A stretch of DNA of 64,000 nt from Acidiphilium acidophilum (GTDB lineage: Bacteria; Pseudomonadota; Alphaproteobacteria; Acetobacterales; Acetobacteraceae), in the NCBI RefSeq assembly GCF_033842475.1, contig NZ_JAWXYB010000018.1, positions 1,223,501-1,287,500 on the forward strand, written 5' to 3'. This document shows positions 1 through 64,000 of this stretch, piece by piece (position 1 is the stretch's first letter; the number at the start of each line of letters is the position of its first letter). Under the pieces are notes generated by a model. That model had not been told where the DNA came from, ran no database searches, and worked only from the letters and a program-made list of their open reading frames with translations. The translations under genes were made by a program, and so were the position numbers.

Positions 1-308
1 ATCGCGAGGTTGAGTTCCGCAACCGCATGCTCGGCACGGGATTTAGCTGCGCGCGCGGTATCGAGATCGGACAGGATGCGGCTCTGCCGATTTTCGATAA
101 CCTGGCCGATCTGCGGCAGGGCCCAACGTGAGAGAATGAAGTAGAGGCCGATCATGATGATCGCCATCCAGACGACCTGCTCGCCCGTCAGCGGATTCGA
201 AAAATCCATCTGAGGCATTTTGCCTCCGGCCATTGCAGCCGAAGGCGTCAGCCCGAGGACGGCGCCGAGGAGTACTCTGATCGATCGGCGGGTCATCATG
301 AGGCGCAT
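1..308 (-). CDS. atpF': F0F1 ATP synthase subunit b' (C-terminally truncated by window edge)
   Basis: Peripheral-stalk subunit of the F0 sector in the inner membrane. About 102 residues are visible before the window ends. A hydrophobic N-terminal stretch, possibly a cleaved leader, is followed by a membrane helix ([12 protein letters not shown]) and then the start of the charged stalk helix ([15 protein letters not shown]). The ALPQI motif and the extra N-terminal segment fit the b' form found beside b in alphaproteobacteria. The ATG at 308 has a GGGAG eight bases upstream; ATGs at 299 and 296 are alternatives. It lies 25 bp downstream of atpE in the same operon, and the partner b subunit would be the next gene outside the window. 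Confidence 0.88.
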
Positions 309-333
309 GAGGCGGACTCCCAAATCACGCGGC

Positions 334-567
334 TCAGGTGAACAGAATGATCAGCGCGATGACCAGAGCGTAGAGGGCGACCGCTTCGGTCAGCGCGAAG
401 CCGAGCAGGACGTCACGGAACATTTTGTCGCGGGCGGCGGGGTTGCGCCCGACCGCGCCGACGAAGGCGCCGAACAGATTGCCGATACCGACGCCGGCAC
501 CGGCAACGCCGATGGTGGCCAGACCGGCACCGATGTCACGAGCGAGAAGAACTGAGTCGATGGCCAT
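334..567 (-). CDS. atpE: F0F1 ATP synthase subunit c
   Basis: 77-residue proteolipid that forms the proton-translocating c-ring. It is a hairpin of two membrane helices. The N-terminal helix carries the glycine ladder (G23, G25, G27, G29), the polar loop has R41-N42-P43, and the C-terminal helix holds the proton-binding carboxylate E61 in the context [10 protein letters not shown]. The length is normal for the family. It sits between atpB and atpF' in the minus-strand F0 operon. The E61 context resembles proton-type rather than sodium-type rings, which is an inference from residues only. Confidence 0.97.
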
Positions 568-648
568 TGGACGAGATCCTTTCAGAGATGGGGAATATTA
601 TGGCCGAGTTGGCCGTTGGAAGGCAATGTATCGCTGCAGAAGACCGTC

Positions 649-1404
649 TCAATGCAAATGAATGGCGTCATGCAGATAAAGGCAGGTGAGCACGGCAAAC
701 ACATAGGCCTGGAGGAAGGCGACCAGGAATTCGAGAGCCGTAAGGGCGACATTGAGGCCGAGCGGGATGATCGCCGCGACGACGCCGACAGCGCCGAGGC
801 TGGTCACCAGCATGATCATGAAGCCGGCGAAGACTTCCCACATGACGTGACCGGCGGTGATGTTGGCGAACAGACGAACCGAGAGCGAAATCGGGCGGGA
901 CAGGAAGGACACGATTTCGATCGGGATCAGCAGGGGCAGGAGCCAGCCCGGCACGCCCGGCGGGGAGAAGAATTTCAGGAAGCCCAGACCGTGATACCAG
1001 AACCCGACCGTCGTGGAGAGCAGGAACACGAACAGGGCGAGCGCGCCGGTGATGGCGATGTGACTGGTGAAGGCGAAGAAATACGGAAACAGACCGAGCA
1101 GATTACCGACCAGGATGAAGGAGAACAGGGTGAAAATGAAGGGAAAGAACCGCCGCCCTCCGGACCCGATGGTGTCGTCGACCATCTGGAGCACGAAATC
1201 GTAGCTCATCTCGACCAGACCCTGCATGCGTCCCGGGACGATCGCCTTGCGGCGCAGGGCGACGGTGAACAGCATCGTGATGATTGCTGCCGCCAGAAGC
1301 ATCATTTCATTCGAGTTGGTAAAGCCCACGAGCCGGCCGACCGGGCCGAAACCGGTGGTCAACTGGAACTGTCCCAGTGCATTGATCGCCGATTCTTGAG
1401 CCAT
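649..1404 (-). CDS. atpB: F0F1 ATP synthase subunit a
   Basis: 251-residue membrane protein that forms the proton half-channels against the c-ring. Several hydrophobic segments are visible. The penultimate helix region (SLSVRLFANITAGHVM) contains the essential arginine in the conserved RLFAN motif, followed by a final helix (FLVAFLQAYVFAVLTCLYL). The length matches alphaproteobacterial AtpB. It starts 12 bp after atpI and precedes atpE, the standard F0 order. Confidence 0.97.
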   Translation of the reverse strand: MAQESAINALGQFQLTTGFGPVGRLVGFTNSNEMMLLAAAIITMLFTVALRRKAIVPGRMQGLVEMSYDFVLQMVDDTIGSGGRRFFPFIFTLFSFILVGNLLGLFPYFFAFTSHIAITGALALFVFLLSTTVGFWYHGLGFLKFFSPPGVPGWLLPLLIPIEIVSFLSRPISLSVRLFANITAGHVMWEVFAGFMIMLVTSLGAVGVVAAIIPLGLNVALTALEFLVAFLQAYVFAVLTCLYLHDAIHLH

Positions 1405-1416
1405 AGCCTCCTCCGG

Positions 1417-1734
1417 TCAGTCTTTTGGGGTCGTTCCCATGGCACGAACGACGTTGCGGAACCCCGCGATCGCGCCAATCGGTACAAACCCGATCATGAA
1501 CCAGGGTGCCGTATGGAACAAGCGGTCCAGCCCGTAGCCGATCGCGACGGCGACAACCAGGGCGGCGACCATTTCGGCGCCCAGTCGCATCGCGAGGCTG
1601 AACGGGTTGGAACCATCGGACTTCGCCTCGGCCGCCGGTTCGGGCTTATCAAGCCCGGCCCGGTTGCGCGCTGCGGCGAGACGCTGATCGAAATCGTTCC
1701 GATCTTGTGGTCTCTGAGCCGGATCGTCACCCAT
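1417..1734 (-). CDS. atpI: ATP synthase accessory protein I (AtpI-like)
   Basis: 105-residue small membrane protein and first gene of the F0 operon. AtpI-type proteins help assemble the c-ring and may act in Mg2+ supply; neither role can be read from the sequence. A charged N-terminal half (to about residue 45) precedes two hydrophobic helices (AEMVAALVVAVAIGYGLDRLF and WFMIGFVPIGAIAGFRNVVRAM), with the G-x-G-LD pattern typical of the family. The ATG at 1734 follows an AGGGG element. A candidate promoter lies just upstream. Confidence 0.85.
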   Translation of the reverse strand: MGDDPAQRPQDRNDFDQRLAAARNRAGLDKPEPAAEAKSDGSNPFSLAMRLGAEMVAALVVAVAIGYGLDRLFHTAPWFMIGFVPIGAIAGFRNVVRAMGTTPKD

Positions 1735-1772
1735 CGTACACCCCTACGCCCGCCCCATGAGACGGCGAGGGG

Positions 1773-1801
1773 TTGCTACCGGTGCTGCGCGTTGAAGTCA
1801 A
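1773..1801 (-). promoter_or_regulatory. candidate sigma70-type promoter of the atp F0 operon
   Basis: Read on the minus strand, TTGACT (five of six matches to the -35 consensus) is followed after 17 bases by TAGCAA, a weak -10. It ends about 40 bases upstream of the atpI start. Assigned by eye; the -10 match is poor. Confidence 0.35.
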
Positions 1802-1822
1802 CATATCGCGATCATGAAATAC

Positions 1823-4800
1823 TTACTCCGCAGCTAGAGCTTCGGGGCGTTCGGCGAATGAGGCGGCGGTACCGAGATCGACCGAGAGGATGCGCGAGAT
1901 ACCGCGCTCCTGCATCGTGACGCCGTAGAGCCGGTCCATGCGCGCCATCGTGTGGTGATGATGGGTCACGACCAGAAACCGTGTGCCGGTTTCGCGCGAC
2001 ATGTCGTCGAGCAGGGTGCAGAACCGGTCGACATTGGCATCATCGAGGGGGGCATCGACCTCGTCGAGCACCGAGAACGGGGCGGGGTTGCAGCGGAAGA
2101 CCGCGAAGATCAGCGAGAGGGCGGTCAACGCCTGTTCGCCGCCCGAGAGCAGCGACAGGGTCGCCAGTTTTTTGCCGGGAGGTTCGGCAAATATCTCAAG
2201 GCCGGCCTGAAGCGGGTCGTCCGATCCGGTCAGGGCCAGATGCGCGCGGCCACCGCCGAACATGCGGGAGAACAAGGATTGGAAGTGCCGGTCGATTTCG
2301 GTGAATACCGCCGATAATCGTTCGCGCCCCTCGTGGTTGAGATTGCCGATCGAGCCGCGGAGCTTGGCGATGGCGGTCGAAAGCTCGGCGCGCTCGCTCT
2401 CGATCGCGGCGAGGCGGGTTTCGATTTCGCTCACCTCCATGTCGGCGCGCAGATTGACCGGGCCGATCTCCTCGCGTTCGCGGGTGAGGCGTTCGAACCG
2501 CCGGCGCGCGCGGTCCGCGTTCTGCTGGGTCGGGTTTTCGATCGAAGGGAGGACCGGCGCGACGCCGAGGCGTTCGAGCATGCGCTCCGCGATGGAGCCC
2601 CAGGCGAAATCGGCTTCGCGGAGGGATGATTCGGCTGCGATCAGGGCTTCGCGCGTTGTCGCGACGGCTTGTTCCGCCTCCCTTGCCGCCGCCGTGCTCA
2701 GCTGATGGTCGCGTTCGGCATTGGCGAGATCCGTCTTGGCGGTGCGATGGGCCGACTGGGCCTCCTCGGTCGCGGCGCGGGCGGCATCGCGTGCCTGACC
2801 GGACAGAAGATCGTCGGGGAGCGCTGCCAACGCGGCTTTCGCCTCGGTGATGCGCGCCGCGAGATCGGTCAGGCGGAAGGCGATGTCGCGGGATCGCTCC
2901 TGCCAGTCGGCACGTTCCCGACCGACCAGTTCCAGGCGGCGTTTGCGCTGCTCGGCCTCGGTGACGAGCTGATCGAGTTGTTTGCGGCTTGCGGCTTCGG
3001 CGCGCCTTGCTTCCTGCATGGCGTGGCGCGCGGTATCGAGTGCGGCGGCGGTGTCGCGCGGATCGCCCAGAGCGTCGGACTCGGCCTGAACGTCCGCCAG
3101 TTGCTGCGCGATTTCGGTGTATTCTGCGGCGAAGCGGGCATTCGCCTCTGCCGCGCCGGCGGCACGGGTGGCCTGACGCTCCGCTTGGGCGTCGAGGTGG
3201 GCGGCTGCCTCGGTGAGGGTTCGCTTTGCGTTCCGGGCGCGATCGATTTCGGCTTCCGTTGTCTTGCGCTGACGGCGGGCCTCGTCTTCGGCGCGGCGCG
3301 CGGCGCTCTCGGCGGCTTCGGTGTCACGCAACCCGGTTCTGCAGGCGGCGGCGTGGGCGGTGGCGGTTGTCAGATCGTCCTGTAGCGCCGCGAGGCGGTT
3401 TCGCTGGGCGAGGCGCATCCCTGCCTCGCCGGGGGCGCCGGAGCGGGCTGTGAAACCATCCCAGCGCCAGACTTCGCCCTGTTTCGAAACCAGTGTTTCG
3501 CCGGGCGCAAGACGGCTCTGCTGGGCATTGCCGTCGTCACCGTCGGGCAGAAGCAGGATGTGGTCGAGGGCGCGGGCGAGTTCCGGCGGGCCCTGGATGA
3601 CGGTCGAGAGCGGTTCGAAACAATGCTGCGACTCGATGGGGGGGAGCTGCCGCCAGCGACGAGCGGCTTCGGCGCGGGTTCCGACGGCGAGTTCGTTCTG
3701 CATCGCGGCGCCGAGTGCGGTTTCGTAGCCGGGGGGCACCTTGATCCGATCGAGGACCGGGTCGTTTTCCTCGCTGAATTTGCGCGCGAGCAGTTTGGTC
3801 AGCGCCTCGGCCTCGATCCGGACCGTGGCGAGGGATGCATCGGCAGCGATCGCCCCGGCGCGGGCGGCGGTGGCTGCCTCGGCGGCTTTGGCTCGCGTGA
3901 GTTCCGCGGCATCGAGGATCGTTTGGCAAAGATCGAGGGCTTGTTCGGCTGCCAGGAGGACAGTCTCGGCCCGCTCGCGTTCGGCGGCGGCTCTGGCGAG
4001 TTGCTCGGGGGCGACGAGTTCGGATTGAGCGCGCCGATGGGCCTCGGCGGCCTGGTTCGCACGCAGTTTCGCCTGGGCCGCCTTTTCACGCGTGAGCGCG
4101 AGGCGGCTGGTGACGGCCTGCCGTGATGCGGCGAAATGGGCGGCGGCATCGGTCGCGGTCTGGACCTGGGCTTCGGCCCGTTCGAGAGCAGCCGATGCGG
4201 AGGCTGCCGCCGCGCGGGCGGAGTCGATCTGCTGCGGGGTGGCATTCTCGAGTGCGGTGAGGTGTTGTTCCTCGCGTTCCAGGCGTGTCTGCGCGGCCTC
4301 GGCATCCGCGCGGGCGCGTTCGGCGTGGTCCTGATCGCGGAGCAATGACTCCAGCCGCCGCTGCGACTCGATGCGGAGCGACTGGACCCGGGCGATTTCC
4401 GTCTCGATCTGCTCGAAGTGGATACGGGTCCGCTCCAGCGCCGTGCGCGCTTCGCTTTCGCGGAGGCGCAGGGCGGGGACGTCGTCGTTGCGGGCGATTT
4501 CAGCGGCCAGTGCCGCGTCTTTGCGGGCCTGCGCCTCGATCACGGCGGCCTTGGCGGCTTCGAGATCGCGACGCGCCTGTTGACGCCGCTGTTCGGCGAT
4601 AAGACGCTCGGTGGTGAGGTATTCGGCTTCGGCGTTGCGGATTTCGGTGGACAGCACCCGATAGCGATGGGCCTGGGCCGCCTGGGCGCGCAGGGCGGTC
4701 AGATGGGTTTCCTGCTGGGTGCGCAGATCATCGGCGCGGGAGAGATTATCCTCGGTCGCGCGCAGTTTGAGTTCGGCCTCGTGGCGGCGGGCGTGAAGCC

Positions 4801-5320
4801 CGGATATGCCTGCGGCTTCTTCGAGGATCATCCGCCGTTCATCGGGCCGGGCGCTGACGAGGGCGGAGACGCGGCCCTGGCTGATCATTGCGGAATTGCG
4901 GGCGCCGGCAGCGAGATCGGCCAGAAGCGTCGCGACATCCCGGGCGCGGGTCTCCCGCCGGTTTACCCGGTAGGTGCTGCCCGATCCGCGTTCGATCCTG
5001 CGGGAAATTTCGAGTTCGGCCTCAGCCTGGAACGGGGCGGGGGCAAGGCCTGCCGTTTCGGTGAGGGAGATCGAGACTTCGGCGATACTGCGGGCGGGGC
5101 GTGAGAGGGTACCCGCGAAGATCACGTCATCCATCTCGCCGCCGCGCATCGATTTCGCGCTCGATTCGCCCATGGCCCAGCGAAGGGCATCGACGATGTT
5201 GGATTTGCCGCAGCCGTTCGGCCCGACGATACCGGTCAAGCCCGGGAGAATTTCAATCGAAGTCGCGTCGGCGAAGCTTTTGAAGCCGGTAATGCGGAGA
5301 CGGGCAAACCGGGCGGGCAA
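1823..5320 (-). CDS. smc: chromosome segregation protein SMC
   Basis: 1165-residue ATPase of the condensin family, which compacts and segregates the nucleoid. The N-terminal head starts with the Walker A motif GPNGCGKSN near residue 34. Two very long coiled-coil arms rich in Ala, Arg and Glu flank a hinge near the middle. The C-terminal head has the ABC signature LSGGEQ at 1058 and Walker B SVLDEVDAPLDD near 1084, followed by the VVTHH switch. Length and architecture are standard. The extreme Ala/Arg/Glu content yields many long spurious antisense frames. It starts six bases after the dsbA-like gene, so the two are probably cotranscribed. The kleisin genes scpA/scpB are not in the window. Confidence 0.96.
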   Translation of the reverse strand: MPARFARLRITGFKSFADATSIEILPGLTGIVGPNGCGKSNIVDALRWAMGESSAKSMRGGEMDDVIFAGTLSRPARSIAEVSISLTETAGLAPAPFQAEAELEISRRIERGSGSTYRVNRRETRARDVATLLADLAAGARNSAMISQGRVSALVSARPDERRMILEEAAGISGLHARRHEAELKLRATEDNLSRADDLRTQQETHLTALRAQAAQAHRYRVLSTEIRNAEAEYLTTERLIAEQRRQQARRDLEAAKAAVIEAQARKDAALAAEIARNDDVPALRLRESEARTALERTRIHFEQIETEIARVQSLRIESQRRLESLLRDQDHAERARADAEAAQTRLEREEQHLTALENATPQQIDSARAAAASASAALERAEAQVQTATDAAAHFAASRQAVTSRLALTREKAAQAKLRANQAAEAHRRAQSELVAPEQLARAAAERERAETVLLAAEQALDLCQTILDAAELTRAKAAEAATAARAGAIAADASLATVRIEAEALTKLLARKFSEENDPVLDRIKVPPGYETALGAAMQNELAVGTRAEAARRWRQLPPIESQHCFEPLSTVIQGPPELARALDHILLLPDGDDGNAQQSRLAPGETLVSKQGEVWRWDGFTARSGAPGEAGMRLAQRNRLAALQDDLTTATAHAAACRTGLRDTEAAESAARRAEDEARRQRKTTEAEIDRARNAKRTLTEAAAHLDAQAERQATRAAGAAEANARFAAEYTEIAQQLADVQAESDALGDPRDTAAALDTARHAMQEARRAEAASRKQLDQLVTEAEQRKRRLELVGRERADWQERSRDIAFRLTDLAARITEAKAALAALPDDLLSGQARDAARAATEEAQSAHRTAKTDLANAERDHQLSTAAAREAEQAVATTREALIAAESSLREADFAWGSIAERMLERLGVAPVLPSIENPTQQNADRARRRFERLTREREEIGPVNLRADMEVSEIETRLAAIESERAELSTAIAKLRGSIGNLNHEGRERLSAVFTEIDRHFQSLFSRMFGGGRAHLALTGSDDPLQAGLEIFAEPPGKKLATLSLLSGGEQALTALSLIFAVFRCNPAPFSVLDEVDAPLDDANVDRFCTLLDDMSRETGTRFLVVTHHHHTMARMDRLYGVTMQERGISRILSVDLGTAASFAERPEALAAE

Positions 5321-5326
5321 CGGGGG

Positions 5327-5953
5327 TCAGGCCTCGTCGATCCAGCGGGCGAACTGCTTGTAGTCGACCGCACCTTCCCGCTTGCGGCCATTGATGACGA
5401 AGCTCGGTGTCGCATCGATATGATATTGCTGCTCACCGATTTTCAACTCGTTGAGAATGAAGGATTCCAGCTTTTTGTTGGCGAGTGCGGCATCGAACGT
5501 GCTGCGGTCCATGCCGGCGAGGGCTGCGTAGCGGAACAGGGCGTTGGCGTAGTCCTGTTTGGTCTTGAGTTTGGGATCGTAGGCCCATTGTTCCTGGGTG
5601 CGGAACAGCTCCGATATGAAATCGAAATATTGGCGGGCGGGCAGGCTCCGTGCCACCTGGGCGGCCATGACCGCGTCTTCGTTGAGGGGGAAGTCTTTGA
5701 AGATGTAGAAAACTTTTCCGGTGTCCACGAGGTTTTTGATGACTTTGGGCAGAACCTTGAGCCCGAATTCCGCGCAATGCGGGCAGTTCATCGAGAAATA
5801 TTCATAGACGGTGACGGGGGCGGAGGATTTGCCGAGGCTGCGGCGGGAAAACGGGGTATCGGCCTCGGCCGCTGCCAGCGCGAGGCGGGGGCTGACGAGA
5901 CCGGCTGCGGCACCGAAGCTGCCGGCAAGCGCGAGGAGAGTCCGACGATCCAT
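5327..5953 (-). CDS. DsbA family periplasmic thiol:disulfide oxidoreductase
   Basis: 208-residue exported thioredoxin-fold protein. An N-terminal signal (MDRRTLLALAGSFGAAAG..., twin-arginine-like RR near the start) ends near residue 30. The redox centre C-P-H-C is in FSMNCPHCAEF, and the cis-proline loop is seen in IDATPSFVINGR. The CPHC motif is the classic DsbA active site, so an oxidase role on secreted proteins is likely; DsbG/C-like isomerase or a BdbD-type role cannot be excluded. The ATG at 5953 has GGGG eight bases upstream; an upstream in-frame ATG at 6046 would bury the signal peptide. Confidence 0.88.
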   Translation of the reverse strand: MDRRTLLALAGSFGAAAGLVSPRLALAAAEADTPFSRRSLGKSSAPVTVYEYFSMNCPHCAEFGLKVLPKVIKNLVDTGKVFYIFKDFPLNEDAVMAAQVARSLPARQYFDFISELFRTQEQWAYDPKLKTKQDYANALFRYAALAGMDRSTFDAALANKKLESFILNELKIGEQQYHIDATPSFVINGRKREGAVDYKQFARWIDEA

Positions 5954-6152
5954 TGGCAGTACCCCAAAGCAAGATGTTTGCCGGTTCGCGACGCTGACAT
6001 GGTCCGGTACGGATCGCGACTCGGTTTGATGATAGACGAGCCCCAATATTACCCGAAGCGGAGCATCGTGACGAGACGGGTTCTGGTCACGGTATCGGGC
6101 AGGCGCCGTGCTTATGGTTTGCGGGTTGCGCGCCCTCGGCTATAGGGGCGCG

Positions 6153-6668
6153 ATGAATCTGAAAGATCACATTCGGGGCGTGCCCGATTTCCCCAAGCCG
6201 GGAATCCTTTTTTATGACATTTCGACATTGCTGCGCAACGCCGATGCGTGGCAGGTGGCGATGGGCCGGCTCGCCAGCGTGGTCCGCGCGTATCAGCCGG
6301 ACGTTCTGGCCGGGGTTGAAAGCCGGGGGTTTCTGCTGGCTGCTCCCCTTGCGCTGAAACTCGGTTGCGGGTTCGTGATGTTGCGGAAACGCGGCAAGCT
6401 CCCGGGTGCGACCATCGGCCTCGATTACGATCTTGAGTATGGAACGGACCGTATCGAGATTCAGGCGGACGCGGTAAAGCCGGGGCAACGGGTGGTGGTG
6501 GTCGATGATCTGCTCGCGACCGGTGGCACGATGAGCGCCGGTATTTCGCTGTTGAAACACGCGCAGGCGGATGTTGTCGCGGCGATCGCTTTGATTGAAC
6601 TGACCTTTCTCCAGGGACGGGGACGATTGGACGTACCGTTTGAAGCGCTTGTTCAGTACGATCAATAA
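6153..6668 (+). CDS. apt: adenine phosphoribosyltransferase
   Basis: 171-residue cytosolic purine-salvage enzyme converting adenine and PRPP to AMP. It opens with the family pattern [22 protein letters not shown], contains [14 protein letters not shown], and has the PRPP-binding loop [13 protein letters not shown]. Length is typical. The ATG at 6153 follows AGGGG; an in-frame ATG at 6108 would add an unconserved extension. It is divergent from the dsbA-like gene and 9 bp ahead of the TctC-like gene. Confidence 0.95.
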
Positions 6669-6677
6669 AGACCGACG

Positions 6678-7754
6678 ATGCGCGGCATGATGCGCCGCCG
6701 CGCATTGCTGGGAGCCGCCGGGGCCGGCGCATTGATGTTACGCACCGGGCGGGCGGCGTCACCCATGGTGATCGCAGAGTCGCCGGGGGCATCGGTTGCC
6801 GGATATAACATGATGCTGTGCGGTCCCCATGGCGGGCGGATCGACCGGTGGGGGCGCGCGGTGGCCCAGGGGTTATCGGGGACGCTGGCATCGCAGACGC
6901 CGATCGTGCTTCGTACCGTCGGCGGGCAGGATGGCGTGACCGGGGCCAATCGGCTCCAGACGCTGGTGGTTCCTGACGGGCGGACGGCGGCGATGATGCC
7001 GGGCGAGGCGCTCATTGCATTTCTCGCCGGTGATCCGCGGGTCCATTTCCAGCCGGGGGACTGGATACCGGTGATGGCGGGGTTGAGCGCGCCGGTTCTG
7101 GTCGTGCGCGGGGGGATGCGGCGGCTGGCTGATCCGGCGCCGATCAAGCTGGCCGCGGCGTCGCCTGAAGCCGTCGATCTTGCCGCGATACTGGCATTTC
7201 ACCGTCTTGGTGTCGCGACCTCGCCGATTTTCGGCCTGCGGGGCGCAAGTCTCGTCGCGCGGGCGTTTGCCGATGGTGCCGTCGATGCCGTGTTGCTGAG
7301 CGGTGAAGATATTCCCGCCGATCTGGCGCCGCTGGCAGCGGGGGGAGGCATTGCGATCGCGACGCTCGGCCTGGTCGATGGACCCGATCAACGCCGTTCG
7401 GATCGGATAGATGCCGACGCGCCGACCCTTCATGCTTTGGCGATCGAGCGACGGAATCCGCCGCTGGCGCCGCCGCTTGAGGCTGCCTATCAGGCGGTGG
7501 CCGCGGCAAGCCGGATCGACTTCGTGATGGTTCTACCTCACCTGACGACGCCGGGGACGGTCGCTCTGTGGCGTCAGGCCGCCACGGAAGCGATCGGGAC
7601 ACCTTCATTGCGGGCGGCTGCGGCGGCGAGCGCGATCGAACTCACCGCCGCCGGGGCTGCGGCGACAGCGGTGGCACCGGTCGATGTGTCGGCAGCGAGC
7701 CTCCTGGCTTTGCGGGCTTTCCTGTTCCGGCATTTCGGCTGGCGGTCGTCCTGA
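6678..7754 (+). CDS. TctC/Bug-like periplasmic substrate-binding protein (orphan, tentative)
   Basis: 358-residue exported protein. The start MRGMMRRRALLGAAGAG is a signal peptide with a run of arginines, possibly Tat. Residues about 40-110 follow the pattern of tripartite-tricarboxylate (TctC/Bug) binding proteins: GPHGGRIDRWGRAVAQGL, then VGGQDGVTGANRL and PDGRTAAM. The remainder is Ala-rich and diverged. No TctA/TctB membrane components are nearby, so its partner, if any, is elsewhere. It follows apt by nine bases and may be cotranscribed, without an obvious functional link. Ligand unknown. Confidence 0.6.
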   Translation: MRGMMRRRALLGAAGAGALMLRTGRAASPMVIAESPGASVAGYNMMLCGPHGGRIDRWGRAVAQGLSGTLASQTPIVLRTVGGQDGVTGANRLQTLVVPDGRTAAMMPGEALIAFLAGDPRVHFQPGDWIPVMAGLSAPVLVVRGGMRRLADPAPIKLAAASPEAVDLAAILAFHRLGVATSPIFGLRGASLVARAFADGAVDAVLLSGEDIPADLAPLAAGGGIAIATLGLVDGPDQRRSDRIDADAPTLHALAIERRNPPLAPPLEAAYQAVAAASRIDFVMVLPHLTTPGTVALWRQAATEAIGTPSLRAAAAASAIELTAAGAAATAVAPVDVSAASLLALRAFLFRHFGWRSS

Positions 7755-7830
7755 CCGGAGCCATGACACCGGGGGCGGGGACAGGCAGGGTTGCGCCGCC
7801 CATGGGTACGTATCAGCGGATGATGGGGTG

Positions 7831-9234
7831 ATGGCGAAACCTGCAACCGTGTTTGTGTGTACCGCCTGTGGCAATGTCGTTCCGAAATGGGCCGGCCGCT
7901 GTGAGGCATGCGGGGAATGGAACACGCTCGAACCCGAGACGCCCTCGCCGGGTCAGAACGATCGTCGGGCGGTGCGGGCGGGCATACGTGGTGTCGATTT
8001 CGTCGGGCTCGATGGGGAGACGCCGTTGCCCGCGCGGGTTCCAACCGGGATTGCGGAATTCGACCGGGTGCTGGGCGGGGGGATGGTGCCGGCATCCGCA
8101 ATTCTGGTGGGTGGCGACCCGGGCATCGGAAAATCGACCTTGCTGCTGCAGGCTGCGGCGCGCCTTGCCGGATCGGGCAGCCGCGTTCTGTATATTTCGG
8201 GTGAAGAATCAGTCGCGCAGATCCGGCTCCGGGCCGATCGGCTCGGATTGCGGGGAGCGCCGGTTCATCTTGCCGCCGCGACGGTGCTTGCGGATATTCT
8301 CGCGGCACTCTCCGCTGAAAAGCAGGCGCGCGTTGTGGTGATCGACAGTATCCAGACGATCTGGGATGAGACCATCGATTCCGCACCGGGGACGGTCACG
8401 CAGGTGCGGGCCAATGCGTTTGCGCTGATCCGCGCGGCCAAGACACAGGGGTTCGCGTTGATGCTGGTGGGCCATGTGACCAAGGAAGGCGCGTTGGCGG
8501 GCCCGCGGGTGATGGAACATATGGTCGATGTGGTGCTGCATTTCGAAGGCGACCGCGGCCATCAGTTCCGGATTTTGCGGGGTACGAAAAATCGTTACGG
8601 CGCGACGGATGAGATCGGCGTGTTCGAAATGACCGGGCGCGGCCTGGCTGAGGTGGCCAATCCCTCCGCCTTGTTTCTGGCGGAACGGCACGGGCATGTC
8701 GCGGGCAGCGCGGTATTCGCAGGGCTTGAGGGCTCGCGGCCGGTATTGATGGAAGTTCAGGCATTGCTGGCTTCGAATCCTGGTGGGACGGCGCGGCGTT
8801 CGGTGATCGGGTGGGATGCGGGACGGCTTTCGATGTTGCTCGCGGTTCTCGATTCCCGTTGTGGCGTGAAACTGTCCGCGCATGACGTGTACCTCAATAT
8901 CGCGGGGGGGCTGAGAGTTTCGGAACCTGCCGCCGATCTGGCCGTTGCCGCGGCGCTGATTTCGGCGGCAACCGGGGTCCCGACCGATCCGGAATGTGTA
9001 TTTTTTGGTGAAATCGGCCTGTCCGGTGAATTGCGGCAGGTGGCGCAAACCGATCTTCGCCTCAAGGAAGCCGCAAAACTGGGTTTTGAGCGTGCGACCT
9101 TGCCACGGCGTGTGGCGGGCGGCGCGCGGCGGGCGGCGTCGCCGGATGGGATCATGCTCAGCGAATTCGGCCATTTGAGCGACCTCGTCGCGCTCGTCGG
9201 CAAATCGTCATCGGATGGGGGACTGGAGTCATGA
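7831..9234 (+). CDS. radA: DNA repair protein RadA
   Basis: 467-residue RecA-like ATPase that drives branch migration in recombination. An N-terminal zinc finger uses C10, C13, C24 and C27. Walker A GGDPGIGKST (K101) follows, then the RadA-specific KNRYG motif in GTKNRYGATDEIG, and a C-terminal Lon-protease-like domain without protease function. Length is normal. The ATG at 7831 is preceded by GGGGTG. It overlaps cvpA by 4 bp (ATGA). Confidence 0.96.
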   Translation: MAKPATVFVCTACGNVVPKWAGRCEACGEWNTLEPETPSPGQNDRRAVRAGIRGVDFVGLDGETPLPARVPTGIAEFDRVLGGGMVPASAILVGGDPGIGKSTLLLQAAARLAGSGSRVLYISGEESVAQIRLRADRLGLRGAPVHLAAATVLADILAALSAEKQARVVVIDSIQTIWDETIDSAPGTVTQVRANAFALIRAAKTQGFALMLVGHVTKEGALAGPRVMEHMVDVVLHFEGDRGHQFRILRGTKNRYGATDEIGVFEMTGRGLAEVANPSALFLAERHGHVAGSAVFAGLEGSRPVLMEVQALLASNPGGTARRSVIGWDAGRLSMLLAVLDSRCGVKLSAHDVYLNIAGGLRVSEPAADLAVAAALISAATGVPTDPECVFFGEIGLSGELRQVAQTDLRLKEAAKLGFERATLPRRVAGGARRAASPDGIMLSEFGHLSDLVALVGKSSSDGGLES

Positions 9235-9830
9235 CGTGGGTTGACGGGGTTGCGCTCGGGATCGTCGTGTTGTCCGGGCTGCTCGCTCTGGCGCGTGGTC
9301 TGGTGCGGGAAGTTCTCGGGATCGGGGCCTGGATCGGCGCCGGACTCGCGGCATTCGAGTTTTATCCCGCGGTGGAGACGCAGCTTGCCGGTTTCGTGCA
9401 TCAGCCGAAACTGATCCTGCCGCTTTCGATCGGTCTCGTGTTCATCGTCGTGCTCGTCGTGCTGTCGATTCTCAGCACATGGCTGGGATCGATGGTGCGG
9501 GATTCCGCCCTGTCGGGGATCGATCGCACGCTGGGACTTGCATTCGGTCTTGTGCGCGGCGTGGTGATCGTTTGTCTGCTCTATATCGGCTTGTCGATTT
9601 TTCTTCAGCCACCGGAGTGGCCGGCAGGGATCACCGATGCGAAATTCCTGCCCTATGCCGAGAGCGGGTCGAAATTCATCGTCGGGCTGCTGCCGGCGGC
9701 GTATCAGCCCCATATCGACAAGATTGGCGCGGACCATCGGATCGAGGCCACCACCGCCGGGACGGATAAGGGAGAGGCGCCTTCGTCGGCGCCGGCATCC
9801 GGCTCGCCGCCGGGATCGGCCAGCCAGTGA
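9231..9830 (+). CDS. cvpA: CvpA family membrane protein
   Basis: 199-residue inner-membrane protein named for colicin V production; its biochemical role is unclear. Four hydrophobic segments lie in residues 1-130 (VDGVALGIVVLSGLLALARG at the start), followed by a polar, Pro/Ser-rich tail. The typical CvpA feature LARGLVREVLGIGAW is present. It overlaps radA by ATGA and precedes purF, the common radA-cvpA-purF or cvpA-purF arrangement. Confidence 0.9.
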   Translation: MTWVDGVALGIVVLSGLLALARGLVREVLGIGAWIGAGLAAFEFYPAVETQLAGFVHQPKLILPLSIGLVFIVVLVVLSILSTWLGSMVRDSALSGIDRTLGLAFGLVRGVVIVCLLYIGLSIFLQPPEWPAGITDAKFLPYAESGSKFIVGLLPAAYQPHIDKIGADHRIEATTAGTDKGEAPSSAPASGSPPGSASQ

Positions 9831-9881
9831 TATAGGCAGCCATGTGTTTGAGCGCTCGACATGACGGGGTCAGGCGATTAG

Positions 9882-11414
9882 ATGACAGTATCAAGTCGTA
9901 AAGGATGCAGGACCGTGAACCAGCCTTTGAGTGCGGCTGAGGCTTCAAGCGCGCCCGGTGGGTTCGACGATGATAAATTCCACGAGGAATGCGGTGTTAT
10001 CGGGGTCTGGAATGTCACCGACGCCGCCGCGATAACCGCCCTCGGGCTCCACGCGCTCCAGCATCGCGGCCAGGAAGCCACCGGCATCGTCACACATGAC
10101 GGTGTTCGCTTTCATGCCCACAAGGGGATCGGGCTGGTCGGCGATAATTACGGCGACACCAAGGTGATGGCGGGTCTGCCCGGCACCAGGGCGGTCGGCC
10201 ATAACAGGTACGCGACGACCGGGGGGACGCTGATACGGAATGTGCAGCCCCTTTTCGCCGAATTCGAATTCGGCGGGTTTGCGGTCGGCCATAACGGCAA
10301 TCTCACCAATGCCCATACGCTCAAACGGGCCTTGATCCGGCGTGGATGTCTGTTTCAGTCGACCACCGACTCGGAAGTTTTCGTTCATCTGATCGCGATC
10401 AGCCTTTATGCCACCGTACTCGATCGCCTGATCGACGCGCTCAAGCAGGTCACCGGCGCGTATTCCCTCGTTGCGTTGACCAACGACATGTTGATCGGGG
10501 TGCGCGATCCTCTTGGGGTTCGGCCTTTGATCTTGGGCCAGACCAATGGGGCCGATCCCCTCAATCCGGGTTGGGTTCTGGCGTCCGAGAGTTGCGCGCT
10601 TGAAATGGTCGGCGCCGAGTTCGTTCGCGATATCGAGCCGGGCGAAATTGTGGCCATCGATCGCAATGGTGTCCGCAGTCTCAAGCCCTTCGCGCAGCAG
10701 AAACCGCGCTTTTGCGTGTTCGAATATATCTATTTTGCGCGACCCGATTCGGTTCTGGAAGGCCATTCCGTGTATGCGGCGCGGAAGCGGATCGGGCGTG
10801 AGCTTGCCCAGGAATCACCGGTCGATGCCGATCTGATCGTGCCGGTCCCTGATTCCGGGGTTCCGGCTGCCATGGGATTTGCCGAGCAGAGCGGGATTCC
10901 ATTCGAACTCGGGATCATTCGAAATCACTATGTCGGGCGCACGTTCATCGAGCCGACCGACCAGATCCGTCATCTTGGCGTTCGATTGAAGCATTCCGCG
11001 AACCGGGCGATCCTTGAGGGGCGGCGGGTCATTCTCGTCGATGACTCGATCGTCCGGGGAACCACATCGAAAAAAATCGTCGAGATGGTTCGTAGTGCTG
11101 GCGCGCGTGAAGTGCATATGCGGATATCGTCGCCTCCGACCACGCATTCGTGTTTTTACGGTATCGATACGCCGGAACGGGGCAAATTGCTGGCCGCGCG
11201 TAACAGTGTGGCGGAAATGGCGAAACTCATCGGCGTCGATAGTCTCGCCTTCATTTCGATGGATGGGCTGTACCGCGCGCTGGGTCAGCCGGGACGTGAT
11301 GCGAAGGTGCCGGCTTTCTGCGATGCGTGTTTCAGCGGCGATTATCCGATCACGCTCACCGACCATGCCGAGCCGCGCGAGGCGCAGCTTTCGTTGCTGG
11401 CCGAATTGGCATGA
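9882..11414 (+). CDS. purF: amidophosphoribosyltransferase
   Basis: 510-residue enzyme for the first committed step of de novo purine synthesis, making phosphoribosylamine from PRPP and glutamine. The N-terminal nucleophile glutaminase starts at the Cys of FHEECGVIGVWN after a propeptide; HRGQEATGIV and RYATTGG are conserved. The PRPP loop VILVDDSIVRGTTSKKIV lies in the C-terminal transferase domain. The start is uncertain: ATG at 9882 or GTG at 9915, which has the better upstream GGA element. A hairpin follows the stop. Confidence 0.95.
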   Translation: MTVSSRKGCRTVNQPLSAAEASSAPGGFDDDKFHEECGVIGVWNVTDAAAITALGLHALQHRGQEATGIVTHDGVRFHAHKGIGLVGDNYGDTKVMAGLPGTRAVGHNRYATTGGTLIRNVQPLFAEFEFGGFAVGHNGNLTNAHTLKRALIRRGCLFQSTTDSEVFVHLIAISLYATVLDRLIDALKQVTGAYSLVALTNDMLIGVRDPLGVRPLILGQTNGADPLNPGWVLASESCALEMVGAEFVRDIEPGEIVAIDRNGVRSLKPFAQQKPRFCVFEYIYFARPDSVLEGHSVYAARKRIGRELAQESPVDADLIVPVPDSGVPAAMGFAEQSGIPFELGIIRNHYVGRTFIEPTDQIRHLGVRLKHSANRAILEGRRVILVDDSIVRGTTSKKIVEMVRSAGAREVHMRISSPPTTHSCFYGIDTPERGKLLAARNSVAEMAKLIGVDSLAFISMDGLYRALGQPGRDAKVPAFCDACFSGDYPITLTDHAEPREAQLSLLAELA

Positions 11415-11417
11415 AAA

Positions 11418-11445
11418 CCGGGCTGTCGCGGTTAGGACAGCCCGG
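11418..11445 (-). terminator. shared intrinsic terminator between convergent purF and DUF1150 genes
   Basis: A perfect 10-bp stem (CCGGGCTGTC / GACAGCCCGG) with an 8-base loop. On the minus strand it is followed directly by TTTT, so it works best as the end of the hsp20-DUF1150 operon. It begins three bases after the purF stop and may also end purF transcripts. Confidence 0.7.
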
Positions 11446-11464
11446 CTTCATGAGGCGTTGAGGT

Positions 11465-11722
11465 TCAGTGGACCGAAACGGGGGCCATCTCGTTTTGAAC
11501 GATGGCGGCCCGAGCGAGATTGCCGTCGGTCGCGATGGCCATCGGTGTGCCGTTGGCTGAGAAAACGCCATAGGCGGGCCCGTTCGGGGTCATGATCGGA
11601 CGGACATAGGCGATCTGTTCGAGACCGAGTTCCGCGAGTTGTGCTTCAGTCATGTTATGTGGATCGAAGAAAGCGCGAAGGGGGAAGGCGTCGGTCGAGC
11701 CGTCATGGGTTTTGACGTTCAT
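11465..11722 (-). CDS. DUF1150 family small protein
   Basis: 85-residue cytosolic protein with no signal or membrane segment. The family core is visible as LAELGLEQIAYVRP...NGPAYGVFSANGTPMAIATD. DUF1150 proteins are found almost only in alphaproteobacteria, usually next to a small heat shock protein gene, as here (five bases after hsp20). The function is unknown; the pairing suggests a role linked to heat shock or protein quality control, which is inference. Confidence 0.85.
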   Translation of the reverse strand: MNVKTHDGSTDAFPLRAFFDPHNMTEAQLAELGLEQIAYVRPIMTPNGPAYGVFSANGTPMAIATDGNLARAAIVQNEMAPVSVH

Positions 11723-11727
11723 TGCAC

Positions 11728-12228
11728 CTACTCCTTTTCACGAACGTGTTGATGGCTGTTCCGTTTCGGCAATTCCGCATCAAAAGATCGCGGCGTTGCG
11801 AAACCGGACGGGGTGTGGGCACCTTTTTCGATCGCTATCGTCTTGATCCGGGCCTCCGGCAGAGGGCGGATCAGATCGATGTGCAGCAAGCCGTTATCGA
11901 GCCAGGCACCTTTCACGTCGATCCCTTCGGCCAGGACGAATGCCCGTTGGAACTGCCGCGCGGCAATGCCGCGATGCAGGAAAATCCGGCCCTGGGTATC
12001 ATCGTTCTGGCGGCCTCGTATGACCAACTGATTATCTTCCTGAGTGATCTGAAGATCATCCATGATAAAGCCGGCGACTGCAATCGTAATCCGCAGGCTG
12101 GTCGTGCTCAGTTGCTCGATATTGTAGGGGGGATAACCGTCCGACGACGTTTTGGCGGCGCGTTCGATGATCTGCTCCAGATGGTCGAACCCCAGGAATA
12201 ATGGGGATGTAAACACTCTCGTGGTCAT
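11728..12228 (-). CDS. Hsp20 family small heat shock protein
   Basis: 166-residue ATP-independent holdase chaperone. The N-terminal FTSPLFLGFDHLEQIIERA and following PPYNIEQLSTTSLRITIAVAGF are typical of IbpA/HspD-type alphaproteobacterial Hsp20. The alpha-crystallin core runs about residues 35-130, and the conserved GIDVKGAWLDNGLLHIDL strand pair is present. The ATG at 12228 follows a strong AAGGAGG. A candidate heat shock promoter and a leader that could mask the ribosome-binding site lie upstream. Cotranscribed with DUF1150. Confidence 0.92.
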   Translation of the reverse strand: MTTRVFTSPLFLGFDHLEQIIERAAKTSSDGYPPYNIEQLSTTSLRITIAVAGFIMDDLQITQEDNQLVIRGRQNDDTQGRIFLHRGIAARQFQRAFVLAEGIDVKGAWLDNGLLHIDLIRPLPEARIKTIAIEKGAHTPSGFATPRSFDAELPKRNSHQHVREKE

Positions 12229-12284
12229 GGCCTCCTCCTTTCGAGCGAGACAGACGGAGCCCGACAGGCACTCCGGTGAACCTG

Positions 12285-12313
12285 AATTGGGCATATTCGG
12301 CAGATTTTGCAAG
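12285..12313 (-). promoter_or_regulatory. candidate sigma32-type promoter of hsp20
   Basis: On the minus strand CTTGCA is followed after 17 bases by CCAATT, preceded by GC. This resembles the CTTG-N17-CCCAT pattern of heat shock promoters but is not a full match. It lies about 57-85 bases upstream of the hsp20 start. Confidence 0.35.
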
Positions 12314-12374
12314 CAGCGATTGATCGGTGCGCATAGCAGGGGTAAATCGCGCTCATGATCGAGAGGGCGAGACC

Positions 12375-12920
12375 GTGGCTGACGATACTCCGGAGATACT
12401 GATCGTCCCCGACAAGCGTCTTCGCATGAAGGCACGCCGGGTGACCGAGGCGGATCGTGCGGAGATTGCCGATCTGGTCCCGCGCATGTTCCGGACCATG
12501 TACAAGGCGCCGGGAATCGGGCTTGCCGGACCCCAGATCGGGGTATCGTTGCGCGTGGTCGTGCTCGATCTGGCGACCGATGGGGTTTCGGCGCCAATGA
12601 TCCTGATCAATCCCGAGATCGTCAGGGCGAGCCAGAGGCTGGAGGCCCGCGAGGAAGGCTGCCTGTCGCTGCCGGGACAATATGCGGAAGTATCGCGCCC
12701 GGCTGAAGTGGCGGTGGCTTTCGAGGATCAGGACGGCAAGCGCAGGACCGTCGAGGCGGAGGGGTTGCTGGCGGCCTGCATTCAGCATGAGATCGATCAC
12801 CTGGACGGCATTCTGTTCGTCGATCATTTATCCGCGTTGAAGCGGAACATCGTTTTGCGAAAGCTCGCGAAGGATCTGCGCGAGAAACAGGATGGCCAAG
12901 ACCGTCCGAGCCGCGGATGA
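12375..12920 (+). CDS. def: peptide deformylase
   Basis: 181-residue metalloenzyme that removes the formyl group from nascent proteins. All three motifs are present: GIGLAGPQIG (47-56), EGCLSLPG with metal ligand C96, and QHEIDHLDG with H138, E139 and H142. The GTG at 12375 is chosen because the GAGAGG element sits about eight bases upstream; in-frame starts further up add unconserved residues. It overlaps fmt by 4 bp (ATGA), the usual def-fmt coupling. Confidence 0.96.
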   Translation: MADDTPEILIVPDKRLRMKARRVTEADRAEIADLVPRMFRTMYKAPGIGLAGPQIGVSLRVVVLDLATDGVSAPMILINPEIVRASQRLEAREEGCLSLPGQYAEVSRPAEVAVAFEDQDGKRRTVEAEGLLAACIQHEIDHLDGILFVDHLSALKRNIVLRKLAKDLREKQDGQDRPSRG

Positions 12921-13819
12921 GGCTCGTTTTCATGGGGTCGCCGGGCTTTGCCTTGCCGGCGTTGCGGGGATTGCGCGCGGCTGGGCACGAGATCGCCGCC
13001 GTGTATTGCCAGTCGCCCAAGCCGGTCGGGCGTGGGCTGCGTGTCAGAAAATGCGCTGTGCACGAGGCCGCCGATGAATTGGGCATCGAGGTACGAACGC
13101 CGAGGAGTTTGCGGAATAATGCCGGGGAAATCGAGTATCTCCGCGGGCTCGATGCTGAATGTTGCGTGGTCGTGGCTTACGGGCTCATTCTTCCCGAGGC
13201 GGTGCTGGCGGTGCCACGGCGTGGGTGCCTCAATATTCATGCGAGCCTGCTGCCGCGCTGGCGGGGGGCTGCGCCGATCCAGGCCGCGATCCTCGCGGGG
13301 GATGCCTGCACCGGCGTGACCATCATGCAGATGGATGCCGGGCTGGATACCGGGGCCATTCTGCTCACCGAAGCCACGCCGATCGCACCGGACGACACGG
13401 CAGCGACCTTGCATGACCGTCTGGCGGCGATGGGGGCGCGGCTGGTCGTTCAGGTTATTGACGGCGATTATGTACCGGTTGCCCAGCAGGGGGCAGGGAG
13501 CTATGCGCCCAAACTGAGCCGTGCCGATGCGGAGATCGACTGGACCTTGCCGGTGGCCGCGATCGATCGGCGTGTCCGTGGTCTTACGCCCTGGCCGGGA
13601 ACCGAGACGCGGCTCGACGGCGAACCGCTCAAGATACTTTCGGCCGTCGTGGGGGAAGGGCAGGGGAAACCCGGTACCGTGCTCGATCATCGGTTGACCG
13701 TTGCTTGCGGTGCCGGGGCGCTGCGAGTGACGGCGGTGAAACGGGCAGGGGGGCGGCCGATGTCGGCCGATGATTTCCTGCGCGGTCATGCAATCCCGCC
13801 CGGGACGCTGCTGGGTTGA
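12917..13819 (+). CDS. fmt: methionyl-tRNA formyltransferase
   Basis: 300-residue enzyme that formylates initiator Met-tRNA with 10-formyl-THF. The N-terminal formyltransferase fold begins MRLVFMGSPGFALPAL. The catalytic/folate motif is in LNIHASLLPRWRGAAPIQAAILAGD, followed by TGVTIMQMDAGLDTG. The C-terminal OB-like domain begins near residue 205 (INWT-type motif EIDWTLPVAAIDRRVRGLTPWPG). It overlaps def and truA. Confidence 0.96.
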   Translation: MRLVFMGSPGFALPALRGLRAAGHEIAAVYCQSPKPVGRGLRVRKCAVHEAADELGIEVRTPRSLRNNAGEIEYLRGLDAECCVVVAYGLILPEAVLAVPRRGCLNIHASLLPRWRGAAPIQAAILAGDACTGVTIMQMDAGLDTGAILLTEATPIAPDDTAATLHDRLAAMGARLVVQVIDGDYVPVAQQGAGSYAPKLSRADAEIDWTLPVAAIDRRVRGLTPWPGTETRLDGEPLKILSAVVGEGQGKPGTVLDHRLTVACGAGALRVTAVKRAGGRPMSADDFLRGHAIPPGTLLG

Positions 13820-14586
13820 CCCGGTTTGCGTTGAAACTTGAGTATGACGGTCGCGGCTTCGTGGGATGGCAGCGGCAGTCGAACGGGGTTTCGGTGCAGC
13901 AGGTCGTCGAGCAGGCGGGCGCGCATCTGTGCGGAGGTGCGCCGCCGGTGACGGTTGCGGCGGGCCGGACCGACGCTGGCGTTCATGCCGAGGGGCAGGT
14001 GGTGCAAGCCGAGTTTCCAGACGGGCTCACGACGCGAACGGTCAGGGATGCGCTGAATTTTCATATGCGGCCTCATGCCGTCACGGTGGTCGCGGCTGGT
14101 GTGATTTCGGACGAGTCGTGGAGTGCGCGATTTTCGGCGGTCGCACGGGAGTATCGTTACGTCATTCTCAACCGGGCGGCGCGACCGGCGCTCGATGCCG
14201 GGTTTGTCTGGCATGTCAGGCGGCCGCTGGATGCCGAGCGGATGCAACTCGCTGCGATCGCTTTGCTGGGTCGCCACGACTTCACGAGCTTTCGCGCAAC
14301 CGCGTGCCAGGCGCGGTCGCCGGTTCGGACGCTGGATCGTCTCGACATCGGGCGGCGGGGTGATCGGATCGAGATCAGGGTTGGGGCGCGCAGCTTTCTT
14401 CACCATCAGGTCAGGAATATCGTGGGATCGCTCAAGCTGGTCGGCGAGGAAAAATGGCCGGTGGAGCGGATTGCCGCCGTTCTGGCGGCCCGCGACCGGG
14501 CGGCTGCCGGTCCCACCGCGCCGCCGGATGGACTGACCTTGATGAGCGTGGCCTATCCCCTCGATCCTTTTGCTGGCCAGCAATGA
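13816..14586 (+). CDS. truA: tRNA pseudouridine(38-40) synthase, TTG start
   Basis: 256-residue enzyme that isomerises uridines 38-40 in tRNA anticodon arms. The catalytic aspartate is in [14 protein letters not shown], with the FVGWQRQ N-terminal pattern and the [11 protein letters not shown] motif near the C terminus. The frame starts at TTG 13816, overlapping the fmt stop as TTGA. No ATG or GTG lies before the conserved region, so the rare TTG start is well supported. Translational coupling to fmt probably compensates for the weak start. Confidence 0.94.
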
Positions 14587-14606
14587 GCAAAGCCCGACTT
14601 GTTCGG

Positions 14607-14634
14607 TTGCGTGCCGGGGCCGATATCGTATAGA
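14607..14634 (+). promoter_or_regulatory. candidate infC promoter
   Basis: TTGCGT, 16 bases, then TATAGA, about 45 bases ahead of the infC ribosome-binding site. Weak match found by eye. Confidence 0.25.
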
Positions 14635-14669
14635 GCCACGTAAGACTAAACTTGCTTCGAAACGACGAC

Positions 14670-14683
14670 AGGAGAGCGATATA
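14670..14683 (+). promoter_or_regulatory. ribosome-binding site and AUA initiation codon of infC
   Basis: AGGAG at 14670-14674 is followed after six bases by ATA at 14681, in frame with IF3. No ATG, GTG or TTG lies between this site and the conserved protein start, so the AUA is the likely initiator. infC uses non-standard starts (AUU, AUC) in other bacteria because IF3 discriminates against them and so limits its own synthesis. Confidence 0.65.
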
Positions 14684-15220
14684 GCCAGACTACCCGCACC
14701 GCCGACCCCGCCCAGCCGTGAAGGTCCGCGTGTCAACGAAGATATCAGGGTGCCCCAGGTTCGTTTGATCGACCAGGACGGCGAGATGATGGGTGTGCTG
14801 ACCACGAGAGAAGCACAGCGTCGTGCGACGGAGGTTGGACTCGATCTGGTCGAGATCAGCCCGAATGCCGATCCGCCGGTTTGCAAGCTGCTCGATTATG
14901 GCAAGTTCAAATATGAGCAGCAGAAGAAAAAGAACGAAGCCCGCAAGAAGCAGAAAGTGATCGAGATCAAGGAGATCAAGGTCCGCCCAAATATCGATGA
15001 AAACGATTATCAGGTGAAACTTCGGGCGATGAAGTCGTTCATCGAGGAAGGCGACAAGGTCAAGGTGACGTTGCGATTCCGCGGTCGGGAAATGGCGCAT
15101 CAGGAGCTTGGCGTCAAAGTTCTGGAACGCATCAAGATCGATATGGAAACCGAAACCAAGGTCGAGCAGATGCCCAAGATGGAGAACCGGCAGATGGTCA
15201 TGGTGCTCAGCCCGCGCTGA
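14681..15220 (+). CDS. infC: translation initiation factor IF-3
   Basis: 179 residues from the proposed AUA start. The N domain begins at about residue 14 ([25 protein letters not shown]). A lysine-rich linker ([15 protein letters not shown]) leads to the C domain with [19 protein letters not shown] and [20 protein letters not shown]3 blocks premature 50S joining and proofreads initiator tRNA. An ATG at 14570 is in frame but lies inside truA and would add 37 unconserved residues. Unlike the common infC-rpmI-rplT order, the next gene is hpnG, six bases later. Confidence 0.95.
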
Positions 15221-15225
15221 GCGAC

Positions 15226-15861
15226 GTGAAGATCGGCTTTGTGACCGGACTGGTCGCCGAAGCGCGCCTGTTGTCGGGCGTTGATGCCTTGGTCGCGACG
15301 TCCGGGGGGACGGTGGCGGGGGTTACTGCGGCTGCGGAACATCTGGTGGATCGTGGGGCCGATGTCCTGATCAGTTTCGGGCTTGCCGGCGGTCTGGCGC
15401 CATCGTGCCGGGCGGGCGATTTGATCGTGCCGCAGGATGTGGTGGATGGTTCCGAGGTTTTTCGGTGCGATCCTGGCCTTGTTGCGATGTTGGGCGGAGC
15501 CACGGTCCAACGTTTGACCGGAGCCCCGGCGGTCGTTGCGAGCCGTATGGCGAAGGCCGATCTTTATGCCGGAAGCGGAGCTGCGGCGGTCGATCTCGAA
15601 TCGGTCGGGGTTGCGCGGGTCGCCGTGCGGCATGCAATCGGCTTCGCGGTGTTAAGGGCTGTCGTCGATCCTGCGCACCGTGAGTTGCCGGATGCGAGCC
15701 TCGTGGCGCTCGATGAGGACGGTCGGATTGCGATGGGCCGGATCATTCGAAGTCTGGCGCGCAATCCACTTCAGATTTCTGGATTGATTGCCCTTGGGCG
15801 CGATATGGCGAGGGCGAAGCGGACCCTGAAGCGGGAGGTTACTCGTCGATTTCGAACGTGA
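15226..15861 (+). CDS. hpnG: hopanoid-associated phosphorylase
   Basis: 211-residue protein of the nucleoside phosphorylase fold (PNP/MTAN superfamily). The start MKIGFVTGLVAEARLL, the phosphate-side motif VLISFGLAGGL and the DLESVGVARVA stretch (acidic base-binding region) fit the HpnG group, which removes adenine from adenosylhopane during bacteriohopanetetrol side-chain synthesis. The alternative is a general 5'-methylthioadenosine/SAH nucleosidase-like enzyme. GTG start at 15226. No other hpn gene is in view. Its last 23 bases overlap the convergent xth gene. Confidence 0.75.
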   Translation: MKIGFVTGLVAEARLLSGVDALVATSGGTVAGVTAAAEHLVDRGADVLISFGLAGGLAPSCRAGDLIVPQDVVDGSEVFRCDPGLVAMLGGATVQRLTGAPAVVASRMAKADLYAGSGAAAVDLESVGVARVAVRHAIGFAVLRAVVDPAHRELPDASLVALDEDGRIAMGRIIRSLARNPLQISGLIALGRDMARAKRTLKREVTRRFRT

Positions 15862-16651
15862 GCAGGACCGGAACATGGTCCGACCCGCGTGGCCAATCAC
15901 GAGCGTCGGTCAGGACGCGGAGTCCAGCGAGAGACGTCTGCAGATCTTTCGAGACCCAGATATGGTCAAGTCTTCGTCCCCGGTTCGATGTCCGCCAGTC
16001 CCGGTTGCGGTATGACCACCATGTGTAAAGCTTCTGGTCGTCCGGCACGAAAAATCGCATGGCGTCGATAAATCCGGCTGCCTGCCACGCGTTCAGCCCG
16101 GCGACTTCCGGCGGTGTGTGGCTGACGACACCGAGCAGTTGTTTGTGACTCCAGACGTCGTGCTCCAGAGGTGCGATGTTCAGATCGCCGACCAGGATCG
16201 TCCGGTGGGGCGGGAACGATTTGAAATGCGCTTCAGCCTCGGCGATGAAATCGAGTTTGTGCCCGTATTTTATGTTGAGTTCGCGATCGGGGATGTCGCC
16301 ACCGGCAGGGACATAGAAATTCTGTATCGTCAGCGGCGCGCCATATGTTTCGACCTCTGCGGCGATATGACGACAATCGGACTTGCCGCACCAGTCAGGG
16401 CTTGCCTCGATCAGCCGGAGCGGCATTCTCGAAAGGATGGCAACGCCGTTATACCCTTTCATGCCCCGGGTGAGCACGTGCGGGAGCCCAAGGCGGGCAC
16501 CGAGATCGACTGGAAACAGAGGATCGGGAGCCTTGGTTTCCTGCAGGCAGATGATATCGGGGGCCGCTTCCTGCACCAGATTTTTCAACAGATCCTGGCG
16601 GAGACGGACGGAATTTATGTTCCAGGTCGCGATGGTGAGGCGCGATGTCAT
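15839..16651 (-). CDS. xth: exodeoxyribonuclease III
   Basis: 270-residue AP endonuclease/3'-exonuclease of base-excision repair. It begins LTIATWNINSVRLR, with the catalytic glutamate in ICLQETKAPD, the GDLNIAP motif, and the C-terminal RRLDHIWVS and GSDHVPVLLTFE motifs carrying the essential Asp and His. Length equals E. coli Xth within a few residues. The ATG at 16651 overlaps the stop of the FAH-family gene by ATGA. The 3' end overlaps hpnG. Confidence 0.96.
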   Translation of the reverse strand: MTSRLTIATWNINSVRLRQDLLKNLVQEAAPDIICLQETKAPDPLFPVDLGARLGLPHVLTRGMKGYNGVAILSRMPLRLIEASPDWCGKSDCRHIAAEVETYGAPLTIQNFYVPAGGDIPDRELNIKYGHKLDFIAEAEAHFKSFPPHRTILVGDLNIAPLEHDVWSHKQLLGVVSHTPPEVAGLNAWQAAGFIDAMRFFVPDDQKLYTWWSYRNRDWRTSNRGRRLDHIWVSKDLQTSLAGLRVLTDARDWPRGSDHVPVLLTFEIDE

Positions 16652-17349
16652 ACCAGTTGAAATGTCAGACTGCCCACGCCTTCGATCGATCCGGTAATCG
16701 TATCGCCGCGATCCACCTGACCGACCCCCTCCGGCGTTCCGGTGAAAATGAGATCGCCCGGTTTCAGGGCCACGAGGTTGGACAGGAACGCGATGATGTC
16801 CGGTACCGGCCAGATCATATCGGCCAGATTGCCATTCTGGCGGATGCGTCCGTTGACATCGAGCGATATCCGCCCCGATTTCGGGTGACCGCACTGGCTG
16901 ACCGGAACGATCGCGCCGATCGGTCCTGAGTCATCGAAACCTTTGCTCATATCCCAGGGGCGGCGCATCGACTTGGCTTCATCCTGTAGATCCCGGCGGG
17001 TGAGATCGACTCCCGGCGCGTAGCCATAAACATGATCGAGCGCTGCCGCCGATGAAATCATGCTCCCCCCGCTCTTGAGGGCGATGACCTGTTCCATCTC
17101 GAAATGGAGCGAGCTTGTCGCGGGAGGAAACGGGATTTGTTGCGATGCCCGGACGGCGTCGGCTGGTTTGGTGAAAAAAAACGGTGGCTCCCGGTCGGGA
17201 TCCGAGCCCATTTCCCGCGCATGGGCAGCGTAATTCCGACCGACGCAGAACACGCGGCGTATGGGAAAAACCCCGCCCCCCAGAACGGGGACCATCGCCG
17301 GTTCAGGGCGGTCGATTACCAGATCGGACATTTCGGGTCTCATTGCCAT
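16648..17349 (-). CDS. fumarylacetoacetate hydrolase family protein
   Basis: 233-residue metal-dependent hydrolase or decarboxylase of the FAH fold, which cleaves C-C bonds in 2-keto acids. Metal ligands fall in FEMEQVIAL and APGVDLTRRDLQ; SKGFDDSGPIG and GDLIFTGTPEGVG are family signatures. The size matches YcgM/fumarylpyruvate hydrolase-type single-domain members; the substrate is not determinable. Start options are ATG 17349, 17343 (ATGA overlap with the upstream gene) and 17331. It sits between a glutamine amidotransferase-like gene and xth. Confidence 0.88.
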   Translation of the reverse strand: MAMRPEMSDLVIDRPEPAMVPVLGGGVFPIRRVFCVGRNYAAHAREMGSDPDREPPFFFTKPADAVRASQQIPFPPATSSLHFEMEQVIALKSGGSMISSAAALDHVYGYAPGVDLTRRDLQDEAKSMRRPWDMSKGFDDSGPIGAIVPVSQCGHPKSGRISLDVNGRIRQNGNLADMIWPVPDIIAFLSNLVALKPGDLIFTGTPEGVGQVDRGDTITGSIEGVGSLTFQLV

Positions 17350-18119
17350 TGATTTGCGGAATTGAGAGCGTGGGCGAAGCTTTGGAAAATGCGGAGCGAC
17401 GCTTCATCGTGGTCGAAATCATATTCCGGGTGCCACTGCACACCCAACAGGTAGCCACCGCCGGTCCCGGTGATGGCTTCGATGGTGCCATCGATCGCCC
17501 GCGCTTCGACGAGCAATCCGGGGGCCAGCCGGTTGATCCCCTGATTATGCAGTGAATTGACCGCCAGAGAGCGGCGACCGATGATCTGTTCGAGTCTGCC
17601 GCCGGATCTGACGGTGATATGATGGGCCTTGCCGGTTCGCACGGCACCGAAGGGCTGCATCGGGGTCGAATGATCGATACGGGTCGGAATGTCCTGAAGC
17701 CTCTGGTGGAGCGTTCCACCCAGGGCGACATTGAGTTCCTGCAAGCCGCGGCAGATGGCAAGGACGGGCAAGCCACGGCCGATTGCCCCTCGCACCAGTG
17801 GCAGCGTGACCTGGTCACGCTCGGGATCTTCCGGGGCGTCGTCGGGCGGTTGAGGCGGGCCGCCGTAGAAGGCTGCCGCGACGTTGCTTCGGCTTCCGGT
17901 CAGAATGATGCCGTCGAGGCGATCGAGCAGGGTTTCAACATCGGCATGCAGCCCATTCGCCGGGATGAGAACGGGAACCGCGCCCACGACCTGATCGACC
18001 GCTCGCACATAGGTATCCGACGCGGCGTGGTTTTTCATCGCGAACACGCCGAACGATTTCTGGCAACATGAAATGCCGATCAGTTTCGCGGTTCTGACGC
18101 CCATGCGCTTTAGTCCCAA
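17340..18119 (-). CDS. gamma-glutamyl-gamma-aminobutyrate hydrolase family protein
   Basis: 259-residue class I glutamine amidotransferase-like hydrolase, similar to PuuD, which releases GABA from gamma-glutamyl-GABA in putrescine breakdown. The nucleophile cysteine is in VLAICRGLQELNVALGG, and the His-Glu pair is in GVQWHPEYD. LTGSRSNVAAAFYG is another family stretch. No other puu gene is adjacent, so the substrate is open. ATG 18104 is an alternative start. Overlaps the FAH-family gene downstream. Confidence 0.88.
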   Translation of the reverse strand: MGLKRMGVRTAKLIGISCCQKSFGVFAMKNHAASDTYVRAVDQVVGAVPVLIPANGLHADVETLLDRLDGIILTGSRSNVAAAFYGGPPQPPDDAPEDPERDQVTLPLVRGAIGRGLPVLAICRGLQELNVALGGTLHQRLQDIPTRIDHSTPMQPFGAVRTGKAHHITVRSGGRLEQIIGRRSLAVNSLHNQGINRLAPGLLVEARAIDGTIEAITGTGGGYLLGVQWHPEYDFDHDEASLRIFQSFAHALNSANQWQ

Positions 18120-18199
18120 ATTTTGTGCCCTTTGTCAGCACTTTGATCATGCGCGGCTGGAATGCGTATCCCCGGGACTGATCTGAAGGCTGGGTATCG

Positions 18200-18820
18200 T
18201 CAGTTCGAAAACCCTTTTACGTATTCAAAATCCTTGTCCGGAAACGGATGGGCGTTTTTAAGATCATACAAGCTCACCTGGGTCAGTTGGCCCTGCGCGT
18301 CGGTTACCCGCCATTGGCGCAATTCCATCGGGTCCGTCGAAAATACCAATGTGATGTGGCCTTGCTGAGATTTGCCGGTTCGTATGAGCGTCACCTGAAT
18401 TTCGCCGGGCGGCTGAGAGACCTTGGTCACGGTGACGGAGCCGCTCAGGGTGATGTGCTTATCCAGCAGAATGCCCAGGGGTGTGGAACCAAGCGGGATA
18501 TTGGTCGTCTGGTCGAGCGCGGGGTCGTGGTACACCAGCAACCCGAATCCTGCGACCAGAAGCTGTGGATTTGGCTTGTCGTATTGAAAGCGCATTTTTC
18601 CCGGCCGCTGGACAATGGCGTGGCCGGTACGCACGCCCCCATCGGGGCCGACTTGCATGAAGCGCGCCGTGATCGTTTTCAACCCGTTCAGATACGACTG
18701 AACTCGGTCGAGAACCGGTTGATCAGGTTGGGAGGTAACCGCCGCTCGCCCCTGCGCCCCGGCGAGTGCGAGCGCCGTGGCTGTCGCCAAGGTGGAAATC
18801 GTGAGACGGCGGGTGATCAA
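18200..18820 (-). CDS. lolA: LolA-like outer membrane lipoprotein carrier
   Basis: 206-residue periplasmic protein with a clear signal peptide (ITRRLTISTLATATALALAGAQGRA). The body follows the LolA half-barrel pattern: YLNGLKTITARFMQVGPDGG, then GHAIVQRPGKMRFQYDKPNPQLLVAGFGLLVYHD, ending with LYDLKNAHPFPDKDFEYVKG. It should shuttle lipoproteins from LolCDE to the outer membrane. The marR gene lies 23 bp upstream on the same strand, so the two are likely cotranscribed. lolA lies near xth in other alphaproteobacteria, as loosely here. Confidence 0.82.
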   Translation of the reverse strand: MITRRLTISTLATATALALAGAQGRAAVTSQPDQPVLDRVQSYLNGLKTITARFMQVGPDGGVRTGHAIVQRPGKMRFQYDKPNPQLLVAGFGLLVYHDPALDQTTNIPLGSTPLGILLDKHITLSGSVTVTKVSQPPGEIQVTLIRTGKSQQGHITLVFSTDPMELRQWRVTDAQGQLTQVSLYDLKNAHPFPDKDFEYVKGFSN

Positions 18821-18843
18821 CGTGCTCTCCTTCGCTACCGGCG

Positions 18844-19233
18844 TCAGCCCGCCGCGGCAGGACGGCGCGGGGCATTTTCCGTCGAGTTCCGCCCCGACGC
18901 AATCATTTCGCCCATCACGTTTCTGATCTCGCGAAGAAACGCGGACCCCTTGGTCGTGCGCTGCACCAGAACGCTGCGCCGGTCGGTTGGATCAACCTTG
19001 CGTCGCGCCAGATCGAGGTCGGAGAGACGGTCCAGAGCGCGGGTGATGGCAGGTTTGGAGACATTCAACTGTCCCGCCAGACCACGAACCGTATGGGCAC
19101 CCTCGTTCAGATAGCAGGTGAGAAACACCCCAAGCTGCCGCGCTGAAAGATCGACGCCGTCGCGACGCACGAGGGCGACGATCGTGTCGCGAAAGATGCC
19201 GACCAGATCGTCGGACGTCATTTGTGTTGCCAT
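18844..19233 (-). CDS. MarR family transcriptional regulator
   Basis: 129-residue winged-helix protein. The core contains LSARQLGVFLTCYLNEGAHTVRGLAGQLNVSKPAITRALDRLSDLDLARRKVDPTDRRSVLVQRT, with the recognition helix (SKPAITRALDRL) and the wing (DPTDRRSVLV). The ATG at 19233 has AAGGAG eight bases upstream; a GTG at 19242 overlaps that element and is less likely. It heads a two-gene unit with lolA. The ligand is unknown. Confidence 0.88.
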   Translation of the reverse strand: MATQMTSDDLVGIFRDTIVALVRRDGVDLSARQLGVFLTCYLNEGAHTVRGLAGQLNVSKPAITRALDRLSDLDLARRKVDPTDRRSVLVQRTTKGSAFLREIRNVMGEMIASGRNSTENAPRRPAAAG

Positions 19234-19302
19234 GGGTTGCACTCCTTATCGTTCAACGGACAACGGCAGCATCGCTCGGCGGTAACCTGACGAGGGATTT
19301 TT

Positions 19303-19322
19303 CAAGAAGTTTCAGCTTCTTG
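19303..19322. promoter_or_regulatory. inverted repeat upstream of marR (possible operator)
   Basis: CAAGAAG / CTTCTTG separated by TTTCAG, 70-90 bases upstream of the marR start. MarR proteins usually repress themselves from such repeats. No U-run follows on either strand, so it is unlikely to be a terminator. The rest of the 19234-19470 gap shows no gene. Confidence 0.3.
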
Positions 19323-19470
19323 GCCGTGTATCGAAAGTCGCGATGTCATCGCACATCAACAACGATCGACTACGCAACAGTTATGGGACGTGAGGGAGTG
19401 CTACAAGCCATCGAAACATGAAAACATTGCAACTCCGTTGCAAGCGCGGCTGCCGCGATTTTGGCGCAAT

Positions 19471-20865
19471 TCATCTGGTTGCATCGTTGGCGAAACTTTC
19501 AATCGCCGTCACCGCAGCGCGGAGCGCCTGGGCTTCGCCACCGTCGGGGCGTCCGGGACGGGTTTGATCATTCCAGGCATACGTGTCGACATGAGCCCAT
19601 TTGCGGGCCGGGGGGATGAAGCGCTGAAGAAACAGAGCCGCCACGATCGCACCCGCCATCGGCTTCGATCCGACCGTATTCGAATCCGCAACCGGGCTGG
19701 ACAGCCATTGATCGTAACCGGCCCACAAGGGGAGCCGCCAGAGAGGATCGTGGGAACGACTGCCGGAATCGAGGAGAGTTTGAGCGAGTGTGTCGTCATT
19801 GCTGAAGAGGGCAGGAAGGTCGGGACCGAGGGCGACCCGTGCGGCTCCCGTGAGGGTTGCGAAATCGATCAGCCAGTCCGGCCCGGAGTCTGCAGCGTCG
19901 GTCAAGAGGTCGGCCAGCACCATGCGTCCTTCGGCATCGGTATTGCCGATTTCGATCGTCTGGCCGGATCTCGTTCGGATCACGTCGAGCGGGCGCATGG
20001 CATGACCGGAAATGCTGTTTTCCACGCATCCGATCCGAACATCCAGACGCACGGGGATACCCAGAGCCATGATCGCCTGGGCGACACCCAGCACGATCGC
20101 GGCCCCTCCCATATCCTTCTTCATCCGCAGCATTCCGGCGCTCGGCTTGATGTCGTAGCCTCCCGAATCGAAACACACGCCTTTGCCGCAGAGCGATATC
20201 AGAGGGTGGGAGGGGTCATCTCCGTAGGTGAATCGCAGAACCGCCGGGGGACGCGCGGAACCCGCCCCGACAGCGGCGAGCGCCGGGTAGCCAGTGGTTA
20301 GCGCATCGTCGACGATCCGGATCGATTTCTGAGCGAATCGCGCGGCGAGATCCGCCCCGGCGTCGGCCAGTTCTGCCGGGCCGAGAACGTTTGCGGGGGT
20401 ATTGATCAGATCGCGGGCGAAGCAAACGGCAGCAGCCAATGCATCCGCACGGGGCGTGGGGCCGGGCAGGTGGATGATGGCGGCGGGCTCGTTTGTGGAG
20501 CGAAATCGTCCAAATCGATAACGGCCGAGCTGGATTCCGAGAGCTGCATCGTCTCGTTCGTAACTGCCCTCGGCGAGATGCCACGTCTGTCCAGCGGGGA
20601 GCATCGCGGCCACCGAGCCGAAGGCATACGGGGATCGATCGTCTCCTAAACCCAGCAACGCGCCAGCCAGCCCATCGGGGCCGGGGATCAGCGCGAGCGT
20701 GTGAGGTTTTGCCGTGAAGCCCTGGGCCCGAACGAAGGCCGCCGCCGCCGATCCGAGCGATTCGAGAAAACCGTCGCGTTCAGAGGGTCGCAGAGGGTGG
20801 ATGGCCAGTGAGCCGTTCGGGTCCGATGAACCGGACATTTGAGATGACGTCGGGTCGAGTGCCAT
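19471..20865 (-). CDS. leucyl aminopeptidase family protein (M17)
   Basis: 464-residue two-metal aminopeptidase. The C-terminal catalytic domain shows GKGVCFDSGGYDIKP (metal-binding Lys and Asp), MKKDMGGAA, and the family signature NTDAEGRMVLADLL with Asp, Glu and Arg in place, followed by DFATLTGAARVALG. The N-terminal domain is diverged, as in PepB-type members. It likely acts in cytosolic peptide turnover. Its promoter would lie in the intergenic segment now bordered by an insertion sequence. Confidence 0.92.
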   Translation of the reverse strand: MALDPTSSQMSGSSDPNGSLAIHPLRPSERDGFLESLGSAAAAFVRAQGFTAKPHTLALIPGPDGLAGALLGLGDDRSPYAFGSVAAMLPAGQTWHLAEGSYERDDAALGIQLGRYRFGRFRSTNEPAAIIHLPGPTPRADALAAAVCFARDLINTPANVLGPAELADAGADLAARFAQKSIRIVDDALTTGYPALAAVGAGSARPPAVLRFTYGDDPSHPLISLCGKGVCFDSGGYDIKPSAGMLRMKKDMGGAAIVLGVAQAIMALGIPVRLDVRIGCVENSISGHAMRPLDVIRTRSGQTIEIGNTDAEGRMVLADLLTDAADSGPDWLIDFATLTGAARVALGPDLPALFSNDDTLAQTLLDSGSRSHDPLWRLPLWAGYDQWLSSPVADSNTVGSKPMAGAIVAALFLQRFIPPARKWAHVDTYAWNDQTRPGRPDGGEAQALRAAVTAIESFANDATR

Positions 20866-21231
20866 TGAACTACTCCGGTCCGATGTCCGGCGCGTGCCCG
20901 CGGCGGATCGAGGATGTCAGATTGAGGTGCCGTGTTCTTTTGCTCCAGGTGATGCGGGCGGACAATGGCGGTGACCTCACGGGACCGGACGAGGCAGCAT
21001 GGCTGCGCGTGCACTGTTGTTCCGAACAGGATACAGGCATATTTGAACACCGTGTCTGGAATGCAGGGTTTTGAACTTGTCCACTATCGTAAATATCAGG
21101 CAAAAACAGGTCAGTAGCTCTATGGTTTGTAATCTTCGTGCCATAATCCTGACTCGATAAATAAACAAAATCAACATGTTATGAACTCGTGCCAGACGTT
21201 TCGGCCTCGGTTGGAGGGCTGTGAAAATCCT
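20866..21231. other. intergenic region without recognisable gene, between the aminopeptidase gene and the IS
   Basis: About 370 bases. The first half is GC-rich and coding-like but has no supported frame. From about 21070 to 21180 it is markedly AT-rich, including the stretch around 21160-21185 with AAATAAACAAAAT. The latter may hold the promoter of the aminopeptidase gene and, before the IS arrived, of uvrC. One imperfect DnaA-box-like TTGTCCACT lies near 21078. Confidence 0.5.
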
Positions 21232-21239
21232 TGGCGGTG
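21232..21239. repeat. target site duplication of IS copy 1 (left)
   Basis: TGGCGGTG, repeated exactly at 22593-22600 on the other side of the element. Eight bases is a usual IS256-family duplication length. Confidence 0.9.
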
Positions 21240-21280
21240 GATTGAGCAACCTGATGTCTGGAAAATAGGGCGAGCGGGGG

Positions 21281-22462
21281 TCAGGCATCCTGGTAGTCCC
21301 ACTTGATGTAGCCCTTGGTGTCGGCGGCCCATTTTTCATCGATTTCGACGAGGACGGCGCTGACGAGGCGTTCGAGGGAGGCTTCGTTGGGGAAGACCCT
21401 GATTTTGGTGGTGCGGCGTTTGAGTTCCTGCTGGATGCCGCGTTCCATGGGGTTGGAAGTGCGAAGCCGGCGCTGGTGGGGTTCTGGCAGTGTGAAGACG
21501 GTGAGGCCTTCGGGGATATTTCGTTCGAGCCAATCGGCGAGCTTTGGTGCGGTGTCGCGATAGGCATTGACGAGGGTTGTGAGAGCGATCTGGGCAGCGG
21601 CGAGGGAATTTGCGTTCCAGACGGTCCGGAGTTCTGCGCCGATGCGTTTGCGGATGGCGTGGTTGGGGGCGTGGTGGATGGCGTTTTGGGCGAGGTGGAA
21701 CTGGCATCGTTGCCAGTGTGCGGCGCCGAAGACGGCGCGGCGTGCGGCGTGCAATCCGGCATGGTCATCGGAGACGATGAATTCGACGCCTCGCAGGCCA
21801 CGCTGATGGAGGCTTTCGAGGAAGGCACGCCAATGGACTTCGGCCTCGGAAAGGGCGACCGAGACGCCGAGGACACGGCGGCGTTCATCGGGTCCGATGC
21901 CGATGGCCGAGAGCACGGCGGCATCGCGGACGACGCCATTATCGCGCATTTTTTCATATCTGGCGTCGAGGATGAGGTAGCGGATCTCGGCGAGGGGTCG
22001 GGTGCGCCAGGCGGCGAGTTCGTCATCGAGCAGCTTGCTGGCGCGGCTGACCTGAGCGGAGGAGAGGCTTTCGATGCCGAATTCGCGCATGACGGCCTCG
22101 ACGTCGCGGGTGGAGACGCCTTTGATGTACATTTCGGCGACGGCGACCATGACGGCGCGGACCGAGCGTCGGCCGCGTTCGAGGGACTGTGGGTAGAAGG
22201 GTTCGCCCACGTGACCGGCGGTTTTGGGGACATCGACGGTGATCGACCCGGCCGGGGTATCGATCCGCTTGGGCTTGTAGCCATTGGCGTAACCCTGACG
22301 ATCGGGGTTGCGCTCGTAGTGACTGGCGTGGAGGAAGCGTTCGCGCTCGATCTGCATGGCGAGTTCGAAGGTCCTGGCAAATACCGTGGCGATATCGCCT
22401 GCGCCGTTTTCGATCAGATGTTCCAAAAGTGCCTCGATAATCGTATCCTTTTTGGCGTCCAT
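21281..22462 (-). CDS. IS256-family transposase, copy 1
   Basis: 393-residue mutator-type DDE transposase. The catalytic triad fits D166 (LILDARYEKMR), D232 (FIVSDDHAGL) and E340 (SNPMERGIQQELKRRT). The C-x2-H signature follows the second Asp (C253, H256), as in IS256/MULE enzymes. Length is normal, the frame is intact and the start MDAKKDTIIEALLEHL is typical, so it is probably active. It is identical to the second copy. Confidence 0.96.
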   Translation of the reverse strand: MDAKKDTIIEALLEHLIENGAGDIATVFARTFELAMQIERERFLHASHYERNPDRQGYANGYKPKRIDTPAGSITVDVPKTAGHVGEPFYPQSLERGRRSVRAVMVAVAEMYIKGVSTRDVEAVMREFGIESLSSAQVSRASKLLDDELAAWRTRPLAEIRYLILDARYEKMRDNGVVRDAAVLSAIGIGPDERRRVLGVSVALSEAEVHWRAFLESLHQRGLRGVEFIVSDDHAGLHAARRAVFGAAHWQRCQFHLAQNAIHHAPNHAIRKRIGAELRTVWNANSLAAAQIALTTLVNAYRDTAPKLADWLERNIPEGLTVFTLPEPHQRRLRTSNPMERGIQQELKRRTTKIRVFPNEASLERLVSAVLVEIDEKWAADTKGYIKWDYQDA

Positions 22463-22514
22463 TCATCGGTCTCCATGTTGGTGTGAACAACTGCATGGAA
22501 TACCAGAATGAACA

Positions 22515-22544
22515 GCCCTTGCCGGGGCATGCCCCGGCAAGGGC
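22515..22544. repeat. 30-bp perfect palindrome in the IS leader, copy 1
   Basis: Two perfectly complementary 15-base halves (GCCCTTGCCGGGGCA and its complement), 53 bases upstream of the transposase start and inside the right end. It could form a strong hairpin in any transcript entering from outside and shield the transposase from read-through. The same structure is at 44159-44188 in copy 2. Confidence 0.8.
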
Positions 22545-22592
22545 ACCAACTCCCAACCCAAAATGAATTTCCAGACGTCAGGTTACACCACC

Positions 22593-22600
22593 TGGCGGTG
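22593..22600. repeat. target site duplication of IS copy 1 (right)
   Basis: TGGCGGTG, matching 21232-21239. Confidence 0.9.
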
Positions 22601-22616
22601 CGTCGGTTCCGGAGGT

Positions 22617-22637
22617 TTATTCACAGAGTTATCCACA
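22617..22637 (+). promoter_or_regulatory. two tandem perfect DnaA boxes
   Basis: TTATTCACA at 22617-22625 and TTATCCACA at 22629-22637 both match the DnaA-box consensus TTATNCACA exactly, in the same direction and 12 bases apart start to start. They lie 56 bases upstream of uvrC and 17 bases beyond the IS duplication. Confidence 0.7.
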
Positions 22638-22692
22638 GAGCGATCGCAGCGAACGACGCACGGCAAATCAAGCGAAAGGGAAGCGGGTCGCG

Positions 22693-24537
22693 ATGGGAAG
22701 TGATGTGATTTTGCACGCGTTGGCCACCCTGCCATCCAGCCCGGGCGTGTATCGGATGCTGGGAAGTGGGGGTGAGGCTCTCTATGTCGGCAAAGCGCGC
22801 AGCCTCAAAAAACGGGTAGTTGCCTATACGCAACCGCATCGGTTGCCTGAGCGACTTCGCCGCATGGTCTCTGAAACGTCGAGTGTGGAAATCGTCACCA
22901 CGCATACCGAAGCGGAAGCCCTGCTGCTCGAAGCAAATCTGATCAAGCGGCTGAAGCCCAAATACAACATATTGCTGCGTGACGATAAATCCTACCCCTG
23001 GCTGATGATCACCCATCATCCGCGATTTGCCCGGCTGACCAAGCACCGCGGCACGCAGACGCGCGACGCAAGTTACTGGGGGCCGTTCGCGTCGGCATGG
23101 TCGGTCAATCAGACGATCCAGGCCCTTCAGAAAGTGTTTCTGATCCGAACCTGTGCCGATACCGTGTTTGCCAACCGATCGAGACCGTGCCTGCTCTACC
23201 AGATCAAACGTTGTTCCGCGCCATGCGTCGGCCGGATCTCGGAAGCTGATTATGCTGAACTGGTGGGGCAGGCGCGCGGGTTTCTGTCGGGCCGCGCGGG
23301 CACCGTTCAGCAGGATCTTGCGCGGGATATGGAAGCGGCCTCGGAGGCGCTCGAATTCGAGCGCGCGGCGGCGATCCGGGACCGGATCAGAGGTCTCACC
23401 CATATCCAGGGTAGCGACGTGATCAATCCCGAGTCGATCGCCGACGCCGATCTGATCGCGATCCATCAGGCTGCGGGGCAGTCCTGCGTGCAGGTTTTTT
23501 TCATTCGCGGCGGGCGCAACAACGGGAACCGGAGTTTCTTTCCGTCACAGGCGCGGGGCGAGGATGCCGCCGATGTTCTGGCTGCCTTCATCACGCAATT
23601 CTACGACGACAAGACGCCACCCGCTTTGATTCTGCTTAACCATCCCCTCGCGGAAGCCGGGTTGCTGGCAGAAGCCCTGACGTTGAAAGCCGATCGCAAA
23701 GTCGAGATTGCGGTGCCCCAGCGCGGTGAGAAACTGGCCGTGATCAAGCACGCGGAGACCAATGCACGAGAGGCGATGGAGCGCAAACTGGCGGAGTCGG
23801 CTGGACAGGAGAAGTTGCTCGCCGCGACCGCCGCACTGTTCGGTCTCGACCGATCGCCGGAAAGGATCGAGGTTTACGACAACTCGCACATCATGGGCAG
23901 CAGCCCGTACGGTGTGATGATCGTTGCGGGACCTGAAGGATTGATGAAGGCGGCCTACCGGAAATTTTCGATCAAGAGTGCGATGGCACCGGGTGATGAT
24001 TTCGCGATGATGCGCGAGGTTCTCACGCGGCGGTTTTCGCGCGCCATGGCGGAGGACCCTGACCGCGCCGGAGGGACATGGCCGGATCTGGTGATCATCG
24101 ATGGCGGGGCGGGCCAATTGTCTGCGGCGCAATCCGTTCTCGACGACCTCGGGATCAGCGATCTGACACTCGTGGCGGTTGCGAAGGGCCCGGATCGGGA
24201 TGCCGGGCGCGAATGGTTTCACCTGGCAGGGCAGGCGCCGTTTCAGCTTCCCGCGCGCGATCCGGTTTTATATTTTCTTCAGCGTTTGCGGGATGAGGCT
24301 CATCGGTACGCGATCACGACGCATCGGGCGGCACGCAGCCGCAAAATATCCAGCAGCGAACTCGACGAGATCGAAGGCATCGGTGCGGCGCGCAAGCGAG
24401 CCCTTCTCAACCATTTCGGGTCGGCGCGGGGGGTCAGGCAAGCGGGGTTGCGCGACCTCGAGGCGGTTTCGGGAATCAATCGGACGATCGCCCAAATCGT
24501 TTACGATCATTTCAACTCAAATACGAAGCCGCGCTGA
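22693..24537 (+). CDS. uvrC: excinuclease ABC subunit C
   Basis: 614-residue nuclease of nucleotide excision repair that makes both incisions. The N-terminal GIY-YIG domain is seen as [42 protein letters not shown] and a UVR motif ([14 protein letters not shown]) follow; then the RNase H-like domain starts with [19 protein letters not shown] and holds [13 protein letters not shown]. Tandem helix-hairpin-helix motifs close it ([22 protein letters not shown]). The ATG at 22693 follows AAAGGGAAG. IS copy 1 lies only 100 bp upstream and may have separated it from its native promoter. Confidence 0.96.
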
Positions 24538-24586
24538 CAACCGCTCGAAGTTTCATGCCAGGACAAGCGCTATCTATATAAAGAGA

Positions 24587-24639
24587 TTAACAAAGCCTTA
24601 GCGTTTTCGCTTTACACAACTTAAGGTTTAACGTTAAAT
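24587..24639 (+). promoter_or_regulatory. candidate promoter with palindrome and CtrA-like half-sites upstream of the Hint gene
   Basis: TTTACA (24611-24616), 17 bases, TTAAAT (24634-24639) form a plausible promoter. Overlapping the -10 is the 12-bp palindrome TTTAACGTTAAA (24627-24638). Further up, TTAA-N7-TTAG at 24587-24601 is one base off the CtrA consensus TTAA-N7-TTAA. The segment is very AT-rich for this genome. Confidence 0.4.
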
Positions 24640-24687
24640 ACACCCTCAGATTGCATGTTTTGATCGCAGCAAAACCTGGGAGGTGTC

Positions 24688-27012
24688 GTGTCTACTACAA
24701 TAACTACAACCCTTGCGCACGGCATTACACTGACCTCTGCGGTCTATGCAAATCCCGTAACGATCGCCGGTGACATCGCCGCGGCAACCGGCGATGGCGT
24801 ATTCGCGGGCACAGCCTGGGTCATCGACAATATCGGCACGATCCTCGCGGATGTGGGAACGGGCGTGTCGCTCAAATCCGGGGGTGAACTGGATAATTCC
24901 GGAACCATCGAATCCCAGGGAGGATACGGCGTCGCGTCCACGGCTGGAACGGTGGATATCACCAATAGCGGGCAGATATTCGGTGCCTCAGGTGGTGTCT
25001 TGCTGTCGCAATCGATAGTGACGCTCGATAACGAGGCCGGAGGGACGATCAGCGGCGGGACGACATCATCCGAAGCGGTGAAATTTTCGGGGCAGGGGCC
25101 TGCAAGTTCGACGTTGAGCAATGCCGGTCTCATCAATGATCAGAATACCGGGGGCAGCGGAGGTGTCGGCCTCTTTCTGAACCTTGCCTCGGCGACGAAC
25201 AGTTCGCAAGGACAGATCGATGGCGGACAAGCAGGCGTCTCCATCGGCACCTACGCAGACTTCTACAATCAAGGGACGATTACCGGTCAGGTCGGTGTCC
25301 TGGTCGCGGCCAATCCAGTCAGCGTGACCGTGATTGACAGCGGGACGATATCCGCAAGCGGCTCGCTTGCCATTTCGTTTTTGCCCGGACAGAACGCCAC
25401 CCATCCCAGCCTTCTGGAACTGCTGCCGGGCGCCGTGCTCGACGGGATCGCCAATGGCGGGTCTGTCGCGAATGTCGTCTTCGGCGGCACGACGCCGGGG
25501 ATGATGAATGCGGTCGGGCACGAAATTACCTCGTTCTCGACCATTTCATTGAGCCCGGGCGCCCAATGGGAATTCAGCGGTCAGTCCACATTGTCGGGGC
25601 AAAGCCTTGTCGTCAACAACGGCTCGTTGATCGAAATGCCCGGCGACTCCCTGACGATCGGTTCGACCCTCGCGGGAACCGGGACGGTCGATCTCGCCGG
25701 GGGAAGCCTGACGCTCGGCAATGTGGTGAAGGCCGGCGAGACCATCGATTTTTCGGCAACGGGCTCGGTCCTGAGCTTCAATCAAAGCCGATCCTTTGCG
25801 GCGACGATTGCGGGGTTTGCCCAAGGCGACACGATCGACATCACCGGCTATGGGTCGGGCCAGACAATTTCCGGCACGCTCGATGGGTCTGATTTTACCA
25901 TCACCGGCGGCGCATCGGAATTGGTTCTCGATTTCGTGGCCCCGCCCTCGACCTTGGCGATCATCCCCGACGGCATCGCCGGGGGCTTGAAAACCTACGA
26001 AATCATCGTGCCCTGCTTCGTGGCCGGCACGCTGATCCTGACTCCGGCCGGACCGAAGCGCGTTGAGGATTTGCGCAAGGGCGATCTGGTCGTGACCCAT
26101 AATGGTGAAGCGCGGCCCATCGTGTGGTGTGGGCACCGGCGGGTGGATTGCGATCGGCACGCGGCACCGGAAGCGGTGTTGCCCGTGCTGATTACGGAAG
26201 GGGCGTTCGCGCCGGGCATTCCGTCGCGCGACCTCTACGTCTCGCCCGACCACGCGCTCTACTGCGAGAACGTTCTCATCCCAGCCAAATATCTGATCAA
26301 CGGTGTATCGGTGCGGCAGGTCGACCGGCCTGAGGTCGTCTATCATCACATCGAGTTGGACCGGCACGATGTCATTTGGGCGGAAACCCTGCCGGCTGAA
26401 ACCTATCTCGATTGTGGCAACCGCCATCATTTCGCCCGGCAGAAAGGGACGGTGTCGTTGCATCCTGATTTTCAACCTCTGCGCTGGGACCGCGAACGCG
26501 CCTGCGCTCCTCTCGTGATGGACGGGCCGATTCTCCTGTCAGTGAGGCAGCGACTGCACGATCGGGTCTGCGATTTCGGCGGACGTCGCGTTGAAGGGAC
26601 GTATTCGGTCTCTGCCGATGGATGCCGGCTTCATTCGATCGACGCGGAGAACGGGCAGTTGTCGTTTCGACTGCCGCCCGGTGCGTCGGTGGTCATGATC
26701 GAGTCTTCCTCCACATGTGCGGCCGATATCGATCCGGCCTCGGTCGATCGTCGGAGGTTGGGGATTGCGATTACCGAGGTGATGCTGGACGGCAGAATGG
26801 TGGGAGCGTCGGACACGCGTTTTGGCCCGGGCTTTTACGAGGCGGAGCAACGCGGACGCCGGTGGTTCCGATGGACCGATGGATCTGCTGCCTTCGATGT
26901 CACGGGATGCCGCGAGATTGCCTTTACGATCCAGGCCCTGTCCCAGGTTTGGCGGATGCCGCCGCTCCCGTTGCCTCGTGAGGCGCTGCGACGCGTTTTG
27001 GAATTGCATTGA
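24688..27012 (+). CDS. beta-helix repeat protein with C-terminal Hint domain
   Basis: 774 residues, GTG start behind GGGAGG. Residues about 1-430 are Gly/Ser/Thr-rich with recurring N-x-GTI turns (DNIGTILADVG, DNSGTIESQGG, TNSGQIFGASGG), the pattern of a secreted parallel beta-helix; there is no classical signal peptide. A Hint (Hedgehog/intein, Hint_2-type) domain begins at CFVAGTLILTPAGPKRVEDLRKGD with C443 as presumed nucleophile, and continues to SPDHAL (H522). A further 200-residue C-terminal region follows. Hint domains of this class usually self-cleave; no intein-type C-terminal splice residues were seen. Export route, surface location and role are inference. Its 3' end overlaps the convergent lipoprotein gene by 89 bp. 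Confidence 0.82.
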   Translation: MSTTITTTLAHGITLTSAVYANPVTIAGDIAAATGDGVFAGTAWVIDNIGTILADVGTGVSLKSGGELDNSGTIESQGGYGVASTAGTVDITNSGQIFGASGGVLLSQSIVTLDNEAGGTISGGTTSSEAVKFSGQGPASSTLSNAGLINDQNTGGSGGVGLFLNLASATNSSQGQIDGGQAGVSIGTYADFYNQGTITGQVGVLVAANPVSVTVIDSGTISASGSLAISFLPGQNATHPSLLELLPGAVLDGIANGGSVANVVFGGTTPGMMNAVGHEITSFSTISLSPGAQWEFSGQSTLSGQSLVVNNGSLIEMPGDSLTIGSTLAGTGTVDLAGGSLTLGNVVKAGETIDFSATGSVLSFNQSRSFAATIAGFAQGDTIDITGYGSGQTISGTLDGSDFTITGGASELVLDFVAPPSTLAIIPDGIAGGLKTYEIIVPCFVAGTLILTPAGPKRVEDLRKGDLVVTHNGEARPIVWCGHRRVDCDRHAAPEAVLPVLITEGAFAPGIPSRDLYVSPDHALYCENVLIPAKYLINGVSVRQVDRPEVVYHHIELDRHDVIWAETLPAETYLDCGNRHHFARQKGTVSLHPDFQPLRWDRERACAPLVMDGPILLSVRQRLHDRVCDFGGRRVEGTYSVSADGCRLHSIDAENGQLSFRLPPGASVVMIESSSTCAADIDPASVDRRRLGIAITEVMLDGRMVGASDTRFGPGFYEAEQRGRRWFRWTDGSAAFDVTGCREIAFTIQALSQVWRMPPLPLPREALRRVLELH

Positions 27013-27865
27013 CAACGACCTGCTTGATGCCGAGGGCGGCTTGCTGGGCGGCGGCAACGGCGACGTCGCCCCAATACGGTGCCATCTGATCCGGCTTCAA
27101 GTCGTGAAGCTGACTGACCTTGCCGATAAACGCGCCCGATTGGCTACGGACCAACCAATCGAGCTCGACGATGTCCGAGGGGGATTGCCCGGACTTGACC
27201 GGGGCGGGTGAGACCTTGACGAGCCCTGAAAGAATGAAGTCGGCATCGTGCCTGTTCGTTACGATCACAATTCCCTGTTGGGCCAGATCACGCCGGACAT
27301 CCAGTGCCAGAGCGTGATTTCCGTCACCCGGCGCGCCTTTCACCCCGGCGATCATCATGCGGGTCGGCCGGTTCTCAAGCGATTTCGGGTTGCTTTGCTG
27401 CACACTCGCATTGATCGTTCCGAGTTGGCGGGCGAGAATCGGCGCGGCGGCGGTGGCAACGGCCTCAAGCGTTTGAGGTGTGGCATTCGCCCAGGATTCA
27501 GCCGGCACCGGGGCCATGGTCGCGTGGCCGTAAACCCGTCCGGTCGGGCCGATGATGGCGAATGAGGGGATCACCTGATCGCTTTTGATCCGCGCCCGGG
27601 CGATCAGTTGCCAATCGTATTTTTCGGAAGGCCGCGCGATGCTGGGCACGTCCTGCGCGACCAATGCTGTGGCCAGATCCTGCGCATAATGCGCGGCGGC
27701 GGCGTTGCCCAACAGGGCATCCTGCGCCGGGGGAATGATCAATACCGGCGGCGGCGGGACCGAAAGTCGCGAGGCTTCCGGGCCAGGACGACCGAGGAAC
27801 GGTTGCGGAAGAGTGCCGCATCCGGCCAGCAGTGCAGGGATGACAAGGATGGCGAGCCGCTTCAT
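26924..27865 (-). CDS. predicted lipoprotein of unknown function
   Basis: 313 residues with a clean lipobox (MKRLAILVIPALLAGC, C16). The mature part is Pro/Ala-rich near the N terminus, then shows two similar halves (LATALVAQDVPSIARPSEKYDWQLIARARI and LDVRRDLAQQGIVIVTNRHDADFILSGLVKV), suggesting a duplicated small domain. It is the last gene of the hldD-lgt-midA-pgeF operon, overlapping pgeF by ATGA, so it is made with the enzyme that lipidates it. No family recognised with certainty. Confidence 0.75.
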   Translation of the reverse strand: MKRLAILVIPALLAGCGTLPQPFLGRPGPEASRLSVPPPPVLIIPPAQDALLGNAAAAHYAQDLATALVAQDVPSIARPSEKYDWQLIARARIKSDQVIPSFAIIGPTGRVYGHATMAPVPAESWANATPQTLEAVATAAAPILARQLGTINASVQQSNPKSLENRPTRMMIAGVKGAPGDGNHALALDVRRDLAQQGIVIVTNRHDADFILSGLVKVSPAPVKSGQSPSDIVELDWLVRSQSGAFIGKVSQLHDLKPDQMAPYWGDVAVAAAQQAALGIKQVVVNAIPKRVAAPHEATGAAASAKPGTGPGS

Positions 27866-28614
27866 GCGGCAGTCCTGATGATCGAGATCTGATGCCCGCC
27901 GGGCCCTTCACCGCGTGTGGTGCGTCGGCGGTGGGAGAAGAAGTGAGTTTCATCGCTCAGCGTATCATGCGGCAGAATTTTCGATGCGATGCCGCACCCC
28001 GCCAATCGCTCCGCGATGAAGCCGGGCAGATCGAACATCCAGTGGCGTTCATCAGCATCCTTGAAGAAGCGGATGTTGCGGGCATCCGCTGCGATCAATG
28101 CGCCGCGCAGGTCATCCTGCACCTCGTAGCTTTCCTGATGAATGCAGGGGCCGATGGCTGCGGTGATGCCCTGCGCGCCGAGCGCCCGCATGGCGGCAGC
28201 CGTCGCCTCGATCACGCCGGCCAGCGCACCACGCCAGCCCGCGTGCGCAGCGCCGACGATGGTGCCGGTCGGGTTTGCGAACAGCACCGGCGCGCAATCG
28301 GCGGTGATGATGCCGAGCGCCAGACCGGGGCGATCGGTCACGAGAGCGTCTGCCTGCGGTCCGTGCCCGTATGGCCACGCTGCGGTCACCGTGACGACCT
28401 CGTTGCCATGAACCTGTTTGACACCGAGCAATCCGGCCGGATCGATGTGGAGGGACTGGGCGGCACGCCTGCGGTTTTCAGCGACGCATGCAGGATCATC
28501 GCCGTTGCTCATGCCGCAGTTCAGGCTATGGAAGTTGCCCGAGGACGTTCCGCCGTTGCGGGTGAAAAATCCGTGCGGGGCAACGATCGATGGTTCGGTG
28601 AGGAATTCGGTCAT
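27862..28614 (-). CDS. pgeF: peptidoglycan editing factor PgeF / polyphenol oxidase family
   Basis: 250-residue cytosolic protein of the YfiH/DUF152 fold. PgeF hydrolyses misincorporated L-Ser from UDP-MurNAc precursors; homologues were first described as laccases. Metal ligands are in VKQVHGNEV (His), ITADCAPVLF (Cys) and GAAHAGWRGALAGV (His); AIGPCIHQESYEV is another hallmark. Overlaps neighbours on both sides by 4 bp. Confidence 0.93.
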   Translation of the reverse strand: MTEFLTEPSIVAPHGFFTRNGGTSSGNFHSLNCGMSNGDDPACVAENRRRAAQSLHIDPAGLLGVKQVHGNEVVTVTAAWPYGHGPQADALVTDRPGLALGIITADCAPVLFANPTGTIVGAAHAGWRGALAGVIEATAAAMRALGAQGITAAIGPCIHQESYEVQDDLRGALIAADARNIRFFKDADERHWMFDLPGFIAERLAGCGIASKILPHDTLSDETHFFSHRRRTTRGEGPGGHQISIIRTAA

Positions 28615-29585
28615 TGGGAAAATCCAGGTAAGGCGGGAAGGCTGGGGTGACGGAAGGAGAAGGCTTTGAACAGGCTTCCCATGGCTTCCGGTGCGGTGAG
28701 ACGCTGCGTCGCCGCGAGTAATCGAAATGCATCGTCCGGGCTGCCGTAGCGTCCGAGCTGGGCGGTCCGTTCATGGATGCCGAGCGAGGCGAGAAACGCG
28801 CCTTGTGCGATGGGCCCGGCGACCACGCAGCCCGTTCCGGCGGCCCCAATTCCCAGGGCTTCGAAATCGACATGCGCCGTCAGGTCGGCGGTACCGGGAT
28901 CGATCAGGGGAGGGGCCGATTGTCCGTGTCGTATCGCCTGTAATGTGTCTCCGGGTGCACTTCGGGAGGGTCCATAGTCGATGAACAGAGCCGCGCCCCC
29001 ATGGCGCATGATGTGACCTGCAACGCCGTTCACGAAGACGGCGGCGGCTTCATTACGTTCGAGAACGGTTCCGACCGGATGCGGCGGCAGATCGATTTCG
29101 GCCATATATTCGACGAAAGCGCCGTTCGCGACGTACCGCTCCACCCACCCGGTTTCGCGGCGGACGAACTGGCGGATCGGCAGAGCGTCGAGAAACTCGT
29201 TCGCAAGGAGGATCAGCGGTCCGCCGGGGATGTCATCGAACGATCGATGGATCTGCGCCCCCGGCAGTTTCGTTTGCAATGCAGCGGCAAGGCGCGGTGA
29301 GGTTTCGATCAGATGGAGGCTGATCGCGCTCGAAAACGCCGGCAACGCGCGATCGAGAATGGCAAGAGCATCGATCAGCAAGGTTCCCCGGCCCGGACCG
29401 GCTTCCACCAGAATGGCGTGGGACGGCGCGCCGAGCATCGTCCAGACCTGACCCGCCCACAACCCCAGAATTTCCCCGAAAACCTGGGAAATTTCAGGGG
29501 AGGTTACGAAATCATCGAACGGATCATGGTTTGCGTAATAGAGAGCGTTGGCGCGCGCCATGAAGTGATCGAGGCGTTCGATCAC
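28611..29585 (-). CDS. SAM-dependent methyltransferase, MidA/NDUFAF7 family
   Basis: 324 residues. GTG start at 29585, overlapping the lgt stop as GTGA. DFVTSPEISQVFGEILGLW, the SAM-binding VEAGPGRGTLLIDAL, LIETSPRLAAAL and ILLANEFLDALPIRQFV are family signatures. The mitochondrial relative NDUFAF7 methylates an arginine of complex I NDUFS2; the bacterial role is probably similar but not shown by sequence. The lgt-methyltransferase-pgeF order is common in alphaproteobacteria. Confidence 0.9.
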   Translation of the reverse strand: MIERLDHFMARANALYYANHDPFDDFVTSPEISQVFGEILGLWAGQVWTMLGAPSHAILVEAGPGRGTLLIDALAILDRALPAFSSAISLHLIETSPRLAAALQTKLPGAQIHRSFDDIPGGPLILLANEFLDALPIRQFVRRETGWVERYVANGAFVEYMAEIDLPPHPVGTVLERNEAAAVFVNGVAGHIMRHGGAALFIDYGPSRSAPGDTLQAIRHGQSAPPLIDPGTADLTAHVDFEALGIGAAGTGCVVAGPIAQGAFLASLGIHERTAQLGRYGSPDDAFRLLAATQRLTAPEAMGSLFKAFSFRHPSLPALPGFSQ

Positions 29586-30409
29586 GCGGGCAGGGCGGCG
29601 GCGTTGCGCGATACTCGTTTCGCCCGCCAGATCATGGCAATCCCGATCGCGATCATCGGCAGCGACAGCAACTGCCCCATCGTGAGCCCGAACATCAGAT
29701 AACCGAGAAACCAGTCGGGCTGGCGAAAACACTCCGCTGTCGTGCGCGCCACGCCGTAACCCAGCACGAAGACACCGGCGAGATATCCCGGCTGGCTCCG
29801 AATGCGTTCGCTACGCGACAGCGTGAACAGGACCACGAACAGCACCAGTCCTTCCAGGGTCGCCTCGATCAGTTCCGAGGGGTAGCGCGGCACATCGGAG
29901 CCGGATTGAGGATAGATCATCCGGAACGGAAACCACGCGGGTGCCGGCCGCCCCCAGAGTTCACCATTGATGAAATTCGCGATGCGACCGAGAAACAGAC
30001 CGATCGGGACGGGTACTGCCACGCGATCGCCGAAGAACCAGGGGTCGAGGCCGCGGCGATGGCAATAGATCAGGATCGCGACGGCCACGCCGATCATCCC
30101 GCCATGGAAACTCATGCCGCCGTCCCATACCGCATAGGTCCGGTTGAGATGATCCAGAAAATAGACCGGTTGATAGAACAGAATATAGCCGATGCGCCCG
30201 CCCAGCACGACACCGAGCGTTGCCCATGAAAGAAAATCGTCGACTTGTTCATGCGTCGCAACCGCCGGGCGTTGCCGGACCAGCCGGCGCATCAGCTGCC
30301 AGCCCAGCACCAGCGCCGATATATAGGCCAGCGCGTAGTAGTGAATCGCAAACGGGCCTATCTTGACCAGAATCGGGTCGAAATGGGGCCAGACATAGAC
30401 ATGGTTCAT
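29582..30409 (-). CDS. lgt: prolipoprotein diacylglyceryl transferase
   Basis: 275-residue inner-membrane enzyme that attaches diacylglycerol to lipobox cysteines, the first step of lipoprotein maturation. Seven hydrophobic segments fit. The signature GRIANFINGELWGRP is complete, GGMSFHGGMIG and YPSELIEATLEG are conserved. It overlaps hldD and the methyltransferase gene by 4 bp. The gene is usually essential, which matters because it lies between the two direct IS copies. Confidence 0.97.
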   Translation of the reverse strand: MNHVYVWPHFDPILVKIGPFAIHYYALAYISALVLGWQLMRRLVRQRPAVATHEQVDDFLSWATLGVVLGGRIGYILFYQPVYFLDHLNRTYAVWDGGMSFHGGMIGVAVAILIYCHRRGLDPWFFGDRVAVPVPIGLFLGRIANFINGELWGRPAPAWFPFRMIYPQSGSDVPRYPSELIEATLEGLVLFVVLFTLSRSERIRSQPGYLAGVFVLGYGVARTTAECFRQPDWFLGYLMFGLTMGQLLSLPMIAIGIAMIWRAKRVSRNAAALPA

Positions 30410-31386
30410 CGATATGGATCCGCTTGTGTCAGGAACTCGGAGACGTATGCCGCGATGCCTTGTTCCAGGCTGGTGAAAGGTGTTTCGAACCCCGCCGCCC
30501 GCAGGCGATCGATCCGTGCTTCCGTGAATGATTGATACTGCCCATGCAGACGGGTTGGCATGGGAATGAACTCTATGTTCGGGGTTTCCCCGCGCGCTGC
30601 AAAGACAGCGCTCGCCAGATCCGCATAAGTGCGGGCGGTGCCGGTGCCCAGGTTGAACAGGCCTGATACGCCCGGTCGGTCGAGCAGGAACATCAGCGCG
30701 GCGATGACATCATCGATCCAGATGAAATCCCGCGCCTGGGCACCATCGGGGATCTGCGGCTGATCCGACCGGAACAGGGTTGCCGGGCGTCCGGCGGCGA
30801 TCTCGTCATGTTTGACCTTAACGACCGAGATCATCGCGCCCTTATGGTACTCGTTCGGCCCATAGACGTTGAAGAATTTGAGGCCAACCCATTGCGGCGG
30901 TCGCTTGCGTCCCGCAGCGCATTGCCCGGCGACCCAGAGGTCGAAGGCGTGTTTCGACCATCCATAAAGGTTGAGCGGACGCAGCCGGCGTAAATGTTCG
31001 AGATCGAACGCATCATCGAACCCGGCCGCGCCGGTGCCATAGGTCGAGGCCGATGAGGCATAGATGAAACGGACATCATGCTCGGCGCACCAGCGCCAGA
31101 GTTCCTGGCTGAGCGTCACGTTGGTATGCCAGACGCTATCGCCGTCGGACGCCGTGGTCTCGCTGATCGCACCCAGGTGGACGATCGCGTCCAGCGGAGG
31201 CGCGCTCGCCAGAAACGCCGGGAGATGTTCAGGGGCGACCACAAGGGAGGGAGGGTGCTTCTGAAGATTACGCCATTTGCCATCGACCCCGAGATGATCG
31301 ACGACGACCGCCTCCGCGCCTCGCCCGTAAAGCGCGGCATGCAAATTAGACCCGATGAAACCTGCGCCGCCCGTGACCAATATCAT
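30406..31386 (-). CDS. hldD: ADP-L-glycero-D-manno-heptose 6-epimerase
   Basis: 326-residue extended SDR enzyme making the LPS inner-core heptose donor. The NAD-binding motif TGGAGFIGSN is at the start, then YASSASTYGTG and the catalytic NLYGWSKHAFD (YxxxK). FFNVYGPNEYHKGAMISVV and the substrate-binding RDFIWIDDVI fit HldD. The ATG at 31386 was chosen because it immediately precedes the Rossmann strand; an in-frame ATG at 31425 is possible. First gene of the lgt operon. Confidence 0.9.
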   Translation of the reverse strand: MILVTGGAGFIGSNLHAALYGRGAEAVVVDHLGVDGKWRNLQKHPPSLVVAPEHLPAFLASAPPLDAIVHLGAISETTASDGDSVWHTNVTLSQELWRWCAEHDVRFIYASSASTYGTGAAGFDDAFDLEHLRRLRPLNLYGWSKHAFDLWVAGQCAAGRKRPPQWVGLKFFNVYGPNEYHKGAMISVVKVKHDEIAAGRPATLFRSDQPQIPDGAQARDFIWIDDVIAALMFLLDRPGVSGLFNLGTGTARTYADLASAVFAARGETPNIEFIPMPTRLHGQYQSFTEARIDRLRAAGFETPFTSLEQGIAAYVSEFLTQADPYR

Positions 31387-31446
31387 GGGAGGGCTTATAC
31401 GCAGTGACCGATGATCAGTCATCACCAGCTAACAGGAGAGTGACCC

Positions 31447-31758
31447 ATGACCGAACGACCGAAGTTTTTCGATGATCTCGCGGGCGTCGCCGGCGGCGCA
31501 TTATCCGCATTCAGCGGACTGCGCGACGAAACCGCCGCCCTGATCAAGGCGCGGGTCGATGAAGCGATCCGGAAGCTCGATCTGGTCCGGCGCGAAGAGT
31601 TCGAGGTTGCGAACGAGATCGCGACCAAGGCCATTCTGGAAGTCGAAAGCCTTTCCGCGCGTATCGCGGCGCTCGAATCAGCCAATGCGGCGCGGGAGCA
31701 GCAGGAAATCGAAGCTGAGACGAAATCGGACGATCACGATGCCAGGACACCCGACTGA
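31447..31758 (+). CDS. BMFP-domain accessory protein (UbiK/YqiC family)
   Basis: 103-residue mostly helical protein. The N-terminal amphipathic part (FFDDLAGVAGGALSAFSGLRDE) is followed by a coiled coil (LDLVRREEFEVANEIATKA...ARIAALE), the BMFP pattern. UbiK-type proteins support aerobic ubiquinone synthesis and bind membranes. AGGAG precedes the ATG. It is divergent from hldD, and its end overlaps the convergent maf gene by 25 bp. Confidence 0.85.
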   Translation: MTERPKFFDDLAGVAGGALSAFSGLRDETAALIKARVDEAIRKLDLVRREEFEVANEIATKAILEVESLSARIAALESANAAREQQEIEAETKSDDHDARTPD

Positions 31759-32327
31759 CGAAGAAACCCGAGCAAGGGCAACAGCGGCAGTCCTAGAATG
31801 GTAAAATGGCTCCCCGTGACGGTTTCGAACAGCTGCGCGCCTTTTCCTTCGAAAAAATACGCCCCGACGGTCGTTAGCAGCGGCGCTCCTTCGGCTTCGA
31901 TATAATCGTCGATGAACGCGTCACTGAGGTCGCGCATGGTCAGGCTGGGTGACTCGACATGGTGCCACACGAGTTTTCCCTCGCATGCACACGCCACTGC
32001 CGTTGCGAGACGGTGGGTGCGCCGGCGCAGGGTTTGAAGGTGAGCCCGGGCCTCTTCAAGATTGCGGGGTTTTTCATACCAGATGCCATCGCATTCCAGA
32101 ACCTGATCCGCGCCGATCACGATCGTGCTGCGCGTCGCTGAAACCCTGAGCGCCTTTGCCGTCGCGAGCGAGAGTGCCAGCATCTCGGCTGAGTCATGGT
32201 TCGTCCGGGCAGCGGTTTTGTATTGGGTTTCATCGAGGTCGGAAACAGCGACCTCGATGGGAACGCCAGCGTTCAGCAGCATCACCCTTCGCGCGGCAGA
32301 TCCGCTTGCGAGGGTGACAAGCGCCAC
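31734..32327 (-). CDS. maf: Maf family nucleotide pyrophosphatase
   Basis: 197-residue enzyme that hydrolyses non-canonical nucleoside triphosphates. Family motifs: LASGSAARRVMLLNAGV at the start, DLDET, the IVIGADQVLECDG stretch with the catalytic Asp, and YFFEGKGAQLFETVTGSHFTILGLPL near the end. Start is GTG 32327, one base after the dehydrogenase stop; upstream in-frame codons are unconserved. Confidence 0.9.
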   Translation of the reverse strand: MALVTLASGSAARRVMLLNAGVPIEVAVSDLDETQYKTAARTNHDSAEMLALSLATAKALRVSATRSTIVIGADQVLECDGIWYEKPRNLEEARAHLQTLRRRTHRLATAVACACEGKLVWHHVESPSLTMRDLSDAFIDDYIEAEGAPLLTTVGAYFFEGKGAQLFETVTGSHFTILGLPLLPLLGFLRQSGVLAS

Positions 32328-32328
32328 A

Positions 32329-33336
32329 TCAAAATCCCTCCAGCACGATTTTGCCCCGCGTCGTCCCGCTTTCGATCGCGGCATGGGCGCGGCGTAGATT
32401 GGAGGCGTTGATCGTGCCGAAATTGGACGTCATGGTCGTGCGAATGACGCCCTGATCGACCAGGCGGCTGATCGATTGCAGGATATGATGTTGTTCGCTC
32501 ATCCGCTTCGTATGATGGAGGGATCGGGCAAACATGTATTCGGTATGAACCGATGCCGATTTATTGAAGATCTCGTTGAGATCCAACGGCGATGTCGACT
32601 CGATAATTCCAATTTTGCCTTCCGGAGCAATCGAGTGACAAAGATTGCGCCAATGAAGTTCGGCATGATTGGTGCAGAAGATATACGATGGCGGGCTGAC
32701 CTCGCACGCGGCCAATTGAGCGGCGAAATCCTGATGGTGATTGATGACGTGGTGGGCACCAAGCGCGCTGCACCATTCGATGGTTTCGGGCCGGGAGGCG
32801 GTTGCGATCACGGTCAGGCCGGTCAGTCGGCGGGCCAGCTGGATCGCCATCGAACCCACCCCACCTGCGCCTCCGACGACGACAAGCGTATCGTTCGTCG
32901 AGCGGTCCTGAGGGATTCCGAAGCGATCGAACAACATCTCCCAGGCGGTGAGGGATGTCAGCGGCAGGGCGGCCGCCTCGGCAAAGGAGAGGGATTTGGG
33001 TTTGCGCGCGGCAATACGTTCGTCGACAATGTGGAATTCCGCGTTGCTTCCGGGGCGATCGACCGCTCCGGCATAATAAACTTCATCCCCGATGCCGAAA
33101 TGCGTCACGTTCGAACCCACACCGCGGACAATACCGGCGGCATCGAAGCCGAGCACGCGTGCATCGCCAAGCGGTTCATTCCGACGACGCAACTTGCTGT
33201 CGACCGGATTTACCGAAACCGCCCGCACTTCAACCAGCACATCGTGTCCACGCGGGGTGGGTTCGGGCAGGTCGATATCGATCAGTGCGTCGTCGACCTC
33301 GATCGGAAGGGAATGTGTAAAAGCAACGGCTTTCAT
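32329..33336 (-). CDS. zinc-type alcohol dehydrogenase-like protein (MDR, quinone oxidoreductase-like)
   Basis: 335-residue medium-chain dehydrogenase/reductase. The GroES-like N-terminal half (VRAVSVNPVDSKLRRR, LGFDAAGIVRGVG) is followed by a nucleotide-binding domain with VVVGGAGGVGSMAIQLAR. The structural-zinc cysteines of true alcohol dehydrogenases are absent, so an NAD(P)H quinone or enone reductase activity is more likely. Located just upstream of maf on the same strand. Confidence 0.85.
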   Translation of the reverse strand: MKAVAFTHSLPIEVDDALIDIDLPEPTPRGHDVLVEVRAVSVNPVDSKLRRRNEPLGDARVLGFDAAGIVRGVGSNVTHFGIGDEVYYAGAVDRPGSNAEFHIVDERIAARKPKSLSFAEAAALPLTSLTAWEMLFDRFGIPQDRSTNDTLVVVGGAGGVGSMAIQLARRLTGLTVIATASRPETIEWCSALGAHHVINHHQDFAAQLAACEVSPPSYIFCTNHAELHWRNLCHSIAPEGKIGIIESTSPLDLNEIFNKSASVHTEYMFARSLHHTKRMSEQHHILQSISRLVDQGVIRTTMTSNFGTINASNLRRAHAAIESGTTRGKIVLEGF

Positions 33337-33377
33337 GAAAATACCTCGATAGTGATGGCGCGCTGTTTGCGCTGCGA

Positions 33378-34118
33378 TCAGGCGGTGCGCAACAGGCTGG
33401 CCCCGTTGGATGTCAGCCAGTTCGTTGCCTCTTCGCGATATATTGTCAGCTCCTCGGTCAGTTTCCAGAAGGGGAGCGCATGATTCATGTATCGCAGGTG
33501 AGCGACCTCATGAGCGATCACGTAATCCTGAACAAACTCGGGTGCCATGATCAGCCGCCAGGAGAACATCAATACGCCGTTGGCGGTGCAACTTCCCCAT
33601 CGCGAACGCGTGTCCTTGACCTTGACCTGCCGCGGGCGTTGGGAAATCTGTTCGGCTTTCATCGATGCGAGGTGTGTGAACCGTTCTGTCGCCAGAATGT
33701 GCAAGGCATCCCGCACCCGCCGTGCATGAAACTCGGGCTGCCCCGAGACCCGGATGCGACGGTCGCGGATCGTCGCCCTGCCGCGATGAGCCGGATCGTA
33801 CTCGATCAAATGCGGTTCACCGCACACCGGAATGCTGTTGCCCGCCGCCATCACGATGGGGGTCGGCAGGTTGGACAAACGCTCTGCCACCCATTCCTCG
33901 TGGGTACGAAGCAAAGCCAGCCCGGCGCGACGCGAACCACGAACGGGCAAAGTGATCACGATGGTTCCCGCCTGCGGATCGACCCTCAGCGCCACCCGCC
34001 GCGCGCGCGAACTGCGACGCCAGCAGACCGAGGCCGTGACTCCCGCCACGATCACGGTCTCGTCGATACTGCACGCGGATCTCACCGCGCGGATCTGCCC
34101 GGCCATTGTGACGGCCAT
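33378..34118 (-). CDS. YgjP-like M48 family metallopeptidase
   Basis: About 246 residues. The hallmark region has TRSRWGSCTANGVLMFSWRLIMAP followed by the zinc site VIAHEVAHLRYMNHALPFWKL (HExxH). Members are putative soluble metalloproteases of unknown substrate. The start is uncertain (34118 or 34106); both overlap the 3' end of the YcgN-like gene upstream, implying coupling. Confidence 0.83.
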   Translation of the reverse strand: MAVTMAGQIRAVRSACSIDETVIVAGVTASVCWRRSSRARRVALRVDPQAGTIVITLPVRGSRRAGLALLRTHEEWVAERLSNLPTPIVMAAGNSIPVCGEPHLIEYDPAHRGRATIRDRRIRVSGQPEFHARRVRDALHILATERFTHLASMKAEQISQRPRQVKVKDTRSRWGSCTANGVLMFSWRLIMAPEFVQDYVIAHEVAHLRYMNHALPFWKLTEELTIYREEATNWLTSNGASLLRTA

Positions 34119-34549
34119 GTCACGATGTGATGCTCCAAGGGACCAGCATCGACCTCGCTGATGATACGTCCCGCCGCCGAGGCACCGGCAAGCCGCGTCG
34201 TGTCGGGATTTCCGGTCACCAGCGGATGCCACGCGGGCAGATCGCGATGCTCGGCCACGAGGCGATAGGCGCATGAAGGCGGCAGCCAATCAATCTCGGC
34301 GAGAGCGTCCGGCGTGAGACTGATGCAATCCGGCACCTCCCGGGCTCGATTGGGGTAGTCCTTGCAGGCACAGGTCGTGATGTCGAGCATACGGCACGAC
34401 ACGTTGGTGTATTCGAGAGCGTCGGTCTCCTCGTCCCTCAGTTTGTGAAGGCAGCATCGCCCACAGCCGTCGCAAAGCGATTCCCATTCGGCGGTCGTCA
34501 TGTCCTGCAGGCGTTTCGTGCGCCAGAAAGGGGATGCCGGCTGTGGCAT
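34082..34549 (-). CDS. YcgN family cysteine cluster protein (UPF0260)
   Basis: 155 residues. The N-terminal cysteine cluster LCDGCGRCCLHKL, and further cysteines in VSCRMLDITTCACKDYPNR and DCISLTPD, suggest metal or Fe-S binding. WLPPSCAYRLVAEHRDLPAWHPLVTG is strongly conserved in the family. Function unknown. Confidence 0.9.
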   Translation of the reverse strand: MPQPASPFWRTKRLQDMTTAEWESLCDGCGRCCLHKLRDEETDALEYTNVSCRMLDITTCACKDYPNRAREVPDCISLTPDALAEIDWLPPSCAYRLVAEHRDLPAWHPLVTGNPDTTRLAGASAAGRIISEVDAGPLEHHIVTWPSQWPGRSAR

Positions 34550-34588
34550 GATAAGGAACAGTGCCTTTCACAAACCCGGGGATACGAT

Positions 34589-35335
34589 TTAGCCGCCGAA
34601 TTTCGCCAACATGGCACGAAGCGGATTGGCCCCGGCGTTGTTGGCATTCATCGTGACCACGATCTGGCGCGGATCGATGATCTGACCGTAATATTGCTGA
34701 TCGAGGGCCGAGTCGTTCGAAAAGACCGATCCCGAAAGTGAAATCCCGCCGTACAATCCCCTTGCCTTGGCGAAGGTGATGATGTCGGCACCCAGCGCGG
34801 TCCCGGTGGACCCGCCAACGCCCGCGCCGATCGTTGCGACCGAAATCCCGGCATCGGCGCCAATCTTGAACTGGCTGTTCAGAAAGGCGGTCAATGCCGT
34901 GTCGTTCATGAGCATCATGATCACTTCGGCGTCCTGCACACCGATCTGCAGGCCGAAGCTTCCGCTGCCCATCGTGTAGAATGCGGGGTCCGACCACGAG
35001 CCGGTTGCCGCCCGCGACACGAGAACGCACTGGCCACCCTCGCCCCCGATAAAGAAGCCGGCCTTGAAAATGCGGGGGCAAACCACGACGGCCTTGGCGC
35101 GCCGCAGGAACTGGGTGGCCTGATTGGCTTGCGACGAGCCATTGCCGAGCATCGTTTCAACGGTGAGCGTCGACCGATCGACCAACTCCTGAGCCGCGTT
35201 GGACGTATCGGTATTGCCGGCACAGGCGGAAAGCGGTGCCACCAGACTCAACCCGACGATGCCGATCCATGGCCATGACCGTGCGCGGTTCGATCGGGGC
35301 CGGCCTGCAACCGGGATAGGGTCGATTATCGCCAT
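34589..35335 (-). CDS. SYLF/Ysc84-type lipid-binding lipoprotein
   Basis: 248 residues. A long N-region and hydrophobic stretch end in a lipobox-like LSAC (Cys near 38). The SYLF core follows: FLRRAKAVVVCPRIFKAGFFIGGEGGQCVLVSR...GSGSFGLQIGVQDAEVIMMLMN...AKARGLYGGISLSGS. Eukaryotic SYLF domains bind phosphoinositides; in bacteria such exported proteins are of unknown role. ATG at 35335 with AGGGAG seven bases upstream. Divergent from rarA. Confidence 0.85.
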   Translation of the reverse strand: MAIIDPIPVAGRPRSNRARSWPWIGIVGLSLVAPLSACAGNTDTSNAAQELVDRSTLTVETMLGNGSSQANQATQFLRRAKAVVVCPRIFKAGFFIGGEGGQCVLVSRAATGSWSDPAFYTMGSGSFGLQIGVQDAEVIMMLMNDTALTAFLNSQFKIGADAGISVATIGAGVGGSTGTALGADIITFAKARGLYGGISLSGSVFSNDSALDQQYYGQIIDPRQIVVTMNANNAGANPLRAMLAKFGG

Positions 35336-35454
35336 AGCGGAACTCCCTGGGCTTTGTTGATGGCTCATATAGTGGTTATAGGATGACGCGGATCAAATGC
35401 ATATTTTTCATTCATATGCGGGCTGCTGAACCCATCATGTCCATCCGGTCCTTT

Positions 35455-35486
35455 CCGATTGGCAACCGTCCACCCGTGCCAATCGG
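35455..35486. promoter_or_regulatory. perfect 10-bp inverted repeat upstream of rarA
   Basis: CCGATTGGCA and TGCCAATCGG, separated by 12 bases, end 24 bases before the rarA ATG. It may be an operator or a leader hairpin. A possible promoter (TTGTTG-N17-TATAGG, 35354-35382) lies about 70 bases upstream of it. Confidence 0.5.
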
Positions 35487-35510
35487 CAGCATCTGCCCTA
35501 TAGTGGCGGG

Positions 35511-36839
35511 ATGCCCCGCCAGTCTCCCTCCACCGACGATCTGTTCGGCGAAACGCTGCCTCCTGCGGGGCGGGGCGGTGCCGCACCCATGGCGGAGGCG
35601 CTGCGGCCACACGCGTTGAGCGCGGTTGTCGGGCAGGACCATCTGGTCGGCCCGGCGGGTAGCCTGACGCGGATGCTCGAGCGCGGATCGCTCGCCTCGC
35701 TCATTCTGTGGGGACCGCCCGGGGTCGGCAAAACCACCATCGCGCGGTTGCTGGCGGATCGCGCTGGTCTGATCTTCGTGCAGATCTCGGCGGTGTTTTC
35801 CGGCGTCGCCGATCTCAAACGCGTGTTCGAGGAGGCGACGCGCCGGCGCCGCACCGGAGATCGCACGCTGTTGTTCGTCGATGAAATCCATCGATTCAAC
35901 CGGGCACAGCAGGACGGGTTTCTGCCCGTGGTCGAGGATGGCACGATCACGCTGGTCGGCGCGACCACCGAGAACCCCTCGTTCGAACTCAATGGGGCCT
36001 TGCTCTCGCGCTGCCAGGTCCTGGTGCTGAAGCGCCTCGATGATGCGGCACTCGAACTCCTTCTGGCGCGAGCCGAGGCTGGGGCCGGCACCAGCCTGCC
36101 GCTCAGCCCGGCCGCCCGCGCCAGTCTGCGCGCGATGGCCGATGGCGATGGGCGGGCAATCCTGAACATGGCGGAACAGGTCTTCGCCGCCCGGGCCACG
36201 GTCCCGCTCGATGAAGCGGCGCTGACCGATCTCGTGGCCCGTCGCGCGGCCTTGTACGATCGTGATCGCGAGGAACATTACAACCTGATCTCGGCGCTGC
36301 ATAAATCGATGCGCGGCTCCGACCCCGATGCCGCCCTTTATTGGCTGGCACGGATGCTGGTCGGCGGTGAGGATGCCCGCTACATCGCCCGCCGGCTGAC
36401 CCGCTTCGCCGTCGAGGATATCGGCCTCGCCGATCCCGCGGCGCTCACCCAGTCGATCGCGGCGTGGGAAGCCTATGAGCGGCTCGGCAGCCCGGAGGGC
36501 GATCTCGCAATCGCGCAACTCGTGCTGTATCTCGCCACCGCGCCCAAATCCAACGCCGGCTACCGGGCGTTCGGCGCGGCGAAACGCGCGGCGCAGGGCA
36601 CCGGCAGCCTGCCGCCCCCCGCGCATATCCTGAACGCGCCGACCAAATTGATGAAAGATCTCGGCTACGGGACCGGCTATGCCTACGATCACGATACCCA
36701 GGATGCTTTCTCGGGCCAGAACTACTTCCCCGATGGTATCGAGCGCACGCAATTCTATCGTCCGCAGGGCCGTGGTCACGAGCACGAAATCAAGCGCCGG
36801 CTGGACCATTGGAGCAAGTTGCGCGAAGAGCGGGCATGA
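35511..36839 (+). CDS. rarA: replication-associated recombination protein A (RarA/MgsA)
   Basis: 442-residue AAA+ ATPase acting at stalled forks. Walker A GPPGVGKTT, Walker B TLLFVDEIHRFNRAQQD, sensor 1 VGATTENPSFELN and the C-terminal tetramerisation domain (DPDAALYWLARMLVGGEDARYIARRL; GYGTGYAYDHD) are all present. Length is normal. Overlaps the following pseudouridine synthase gene by ATGA. Confidence 0.95.
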   Translation: MPRQSPSTDDLFGETLPPAGRGGAAPMAEALRPHALSAVVGQDHLVGPAGSLTRMLERGSLASLILWGPPGVGKTTIARLLADRAGLIFVQISAVFSGVADLKRVFEEATRRRRTGDRTLLFVDEIHRFNRAQQDGFLPVVEDGTITLVGATTENPSFELNGALLSRCQVLVLKRLDDAALELLLARAEAGAGTSLPLSPAARASLRAMADGDGRAILNMAEQVFAARATVPLDEAALTDLVARRAALYDRDREEHYNLISALHKSMRGSDPDAALYWLARMLVGGEDARYIARRLTRFAVEDIGLADPAALTQSIAAWEAYERLGSPEGDLAIAQLVLYLATAPKSNAGYRAFGAAKRAAQGTGSLPPPAHILNAPTKLMKDLGYGTGYAYDHDTQDAFSGQNYFPDGIERTQFYRPQGRGHEHEIKRRLDHWSKLREERA

Positions 36840-37822
36840 GTGTTCAAACCATCACCGTCGGACCCGACCAGGCCGATATGCGGCTCGACCGGTTTCTTCG
36901 CCGTCATCATCCGCATCTGACCCAGGGCGCCATCCAGAAATTGTGCCGTACCGGGCAGATCCGCCTCGATGGCAAGCGCATCGAAGCCTCGGTCCATGTC
37001 GCCGAAGGGCAATCCGTGCGTATCCCGCCGCTCCCCGACCCGGCCACCGCGCCCCGCCAGCGCCAGATCGTCGCGATGGATGCGTACGACACCAAGGAGT
37101 TGCTGGCCCGGGTGCTGTATCGCGACGAGGATGTGCTGGTGATCGACAAGCCGGCTGGTCTCGCGACCCAGGGCGGCAAGGGCATCGCGCGGCATCTCGA
37201 TGGCATGCTCGACGCGTTGACGTTCGGCGCGGAAGAGCGCCCCCGCCTGGTCCACCGGCTCGATCGGGATACCTCCGGCGTGCTCATCCTCGCCCGCAAT
37301 GCCTTCGCCGCCGGCAAGCTCGCCGCCGCCTTCCGGGGGCGGGACATGGAAAAAACCTACTGGGCCATCGTGGTGGGTCTGCCGGTACCGCTCGAAGGCC
37401 AGATCGACCTGCCACTTGCCCGTATCGGCGGTTCGCAGGGCGCCCGCACCAAGCCGGTCGGCCGTGATGCCGAAGGCGCGGTCAAGGCCGTCACCGAATA
37501 CCGCACGATTGACAATGCCGGGCGCAAGTTCTCCTGGCTCGAACTTCAGCCGCTGACCGGACGCACCCATCAATTGCGCGCCCATTGTGCCGCGATCAAA
37601 ACGCCGATCCTGGGCGACGCGCCCTATGGCGAGGATCGCGCCTTTGCCGAGGGATTCGCGCGGCAGTTGCATCTCCACGCCCGCAGGTTGGTTCTGCCCC
37701 ATCCGCGGGGTGGAACGCTGAGCGTTGAAGCGGAATTACCCCCCCACATGAAAGCCGCGTTCTCCAGCCTCGGTTTCACCGCGGACCCCGCGAAAGGGGC
37801 GAACAAACACGGGAAATCATGA
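36836..37822 (+). CDS. rluC: RluA-family 23S rRNA pseudouridine synthase
   Basis: 328 residues. An N-terminal S4 RNA-binding domain (MRLDRFLRRHHPHLTQGAIQKLCRTGQIRLDGKR) precedes the catalytic domain with VIDKPAGLATQGG and the catalytic aspartate in VHRLDRDTSGVLI; the C-terminal PLTGRTHQLRAH motif is present. The S4-plus-catalytic architecture fits RluC or RluD; RluC is preferred by overall form, without certainty. Coupled to rarA. Confidence 0.87.
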   Translation: MSVQTITVGPDQADMRLDRFLRRHHPHLTQGAIQKLCRTGQIRLDGKRIEASVHVAEGQSVRIPPLPDPATAPRQRQIVAMDAYDTKELLARVLYRDEDVLVIDKPAGLATQGGKGIARHLDGMLDALTFGAEERPRLVHRLDRDTSGVLILARNAFAAGKLAAAFRGRDMEKTYWAIVVGLPVPLEGQIDLPLARIGGSQGARTKPVGRDAEGAVKAVTEYRTIDNAGRKFSWLELQPLTGRTHQLRAHCAAIKTPILGDAPYGEDRAFAEGFARQLHLHARRLVLPHPRGGTLSVEAELPPHMKAAFSSLGFTADPAKGANKHGKS

Positions 37823-37897
37823 CTATCACGGGATCGTGAGGGTCTCGTTACGGCTTCGGCGTGGTCCGATTCCAATTTATGCGCCATTTCAGGACTG

Positions 37898-39796
37898 ATG
37901 AATGGTCGGTCGCAGCGCAGGTTTGCCACTCCGGGCAAGCATATCGGAACATTCGTGGGCACCGCGTTGCTCATCGGCATGGGCATCCCGGTCGCGCACG
38001 CGGCCGATCCGCAGCCCTACAAGGTGACGTTCAAGCCGAGCGGAGACAAATCGCTCGATAAATTGATCAAGGCGACCTCCAGCCTCGAAACCCTCCGCAA
38101 GAAGCTGAAAATCGGGCCGTTCGCGCTGATTGGCCGCGCCGGGGCCGACCAGAAGAAATTCGTCACGGTGATGGAGAGCGAAGGTTACGATTCCGGTGCG
38201 GCCCATGTCACGATCGACGGGCATGCGTTGAACGACCCCGCTTTGCCTCGTCTGTTGCGTCGGGCGCCTGCGTCGCCGCCGGCTAGCATCGTCGTCACGC
38301 TCGACAAGGGGCCGCTCTATCGTATCAGCAGCATTGAAACGCCGGGCCTGACCGACCCCGCCGCGCTCAAGGCGCTCGACATCAAGGTGGGTGCCCCGGC
38401 CAAGGCAGCCCCGGTCATCGGTGCCGCCGCCAAGCTTGAAACGCAGTTGCGCAACGACGGTTACGCCTTCGCCAAAGTGTCCGATCCGATCGCGATCGCC
38501 GATACCGTGCGCCATACCCTCGCCATCAAATACCCTGTCACCATGGGCGCTCATGTCGCGGTGGGCAGCATCACCTTCACCGGGATGCAGAAAATGAATG
38601 GCCGCTTCATGGCGCGCCACATCAAACTCCGGCCCGGTCAGCCCTACAGTGAAACCGCCCTGAACGATGCACGTAACAGCCTGCTCGGCCTCGGCGTGTT
38701 TTCCTCCGTCTCGACCCATACCGCGGATGCGCCCAATCCCCCCGGACAGGTTCCGGTCACGTTTCTGGTCAAGGAGCAGAAGCTGCACGCGGTTACCATC
38801 GGCGCGTCCTATTCGACCGATCTCGGGATCGATGCCGATGTTTCGTGGATGGATCGCGATCTGTTCGGCGAGGCACAGAACCTGACCTTCTCGTTGGGGG
38901 CGACAGGGATCGGCGGGACCGGATCGACCCAAGACGCCACCTACGGCAAGCATAATTATGTCATCAAACCGGGCTACGACGCCAAGGCGATCTACAAGGT
39001 GCCTGATTTCCTCACGCGCAAACAGTCGATCACCGCAACGATCGAGGCGTTGAAGGAATACCTCCCTGCCTACTCCCGCACGGCCGAACTCGGTGGCGCG
39101 GAGGTCACCCGTATCCTGACCAAACATCTGTCGGTCGATTACGGGGCCGGGTTCATCTTCGAAAAGGTCGATCAGGAAGGGGTGAGCCGGAGCTACCGCC
39201 TCGGTCAGATCCCGCTGACCCTGCGCTACGATACCGCGAACTCGTTGCTGAACCCGACCAGGGGCGTGAAAGTGTCGTTGCACGTCACACCCACCGTGGC
39301 TCTGGGTGCCGGATCGACCGCCTTCACCATCACCGAACTGATCGGCAACACCTACATCAACCTTGAGGCGCCCGGGCGCGGCGTGTTGGCGCTCCGGGGC
39401 CTGGTGGGGCGGATTTTCGGGGCCAGTCAGTTCCAGATCCCGCCCGATCAGCGTTTCTACGCGGGTGGCACCGGCACCGTGCGCGGCTTCACCTATCAGA
39501 CCGTCGGGCCCTTATTCTACGATGGCATCCCCGAAGGCGGCACGGCCATCGATGCCGTCGAAACCGAATTCCGCCAGCGGATCGGCAAGCATTTCGGCAT
39601 CGCACCGTTCATCGATGCGGGGCAGGTATCCGCCACCGGCACGCCTTTCACCGGCACCCTGCGCGTCGGCGTGGGGCTTGGCTTCCTCTATTACACCGGC
39701 ATCGGCCCGATCCGCGTCGATGTCGGCGTCCCGGTAAACCGGCCCCCCGGTGGGGCTTCGGTAGCGGTGTATATCGGTCTGGGGCAGGCGTTCTGA
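37898..39796 (+). CDS. tamA: outer membrane translocation and assembly module protein TamA (BamA/TamA family)
   Basis: 632 residues. A signal peptide (IGTFVGTALLIGMGIPVAHA) is followed by POTRA-like domains (to about residue 290; e.g. SITFTGMQKMNGRFMARHIKLRPGQPYSE) and a C-terminal 16-strand beta-barrel (Omp85/BamA type) with YAGGTGTVRGFTYQTVGP and the closing IGPIRVDVGVPVNRP. TamA pairs with inner-membrane-anchored TamB to move lipids and proteins to the outer membrane. Its stop overlaps the tamB start (TGATG). tamA is intact while its partner is broken here. Confidence 0.92.
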   Translation: MNGRSQRRFATPGKHIGTFVGTALLIGMGIPVAHAADPQPYKVTFKPSGDKSLDKLIKATSSLETLRKKLKIGPFALIGRAGADQKKFVTVMESEGYDSGAAHVTIDGHALNDPALPRLLRRAPASPPASIVVTLDKGPLYRISSIETPGLTDPAALKALDIKVGAPAKAAPVIGAAAKLETQLRNDGYAFAKVSDPIAIADTVRHTLAIKYPVTMGAHVAVGSITFTGMQKMNGRFMARHIKLRPGQPYSETALNDARNSLLGLGVFSSVSTHTADAPNPPGQVPVTFLVKEQKLHAVTIGASYSTDLGIDADVSWMDRDLFGEAQNLTFSLGATGIGGTGSTQDATYGKHNYVIKPGYDAKAIYKVPDFLTRKQSITATIEALKEYLPAYSRTAELGGAEVTRILTKHLSVDYGAGFIFEKVDQEGVSRSYRLGQIPLTLRYDTANSLLNPTRGVKVSLHVTPTVALGAGSTAFTITELIGNTYINLEAPGRGVLALRGLVGRIFGASQFQIPPDQRFYAGGTGTVRGFTYQTVGPLFYDGIPEGGTAIDAVETEFRQRIGKHFGIAPFIDAGQVSATGTPFTGTLRVGVGLGFLYYTGIGPIRVDVGVPVNRPPGGASVAVYIGLGQAF

Positions 39797-42700
39797 TGCG
39801 CCGCGCCCTGAAAATCGTCGGCATCATCATCGCGATCCTGATCGCCCTGCCGATCCTCGCCGTGCTCGCGCTCGACATCGCTCTGAACACCGGGGCAGGG
39901 CGGTCGTTCGCCGCACGGGAAATCGACAGTCTGACCGGCGGCGAGGTCAAAATCGCCGGTCTTGCCGGGCATTTCCCCGAATATATCGCCGCACGCAGCA
40001 TCCGCATTTCCGACGCCAGGGGCACGTATCTCACGATTGACGATGTCGTCCTCCGCTGGTCGCCGTTCGCTCTGTTGCACCGGGCGGTCGATGTGCGCGA
40101 TCTTACGGCCAAGCGGATCGACTTCGCCCGTCTTCCTGTGCCTTCGGCCAAAAAGCCGAAAACCAAGTCCTCGTTCAGCCTGCCGGTCCGCTCGGCGATC
40201 ATCGACCATCTGGACATCGCCCGCATCGATCTCGGCAAGCCGGTGATCGGCCATCCGGTCGCGCTGAGCCTCGCAGGTCACGCCGTCGCAACCTCGCTCA
40301 CCCATGTCGCCGTCGCCCTCCGTGCGACCTCGCTCGATCAGCCGGGCCATTACACGATCGACGCGACGGTCGATCCCCGCACGGTCGCCGCCAAAATCGC
40401 GTTGCACGAACCGCAGGGCGGCATGATCGAGACGCTTTCGGGCATCGCCGCAAACAAAGCCCTTGCCGGTCCGCTCGATGTCACCATCGGCCTCGATGGT
40501 CCCCGTCACCACGCGGCACTGACCCTCGTCGCTGCCCTCGGTGCCCTCCACGCCCATGCCGATGGCACCGTTGATCTGTCACGCGTCGCCCCGGCGGCAA
40601 ATGTCACCCTCACCATTCCCGAGATCGCCCCGTATGCCGCGATCGGACACCGCCAGCTCGATGGCAGGAACGTCCTGCATCTGGTCGCGAACAAGAACGG
40701 GAGTGCGACGAACATCCATGTGGACGACGCCATCGAAATCACCAACGGCGCCAAACCCATTCCCACGCTGGTCGGCAAGCGGGCGACCATCGCTGGCGAT
40801 ATCACGCTCGATGACGGCACCACCACCATCCATAGCCTCACGATCGATGCCGCGGCGATCACCGCGCGGCTCGCCGGGATGGTGGATGCCGATACCATCG
40901 CGCTGCACGGCAACCTCACCCAGCCCGATATCACGCTGATCGACCCTCAACTCACCGGCCACGTGACCGAGCATCTCGACCTTCAGGGGCCCCGCACCGA
41001 CCTTACGCTCCACACCCTCATCACCGGCGCCATCACGACGAAGTCGATCCCCTCCGGCCCGTTCAAGGTCGCGATCGCGATGACCCATCTGCCCAGGGCC
41101 CCACGCGGCAGCATCACCGGAAGCGGCTCGCTCGACAATGCGCCGCTCGCGATCGACGCCGATTTCGCGCGCAGCGCCGCCGGTGCCGTCGATGTCGCGC
41201 TCCACGATCTCACCTGGAAATCGCTCACCGGCCACGGCGTCATCACCCGCGCCCCCGGAGCCAAACTGCCTGATGGTCACCTGCACATCGCCATCACCAA
41301 ACTCGCCGATTTCGGCAAATTGCTGAACATCGCACTCGCCGGCTCGATCGATGCCGAGTTCGCCCATGCCTCCGGCAGTCCAGCCACGATCAAACTCACT
41401 GCGGCCAACATCGCCGAAGGGCGTTCCATCGGCCTGACCAACGCGATCATTAATGCAAGTCTCGATCACATCGACTCCGACCCCGCGATCGATGCCAGCG
41501 CCACCATAACGGGCCTCCGCGCCCCGCAAGTGACCGGCAATCTTGCACTCACCGCGAAGGGCACCGAGGCCGCCCTCGGCGTGACCGCCAAAGGCCGGTT
41601 CGCCAACCTCGCGGGCAAACCCGCCAATCTCGCGCTCGCCGGCACGCTCGATGGCAAGGACCGCATCGTTCACCTGGCAAGCCTCACCGCCGCCGCGCGC
41701 GGCGTAACCGCCACTCTGCTCGGCCCGGCCACGATTATCGCCAAACCGGGGTTCGAGGTGCATCACCTTGCCCTCGGCCTCGGTGGTCTTGGCGGCAATG
41801 CCCGCATCACCGCAAATGGCAGCCTTCGCCCCAACCTTGACCTGACTGCCGCAATCCAGAATCTCCCGGCATCGGTCGCCCGTGCCGCCGACCCCAAACT
41901 CGCCGCCCACGGCATGATCGATGCGAACGCGCATATCACCGGCAGCCTCACCGCACCCACCGGCACGGTCAGACTGATCGGGCGCGATCTGGGGGTGGTC
42001 TCCGGCCCCGGCGCGGGTCTGCCGCCTGCCAGCCTCACCGCCAATGAAACCCTGCTTGGTCACGCCATGCGCGGCACCATCGCCGCGACGCTCGGTACCG
42101 CCCGCCTCAACCTCAACGGCACCGCACCGCTTGCCATGACCGGACCGATGGCATTCACCGCCCGCCTTTCGAATGTCTCCGCCACGCTGGTTCACGCGGT
42201 CGACCCGAAACTCGACGCGCGCGGCATCATCAACGCCAACGCCAATCTCTCGGGCACCCCGCGCACACCGCGCGGCACCATCGACCTGACCGCGACCGGG
42301 ATGCGTCTGCTCAATGGCACGACGGCCTCACTTCCGGCCGCCGACCTGACCGCCCATGAAACCCTCAACGCCACATCCGCCCATGGTTCCGCCCATCTCA
42401 CCCTCGGGACGCGGGCTGATTTGAATGTCGATGGCACGGTCCCGCTGACCAAAACCGGTGCGATCGATCTCGCGGTCACCGGCCGGACCGATCTGCGTCT
42501 GGTCGATCCGATCACCGAAGCCCAGGGCACCCGCGTCACCGGCGTCATCACGCCGAACCTGCGCGTCCGCGGTACCGCCGCCGCCCCACGCGCCTCCGGC
42601 AGCATCACCCTCGCCGGGGGCAGTGTGGAAAACGTCACATCCGGCCTCAACCTCACCAAAATCAGCGCCCTGATCACCGCCGCCGGACAGACCGTTACGC

Positions 42701-42912
42701 TCGATCATCTCGACGCCACCGCCAGTCACGGCACGATCACCGGGCACGGAACCATCGGTCTTCAGGCCCCGATGCCGGTCGATATCCGGATCGCCTTCGA
42801 CAATGCCGGTCCGATTTCGAGCGATGTCATCACCGAATCGCTCGGCGGCGCACTCTCGATCACAGGGGCGGTCAAGACCGCCAGATTGAGCAACCTGATG
42901 TCTGGAAAATAG
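39796..42912 (+). pseudogene. tamB: tamB, 5' part, interrupted by IS256-family copy 2
   Basis: 1029 native codons plus nine element-derived residues (RLSNLMSGK) before a stop at 42912. An N-terminal membrane anchor (LKIVGIIIAILIALPILAVLAL) leads into a long periplasmic stretch of beta-taco-type repeats rich in Ala, Thr and Leu; late modules repeat visibly (DPKLAAHGMIDANAHITG, DPKLDARGIINANANLSG). Fused to the fragment after the IS, the intact protein would be 1317 residues, normal for TamB. The lost part contains the conserved C-terminal domain needed to contact TamA, so this truncated product is probably non-functional. Confidence 0.93.
42876..42883. repeat. target site duplication of IS copy 2 (left)
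   Basis: GACCGCCA, repeated at 44237-44244. Its reverse complement differs from the copy 1 duplication at one base. Confidence 0.92.
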
Positions 42913-42924
42913 GGCGAGCGGGGG

Positions 42925-44106
42925 TCAGGCATCCTGGTAGTCCCACTTGATGTAGCCCTTGGTGTCGGCGGCCCATTTTTCATCGATTTCGACGAGGACG
43001 GCGCTGACGAGGCGTTCGAGGGAGGCTTCGTTGGGGAAGACCCTGATTTTGGTGGTGCGGCGTTTGAGTTCCTGCTGGATGCCGCGTTCCATGGGGTTGG
43101 AAGTGCGAAGCCGGCGCTGGTGGGGTTCTGGCAGTGTGAAGACGGTGAGGCCTTCGGGGATATTTCGTTCGAGCCAATCGGCGAGCTTTGGTGCGGTGTC
43201 GCGATAGGCATTGACGAGGGTTGTGAGAGCGATCTGGGCAGCGGCGAGGGAATTTGCGTTCCAGACGGTCCGGAGTTCTGCGCCGATGCGTTTGCGGATG
43301 GCGTGGTTGGGGGCGTGGTGGATGGCGTTTTGGGCGAGGTGGAACTGGCATCGTTGCCAGTGTGCGGCGCCGAAGACGGCGCGGCGTGCGGCGTGCAATC
43401 CGGCATGGTCATCGGAGACGATGAATTCGACGCCTCGCAGGCCACGCTGATGGAGGCTTTCGAGGAAGGCACGCCAATGGACTTCGGCCTCGGAAAGGGC
43501 GACCGAGACGCCGAGGACACGGCGGCGTTCATCGGGTCCGATGCCGATGGCCGAGAGCACGGCGGCATCGCGGACGACGCCATTATCGCGCATTTTTTCA
43601 TATCTGGCGTCGAGGATGAGGTAGCGGATCTCGGCGAGGGGTCGGGTGCGCCAGGCGGCGAGTTCGTCATCGAGCAGCTTGCTGGCGCGGCTGACCTGAG
43701 CGGAGGAGAGGCTTTCGATGCCGAATTCGCGCATGACGGCCTCGACGTCGCGGGTGGAGACGCCTTTGATGTACATTTCGGCGACGGCGACCATGACGGC
43801 GCGGACCGAGCGTCGGCCGCGTTCGAGGGACTGTGGGTAGAAGGGTTCGCCCACGTGACCGGCGGTTTTGGGGACATCGACGGTGATCGACCCGGCCGGG
43901 GTATCGATCCGCTTGGGCTTGTAGCCATTGGCGTAACCCTGACGATCGGGGTTGCGCTCGTAGTGACTGGCGTGGAGGAAGCGTTCGCGCTCGATCTGCA
44001 TGGCGAGTTCGAAGGTCCTGGCAAATACCGTGGCGATATCGCCTGCGCCGTTTTCGATCAGATGTTCCAAAAGTGCCTCGATAATCGTATCCTTTTTGGC
44101 GTCCAT
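42925..44106 (-). CDS. IS256-family transposase, copy 2
   Basis: 393 residues, identical in sequence to the first copy: D166, D232 and E340 catalytic residues, C253/H256 pair, intact frame. It runs opposite to tamB. Confidence 0.96.
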   Translation of the reverse strand: MDAKKDTIIEALLEHLIENGAGDIATVFARTFELAMQIERERFLHASHYERNPDRQGYANGYKPKRIDTPAGSITVDVPKTAGHVGEPFYPQSLERGRRSVRAVMVAVAEMYIKGVSTRDVEAVMREFGIESLSSAQVSRASKLLDDELAAWRTRPLAEIRYLILDARYEKMRDNGVVRDAAVLSAIGIGPDERRRVLGVSVALSEAEVHWRAFLESLHQRGLRGVEFIVSDDHAGLHAARRAVFGAAHWQRCQFHLAQNAIHHAPNHAIRKRIGAELRTVWNANSLAAAQIALTTLVNAYRDTAPKLADWLERNIPEGLTVFTLPEPHQRRLRTSNPMERGIQQELKRRTTKIRVFPNEASLERLVSAVLVEIDEKWAADTKGYIKWDYQDA

Positions 44107-44158
44107 TCATCGGTCTCCATGTTGGTGTGAACAACTGCATGGAATACCAGAATGAACA

Positions 44159-44188
44159 GCCCTTGCCGGGGCATGCCCCGGCAAGGGC
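44159..44188. repeat. 30-bp perfect palindrome in the IS leader, copy 2
   Basis: Same structure as at 22515-22544, 53 bases upstream of the transposase start. In this position it faces tamB transcription leaving the downstream side. Confidence 0.8.
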
Positions 44189-44236
44189 ACCAACTCCCAA
44201 CCCAAAATGAATTTCCAGACGTCAGGTTACACCACC

Positions 44237-45110
44237 GACCGCCATGCGCCTCGGCGGCACCATCGATATCAACAGCGCCAACATCGAAATCCCCAAAGGC
44301 CTGCCGCCCTCGGTCACCACGCTCAACATCATCCGCCCCGGTGCCAAACCGCCGCCCCCGCCGACTCCGGCACCGCCGATCGGCCTTGACCTCAATGTCG
44401 TTGCGAAAAATCAGGTCTTTATCCGCGGAGACGGTATTTTCGCCAATCTCGGCGGCGCGCTGCATCTGGCCGGTACCGCGGCGCACCCGGTCCCCTCGGG
44501 CGGCTTTCACCTGATCCGCGGCTATTTCTCGCTCGGGGGCAAGAACCTCAAATTCACCAAAGGCACCTTCGACTTCAACGGCGGCGGCTTCATGCCGACC
44601 CTCGACCTCGAAGCGACCAACTCGTCCGCGGATGGCATCACCTCGACGCTTGCCGTCACCGGCACGCCGACCGCTCCGAAAATCTCACTCTCCAGCAGCC
44701 CCACGCTGCCCTCCGATGAGGTGCTGTCCCATCTGCTTTATGGCACGGGCACGCAGAGCCTGTCCGCATTCCAGGCGGTTTCGCTGGCCGCCTCGCTCGC
44801 CCAGCTCGCGGGGATCGGCGGCAGCGGCGGCGGACCGCTCGGCGGGGTGCGCAAGGCGCTCGGCCTCGATGAACTTTCACTCGGCGGGGGTTCCAGCACC
44901 AGTTCGTCGCCCACAGTCAATGCGGGCCGCTACGTTGCCCCCGGCGTCTATGTCGGGGCCAGCCAGTCGGCGACAGGGCAGGGGTCCACCGCCAAGGTCG
45001 AGATCAACCTTTACAAGGGCCTGAAACTCGATACCAAAGTGGGAACCGGCGGCGGTGCCGGCAGCAATAACGGCGAGAGCATCGGGCTGAAATACCAGTT
45101 CAACTACTGA
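44237..45110 (+). pseudogene. tamB: tamB, 3' part (C-terminal DUF490/TamB domain), separated by IS copy 2
   Basis: Continues the tamB frame; an in-frame ATG sits at 44244 on the duplication edge, so a 288-residue fragment could be read if translated. It holds the conserved TamB C-terminal region: LRLGGTIDINSANIEIPKGLPPSV-like start, FHLIRGYFSLGGKNLKFTKGTFDFNGGG, LSSSPTLPSDEVLSHLLYGTG, and the final KLDTKVGTGGGAGSNNGESIGLKYQFNY barrel-like end. Without the N-terminal anchor or a signal peptide, export is not expected. Confidence 0.9.
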
Positions 45111-45144
45111 ACCCGCGGTCCAACTCAGGTTTTCCGGAATACTC

Positions 45145-45993
45145 TCAGGCTCTGTCTGCCGCCGCCGCTGCGTTTGACACGACCAGCGTCCGCAGCGCCG
45201 CCAACGCGGCCTCGGAACCGGCGGCGATCAGTTTCTGCCTTGTGGCGACCGAGATTGCGGTATCGAAGATCGGCACGTCCACACCCTCCACATAAGCGAT
45301 CGCCGTACAATCCTTGGGAACACTATCGACGACATGGGCGGAATTGGCGAGAAACAGCGTTTCGATGTCCCGCATCAGCAGCCCGATCAGGCTCGGCGTG
45401 CCCACCAGCGGCGTCGGCCGCCCGCCGACAACCACGCCGAGGCGCGGCGTGGTGCCGAGCAGATCGACCGGAATGTCATCGAACAATCCACCGTCCTGCA
45501 GCCATGCGCCATTCATCTGCACCGGGGGAAACACCAGCGGAAACGCGGCGGAGGCCAGCACCGCCTGCCATATTTTCATGGCCGGGGTCGTGCCGCTGCG
45601 CCAGATCTCGCTCGCCTCGGTGGTAAGGTTCGATGCCACGATGGTGCAGGGAATCCGGGTCTGTCCCAGCGTCATTTCGCCGAGCGTCGTTCTCAGCCAT
45701 GCCTCGAACGGTGCCGGGCTGATCAGTCCCCTGGTCAGCAGCAGCCGCACCGCCGCGACGGCGTAATTCCGAAACGGCAGCAGGGCACGAAAATCGGCGG
45801 CGAGATACATCGCCTCCAGCGCATCCGGTGTCGCCCCTGCCGCATAGCTCGCGGCAACGATCGCGCCACCACTGGTTCCCGCGATTTCCGATATGGCAAA
45901 CCCCGCCTGCTCCACCGCACGAAGGGCCCCGATATGCGCCCCGAGCAGCAGACCCGAACCCGACAATGCGACTCCGATGCTGCGTGTTGCCAT
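45145..45993 (-). CDS. patatin-like phospholipase family protein
   Basis: 282-residue acyl hydrolase with a Ser-Asp dyad. The nucleophile is S41 in AGTSGGAI (GxSxG), the dyad Asp is D167 in LQDGGLFDD. The oxyanion-hole region LSGSGLLLGAHIG is slightly diverged from the usual Gly-rich loop. No signal peptide; probably a cytosolic or membrane-associated lysophospholipase of the RssA type. Convergent to tamB. Confidence 0.88.
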   Translation of the reverse strand: MATRSIGVALSGSGLLLGAHIGALRAVEQAGFAISEIAGTSGGAIVAASYAAGATPDALEAMYLAADFRALLPFRNYAVAAVRLLLTRGLISPAPFEAWLRTTLGEMTLGQTRIPCTIVASNLTTEASEIWRSGTTPAMKIWQAVLASAAFPLVFPPVQMNGAWLQDGGLFDDIPVDLLGTTPRLGVVVGGRPTPLVGTPSLIGLLMRDIETLFLANSAHVVDSVPKDCTAIAYVEGVDVPIFDTAISVATRQKLIAAGSEAALAALRTLVVSNAAAAADRA

Positions 45994-46047
45994 ATCGCGT
46001 CCCTAACACGGCAATGCGGGGGGTGGGCAATCACGAAGTCGCGGAGG

Positions 46048-46794
46048 TCAGCCGAGCAACTGCCCGCCATCCACCACGATATTCTGCCCGGTAATCCAGC
46101 GCGCGGCGGGCGAGGCAAGGAACAACGCGACATCGGCGATATCCTCGGCGGTTCCGAACCGGCCGAACGGGATCGAGGCGAGTGTCGCCTCATAGAGATG
46201 AGGGTTGTCGCGCTTGCGCCGGTCCCATACCCCGCCGGGAAACTCGATCGCGCCGGGCGAGATTGCATTCACCCGGATTTTCTGCCGCGCCATCTGGGCC
46301 GCCTGCGACATGGTGTAATTGATCACCGCCGCCTTCGCCGCCGCATAGGGCCCGCTGCGCGTCGATGCCCGCATCCCCGAGATCGATGCGATATTGATGA
46401 TCGAGCCGCCTTCATCGGCCTGGAGAAACTCCCGCGCCGCCTGGCTCGCCCGCACGATCGCCATGATATCGACCCGGAACGACGCATCCCAGCCGGTTTC
46501 GTCATCGGTCATGCCGAAGCCGGACGCATTGTTCACCAGAACATCCATCCCGCCCAGCGCGCCAACCGCCTCCGGGATGAACGCGGAAATCTGAGCGCCG
46601 TCCGCGAGGTCGCACCGGGCGGCAAAGACGGCGCGGCCGTGGCTGCCGATATCCTTGCGTGCCGCCTCCAACGCCTCCGCCCCGCGCGCGCAGATCGCGA
46701 CATTGGCCCCCTCGGCAGCGAAACCTTTGGCAATGGCGAGGCCGATACCCCGGCTGCCGCCCATCACCACCACCCGTCGATCCTTGAACCGCAT
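46048..46794 (-). CDS. short-chain dehydrogenase/reductase
   Basis: 248 residues, classical SDR. VVVMGGSRGIGLAIAKGF (cofactor motif TGxxxGxG-like), DVLVNNASG, catalytic Ser in IINIASISG, and YAAAKAAV (YxxxK). ENPHLYEATLASIPFGR-type C terminus and WITGQNIVVDGGQLLG end. The substrate is unknown. An intrinsic terminator separates it from the upstream old yellow enzyme gene. Confidence 0.9.
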   Translation of the reverse strand: MRFKDRRVVVMGGSRGIGLAIAKGFAAEGANVAICARGAEALEAARKDIGSHGRAVFAARCDLADGAQISAFIPEAVGALGGMDVLVNNASGFGMTDDETGWDASFRVDIMAIVRASQAAREFLQADEGGSIINIASISGMRASTRSGPYAAAKAAVINYTMSQAAQMARQKIRVNAISPGAIEFPGGVWDRRKRDNPHLYEATLASIPFGRFGTAEDIADVALFLASPAARWITGQNIVVDGGQLLG

Positions 46795-46809
46795 TGCTCC
46801 ATCTCCCCG

Positions 46810-46835
46810 AAAAAACCGGGGCCCCAAGGCCCCGG
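46810..46835 (-). terminator. intrinsic terminator of the arsR-old yellow enzyme unit
   Basis: On the minus strand an 8-bp GC stem (CCGGGGCC / GGCCCCGG) with a 4-base loop is followed by six T residues, 12 bases after the reductase stop codon. It also limits read-through into the SDR gene. Confidence 0.85.
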
Positions 46836-46846
46836 CCGATCCCGCA

Positions 46847-47911
46847 TCAGGCGGCTTTCTGTGCCACCGGATAATCCGTATAGCCCTCAGCACCCCCCTG
46901 ATAGAAGCTCGCGACACTCAGCGGGGCGTTCAGCGGCAGATCGGCTGCAAACCGCTCCGCCAGATCCGGATTGGCGATATAGGCCTTGCCGAACGCGACC
47001 GCATCGACTTCGCCCGCTGAAATCGCCGCTTCCGCGCTTTCCCTGGTGAAGCCTTCATTACCGATATAGACCCCGCCGAACGCCGCCTTCAACTGCGGTC
47101 CGATCCAGTCCGCCGCCTTGTGCTCCCGCGCCGCGATGAAGGCGATCCCCCGCCGCCCGAGTTCGCGGGCGACGTAGGTGAACGTGCCGAGACGGTCGCT
47201 GTCGCCCATCGAATGTGCATCGCCACGCGGGGCCAGATGCATCCCGACCCGGTCGGCACCCCACACGCCGATCACGGCGTCGGTCACTTCGAGCATCAGC
47301 CGGGCACGATTTTCCAGAGAGCCGCCATACTGGTCGGTCCGCTGATTGGTGCTGTCCTGCAGGAATTGATCGAGAAGGTAGCCGTTCGCCCCGTGGATCT
47401 CGACCCCGTCGAACCCGGCGAGCTTCGCGTTGGCCGCCGCGACGCGATACGCCTCGATCACCGGCGGGATCTCATCCGTGGCAAGGGCGCGTGGCGTCAC
47501 ATAGGGTTTTTCCGGCCGTACCAGACTGACATGACCCTCGGCCGCGATTGCACTCGGCGCGACCGGAAGTTCACCGTTCAGGAACAACGGATCGGAAATC
47601 CGCCCGACATGCCAGAGCTGGGCGAGAATCAGCCCCCCTTTGCGATGCACCGCCTCGGTGATCAAACGCCATCCGGCCACCTGCGATTCTGCCCATAACC
47701 CCGGCGTCGCCGCATAGCCCACACCCATCGGTGTGACCGAGATCGCTTCAGACAGGATCATCCCCGCCCCGGCGCGCTGCGCATAATAATCCGCCATCAG
47801 CGCATTCGGAATGCGCACATCGCCCGCCCGCGCGCGGGTCAGCGGTGCCATGATCACACGGTTGCGGAGCGTGAACGCCCCGACCTTCAGAGGTTCGAAC
47901 AAAATCGACAT
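46847..47911 (-). CDS. old yellow enzyme family NADH:flavin oxidoreductase (NemA-like)
   Basis: 354-residue FMN-dependent TIM-barrel ene-reductase. LFEPLKVGAFTLRNRVIMAPLTRARA at the start, LWHVGRIS, the GFDGVEIHGANGYLLDQFLQD signature with the active His/Asn pair, NRARLMLEVTDAVIGVWG, and GGVYIGNEGF for FMN phosphate binding. It likely reduces electrophiles such as enones or N-ethylmaleimide. Transcribed 11 bp after arsR, which probably controls it. Confidence 0.93.
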   Translation of the reverse strand: MSILFEPLKVGAFTLRNRVIMAPLTRARAGDVRIPNALMADYYAQRAGAGMILSEAISVTPMGVGYAATPGLWAESQVAGWRLITEAVHRKGGLILAQLWHVGRISDPLFLNGELPVAPSAIAAEGHVSLVRPEKPYVTPRALATDEIPPVIEAYRVAAANAKLAGFDGVEIHGANGYLLDQFLQDSTNQRTDQYGGSLENRARLMLEVTDAVIGVWGADRVGMHLAPRGDAHSMGDSDRLGTFTYVARELGRRGIAFIAAREHKAADWIGPQLKAAFGGVYIGNEGFTRESAEAAISAGEVDAVAFGKAYIANPDLAERFAADLPLNAPLSVASFYQGGAEGYTDYPVAQKAA

Positions 47912-47922
47912 CGATCAGCCTT

Positions 47923-48288
47923 TCAGGATGATTGCACAGGTTCAGAGTTGCACGCCGGCTGATCGAGTGCTGCACGCAGAAGTGCCAGCAACCGCTCGAT
48001 CGCCTCGTCATCACGCTTGAAGAACACGTAGGGACCGACCCGCCGCCCCGATATCAGCCCGGCCGCCTGCAAAGCGGCCAGATGCGCCGAAATGCTGGAC
48101 TGCGACAGCGGACAGGATTGTTCGATCTGCCCGGCACAGACCCCGAGGCTGAGCGGCTGCGCCTGCGCCGCAAAATACCGCTCGGGTTCGCGCAGCTTCG
48201 CCAATATCGCCCGCCGTACCGGATGGGCGAGAGCCTTGATTCCCTCGTCCAGTCCACACGCCGGATCCAGAGTGCCTTCAATCGTCAT
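47923..48288 (-). CDS. ArsR family transcriptional regulator
   Basis: 121-residue winged-helix repressor. The DNA-binding part is IKALAHPVRRAILAKLREPE...CPLSQSSISAHLAALQAAGLISGRRVGPYVFFKRDDE. Four cysteines (C11, C51, C59, C113) could sense thiol-reactive compounds, which would suit control of an ene-reductase; the classical arsenic ELCVCDL motif is absent. The ATG at 48288 lies 11 bases from a perfect operator-like palindrome. Divergent from the TonB receptor gene. Confidence 0.9.
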   Translation of the reverse strand: MTIEGTLDPACGLDEGIKALAHPVRRAILAKLREPERYFAAQAQPLSLGVCAGQIEQSCPLSQSSISAHLAALQAAGLISGRRVGPYVFFKRDDEAIERLLALLRAALDQPACNSEPVQSS

Positions 48289-48368
48289 GCACCAATATGT
48301 ATATCGGACATTGCCGATATAAAGATCGTTATCCGCCGATTTGTGCATTGCACCAATGCAGAAATCGG
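48289..48368. repeat. direct repeat pair in the arsR/TonB-receptor intergenic region
   Basis: The bipartite sequence GCACCAAT-N6-ATCGG occurs at 48289-48307 and again at 48350-48368, 61 bases apart. The second copy is part of a TGCATTG-CAC-CAATGCA palindrome (48344-48360). Confidence 0.6.
48300..48321. promoter_or_regulatory. putative ArsR operator
   Basis: Perfect palindrome TATATCGG-N6-CCGATATA starting 11 bases upstream of the arsR start codon. Position and symmetry fit autorepression by a dimeric winged-helix repressor. Confidence 0.6.
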
Positions 48369-48479
48369 AGACGGTACCGTAACGGGAACCAATGTTCTCG
48401 CAGAGCTTGTCCGAACGAGTTCAATGACGTAGCAGGGCGTCAGGGGACAATCTATCGGCAACCGAGGCTTATCAGGACC

Positions 48480-50909
48480 ATGAAATTGGCCACACCCCGC
48501 CATGCGCGATTCATAGTCATTACGGTGGCTGCGATGTCGGGCATCACCAACGCCAATGCGCAGGCGGTTCCGCCGGCTTCGGTCGTGGTGGTTGCTGCGC
48601 CGCCCCCATCGAGCGTTGCTATCCGGAAAATCACGGTCGATGCCTCGCCGCTGGCCGGTAGCGGCATCAACATCGCGAAATTCCCCGCCCTGGTGCAGGT
48701 GCTCGGCAGTCACGACCTCAGTGCCGGAGGCACCGCCAATGTCGCTCAGGCGCTCAACCGCCAGGCCGCCGGCGTCAATCTCGTGAACAGCCAGGCCAAT
48801 CCCTACCAGCCGAATATCCTCTATCACGGCTTCGAGCTCTCTCCGATCCAGGGCACCCCGGCCGGTCTCAGCGTCTATGTCGATGGCGCCCGGTTCAATG
48901 TGCCGTTCGGTGATCTCGCGATCATGAGCGCCCTGCCGGATGCCGCGATCCATTCCCTCACCGTCGAAGACGGCAACCCCTTGTTCGGGCTGAACGCGCT
49001 CGGCGGTGCCGTCGATATCGCGATGAAGAATGGCTTCACGTATCACGGCGGCGAACTCGAATTATCCGGCGGTTCGTTCGGCAAGATCGACGCCAACCTT
49101 CAATACGGCGTCCGGCACGGCAATGTCGCCGCCTATGTCGATCTGCAGGAACGGCACGAAGCAGGCTGGCGCGATCTGCAATCCTCCGATCTGCAGAATT
49201 TCTATGGCGATCTCGGCTGGCGCGGCACCCATGCCACACTGCACATCAACGCGACGCTGGCGAACTCGGTCCTGAACGGTCCCGGCACGGTGCCGGTCCA
49301 GATTCTCGCGGTCGATCCCGCGGCCCAATTCACCGGCCCCAACCTGATCGCCGACAAATACGCCAAGCTCGCCGCGACGCTGAACGACCGGATCAGCAAA
49401 ACCACCTCGATCCAGGGCGTGCTCTATTACGATTATCTTCTCGAACATCTGGTCAACGGCAACGGCCCCAACGACCTTCCCTGCGGTCCGGGACCCGATG
49501 CGGGTTATCTCTGCCAGGGCGGTCCGGGCAATCCGGTCAGCACCATGCGTGGCGGCGCGCCGATCCCGAATTTTCTGCCCCGGCCCGATGCCGCAGGCTA
49601 TTATCAATATGGCGAGCTCGACCTCAATTCGACCAACACCAACGGCTATGGCGGATCGCTCCAGATTTCGAACACCGCGCCGGTATTCGGCCTGCACAAC
49701 CACATCATCGCCGGGCTCAGCTACGATGGCGGCTTCACCACATACGATGCCGCCGCCTATGATGGCGGCATAACCACGATCTCACGCGTCTATTACACCC
49801 CGCCCGGCATCCCGAATCCCGGCTATCTGGTCGACGAACCGGGCACCGTCCCGGTCGGCGTCGTCATCCGCAACGCCTATTACGGCGCCTATCTCTCCGA
49901 CACGCTCAACCTGACGAAACAATTATCGATCACCGCCGGCGGTCGTTTCAACATCGCCAACATCGCTCTGCACGATCAGGACCCGCCCGACCCCAACGCG
50001 CCGGGGGCTGGCCTGTCCGGGCGTCACTATTACGAACATTTCAACCCCGCCATCGGTTTTGCCTACAATGTCACCCCGTTGAGCACGATCTATGGCGGCT
50101 ATTCCGAAGCCAACGCGGCACCCACCCCGGCGGAACTCTCCTGCGCGAGCCCGCAGGACAGTTGCGCCCTCGCGAATTTTCTCTCGGGCGATCCCGATCT
50201 GCGCCAGATCGTCGCCCGCACCGTCGCATTCGGGCTGCGCGGCGCCGCCCTCGGCCCGATCGGCTCAACCTTTAGCTACGATCTCGATTATTATCACACC
50301 ATCACCAACGACGACATCGAGTTCCTCCAGTCGCCGTACAACCCGACCGGCAGCGGCTATTTCAGCAATATCGGCAACGTCAAACGCGCCGGATTCGACC
50401 TCGCCCTCCGCCTCGATGCCTCCCGCTGGCACGCTTATTTCACCTATTCGCGGGTCAGTGCGACATATCAGGACAGCTACACCGAGCAATCCAACAACCC
50501 CGCCGCGAATGCCGATGGCAACATCACCATCCTGCCGGGCGATTTTCTGCCCGGCATCCCGCGCAACCTGTTCAAGCTCGGCGGCAGTTACGACGTCACG
50601 CCGAAATGGTCGGTCGGCCTGTCGGGCGTCGCGCAAACCTCGACCTTTCTCTATGGCGACGAAGCCAATCTGACCTCGCCGCTGCCCGGATATGTCGTGC
50701 TCAATCTCACGACCCGCTATCACCTGACGCCCAAGCTCGAAGTTTTCGGCGTGATCGATAACATCACCGACGCCACCTACTATAATTACGGTACGTTCGC
50801 CCCGGCTGGCGGCGTCTACGTCGCCCAGGACCCCGGCTTCAGCAATCCGCGCAGCTACAGCATCGCCGCACCGATCGCCGGCGTGGTCGGAGTGAAGGTC
50901 AAATTCTGA
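48480..50909 (+). CDS. TonB-dependent outer membrane receptor
   Basis: 809 residues. Signal peptide (FIVITVAAMSGITNANAQA), plug domain about residues 70-190 (VLGSHDLSAGGTANVAQALNRQAAGVNLVN...LYHGFELSPIQGTPAGLSVYVDGARFNVPFGD) and a 22-strand barrel ending in VVGVKVKF with a terminal Phe. Barrel segments such as YHTITNDDIEFLQSPYNPTGSGYFSNIGNVKRAGFDLALR are typical. The ligand is not evident; no siderophore or cobalamin genes are adjacent. AGGA precedes the ATG. The leader shares palindromes with divergent arsR. Confidence 0.92.
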   Translation: MKLATPRHARFIVITVAAMSGITNANAQAVPPASVVVVAAPPPSSVAIRKITVDASPLAGSGINIAKFPALVQVLGSHDLSAGGTANVAQALNRQAAGVNLVNSQANPYQPNILYHGFELSPIQGTPAGLSVYVDGARFNVPFGDLAIMSALPDAAIHSLTVEDGNPLFGLNALGGAVDIAMKNGFTYHGGELELSGGSFGKIDANLQYGVRHGNVAAYVDLQERHEAGWRDLQSSDLQNFYGDLGWRGTHATLHINATLANSVLNGPGTVPVQILAVDPAAQFTGPNLIADKYAKLAATLNDRISKTTSIQGVLYYDYLLEHLVNGNGPNDLPCGPGPDAGYLCQGGPGNPVSTMRGGAPIPNFLPRPDAAGYYQYGELDLNSTNTNGYGGSLQISNTAPVFGLHNHIIAGLSYDGGFTTYDAAAYDGGITTISRVYYTPPGIPNPGYLVDEPGTVPVGVVIRNAYYGAYLSDTLNLTKQLSITAGGRFNIANIALHDQDPPDPNAPGAGLSGRHYYEHFNPAIGFAYNVTPLSTIYGGYSEANAAPTPAELSCASPQDSCALANFLSGDPDLRQIVARTVAFGLRGAALGPIGSTFSYDLDYYHTITNDDIEFLQSPYNPTGSGYFSNIGNVKRAGFDLALRLDASRWHAYFTYSRVSATYQDSYTEQSNNPAANADGNITILPGDFLPGIPRNLFKLGGSYDVTPKWSVGLSGVAQTSTFLYGDEANLTSPLPGYVVLNLTTRYHLTPKLEVFGVIDNITDATYYNYGTFAPAGGVYVAQDPGFSNPRSYSIAAPIAGVVGVKVKF

Positions 50910-50957
50910 CCAGGCGAAACCTCTTGTGCCGTCATCGGCCTGACCTATGATCGCCCG

Positions 50958-52658
50958 ATGATCATCCTCACCCTGCTCGACCTCGCCGGTGCGGTGGCTC
51001 TCCTGCTCTGGGGCATCCGCATGGTGCAGACCGGGGTGCAGCGCGCCTTCGGTGCGCGTCTCCGCGGCTTCCTCGATACCGCTTTGCGCAACCGCGGCTC
51101 CGCCTTCCTCGCCGGCATCGGCGTCACCGCGATCCTGCAGAGCAGCACCGCCACCGGCCTGATGGTCACGGGCTTCGCCGCCGACAGTCTGGTCGGCCTG
51201 ATGCCCGCCCTGGCGGTGATGCTGGGGGCCAATGTCGGCACCACCCTGATCGTCCAGATCCTGTCCTTCAACGTCACGGCGGTCGCGCCGATCCTGATCC
51301 TCGCCGGCGTCGCGATGTTCCGCAAAATGACCCAGGGCCCGCGCGATTTCGGCCGGGTGCTGATCGGCCTCGGCCTCGTGCTGCTCGCCCTGCACCAGTT
51401 CCTCAGCCTGCTCGGTCCCTATGAGGCCACTGCAGGATTACGTTCCGCCCTGCATTTCATCACCGCCTATCCCCTGCTCGACGTCATCATCGCCGCACTC
51501 CTCACCTGGGCTGCCCATTCCTCGGTCGCGATCGTGCTGATGGTGATGTCCTTCGCCACGCGCGGCGCCATCCCGGTCGAAGCGGCCCTTGCCCTCGTCC
51601 TCGGTGCCAATATCGGCACCGCGATCAATCCGCTGGTCGAAGGGGCTACCGGCGACGATCCCGCCCATCGCCGCCTCCCGCTCGGCAATCTGCTCAACCG
51701 GCTGCTCGGCGTCGCCGTCGTCATGCCGCTCCTGCCGTGGATCGCGAACGGGATGCGCCGCATCGAACCCGACCCGGCGCGCGCGGTCGCCGATTTCCAT
51801 ACCCTGTTCAACCTCGGTCTTGCTGCGGTCTTCTTTCCGTTGCTCACCCCATACGCCGCGTTGCTCCGCCGCCTCCTGCCCTCGCGGATCAACCCGGCCG
51901 ATCCCTCCCGCCCGCGCTACCTCGATGCCTCGGCCGCCGAAACCCCGTTCATCGCCCTCGGCAGTGCCGCGCGTGAGGCCCTGCGGCTCGTCGATGTTCT
52001 CGAGTCCATGTTGTCCGGCCTGCGCCAGCTCGTCGAGAAGGGCGACCGGCGGCAGCTTGCTGAAACCAAACTGCTCGACGATGTGCTCGACCGGTTGAAC
52101 GGCGCCATCAAAACCTATGTGGTCGGTCTCGATCAGGCCGCGATGACCGATCAGGACCACAAGCGCGCGATGGAAATTCTCCGCTTCACCACAAATCTGG
52201 AATCCGCCGGCGATGTCATCGACCGCAACCTGCTCGGGCTGATCTCGAAAAAAATCAAACGCGGTCTCGACTTTTCCCCCCAGGGCCAGGCCGAGCTGCT
52301 CGGCGCGATCGACCGGCTGCTCGCCAATATCCGCACCGCCGCCGCACTCTTCGTCCTGGACGATGCCCGTCTTGCCCGCCGCCTCGCCGCCGAAAAGCAG
52401 GAGTTCCGCGCCATCGAGGCCAATGCCACCGAAGCGCATTTCCAGCGCCTTCGCGAAGGCCGCCCCGATTCCGCCGAAACCAGTTCGCTGCATCTCGACA
52501 TGTTGCGCGACCTCAAGCGGGTGAACACCCACCTTGTCGCCGCCGCCGCCTACCCGGTGCTGGAAAGCAAGGGCGAGCTACTCCAGAGCCGGATTCGCAC
52601 CACGCCCGATCTGGAGGAGGCGGGCGAGGCCGATGATCCGCACCGCCTCGTCCCATAA
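50958..52658 (+). CDS. Na/Pi cotransporter family protein with PhoU-like domain
   Basis: 566 residues. Two inverted NaPi-II modules carry the phosphate-pocket motifs ILQSSTATGLMVTGF and WAAHSSVAIVLMVMSF, with GANVGTT and GANIGTAINP after each. A PhoU-like helical domain occupies about residues 330-540. It probably imports phosphate with sodium, or exports it. Its 3' end overlaps the convergent nudix gene by 81 bp. Confidence 0.93.
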   Translation: MIILTLLDLAGAVALLLWGIRMVQTGVQRAFGARLRGFLDTALRNRGSAFLAGIGVTAILQSSTATGLMVTGFAADSLVGLMPALAVMLGANVGTTLIVQILSFNVTAVAPILILAGVAMFRKMTQGPRDFGRVLIGLGLVLLALHQFLSLLGPYEATAGLRSALHFITAYPLLDVIIAALLTWAAHSSVAIVLMVMSFATRGAIPVEAALALVLGANIGTAINPLVEGATGDDPAHRRLPLGNLLNRLLGVAVVMPLLPWIANGMRRIEPDPARAVADFHTLFNLGLAAVFFPLLTPYAALLRRLLPSRINPADPSRPRYLDASAAETPFIALGSAAREALRLVDVLESMLSGLRQLVEKGDRRQLAETKLLDDVLDRLNGAIKTYVVGLDQAAMTDQDHKRAMEILRFTTNLESAGDVIDRNLLGLISKKIKRGLDFSPQGQAELLGAIDRLLANIRTAAALFVLDDARLARRLAAEKQEFRAIEANATEAHFQRLREGRPDSAETSSLHLDMLRDLKRVNTHLVAAAAYPVLESKGELLQSRIRTTPDLEEAGEADDPHRLVP

Positions 52659-53033
52659 TCCGTAAGCCTCGAATGCCGCAGTCCGCACCCAGGCGATCGC
52701 CGCGACATCGCTGCCCGCCCGCGCCTCGCCCCCGGCATAATCCGCGGCAAAATCGATGATGGTGTAATGATACTCGATGCGCCCGGCGTCATCACGGTGG
52801 ATCGAATCGACGGTTCCGGCCAGCCATAACGGTCCCACCTTGAGGCCGGTTTCCTCGAACAACTCCCGCCGCGCCGCCGCCTCGGCCGTCTCCCCGAGTT
52901 CCTGGCCGCCGCCCGGCAGGCTCCACGCCCCCATCGCCGGCGGCTGGCCCCGCCGCACCAGCAGCACCTCATCGCCCCGCAGCACGACGATCCCGATCCC
53001 CACCAGCGGCGCATCGGGATAACGCCGGCTCAT
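52578..53033 (-). CDS. NUDIX hydrolase
   Basis: 151 residues. The Nudix box GGGQELGETAEAAARRELFEETGL matches Gx5Ex7REUxEExGU completely. The family includes ADP-ribose and nucleotide pyrophosphatases; YHYTIIDFAADY and the overall size resemble MutT/ADP-ribose-type members, substrate open. Starts by ATGA overlap with recG. Confidence 0.92.
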   Translation of the reverse strand: MSRRYPDAPLVGIGIVVLRGDEVLLVRRGQPPAMGAWSLPGGGQELGETAEAAARRELFEETGLKVGPLWLAGTVDSIHRDDAGRIEYHYTIIDFAADYAGGEARAGSDVAAIAWVRTAAFEAYGLWDEAVRIIGLARLLQIGRGANPALE

Positions 53034-55090
53034 CCCGCCACCAGCGCGCGGATCGCGCGGGCCTGATCGAACAAATGCAGCAGGAGCCGCACGGCCTGCC
53101 CCCGCTCGCCCGCCAATCCGGGATCGGCGTCGATCAGCATGGCCGCATCCTGATGCGCCATCGGAATCAAATCGGCATCCCGCTCGGCATCCGCCAGCCG
53201 ATACCCCGGCAGGCCGGATTGCTTCGCGCCGAGAATATCCCCGCCGCCGCGCAGCGAAAAATCCTCATCGGCAATCCGGAATCCGTCCTCGGTCTCGCGC
53301 AGGATCGCGAGCCGCCGTCGCCCGGTCCGGCTCAGCCGGTCATGCAGCAACAGGCAGAAACTCGCCGCCTTCCCGCGCCCGACCCGCCCGCGCAACTGAT
53401 GCAGCTGGGCCAGACCGAACCGTTCGGCATGCTCGATCACCATCACATTCGCATCCGGCACATCGACCCCGACCTCGATCACCGTCGTCGATACCAGTAT
53501 ATCCACCGCCCCGCGCGCGAACCGCATCAGCGCATCGCTCCGTACCTCGATCGGCTGCCGCCCGTGCGCCAGCGCCACCCGGTCGCCGAACCGCTCAGCC
53601 AGCGCCTGAAAACGCAGTTCCGCAGCGGCGATATCGAGCATCTCGCTTTCCGAAACGAGCGGACATACCCAGTAAACCCGCCCGCCCTGACCGATCATCC
53701 GCTCGATCGCCTCGATCACCTCCGGCATCTTGCCCACCGGATGCAGCGAGGTGCGGATCGGGGTGCGCCCGGCGGGCTTGTCCGTGATCCGGCTGATCGT
53801 CATTTCGCCCCAATGCGACAGCAGCAGCGTGCGCGGAATCGGTGTCGCGGTCATCACCAGCATATCGGTCGCGGTCCCCTTGGCGCCCAGCGCAAACCGC
53901 TGATCGACCCCGAACCGATGCTGCTCGTCCACCACCGCCAGACCCAGATCATGAAACGCGACCGATTTCTGGAAAATCGCATGGGTGCCGATCACGATCG
54001 GAATCGTTCCATCGGCAATCCCCGCCAGCGTCCGCCGCCGCTCGGCCGCCTTGAGCGATCCGGTCAGCAACGCCACCGGCACCGGGCAAAGTCTCGAAAG
54101 CGTCGCGAAATGCTGGCGCGCCAGAAGCTCGGTCGGGGCCAGCAGCGCCGCCTGCGCCCCCGCTGCGACCACCCGCAGCATCGCGAGCACGGCCACCAGT
54201 GTCTTGCCCGAGCCGACATCGCCCTGAAGCAGCCGCAGCATCCGGTGCGGTGCGGCCAGATCGGCGTCGATCTCGGCCAGCACCGCCGCCTGAGCAGGCG
54301 TCGGCTGGTAGCCGAACCGGGTGAGGGCGGTCTGCCGCAAATCTTCTCCGCCCGAAAACGACCGGCCCGGTCGCCTGCGCCGGCGTCGGCGGATCAAGGC
54401 GAAGGCAATCTGGCGCGCGAGCAGTTCGTCATACGCAAGGCGCCGAGCCGGCTTGTCATCGGGGATATCCGTGGGTGCCTGCAAAGCGCGCAGAGCGACA
54501 CCGAATCCGGGCCATCCCTCTTTTCGCAACACCCCGGCCTGCTGCCATTCCGGCAGATCCGGCAACCGCGCGAGGGCGCCGTTCATGGCGCGCGCCACCA
54601 CTTTGGGCACCAGCCCGGCGGTAAGCCCCCAGACCGGTTCCACCAGCGGCAACCCCGCCTCATTGGCAGCAGGCACCACATAGTCCGGGTGCGGCAGCGA
54701 GGCCCGGTCGTTGAACCGCTCGACCTTGCCCGAAACCGTCAGTTTCGCCCCCACCGGAAACTGAACCAGCCGCGCGGCATGGAACAGCGTGATCTCGCCG
54801 AACCCGCTGGCATCGCGGATCACCACCCGATGCGGCGATTTCGCCCGGTCGCCCTTGTCGTGACGCATCACCTCGACCGTGAAGGTGCCGACCGTTCCGG
54901 CCACCGCATCCTTGAGCAGATACCGCTCCCGCCGGTCGATGAAATGCTCCGGCAGGTGGAACAGCAGGTCGCCGATCGTCGCCCCGCCCACCGCGCGCGC
55001 CAGCAGCGCCGACAGCCTCGGCCCGAGTCCGGGCAGGCTGTCCAGCGGCGCGCGGAAAAATGCGAGCGAATCGGCAGGATCTGTCGTCAC
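53030..55090 (-). CDS. recG: ATP-dependent DNA helicase RecG
   Basis: 686 residues from a GTG start at 55090. An N-terminal wedge/OB region (ERYLLKDAVAGTVGTFTVEV) precedes the helicase core: Walker A LLQGDVGSGKTLVA, DEQH box VVDEQHRFGV, MTATPIPRTL, and motif VI QLRGRVGRG. RecG remodels stalled forks and branched intermediates. Upstream in-frame codons to 55303 run into sdhE and are unconserved. Divergent from sdhE, 42 bp apart. Confidence 0.96.
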   Translation of the reverse strand: MTTDPADSLAFFRAPLDSLPGLGPRLSALLARAVGGATIGDLLFHLPEHFIDRRERYLLKDAVAGTVGTFTVEVMRHDKGDRAKSPHRVVIRDASGFGEITLFHAARLVQFPVGAKLTVSGKVERFNDRASLPHPDYVVPAANEAGLPLVEPVWGLTAGLVPKVVARAMNGALARLPDLPEWQQAGVLRKEGWPGFGVALRALQAPTDIPDDKPARRLAYDELLARQIAFALIRRRRRRRPGRSFSGGEDLRQTALTRFGYQPTPAQAAVLAEIDADLAAPHRMLRLLQGDVGSGKTLVAVLAMLRVVAAGAQAALLAPTELLARQHFATLSRLCPVPVALLTGSLKAAERRRTLAGIADGTIPIVIGTHAIFQKSVAFHDLGLAVVDEQHRFGVDQRFALGAKGTATDMLVMTATPIPRTLLLSHWGEMTISRITDKPAGRTPIRTSLHPVGKMPEVIEAIERMIGQGGRVYWVCPLVSESEMLDIAAAELRFQALAERFGDRVALAHGRQPIEVRSDALMRFARGAVDILVSTTVIEVGVDVPDANVMVIEHAERFGLAQLHQLRGRVGRGKAASFCLLLHDRLSRTGRRRLAILRETEDGFRIADEDFSLRGGGDILGAKQSGLPGYRLADAERDADLIPMAHQDAAMLIDADPGLAGERGQAVRLLLHLFDQARAIRALVAG

Positions 55091-55132
55091 GGGCTGACAG
55101 TGGCGCGGCCCTCCTCTATATCGCAAGTCATC

Positions 55133-55429
55133 ATGGAACCTGATCCGACCGACGCGTTGCTCCAACGCCGCCGCCGCCTGCTCTATCGCGCCACCCATCG
55201 CGGCACCTACGAGAACGATCTGGTCATCGGCGGCTTCGCCCATAAGCACATCGCAACGATGGACGAGGTTGCGCTCGATGCGTTCGAAGCCGTGATGGAA
55301 CATCCGGACGCCGAACTGGCCGATTGGCTCACCGGCCGCCTGCCGATTCCGGACGATGCCGATTCCCCCATGCTCCGCAGCATCCGCGAGCAGGCCGCCG
55401 AAGTGGCGCAGAGCAAGCAGGGACGATGA
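55133..55429 (+). CDS. sdhE: succinate dehydrogenase assembly factor (SdhE/Sdh5 family)
   Basis: 98-residue helical protein. The flavinylation motif RGTYEND (RGxxE type) lies in LLYRATHRGTYENDLVIGGFA, followed by LDAFEAVMEHPDAELADWLTGR. SdhE promotes covalent FAD attachment to SdhA. Its position between recG and mfd is frequent in alphaproteobacteria. The stop overlaps the mfd start (ATGA). Confidence 0.92.
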   Translation: MEPDPTDALLQRRRRLLYRATHRGTYENDLVIGGFAHKHIATMDEVALDAFEAVMEHPDAELADWLTGRLPIPDDADSPMLRSIREQAAEVAQSKQGR

Positions 55430-58400
55430 GCCTGCTGACCGTCTATGGCGCGCCCGAAGGGTTCGACGCCGCGCTGATCGCCCGCCGCGCCGCAGAAGCC
55501 GGCGTCGTGCTTCACATCGCGCGCGACGATGCCCGTCTCGCCCGCATCGCGGACGCTCTGGGCTTCTTTGCGCCGGATGCCGAAATCATCCGGTTCCCCG
55601 CCTGGGATTGTCTGCCCTACGACCGCGTCTCGCCCAATCCCGCGATCATGGCCGAGCGCGTCTCCGCTCTGGCGCGCCTGCTCGATCCAGCGACATCGCA
55701 GCGCATCGTCCTGACCACGATCAACGCGGCGGTCCAGCGCACCCCGCCCCGCAGCCAGTTCAAGGGGGCGAGTTTCGCCATCGCCCCGGGGGCATCGGTC
55801 GCGCCCGACGAACTGGCGCGTTTCCTCGAACAGCACGGGTATCACCGGGTCGGCACCGTGATGGAGCCGGGCGATTTCGCGATCAGGGGCGGCATTTTCG
55901 ATGTCTGGCCCTCCGGCGAATCCGCTCCGACCCGGATGGACCTGTTCGGCGACGTGGTGGAAACCCTCCGCCGCTTCGATCCGGGGACCCAGCGCAGCGG
56001 CGAGCCGGTCGCCTCGCTGGTGTTCCGCCCCGCCTCCGAACTCCCGCTCGATGCAGACTCCGTCAGCCGGTTCCGTACCCGGTTCCGCGAGGCGTTCGGC
56101 GTCGATGCCCTGAAAGACCCCACCTACCTCGCCATTTCCGAGGGCCGCCGCCAACCCGGCATGGAGCATTTCGCCCCGCTCTTCGCGGGTGCGATGGAAA
56201 CCATATTCGACTACGTCCCCAACGCGGCGATCAGCCTCGACCACCAGTCCGGAGACGCCGCCGCCGCGCGCTTCGAAATGATCGCGGACCATTATCAGGC
56301 CCGTCTGGCCCCCGCCCGCCCTGGCGAACTGCCCTATCGGCCGATCAAGCCGGAATTGCTCTATTTCGACCAGACCACCTTCACCCGGCTCCTGTCCTCG
56401 CGCCAGGCCACCGAATTCTCCCCCTTCGGCAAGCCGGATGGTGCCACAGGCGTCGAAGCCGGTGGACGCCCCGGCGCAATCCTGGCGGCGGGCCAGTCCG
56501 GTGTCTCGGTTTACGACGAATTCAAGTCGCTGGCGGTGCGCTGGCGCGAAGCCGGCCGCAAGGTGATTCTCGCCGCCTGGAGCACCGGCTCGCGCGACCG
56601 GCTCGCCGCCCTGCTGCGCGACCACGGCATGCGCTCGATCCCGATCGACAATGCCGCCGAAGCCCGGATCGCGCAGGGCGACGCCGTCCTGCTCGCCGTG
56701 CTCGGTCTCGAACGCGGCTACGTCGCCGATGATTTCGCGATCGTCGCGGAACAGGACCTGCTCGGCGCCCGCATCGCCCGTCCGCCCCGCCGCCGTCAGC
56801 GGGCCGACCAGTTCATCGCGGATGCCACCGAAATCGCCGAGGGCGATCTGGTCGTCCATCAGGAACACGGCATCGGTCGCTACGACGGGCTGGTCACCCT
56901 CAGCGTCGATGGTGCGCCGCATGACTGCCTCCGCCTGCTCTACGATGGCGACCACAAACTGTTCCTCCCGGTCGAGAATATCGACCTGCTCTCGCGCTTC
57001 GGCACCGAAACCGCCGGCGTCGGGCTGGACCGACTCGGCGGCGCGTCATGGCAGGCCCGCAAGGCACGCGCCAAAAATCGCATCCGCGACATGGCCGCCG
57101 GACTCATCCGCATCGCCGCCGAACGCAAACTGCACGACGCCCCGCTGCTCGCCGCCGAGGACGGCGCGTTCGGCGAGTTCTGCGCCCGCTTCCCCTACAC
57201 CGAAACCGAAGACCAGGCCCGCGCCATCGCCGATGTGCTGGAAGACCTCGCGTCGGGAAAACCAATGGACCGGCTGGTCTGCGGCGATGTCGGCTTCGGC
57301 AAGACCGAGGTTGCCCTGCGTGCCGCCTTCGTCGCCGCCATGTCCGGCACCCAGGTCGCCGTCGTGGTGCCGACCACCTTGCTCGCCCGCCAGCACTACC
57401 GCCTGTTCGCCGAACGCTTCGAAGGCCTGCCGATCAAGGTGGCGCAACTCTCGCGTCTGGTCACGGCCAAGGACGCGGCGAAAACCCGTGCGGAACTGGC
57501 GGACGGCACGGTCGGCATCGTCGTCGGCACCCATGCCCTGCTCTCGAAATCGATCGCCTTCGCCGATCTCACCTTGCTGATCGTCGACGAGGAACAGCAT
57601 TTCGGCGTCGCTCACAAGGAGCGCCTGAAGCAGCTCAAGGCCGATGTCCACGTTCTCACCCTGACCGCAACGCCCATCCCGCGCACCCTGCAGCTCGCCC
57701 TCACCGGTGTGCGCGACCTGTCGCTGATCACGACCCCGCCGGTCGATCGCCTCGCGGTGCGCACCTTCATCATGCCGTGGGACGCGCTGGTGATCCGCGA
57801 AGCCATCGCGCGGGAACGCTTCCGCGGCGGCCAGTTGTTCTGCGTGGTTCCCCATATCGAGGATATCGACCGGATGCGCGAGCGTCTGGCCGAAATCGCC
57901 CCCGATCTCCGCTGCGCCACCGCCCATGGCCGCCTCGCGCCCACCGAGATCGAACGGGTGATGACCGAGTTCAGCGAGGGCAAATACGATGTCCTGCTGG
58001 CGACCAACATCATCGAATCCGGCCTCGACATGCCGGCGGTCAACACTATCCTGATCTGGCGCGCCGACCTGTTCGGCCTCGGCCAGCTTTATCAGCTCCG
58101 GGGCCGGGTCGGGCGCGGCAAGCAGCGCGGCTACGCCTACCTCACCTGGCCCGCATCCCACAAACTCGCCGCCTCCTCGCAAAAGCGGCTCGAAGTCATG
58201 CAGACGCTCGATACCCTCGGAGCCGGTTTCACCCTCGCTTCGCACGATCTCGACCTGCGCGGTGCCGGCAACCTCCTGGGCGATGAGCAATCCGGCCATA
58301 TCCGCGAAATCGGCATCGAACTCTACCAGCAGATGCTTGAGGACGCCGTGGCGGATCTGCGCGCCGCCGGCAGCACGGGCGAGCGCGAACGCGCCCGGGA

Positions 58401-58860
58401 CTGGACGCCGAATATCAGCCTCGGCCTGCCGGTGCTGATCCCCGAAACCTACGTGGCCGATCTGCCGGTGCGCCTCGGCCTGTATCGCAGGATCGGGTCG
58501 CTCGGCACCGATGCCGAGAGCGAGGCGCTCGCCGCCGAACTGGTCGACCGCTTCGGCCCGATGCCACCGGAAGTCGAAAATCTGCTCGCCACCGTCGCCC
58601 TGAAACGCACATGCCGCGAAATCGGCATCGAGAAACTCGAAGCCGGGCCGAAAGGCATGGTCATCGGCTTCCGCGGCAATTCCTTTGCCAATCCCGGCGG
58701 GCTGATCGCCTGGCTCGCCACCCGCGCCGGCGTCCTGCGGCTCCGACCCGACCACAAGCTGGTCCTCGCGCGCGAGATGGACGTGGCCGCCCGGCTCGCG
58801 GCGGCGCGGGACATCGTGGCCAATCTCCAGCGGATCATCGGCCAGTCACAGGCGGCATGA
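55426..58860 (+). CDS. mfd: transcription-repair coupling factor
   Basis: 1144 residues. UvrB-like domains (RFPAWDCLPYDRVSPNPAIMAERVSAL; GDFAIRGGIFDVWP) are followed by the RNA-polymerase-interaction domain (GDLVVHQEHGIGRYDGLVTL), then the translocase core with GDVGFGKTEVALRAAF, VDEEQHFGV, TLTATPIPRTL, ATNIIESGLDMPAVNT and QLRGRVGRGKQRGYAYL, and a C-terminal domain (YVADLPVRLGLYRRI). It removes stalled RNA polymerase and recruits UvrA. Start ATG 55426; an upstream in-frame ATG lies inside sdhE. Confidence 0.97.
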   Translation: MSLLTVYGAPEGFDAALIARRAAEAGVVLHIARDDARLARIADALGFFAPDAEIIRFPAWDCLPYDRVSPNPAIMAERVSALARLLDPATSQRIVLTTINAAVQRTPPRSQFKGASFAIAPGASVAPDELARFLEQHGYHRVGTVMEPGDFAIRGGIFDVWPSGESAPTRMDLFGDVVETLRRFDPGTQRSGEPVASLVFRPASELPLDADSVSRFRTRFREAFGVDALKDPTYLAISEGRRQPGMEHFAPLFAGAMETIFDYVPNAAISLDHQSGDAAAARFEMIADHYQARLAPARPGELPYRPIKPELLYFDQTTFTRLLSSRQATEFSPFGKPDGATGVEAGGRPGAILAAGQSGVSVYDEFKSLAVRWREAGRKVILAAWSTGSRDRLAALLRDHGMRSIPIDNAAEARIAQGDAVLLAVLGLERGYVADDFAIVAEQDLLGARIARPPRRRQRADQFIADATEIAEGDLVVHQEHGIGRYDGLVTLSVDGAPHDCLRLLYDGDHKLFLPVENIDLLSRFGTETAGVGLDRLGGASWQARKARAKNRIRDMAAGLIRIAAERKLHDAPLLAAEDGAFGEFCARFPYTETEDQARAIADVLEDLASGKPMDRLVCGDVGFGKTEVALRAAFVAAMSGTQVAVVVPTTLLARQHYRLFAERFEGLPIKVAQLSRLVTAKDAAKTRAELADGTVGIVVGTHALLSKSIAFADLTLLIVDEEQHFGVAHKERLKQLKADVHVLTLTATPIPRTLQLALTGVRDLSLITTPPVDRLAVRTFIMPWDALVIREAIARERFRGGQLFCVVPHIEDIDRMRERLAEIAPDLRCATAHGRLAPTEIERVMTEFSEGKYDVLLATNIIESGLDMPAVNTILIWRADLFGLGQLYQLRGRVGRGKQRGYAYLTWPASHKLAASSQKRLEVMQTLDTLGAGFTLASHDLDLRGAGNLLGDEQSGHIREIGIELYQQMLEDAVADLRAAGSTGERERARDWTPNISLGLPVLIPETYVADLPVRLGLYRRIGSLGTDAESEALAAELVDRFGPMPPEVENLLATVALKRTCREIGIEKLEAGPKGMVIGFRGNSFANPGGLIAWLATRAGVLRLRPDHKLVLAREMDVAARLAAARDIVANLQRIIGQSQAA

Positions 58861-58977
58861 CAAGGGCGACATTGCGAACGCATGGCCTAATTGCAATTTG
58901 AACCCGCAGGATCGTTGCTCATCTCTTCGTGATGAAAGCGTCCTGCAGTGGGGCGTTCCATCAACGAAAGGTCGTTC

Positions 58978-59409
58978 ATGGCACACCGTAACGCAACCAT
59001 TTCATCAATCCGGCTCGGCGCGGGTCTGCTGGCCGCAACCCTGATCGCCGCTCCCGCCTTCGCGCAGACCATGGCGCCGGGAACCACGCCCGGTACATCC
59101 TCGGGTACCATGATGCCGGCTGGCCCGGCATCGAGCGCGACCATCGCCAGGGCCGGGCGCGCCATGCACGACGTGATGGCGATCAACCAGCGCTATGCTG
59201 CCAAACTGACGGCCTCAACCAATCCGGCAACCAAACAGCAGATCGTCGCGCGCGCGAAGCAAAAGGCCGTATCAGCGATCACGTCACACGGATTGTCGGT
59301 CGGCCAGTACAATCAGGTCCTCGCCTCGGCACAGAGCAACCCCGCTCTCCGCCGGCAACTGCTCAGCGACGCCGGACTATCGGGCGCGGCCCCCACCGCC
59401 CACGATTGA
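58978..59409 (+). CDS. secreted DUF4168-like small protein
   Basis: 143 residues. Signal peptide ending AAPAFAQ, a Thr/Gly/Pro-rich linker, then a helical domain (IARAGRAMHDVMAINQRYAAKLTA...AVSAITSHGLSVGQYNQVLASAQSNPALRRQLL) that resembles DUF4168. Periplasmic or secreted; function unknown. ATG at 58978 follows AAAGG. Confidence 0.7.
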   Translation: MAHRNATISSIRLGAGLLAATLIAAPAFAQTMAPGTTPGTSSGTMMPAGPASSATIARAGRAMHDVMAINQRYAAKLTASTNPATKQQIVARAKQKAVSAITSHGLSVGQYNQVLASAQSNPALRRQLLSDAGLSGAAPTAHD

Positions 59410-59443
59410 TCCCGTTCGCTGAATGGTCAGGGTCGGGCGATCG

Positions 59444-59788
59444 TCAGTTGATCGGATGGAGGATCACCGCCGTTCCGTAGGCAGTAACCTCGTTCATCGC
59501 CTGACCCTGACCCGCATCGAATTCACCTGAATCGAAGCGCATGCCGATCACCGCGTTCGCCCCGAGCGCGGCGGCATGCGCCTTCAGCGCTTCGAGCGCC
59601 TCGTCCCGGGTCTGATTGACCATGGCGATGTAACCGCCCTGCGCCCCGCCGAACACCGCGCGGATACCACCGAGAAAATTGCCGACGATCGTCCGGCTTC
59701 GAATGGATGTGCCGAATACCGGCCCGATCACGCGATCGATCCGGGCATTTGCCACTTCATTGACGGTGACCACCAGTATATCGGGCAT
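59444..59788 (-). CDS. YbjQ family protein (UPF0145)
   Basis: 114 residues forming the small pentameric YbjQ fold. VANARIDRVIGPVFGTSIRSRTIVGNFLGGIRAVFGG and RDEALEALKAHAAALGANAVIGMRFDSGEF are family signatures, ending VTAYGTAVIL. Function unknown. Convergent with the preceding gene. Confidence 0.9.
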   Translation of the reverse strand: MPDILVVTVNEVANARIDRVIGPVFGTSIRSRTIVGNFLGGIRAVFGGAQGGYIAMVNQTRDEALEALKAHAAALGANAVIGMRFDSGEFDAGQGQAMNEVTAYGTAVILHPIN

Positions 59789-59875
59789 CTGCCTGTCCTT
59801 CCCGGACGTTCATGTGAGGTTCGGCTGACATATCATTGACCGCACCGGATTGCATCGGCTTTATGATCGCCAGAG

Positions 59876-60787
59876 ATGGCCATGGATGTAACCACCCCCG
59901 ATCTGCCGCAAACCGGGATGCACGATCCCGCCGCCTCAGCGCCGGTCGCCACCGCTTTCACCATTCGTCGTCCCGCGCGCCAGACGAGTCCGGTCGTGAT
60001 CGCCTCACCTCATTCCGGCAACCTCTATCCCGCCGCCTTCATCGCCGAATCCCGGCTCGACGCCCGTGCGCTGCGCAAGAGCGAAGACAGTTTCGTCGAT
60101 GAACTCTGCGCCTGCGCGCCATCCCTCGGCATGCCGTTGCTCGCCGCCGGATTTCCCCGCGCCTATTGCGACGTCAACCGCGAAGCCTGGGAACTCGACC
60201 CGGCGATGTTCGAGGACGCGCTGCCCCCCCACGTCAACACCACGAGCCCCCGGGTCGCTGCCGGCCTCGGCACCATCGCGCGCGTCGTCGCTTCCGGCGA
60301 GCCGATCTACCGGCATAAACTGCGCTTCGCCGAGGCCGAATCACGCATCGCAACCTGCTGGCAACCCTACCACGACGCCCTGACGGATCTGATGGCGACC
60401 ACGAAATCCCGGTTCGGCGCGTGCCTCCTGCTCGATATCCACTCGATGCCCTCGCCCTACGGCCACGCCGCGCCCGGCCATGGTCCGGATATCGTGCTCG
60501 GCGATGCCCATGGCACCGCCTGCGGCCGCTCGGTCGTCGGTCTGATCGAACGCGAGCTCCGCGCCGAAGGCTTGAGTGTGCGCCGGAACGACCCCTACGC
60601 CGGCGGCTACGTCACCCGCCACTACGGTCGGCCACGCGAGAGACTCCACGTCGCCCAGATCGAGATCGCCCGGCCTCTCTACATGAACGAAGTCCTGATC
60701 ACCCGCGCCGCCGGTTTCGACGCCCTGCAAGCCCAGCTATGTCGGGCATTCGCAAATGTCGCACAACATAGTGCCGTACTTCTATAA
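59876..60787 (+). CDS. N-formylglutamate amidohydrolase family protein
   Basis: 303 residues. VVIASPHSGNLYP, RKSEDSFVDELCA, AYCDVNREAWELDP, LLLDIHSMPS and GYVTRHYGRPRERLHVAQIEIARPLYMNE fit the FGase/HutG family, a zinc carboxypeptidase-like fold that hydrolyses N-formyl-L-glutamate in histidine breakdown. No other hut gene is near, so another N-acyl substrate is possible. Confidence 0.87.
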   Translation: MAMDVTTPDLPQTGMHDPAASAPVATAFTIRRPARQTSPVVIASPHSGNLYPAAFIAESRLDARALRKSEDSFVDELCACAPSLGMPLLAAGFPRAYCDVNREAWELDPAMFEDALPPHVNTTSPRVAAGLGTIARVVASGEPIYRHKLRFAEAESRIATCWQPYHDALTDLMATTKSRFGACLLLDIHSMPSPYGHAAPGHGPDIVLGDAHGTACGRSVVGLIERELRAEGLSVRRNDPYAGGYVTRHYGRPRERLHVAQIEIARPLYMNEVLITRAAGFDALQAQLCRAFANVAQHSAVLL

Positions 60788-60845
60788 TTTAACGAGCAAA
60801 AAAGGACCGTTCCAACGCCCAAGACCCAGATGAAAAAAGTTTTTT

Positions 60846-60869
60846 GCTTCTTTTTTACAAAAAAGAAGC
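60846..60869. terminator. AT-rich hairpin between convergent genes
   Basis: GCTTCTTTTTT and AAAAAAGAAGC are perfectly complementary with a 2-base centre, so about nine pairs and a small loop form. It lies 58 bases after the amidohydrolase stop and four bases after the osmC stop on the other strand. Flanking A and T runs make it a likely bidirectional terminator. Confidence 0.6.
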
Positions 60870-60873
60870 CTTC

Positions 60874-61386
60874 CTACCCCTGACCACCCCGAACCACCGA
60901 TATCTCCGGCGGATTCCGTAGCGTCTGGAGAATGACGCAATATCGCTCCGTGCTCGCAATCAGGCGTTCGACGGTGGCGGCATCGGCGTCGGTTTCGAGA
61001 TCGAATCGCAGCGCAATTTCCGTCACCCCGACCGGTGCCGTCCTGTCGATCGCGAGCGTACCCCGCGCGTCCCAGACGCCCTCGGCGGTGATCGTGCCGC
61101 CTTTGATCGGAACACCCATCGCGGTCGCCACCGCCGCCAATGTCACCCCGGCGCAGGCGACCATCGCTTCGAGCAGCATATCGCCCGAACAGGCGAGTGC
61201 CCCATCCCCGCCAGCCGCCGGGTGCAATCCCGCCGTGACGCTGCCATGCGGCGACTCGATGACACAGGCGATCCGCCCCTGATCGATCCGCCCGACAGCA
61301 CGGGCCGCGATCCGCGCGCTGGCGGGGTCATCGCGATACGATTGCTTCAGCGGCGCCTGGACGGCGCGAAGTTCAGCGGCGTTCAT
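60874..61386 (-). CDS. OsmC family protein
   Basis: 170-residue alpha/beta protein of the OsmC/Ohr peroxiredoxin-like superfamily. CSGDMLLEAMVACAGVTLAAVATAMG carries the second active-site cysteine in helix 2; VERLIASTERYCVILQTLRNPPEISV carries a C-terminal cysteine. This arrangement fits the YhfA-like branch. It may act on hydroperoxides. ATG 61386 sits six bases after AGGAG; a GTG one codon upstream is less well spaced. Confidence 0.85.
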   Translation of the reverse strand: MNAAELRAVQAPLKQSYRDDPASARIAARAVGRIDQGRIACVIESPHGSVTAGLHPAAGGDGALACSGDMLLEAMVACAGVTLAAVATAMGVPIKGGTITAEGVWDARGTLAIDRTAPVGVTEIALRFDLETDADAATVERLIASTERYCVILQTLRNPPEISVVRGGQG

Positions 61387-61410
61387 CACAATCTCCTGAC
61401 ATTAACCGGG

Positions 61411-61872
61411 TCAAAGGCCTCCGCCGACAATAGCGTCTCTTGCGCGGGTCGCCAGCACATCCACCCTCTCGTTCATCACATCCCCCGCATGTCCGCGTAC
61501 CCAGAGCCATTCGACGGTATGCGGCTTGGCGGCCGCCAGCACGCGCTGCCATAATTCGTAATTCGCGACCGGATCGCCCTGCGCGTTGCGCCAGTTCCGC
61601 CGCACCCAGCCCGCATGCCAGCGGGTGATGCCGTTGCGAAGATACTCGCTATCGGTATGCAGCCGCACCTTGCATGGCCGCTTGAGCGATTCGAGCGCCG
61701 CCGCCGCCGCCGTGAGTTCCATCCGGTTATTGGTGGTCTGGCGCTCGCCGCCCGAAATCTCGCGCTCATGATCGCCGAACCGCAGCACCGCCGCCCAGCC
61801 ACCCGCACCGGGATTGGGCTTGCAGCCGCCATCGGTCCAGATTTCGACGATGCTTTCGGATTCAAAGGCCAT
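61411..61872 (-). CDS. rnhA: ribonuclease HI
   Basis: 153 residues. The carboxylates D14 ([12 protein letters not shown]), E52 (NNRMEL) and D74 (LHTDSEYL), plus a C-terminal Asp in NERVDVLA, form the active site. It removes RNA from RNA:DNA hybrids. The start overlaps the thrB end by 11 bp; thrB-rnhA is a conserved alphaproteobacterial pair. Confidence 0.95.
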
Positions 61873-62821
61873 AATCGGAAGCCGATCGGGTCTGAGCATG
61901 AAAACGCAGGCGACGATAATAGGGCATAGGGTCCTTTCGGGTCACGAGCGCGCCATCCGGCGTATTGATCCAGTCGTACAGCCGGGTGAGCAGAAAGCGG
62001 ATCGCCGCCCCCTGACACAGCACCGGCAGCGCAGCGGTCTCGGTCGCGGCAAGCGGCCGGATGCTCTGATATCCACGCAGCAACGCGCGCGATTTGGTGA
62101 TGTTGAACGTCAGATCCGCCTCGAAGCACCAAGCATTCAGGCAGACCGCGATATCATAGGCAAAATAGTCGGTCGCCGCGAAATAGAAATCGATCAAGCC
62201 CGAGATCGCGCCATCGAGGAAAAACACGTTGTCGGGAAACAGATCGGCATGGATCTGCCCGCGCGGCAGATCCTCGGGCCACGCAGCAAGGATTCGGTCA
62301 AGCGCCGCCGCGAGTTCAACACCCCACCCCGGCTGCACCCGATCCGCGCTCTCCCCGCACCGATCGAGCAGCGGACGCCAGCCATGCGGCCCGAGCGCAT
62401 TGGCTCGCTCGGCGGCATAGCCGGTCCCGGCTTCGTGCAGCCGCGCGAGCGCCGCGCCGAGCGGCCCGCAATGCGCCGCCGTGGGCCGACGCGGCCAGAT
62501 CCCGGGCAGAAACGTGGTGATCGCCGCGATCCTCCCGGCAAGCGGATTGAGGTTCGCCCCGTCCTGCGCCCGCACCGGCAGCGGGCAGGGGAGGGATTGT
62601 GCCGCCAGATGCTCCATCAACCCGAGAAACCACGGCAATTCCACCGGATCAACCCGTTTTTCATACAGGGTCAGAATGAAATCGCCTTCGGTGGTGCGCA
62701 GCGAATAATTGCTGTTCTCCACCCCTTCGGCGATGCCGCGAAACGCCACCACGCGCCCAATTTCATAACGTTCCAGAAACGCCGCCAGCGCATCGTCGGT
62801 GACTTCGGTATAAACTGCCAT
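61862..62821 (-). CDS. thrB: homoserine kinase type II
   Basis: 319-residue enzyme phosphorylating homoserine in threonine synthesis. It belongs to the aminoglycoside phosphotransferase-like group, not the GHMP group. [29 protein letters not shown], the catalytic loop [14 protein letters not shown] and [26 protein letters not shown] are diagnostic. Divergent from the lipoprotein gene, with only 47 bp between starts. Confidence 0.94.
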
Positions 62822-62868
62822 GGCCGCCGGAGATGACCGATCCCGGTTTTGATGGCAAGGGAGGGGTG

Positions 62869-63408
62869 ATGTTCTTCCAGGAGACCCACGTGACCCGATT
62901 TGTCCCGCTCGCCGTGCTGCTCGCCCCGCTCGGCCTGGCCGCCTGCACCGGCAGCAAAACGCCCGATCTGTATTGCCCCCAGGTCGCGGTCCTCCAGCAG
63001 GCCAGCCGCGTGATGCTCTACCAGGGTGCCTCGACCGATATCGCGGACCAGACCCTCGATTCCCGGATCACCGGCGTCGCCGGCAAATGCAGCCCAGCCG
63101 GCAAGGACATGGAACGCGTCACCTTCCGGATCGGTTTCGCCGCCACCAACGGCCCCGCCTCGCGCCTCACCGGCCAGACCCTGCCGTATTTCATCGCGAT
63201 CACGCAGGGTGACCGTATCATCAGCAAGCGTGTCTTCCCGGTCAGCTTCGACTTCCGCAACGGGGCCGAGCAGGCCGTGGCCAGCACCACCCCGATCCGC
63301 CTGATGTTCCCCCGCGCCGCCCGTAGCGCCGAGCAGCAGGTGCTGGTCGGGTTCCAGATGAACCAGGCCGAACTCGACACCGCAACCGGCGCCGCCACCT
63401 CCCGATGA
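62869..63408 (+). CDS. predicted lipoprotein of unknown function
   Basis: 179 residues from ATG 62869, which follows GGGAGGGG. The signal ends in the lipobox LAAC (C26). The mature part (LYCPQVAVLQQASRVMLYQGASTDIADQ...FRIGFAATNGPASRLTGQTLPYFIAITQGDRII) looks like a beta-rich periplasmic domain. No family recognised with certainty. Overlaps the methyltransferase start by ATGA. Confidence 0.75.
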   Translation: MFFQETHVTRFVPLAVLLAPLGLAACTGSKTPDLYCPQVAVLQQASRVMLYQGASTDIADQTLDSRITGVAGKCSPAGKDMERVTFRIGFAATNGPASRLTGQTLPYFIAITQGDRIISKRVFPVSFDFRNGAEQAVASTTPIRLMFPRAARSAEQQVLVGFQMNQAELDTATGAATSR

Positions 63409-64000
63409 CCGCCGACGTCACCTCACCGGCCCCCATCACCCACGGCACCAAAACGAGCGAGGTGATGCCGTTCCACGCCGGACTCGAGTATTTCGACTGC
63501 CTCAGCCGCCTCCACACCGCTCTGGCGCCGTCGCGCTACCTCGAAATCGGCGTCTGGCGCGGCGAGTCGCTCCAACGCGCGAACGCCGCCTCGATCGCGG
63601 TGGACCCGCATTTCCTGATCGACCGCGACATCACCGGAACCAAGCCCGCCTGCCATTTGTTCCAGTGCGGCAGCGACGAATTCTTCGCCACTCACGATCC
63701 CCTCGCGATCCTCGGCGGCCCGATCGACCTCGCCTTCCTCGATGGCATGCATTACTTCGAGTACCTGCTCCGCGATGTCGCGAACACCGAGCGGGCCTGC
63801 CATCCCCGCAGCGCGATCGTCCTGCACGACTGCCTGCCGATCGATGCGCTGATCACCCCGCGCGACCAGTCCGAACATCTCCGTCGCGATGCCATCGTCC
63901 CCGGCTGGTGGGCCGGCGATGTCTGGAAAGTCCCGGTGCTGCTTCGCCGGTTCCGCCCCGACCTGCGCATGATCGCCTTCGATGCCCCGCCCACCGGCCT
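63405..64000 (+). CDS. class I SAM-dependent methyltransferase (truncated by window end)
   Basis: About 198 residues visible with no stop before the window ends. The SAM-binding strand-loop is in RYLEIGVWRGESLQRA, followed by SIAVDPHF, and the family feature DLAFLDGMHYFEYLLRDV with VLHDC fits the Methyltransf_24 group. The substrate is unknown; members often lie in polysaccharide or small-molecule modification loci. Coupled to the upstream lipoprotein gene by an ATGA overlap. Confidence 0.78.
   Translation, partial: MTADVTSPAPITHGTKTSEVMPFHAGLEYFDCLSRLHTALAPSRYLEIGVWRGESLQRANAASIAVDPHFLIDRDITGTKPACHLFQCGSDEFFATHDPLAILGGPIDLAFLDGMHYFEYLLRDVANTERACHPRSAIVLHDCLPIDALITPRDQSEHLRRDAIVPGWWAGDVWKVPVLLRRFRPDLRMIAFDAPPTG

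Follow-up and report, generated by a model that had tools for sequence, protein, structure and literature searches.

The 64,000-nucleotide stretch of Acidiphilium acidophilum DNA that we analysed (hereafter the window) carries a tamB gene in two parts, with an insertion sequence between them. This raises the question of how and when the gene came to be split, and whether its loss was favoured by selection or is an ordinary by-product of transposition. The window sits within a 3.64-Mb contig of a 4.16-Mb genome assembled in 21 contigs, and the analysis covered both the locus and the genome as a whole.

An IS256-family element splits tamB at codon 1030

The locus comprises the following features, in window coordinates:

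37898..39796, plus strand: tamA-like gene, a 632-aa open reading frame encoding an Omp85 barrel with POTRA; intact and immediately upstream of tamB
39796..42912, plus strand: tamB 5′ part, 1038 codons, of which 1029 are native and 9 element-derived, then a stop
42876..42883, unstranded: left 8-bp target copy, GACCGCCA, exact
42884..44236, minus strand: IS256-family insertion sequence, 1353 bp, with imperfect terminal inverted repeats
42925..44106, minus strand: transposase of the insertion, 393 aa, intact, IS256-family
44159..44188, unstranded: 30-nt palindrome within the element, 13 pairs and a loop of 4, found as a terminator-like match and as a self-match
44237..44244, unstranded: right 8-bp target copy, GACCGCCA, exact
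44244..45110, plus strand: tamB 3′ part, 288 codons, beginning with native Met 1030

The original prediction had given exactly these positions for the element, the two target copies and the tamB halves, and had read the uninterrupted gene as 1317 codons with methionine at codon 1030; we recovered the same coordinates and the same gene, 1029 native codons in the 5′ part and 288 in the 3′ part. The predicted product of the 5′ frame is 1038 residues long, its stop lying 9 codons inside the element, and the element end adjoining the transposase start points toward the tamB 3′ part. The 3′ part matches the Pfam TamB family (PF04357) at E 1.2e-47 over profile positions 63-381 of 381, that is, most of the domain, and the 5′ part matches it weakly (E 1.6e-5, residues 770-965). 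Scored against the NCBIfam TamB equivalog, the split pieces reach 64.1 and 61.9 bits, far below the whole-protein cut-off of 825, and a search of the genome with PF04357 for a second TamB copy matched only the two halves of the split gene.

The upstream gene had been described as an intact tamA. It is indeed an intact Omp85/POTRA gene (Pfam Omp85, E 6.8e-37; POTRA, E 5.6e-14) whose end coincides with the tamB start at 39796, and such a gene also precedes tamB in those relatives whose stretch reaches there. Its name is less secure: because the best NCBIfam model, BamA (160.6 bits), and the second, TamA (106.1 bits), both fall below cut-off, the label ‘tamA’ rests mainly on position beside tamB.

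The transposase matches Pfam Transposase_mut (PF00872, E 6.6e-92) and the NCBIfam IS256-family equivalog NF033543 at 319.7 bits, above the cut-off of 150, which together with GACCGCCA on both sides upholds the reading of an IS256-family insertion with an 8-bp duplication. At E up to 0.001 its only PDB relative is the solved ISCth4 transposase 6xg8 (E 1.1e-32), with which an Asp, an Asp and a Glu align by eye; all three acidic residues, which we take to be the catalytic triad, are kept. The 30-nt palindrome lies between the outer end of the element and the transposase start, is conserved in three pieces from A. rubrum, and may block transcription coming from outside. Compared with known plasmids, the element matched one record, from Novosphingobium sp. 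PP1Y at 76% identity, in a search that possibly left out records of its own genome.

The element multiplied very recently across the genome

Searching the 4.16-Mb genome with 2 mismatches allowed, we found 62 left and 61 right element ends, all with 0 mismatches, and 59 complete 1353-bp copies. The ends outside the complete copies belong to the copy at L061, which is interrupted by another, to L051, which matches 1340 bases and then departs, and to L042 and L047, both cut by contig ends. Over the 1347-bp core that was compared, 57 of the 59 copies are letter-identical and the other two (the first copy of L041, and L071) share one substitution. About 79 kb of compared copies therefore hold one variable site, which is tiny against the dS of 0.08 that separates this genome from a same-species metagenome-assembled genome (MAG), STC_15. 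Set as 1/79,000 against 0.04 per lineage, the burst would occupy far less than 1% of the time elapsed since STC_15 diverged; the estimate assumes that the copies were not evened out by gene conversion or assembly polishing, either of which could account for part of their near-identity. We conclude that the element multiplied very recently to about 61 copies and that the tamB insertion is one event of this burst.

The element is not foreign to the genus, because two other genomes of the genus, G003 and G007 (the latter A. rubrum), contain pieces 95-99% identical to it. Elsewhere in the search of 13 genomes, only short or weaker pieces were found in G002, G008 and G011, and none in 7. Draft MAGs lose repeats, so the missing element match in STC_15 was not used for dating.

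Copies are unevenly spread, with 22 complete copies in about 412 kb on four small contigs (C1, C2, C6 and C8). On contig C18, 9 complete copies stand in the first 217 kb (G000:C18:1-217000), as against 25 in the remaining 3.4 Mb or so. The window itself holds a second identical copy (L004, 21240-22592), oriented like the one in tamB; it has an 8-bp duplication of its own and lies shortly upstream of uvrC.

A multiplied repeat invites the suspicion that an assembler joined it to tamB in error, and repeats did trouble this assembly: copies stand at contig ends in C3, C4, C5 and C8, and 2 of the 59, those in C4 and C21, have their left flank in common and may be one insertion assembled twice. The tamB copy, however, lies deep within the 3.64-Mb contig and has the same 8-bp word on both sides, as do 41 of the 59 copies, which a misjoin would not create. 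An assembly artefact at tamB is unlikely enough that we give it almost no weight.

Target duplications and by-products fit copy-out/paste-in transposition

Exact 8-bp duplications flank 41 of the 59 copies and 9-bp duplications another 9. With 59 complete copies genome-wide and exact 8-bp repeats at that many of them, chance is excluded for the tamB element. The 9 copies with neither an 8- nor a 9-bp duplication are 4 dimer members, 2 copies at contig ends and 3 whose duplications are mismatched or missing. Both head-to-tail tandem dimers in the genome have a 6-bp spacer, and one further copy is nested:

G000:C2:56434-59145: dimer L041, spacer CGTCGC; the whole unit is flanked by AGGTTGGA on both sides, one 8-bp duplication
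G000:C18:128557-131268: dimer L057, spacer GCGCAT; the outer flanks do not match and there is no duplication
G000:C18:2233390-2236103: nested copy L061, in opposite orientation inside another copy, with an 8-bp duplication

The copies without duplications and the mismatched outer flanks of the second dimer indicate that some copies have been rearranged.

The available text of one study of the IS256 family describes copy-out/paste-in transposition in which the donor copy stays in place, 8-bp duplications, and circles with spacers of 5, 6, 7 and 19 bp, of which 6 bp was best for integration in vitro (PMC7780238). The two dimers, the nested copy and the 8-9-bp duplications fit this known route. 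In common with IS256 and ISCth4 the element has its transposase family, the acidic catalytic residues, 8-bp duplications and tandem copies with 6-bp spacers; it departs from them, as far as seen here, only in sequence and in the 9 of 59 duplications that are 9 bp long.

We also looked for donors of the dimer spacers. The right flank of L064 begins with GCGCAT, and CGTCGC matches no other copy; given 118 flanks the one match is weak, and it was dropped as evidence. In the left flanks of L056 and L057, the insertions lie 2 bp apart in register within TTTGTAGTGCCACTCGGA, a sequence present at both places, which suggests that a further repeat served as target for the two.

The insertion had also been called exactly reversible. 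On paper this is structurally true, but the route of the family leaves the donor copy in place, so exact reversal would come about only through rare precise excision. Precise excision of IS256 is known in staphylococci.

tamB is uninterrupted in relatives and otherwise undamaged

By DNA, tamB was matched in 7 of 11 other same-genus genomes (G002, G005, G009 and G010 gave no match); with STC_15 these make 8 distinct relatives, the matches L010 and L018 both being judged to be A. rubrum. In all 8, the two parts of tamB stand in order, 0 to 9 bases apart and element-free, although in one of them (L016) the stretch compared ends inside the 3′ part. The tamB of Acidiphilium rubrum ATCC 35905 stands at 81% in amino acids over the N part, and that of the MAG Acidiphilium sp. 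STC_15 at 96% in amino acids and 97% in DNA identity to the window tamB. The two parts join exactly in STC_15, with a single GACCGCCA spanning the junction. Because place and identity coincide (C228:4652-6535, 97%), STC_15 and the same-species genome G040 are very probably one genome.

No stop or frameshift was seen in either tamB half, and amino-acid changes are not in excess. Between the N part and STC_15 (residues 147-1029), dN is 0.0175 and dS 0.079, a ratio of 0.22, and the ratio against A. rubrum is 0.20. All 17 changes that separate the C part from STC_15 are synonymous. When A. rubrum is used to polarise the changes, those in the N part number 21 synonymous and 6 non-synonymous for the window branch, against 20 and 6 for the STC_15 branch, with 29 codons ambiguous; for the C part the counts are 3 and 0 on the window branch and 8 and 0 on the STC_15 branch, with 6 ambiguous. 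The view that tamB is otherwise undamaged is thus borne out in both halves. The description of the insertion as fresh likewise agrees with the 57 of 59 identical copies and with the site itself, where the element, let alone an element between decayed tamB halves, is absent from all 8 relatives in which tamB was matched.

Two stop-free frames, the second starting with a native ATG, could also be read as an old insertion long kept, with the tamB halves serving as separate functional pieces. Against this stand the same-species MAG, which lacks the insertion, and the near-identity of element copies across the genome. The 3′ part, moreover, starts mid-protein, has no native N-terminal end, and has no sigma-70-like site just upstream that could drive it (none was found in 44040-44420). 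We regard a long-kept functional split as very improbable and prefer a recent insertion within the burst.

tamB is one of several genes struck by the element

Judged by frames open on both sides of the insertion, a gene is split at 14 of 34 chromosomal and 6 of 23 other copies (2 of the 59, at contig ends, are omitted), compared with 67% of random positions (n = 2000). This is a rough measure, its control being drawn from the window only and its codon model trained on window genes including both tamB parts. The 14 chromosomal positives include L061, which lies inside another copy, L004, which lies upstream of uvrC, and L067, whose frame has no Pfam match. On a cruder measure, an open run of at least 200 codons across the site, the counts were 21 of 34 chromosomal and 16 of 23 other copies against 92.5% in the control. 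By these rough measures, genes appear to carry fewer insertions than random placement would give, a pattern to be expected if many such hits were purged.

Pfam searches of 20 pieces beside insertions matched a family in 16. Split genes include an RND transporter of the AcrB family, both pieces of which match Pfam, a gene with alpha-amylase and maltokinase domains that we read as a trehalose synthase/maltokinase fusion, and a heme oxygenase gene. Insertions also lie near the end of genes for a 4Fe-4S protein and a secretion ATPase, and near the start of a glycosyltransferase gene. Further pieces match ArdC-like, PAPS-reductase-like and helicase-like genes and mobile genes (IS21 istB and two other transposases), mobile genes being among those split; uvrC and an acetyltransferase gene stand beside copies without being clearly split. 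tamB is therefore one among several genes struck by the element, and not a lone event.

This bears on whether the insertion was an adaptive or laboratory-selected change, as had been proposed. Under that proposal, loss of the TamA-docking end of TamB would be favoured in this acidophile, and the insertion, though part of the burst, would be a selected remodelling of the envelope that rose, in nature or in culture, because TamB loss helps under acid, culture or envelope stress. tamB does belong to the minority of chromosomal copies that split a long frame, and where gene hits appear depleted, one that persists could have been kept. Yet the RND pump, trehalose synthase/maltokinase-like, heme oxygenase and mobile genes that this element also splits have no theme in common that we can see, and a family of about 61 near-identical copies, scattered in unrelated genes or outside genes, yields such hits without selection; nor was the tamB insertion seen in any of the 8 relatives with a match. 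Background transposition accounts for hits of this kind, so the tamB hit needs no selection to explain it. We consider selection for the knock-out improbable and the adaptive reading possible but unsupported.

The insertion would most likely abolish TamA-TamB function

The insertion removes the last 288 tamB codons, and with them most of the Pfam TamB domain. In E. coli, the C-terminal region of TamB engages the TamA barrel. A shortened TamB, comprising the N-terminal end and most of what is predicted to be periplasmic, may still be produced, but because the cut-off piece holds the C-terminal domain, TamA-TamB function is, judging from sequence, most likely lost.

Three AsmA-family loci (C18:166655, C18:1849451-1851649 and C18:1939274) are candidates whose function may overlap with that of TamB, giving tolerance of the tamB hit. 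In E. coli, according to the available text of PMC8593681, TamB, YhdP and YdbH are redundant and any single one suffices for growth. Loss of tamB there and here has in common the loss of the inner-membrane partner of TamA; the E. coli case, as described in that text, is a defined mutant that retains YhdP and YdbH, whereas the one reported here is a natural insertion with candidate AsmA-family buffers.

Discussion

The anatomy of the locus, its target duplication, the number and near-identity of the copies and the uninterrupted tamB of relatives lead us, with high confidence, to one account: a very recently multiplied IS256-family element inserted by copy-out/paste-in at tamB codon 1030, splitting the gene, and TamA-TamB function was most likely lost. 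By this account, the element would have reached its present number of about 61 copies very recently; one copy would have entered codon 1030, presumably by the copy-out/paste-in route, and the 8-bp target duplication would have been made on insertion. The C-terminal 288 residues would thereby have been lost and TamA-TamB function most likely with them, a hit that may be tolerated through AsmA-family overlap with TamB.

Within the genus there is precedent. In cultured Acidiphilium sp. PM, about 600 generations took an IS1634 element from 1 copy to 3, and the available text reports no obvious adaptive benefit (PMC4549789). That case shares with ours the genus, the rising number of IS copies and, so far as that text goes, the lack of an obvious adaptive benefit; it differs in the IS family and in scale, the 3 copies reached there standing against about 61 here. 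Acidiphilium genomes are, in the available text of a further study, rich in transposons, with 307 sequences on average (PMC7677001). Among the literature matches listed, none concerned tamB in Acidiphilium by title, in a search by word beginnings that does not prove absence.

The split of tamB is clean but ordinary insertion-sequence damage of a known kind, in an unusually clean and active family. It documents how, in an acid-mine genus, an IS256-family element has very recently burst through a whole genome, leaving by-products of transposition (the tandem dimers and the nested copy) preserved in the assembly, and it provides an instance of a split tamB in a strain that has been sequenced. For annotation, tamB and the other split genes are best taken as probable strain-level losses and not as traits of the species.
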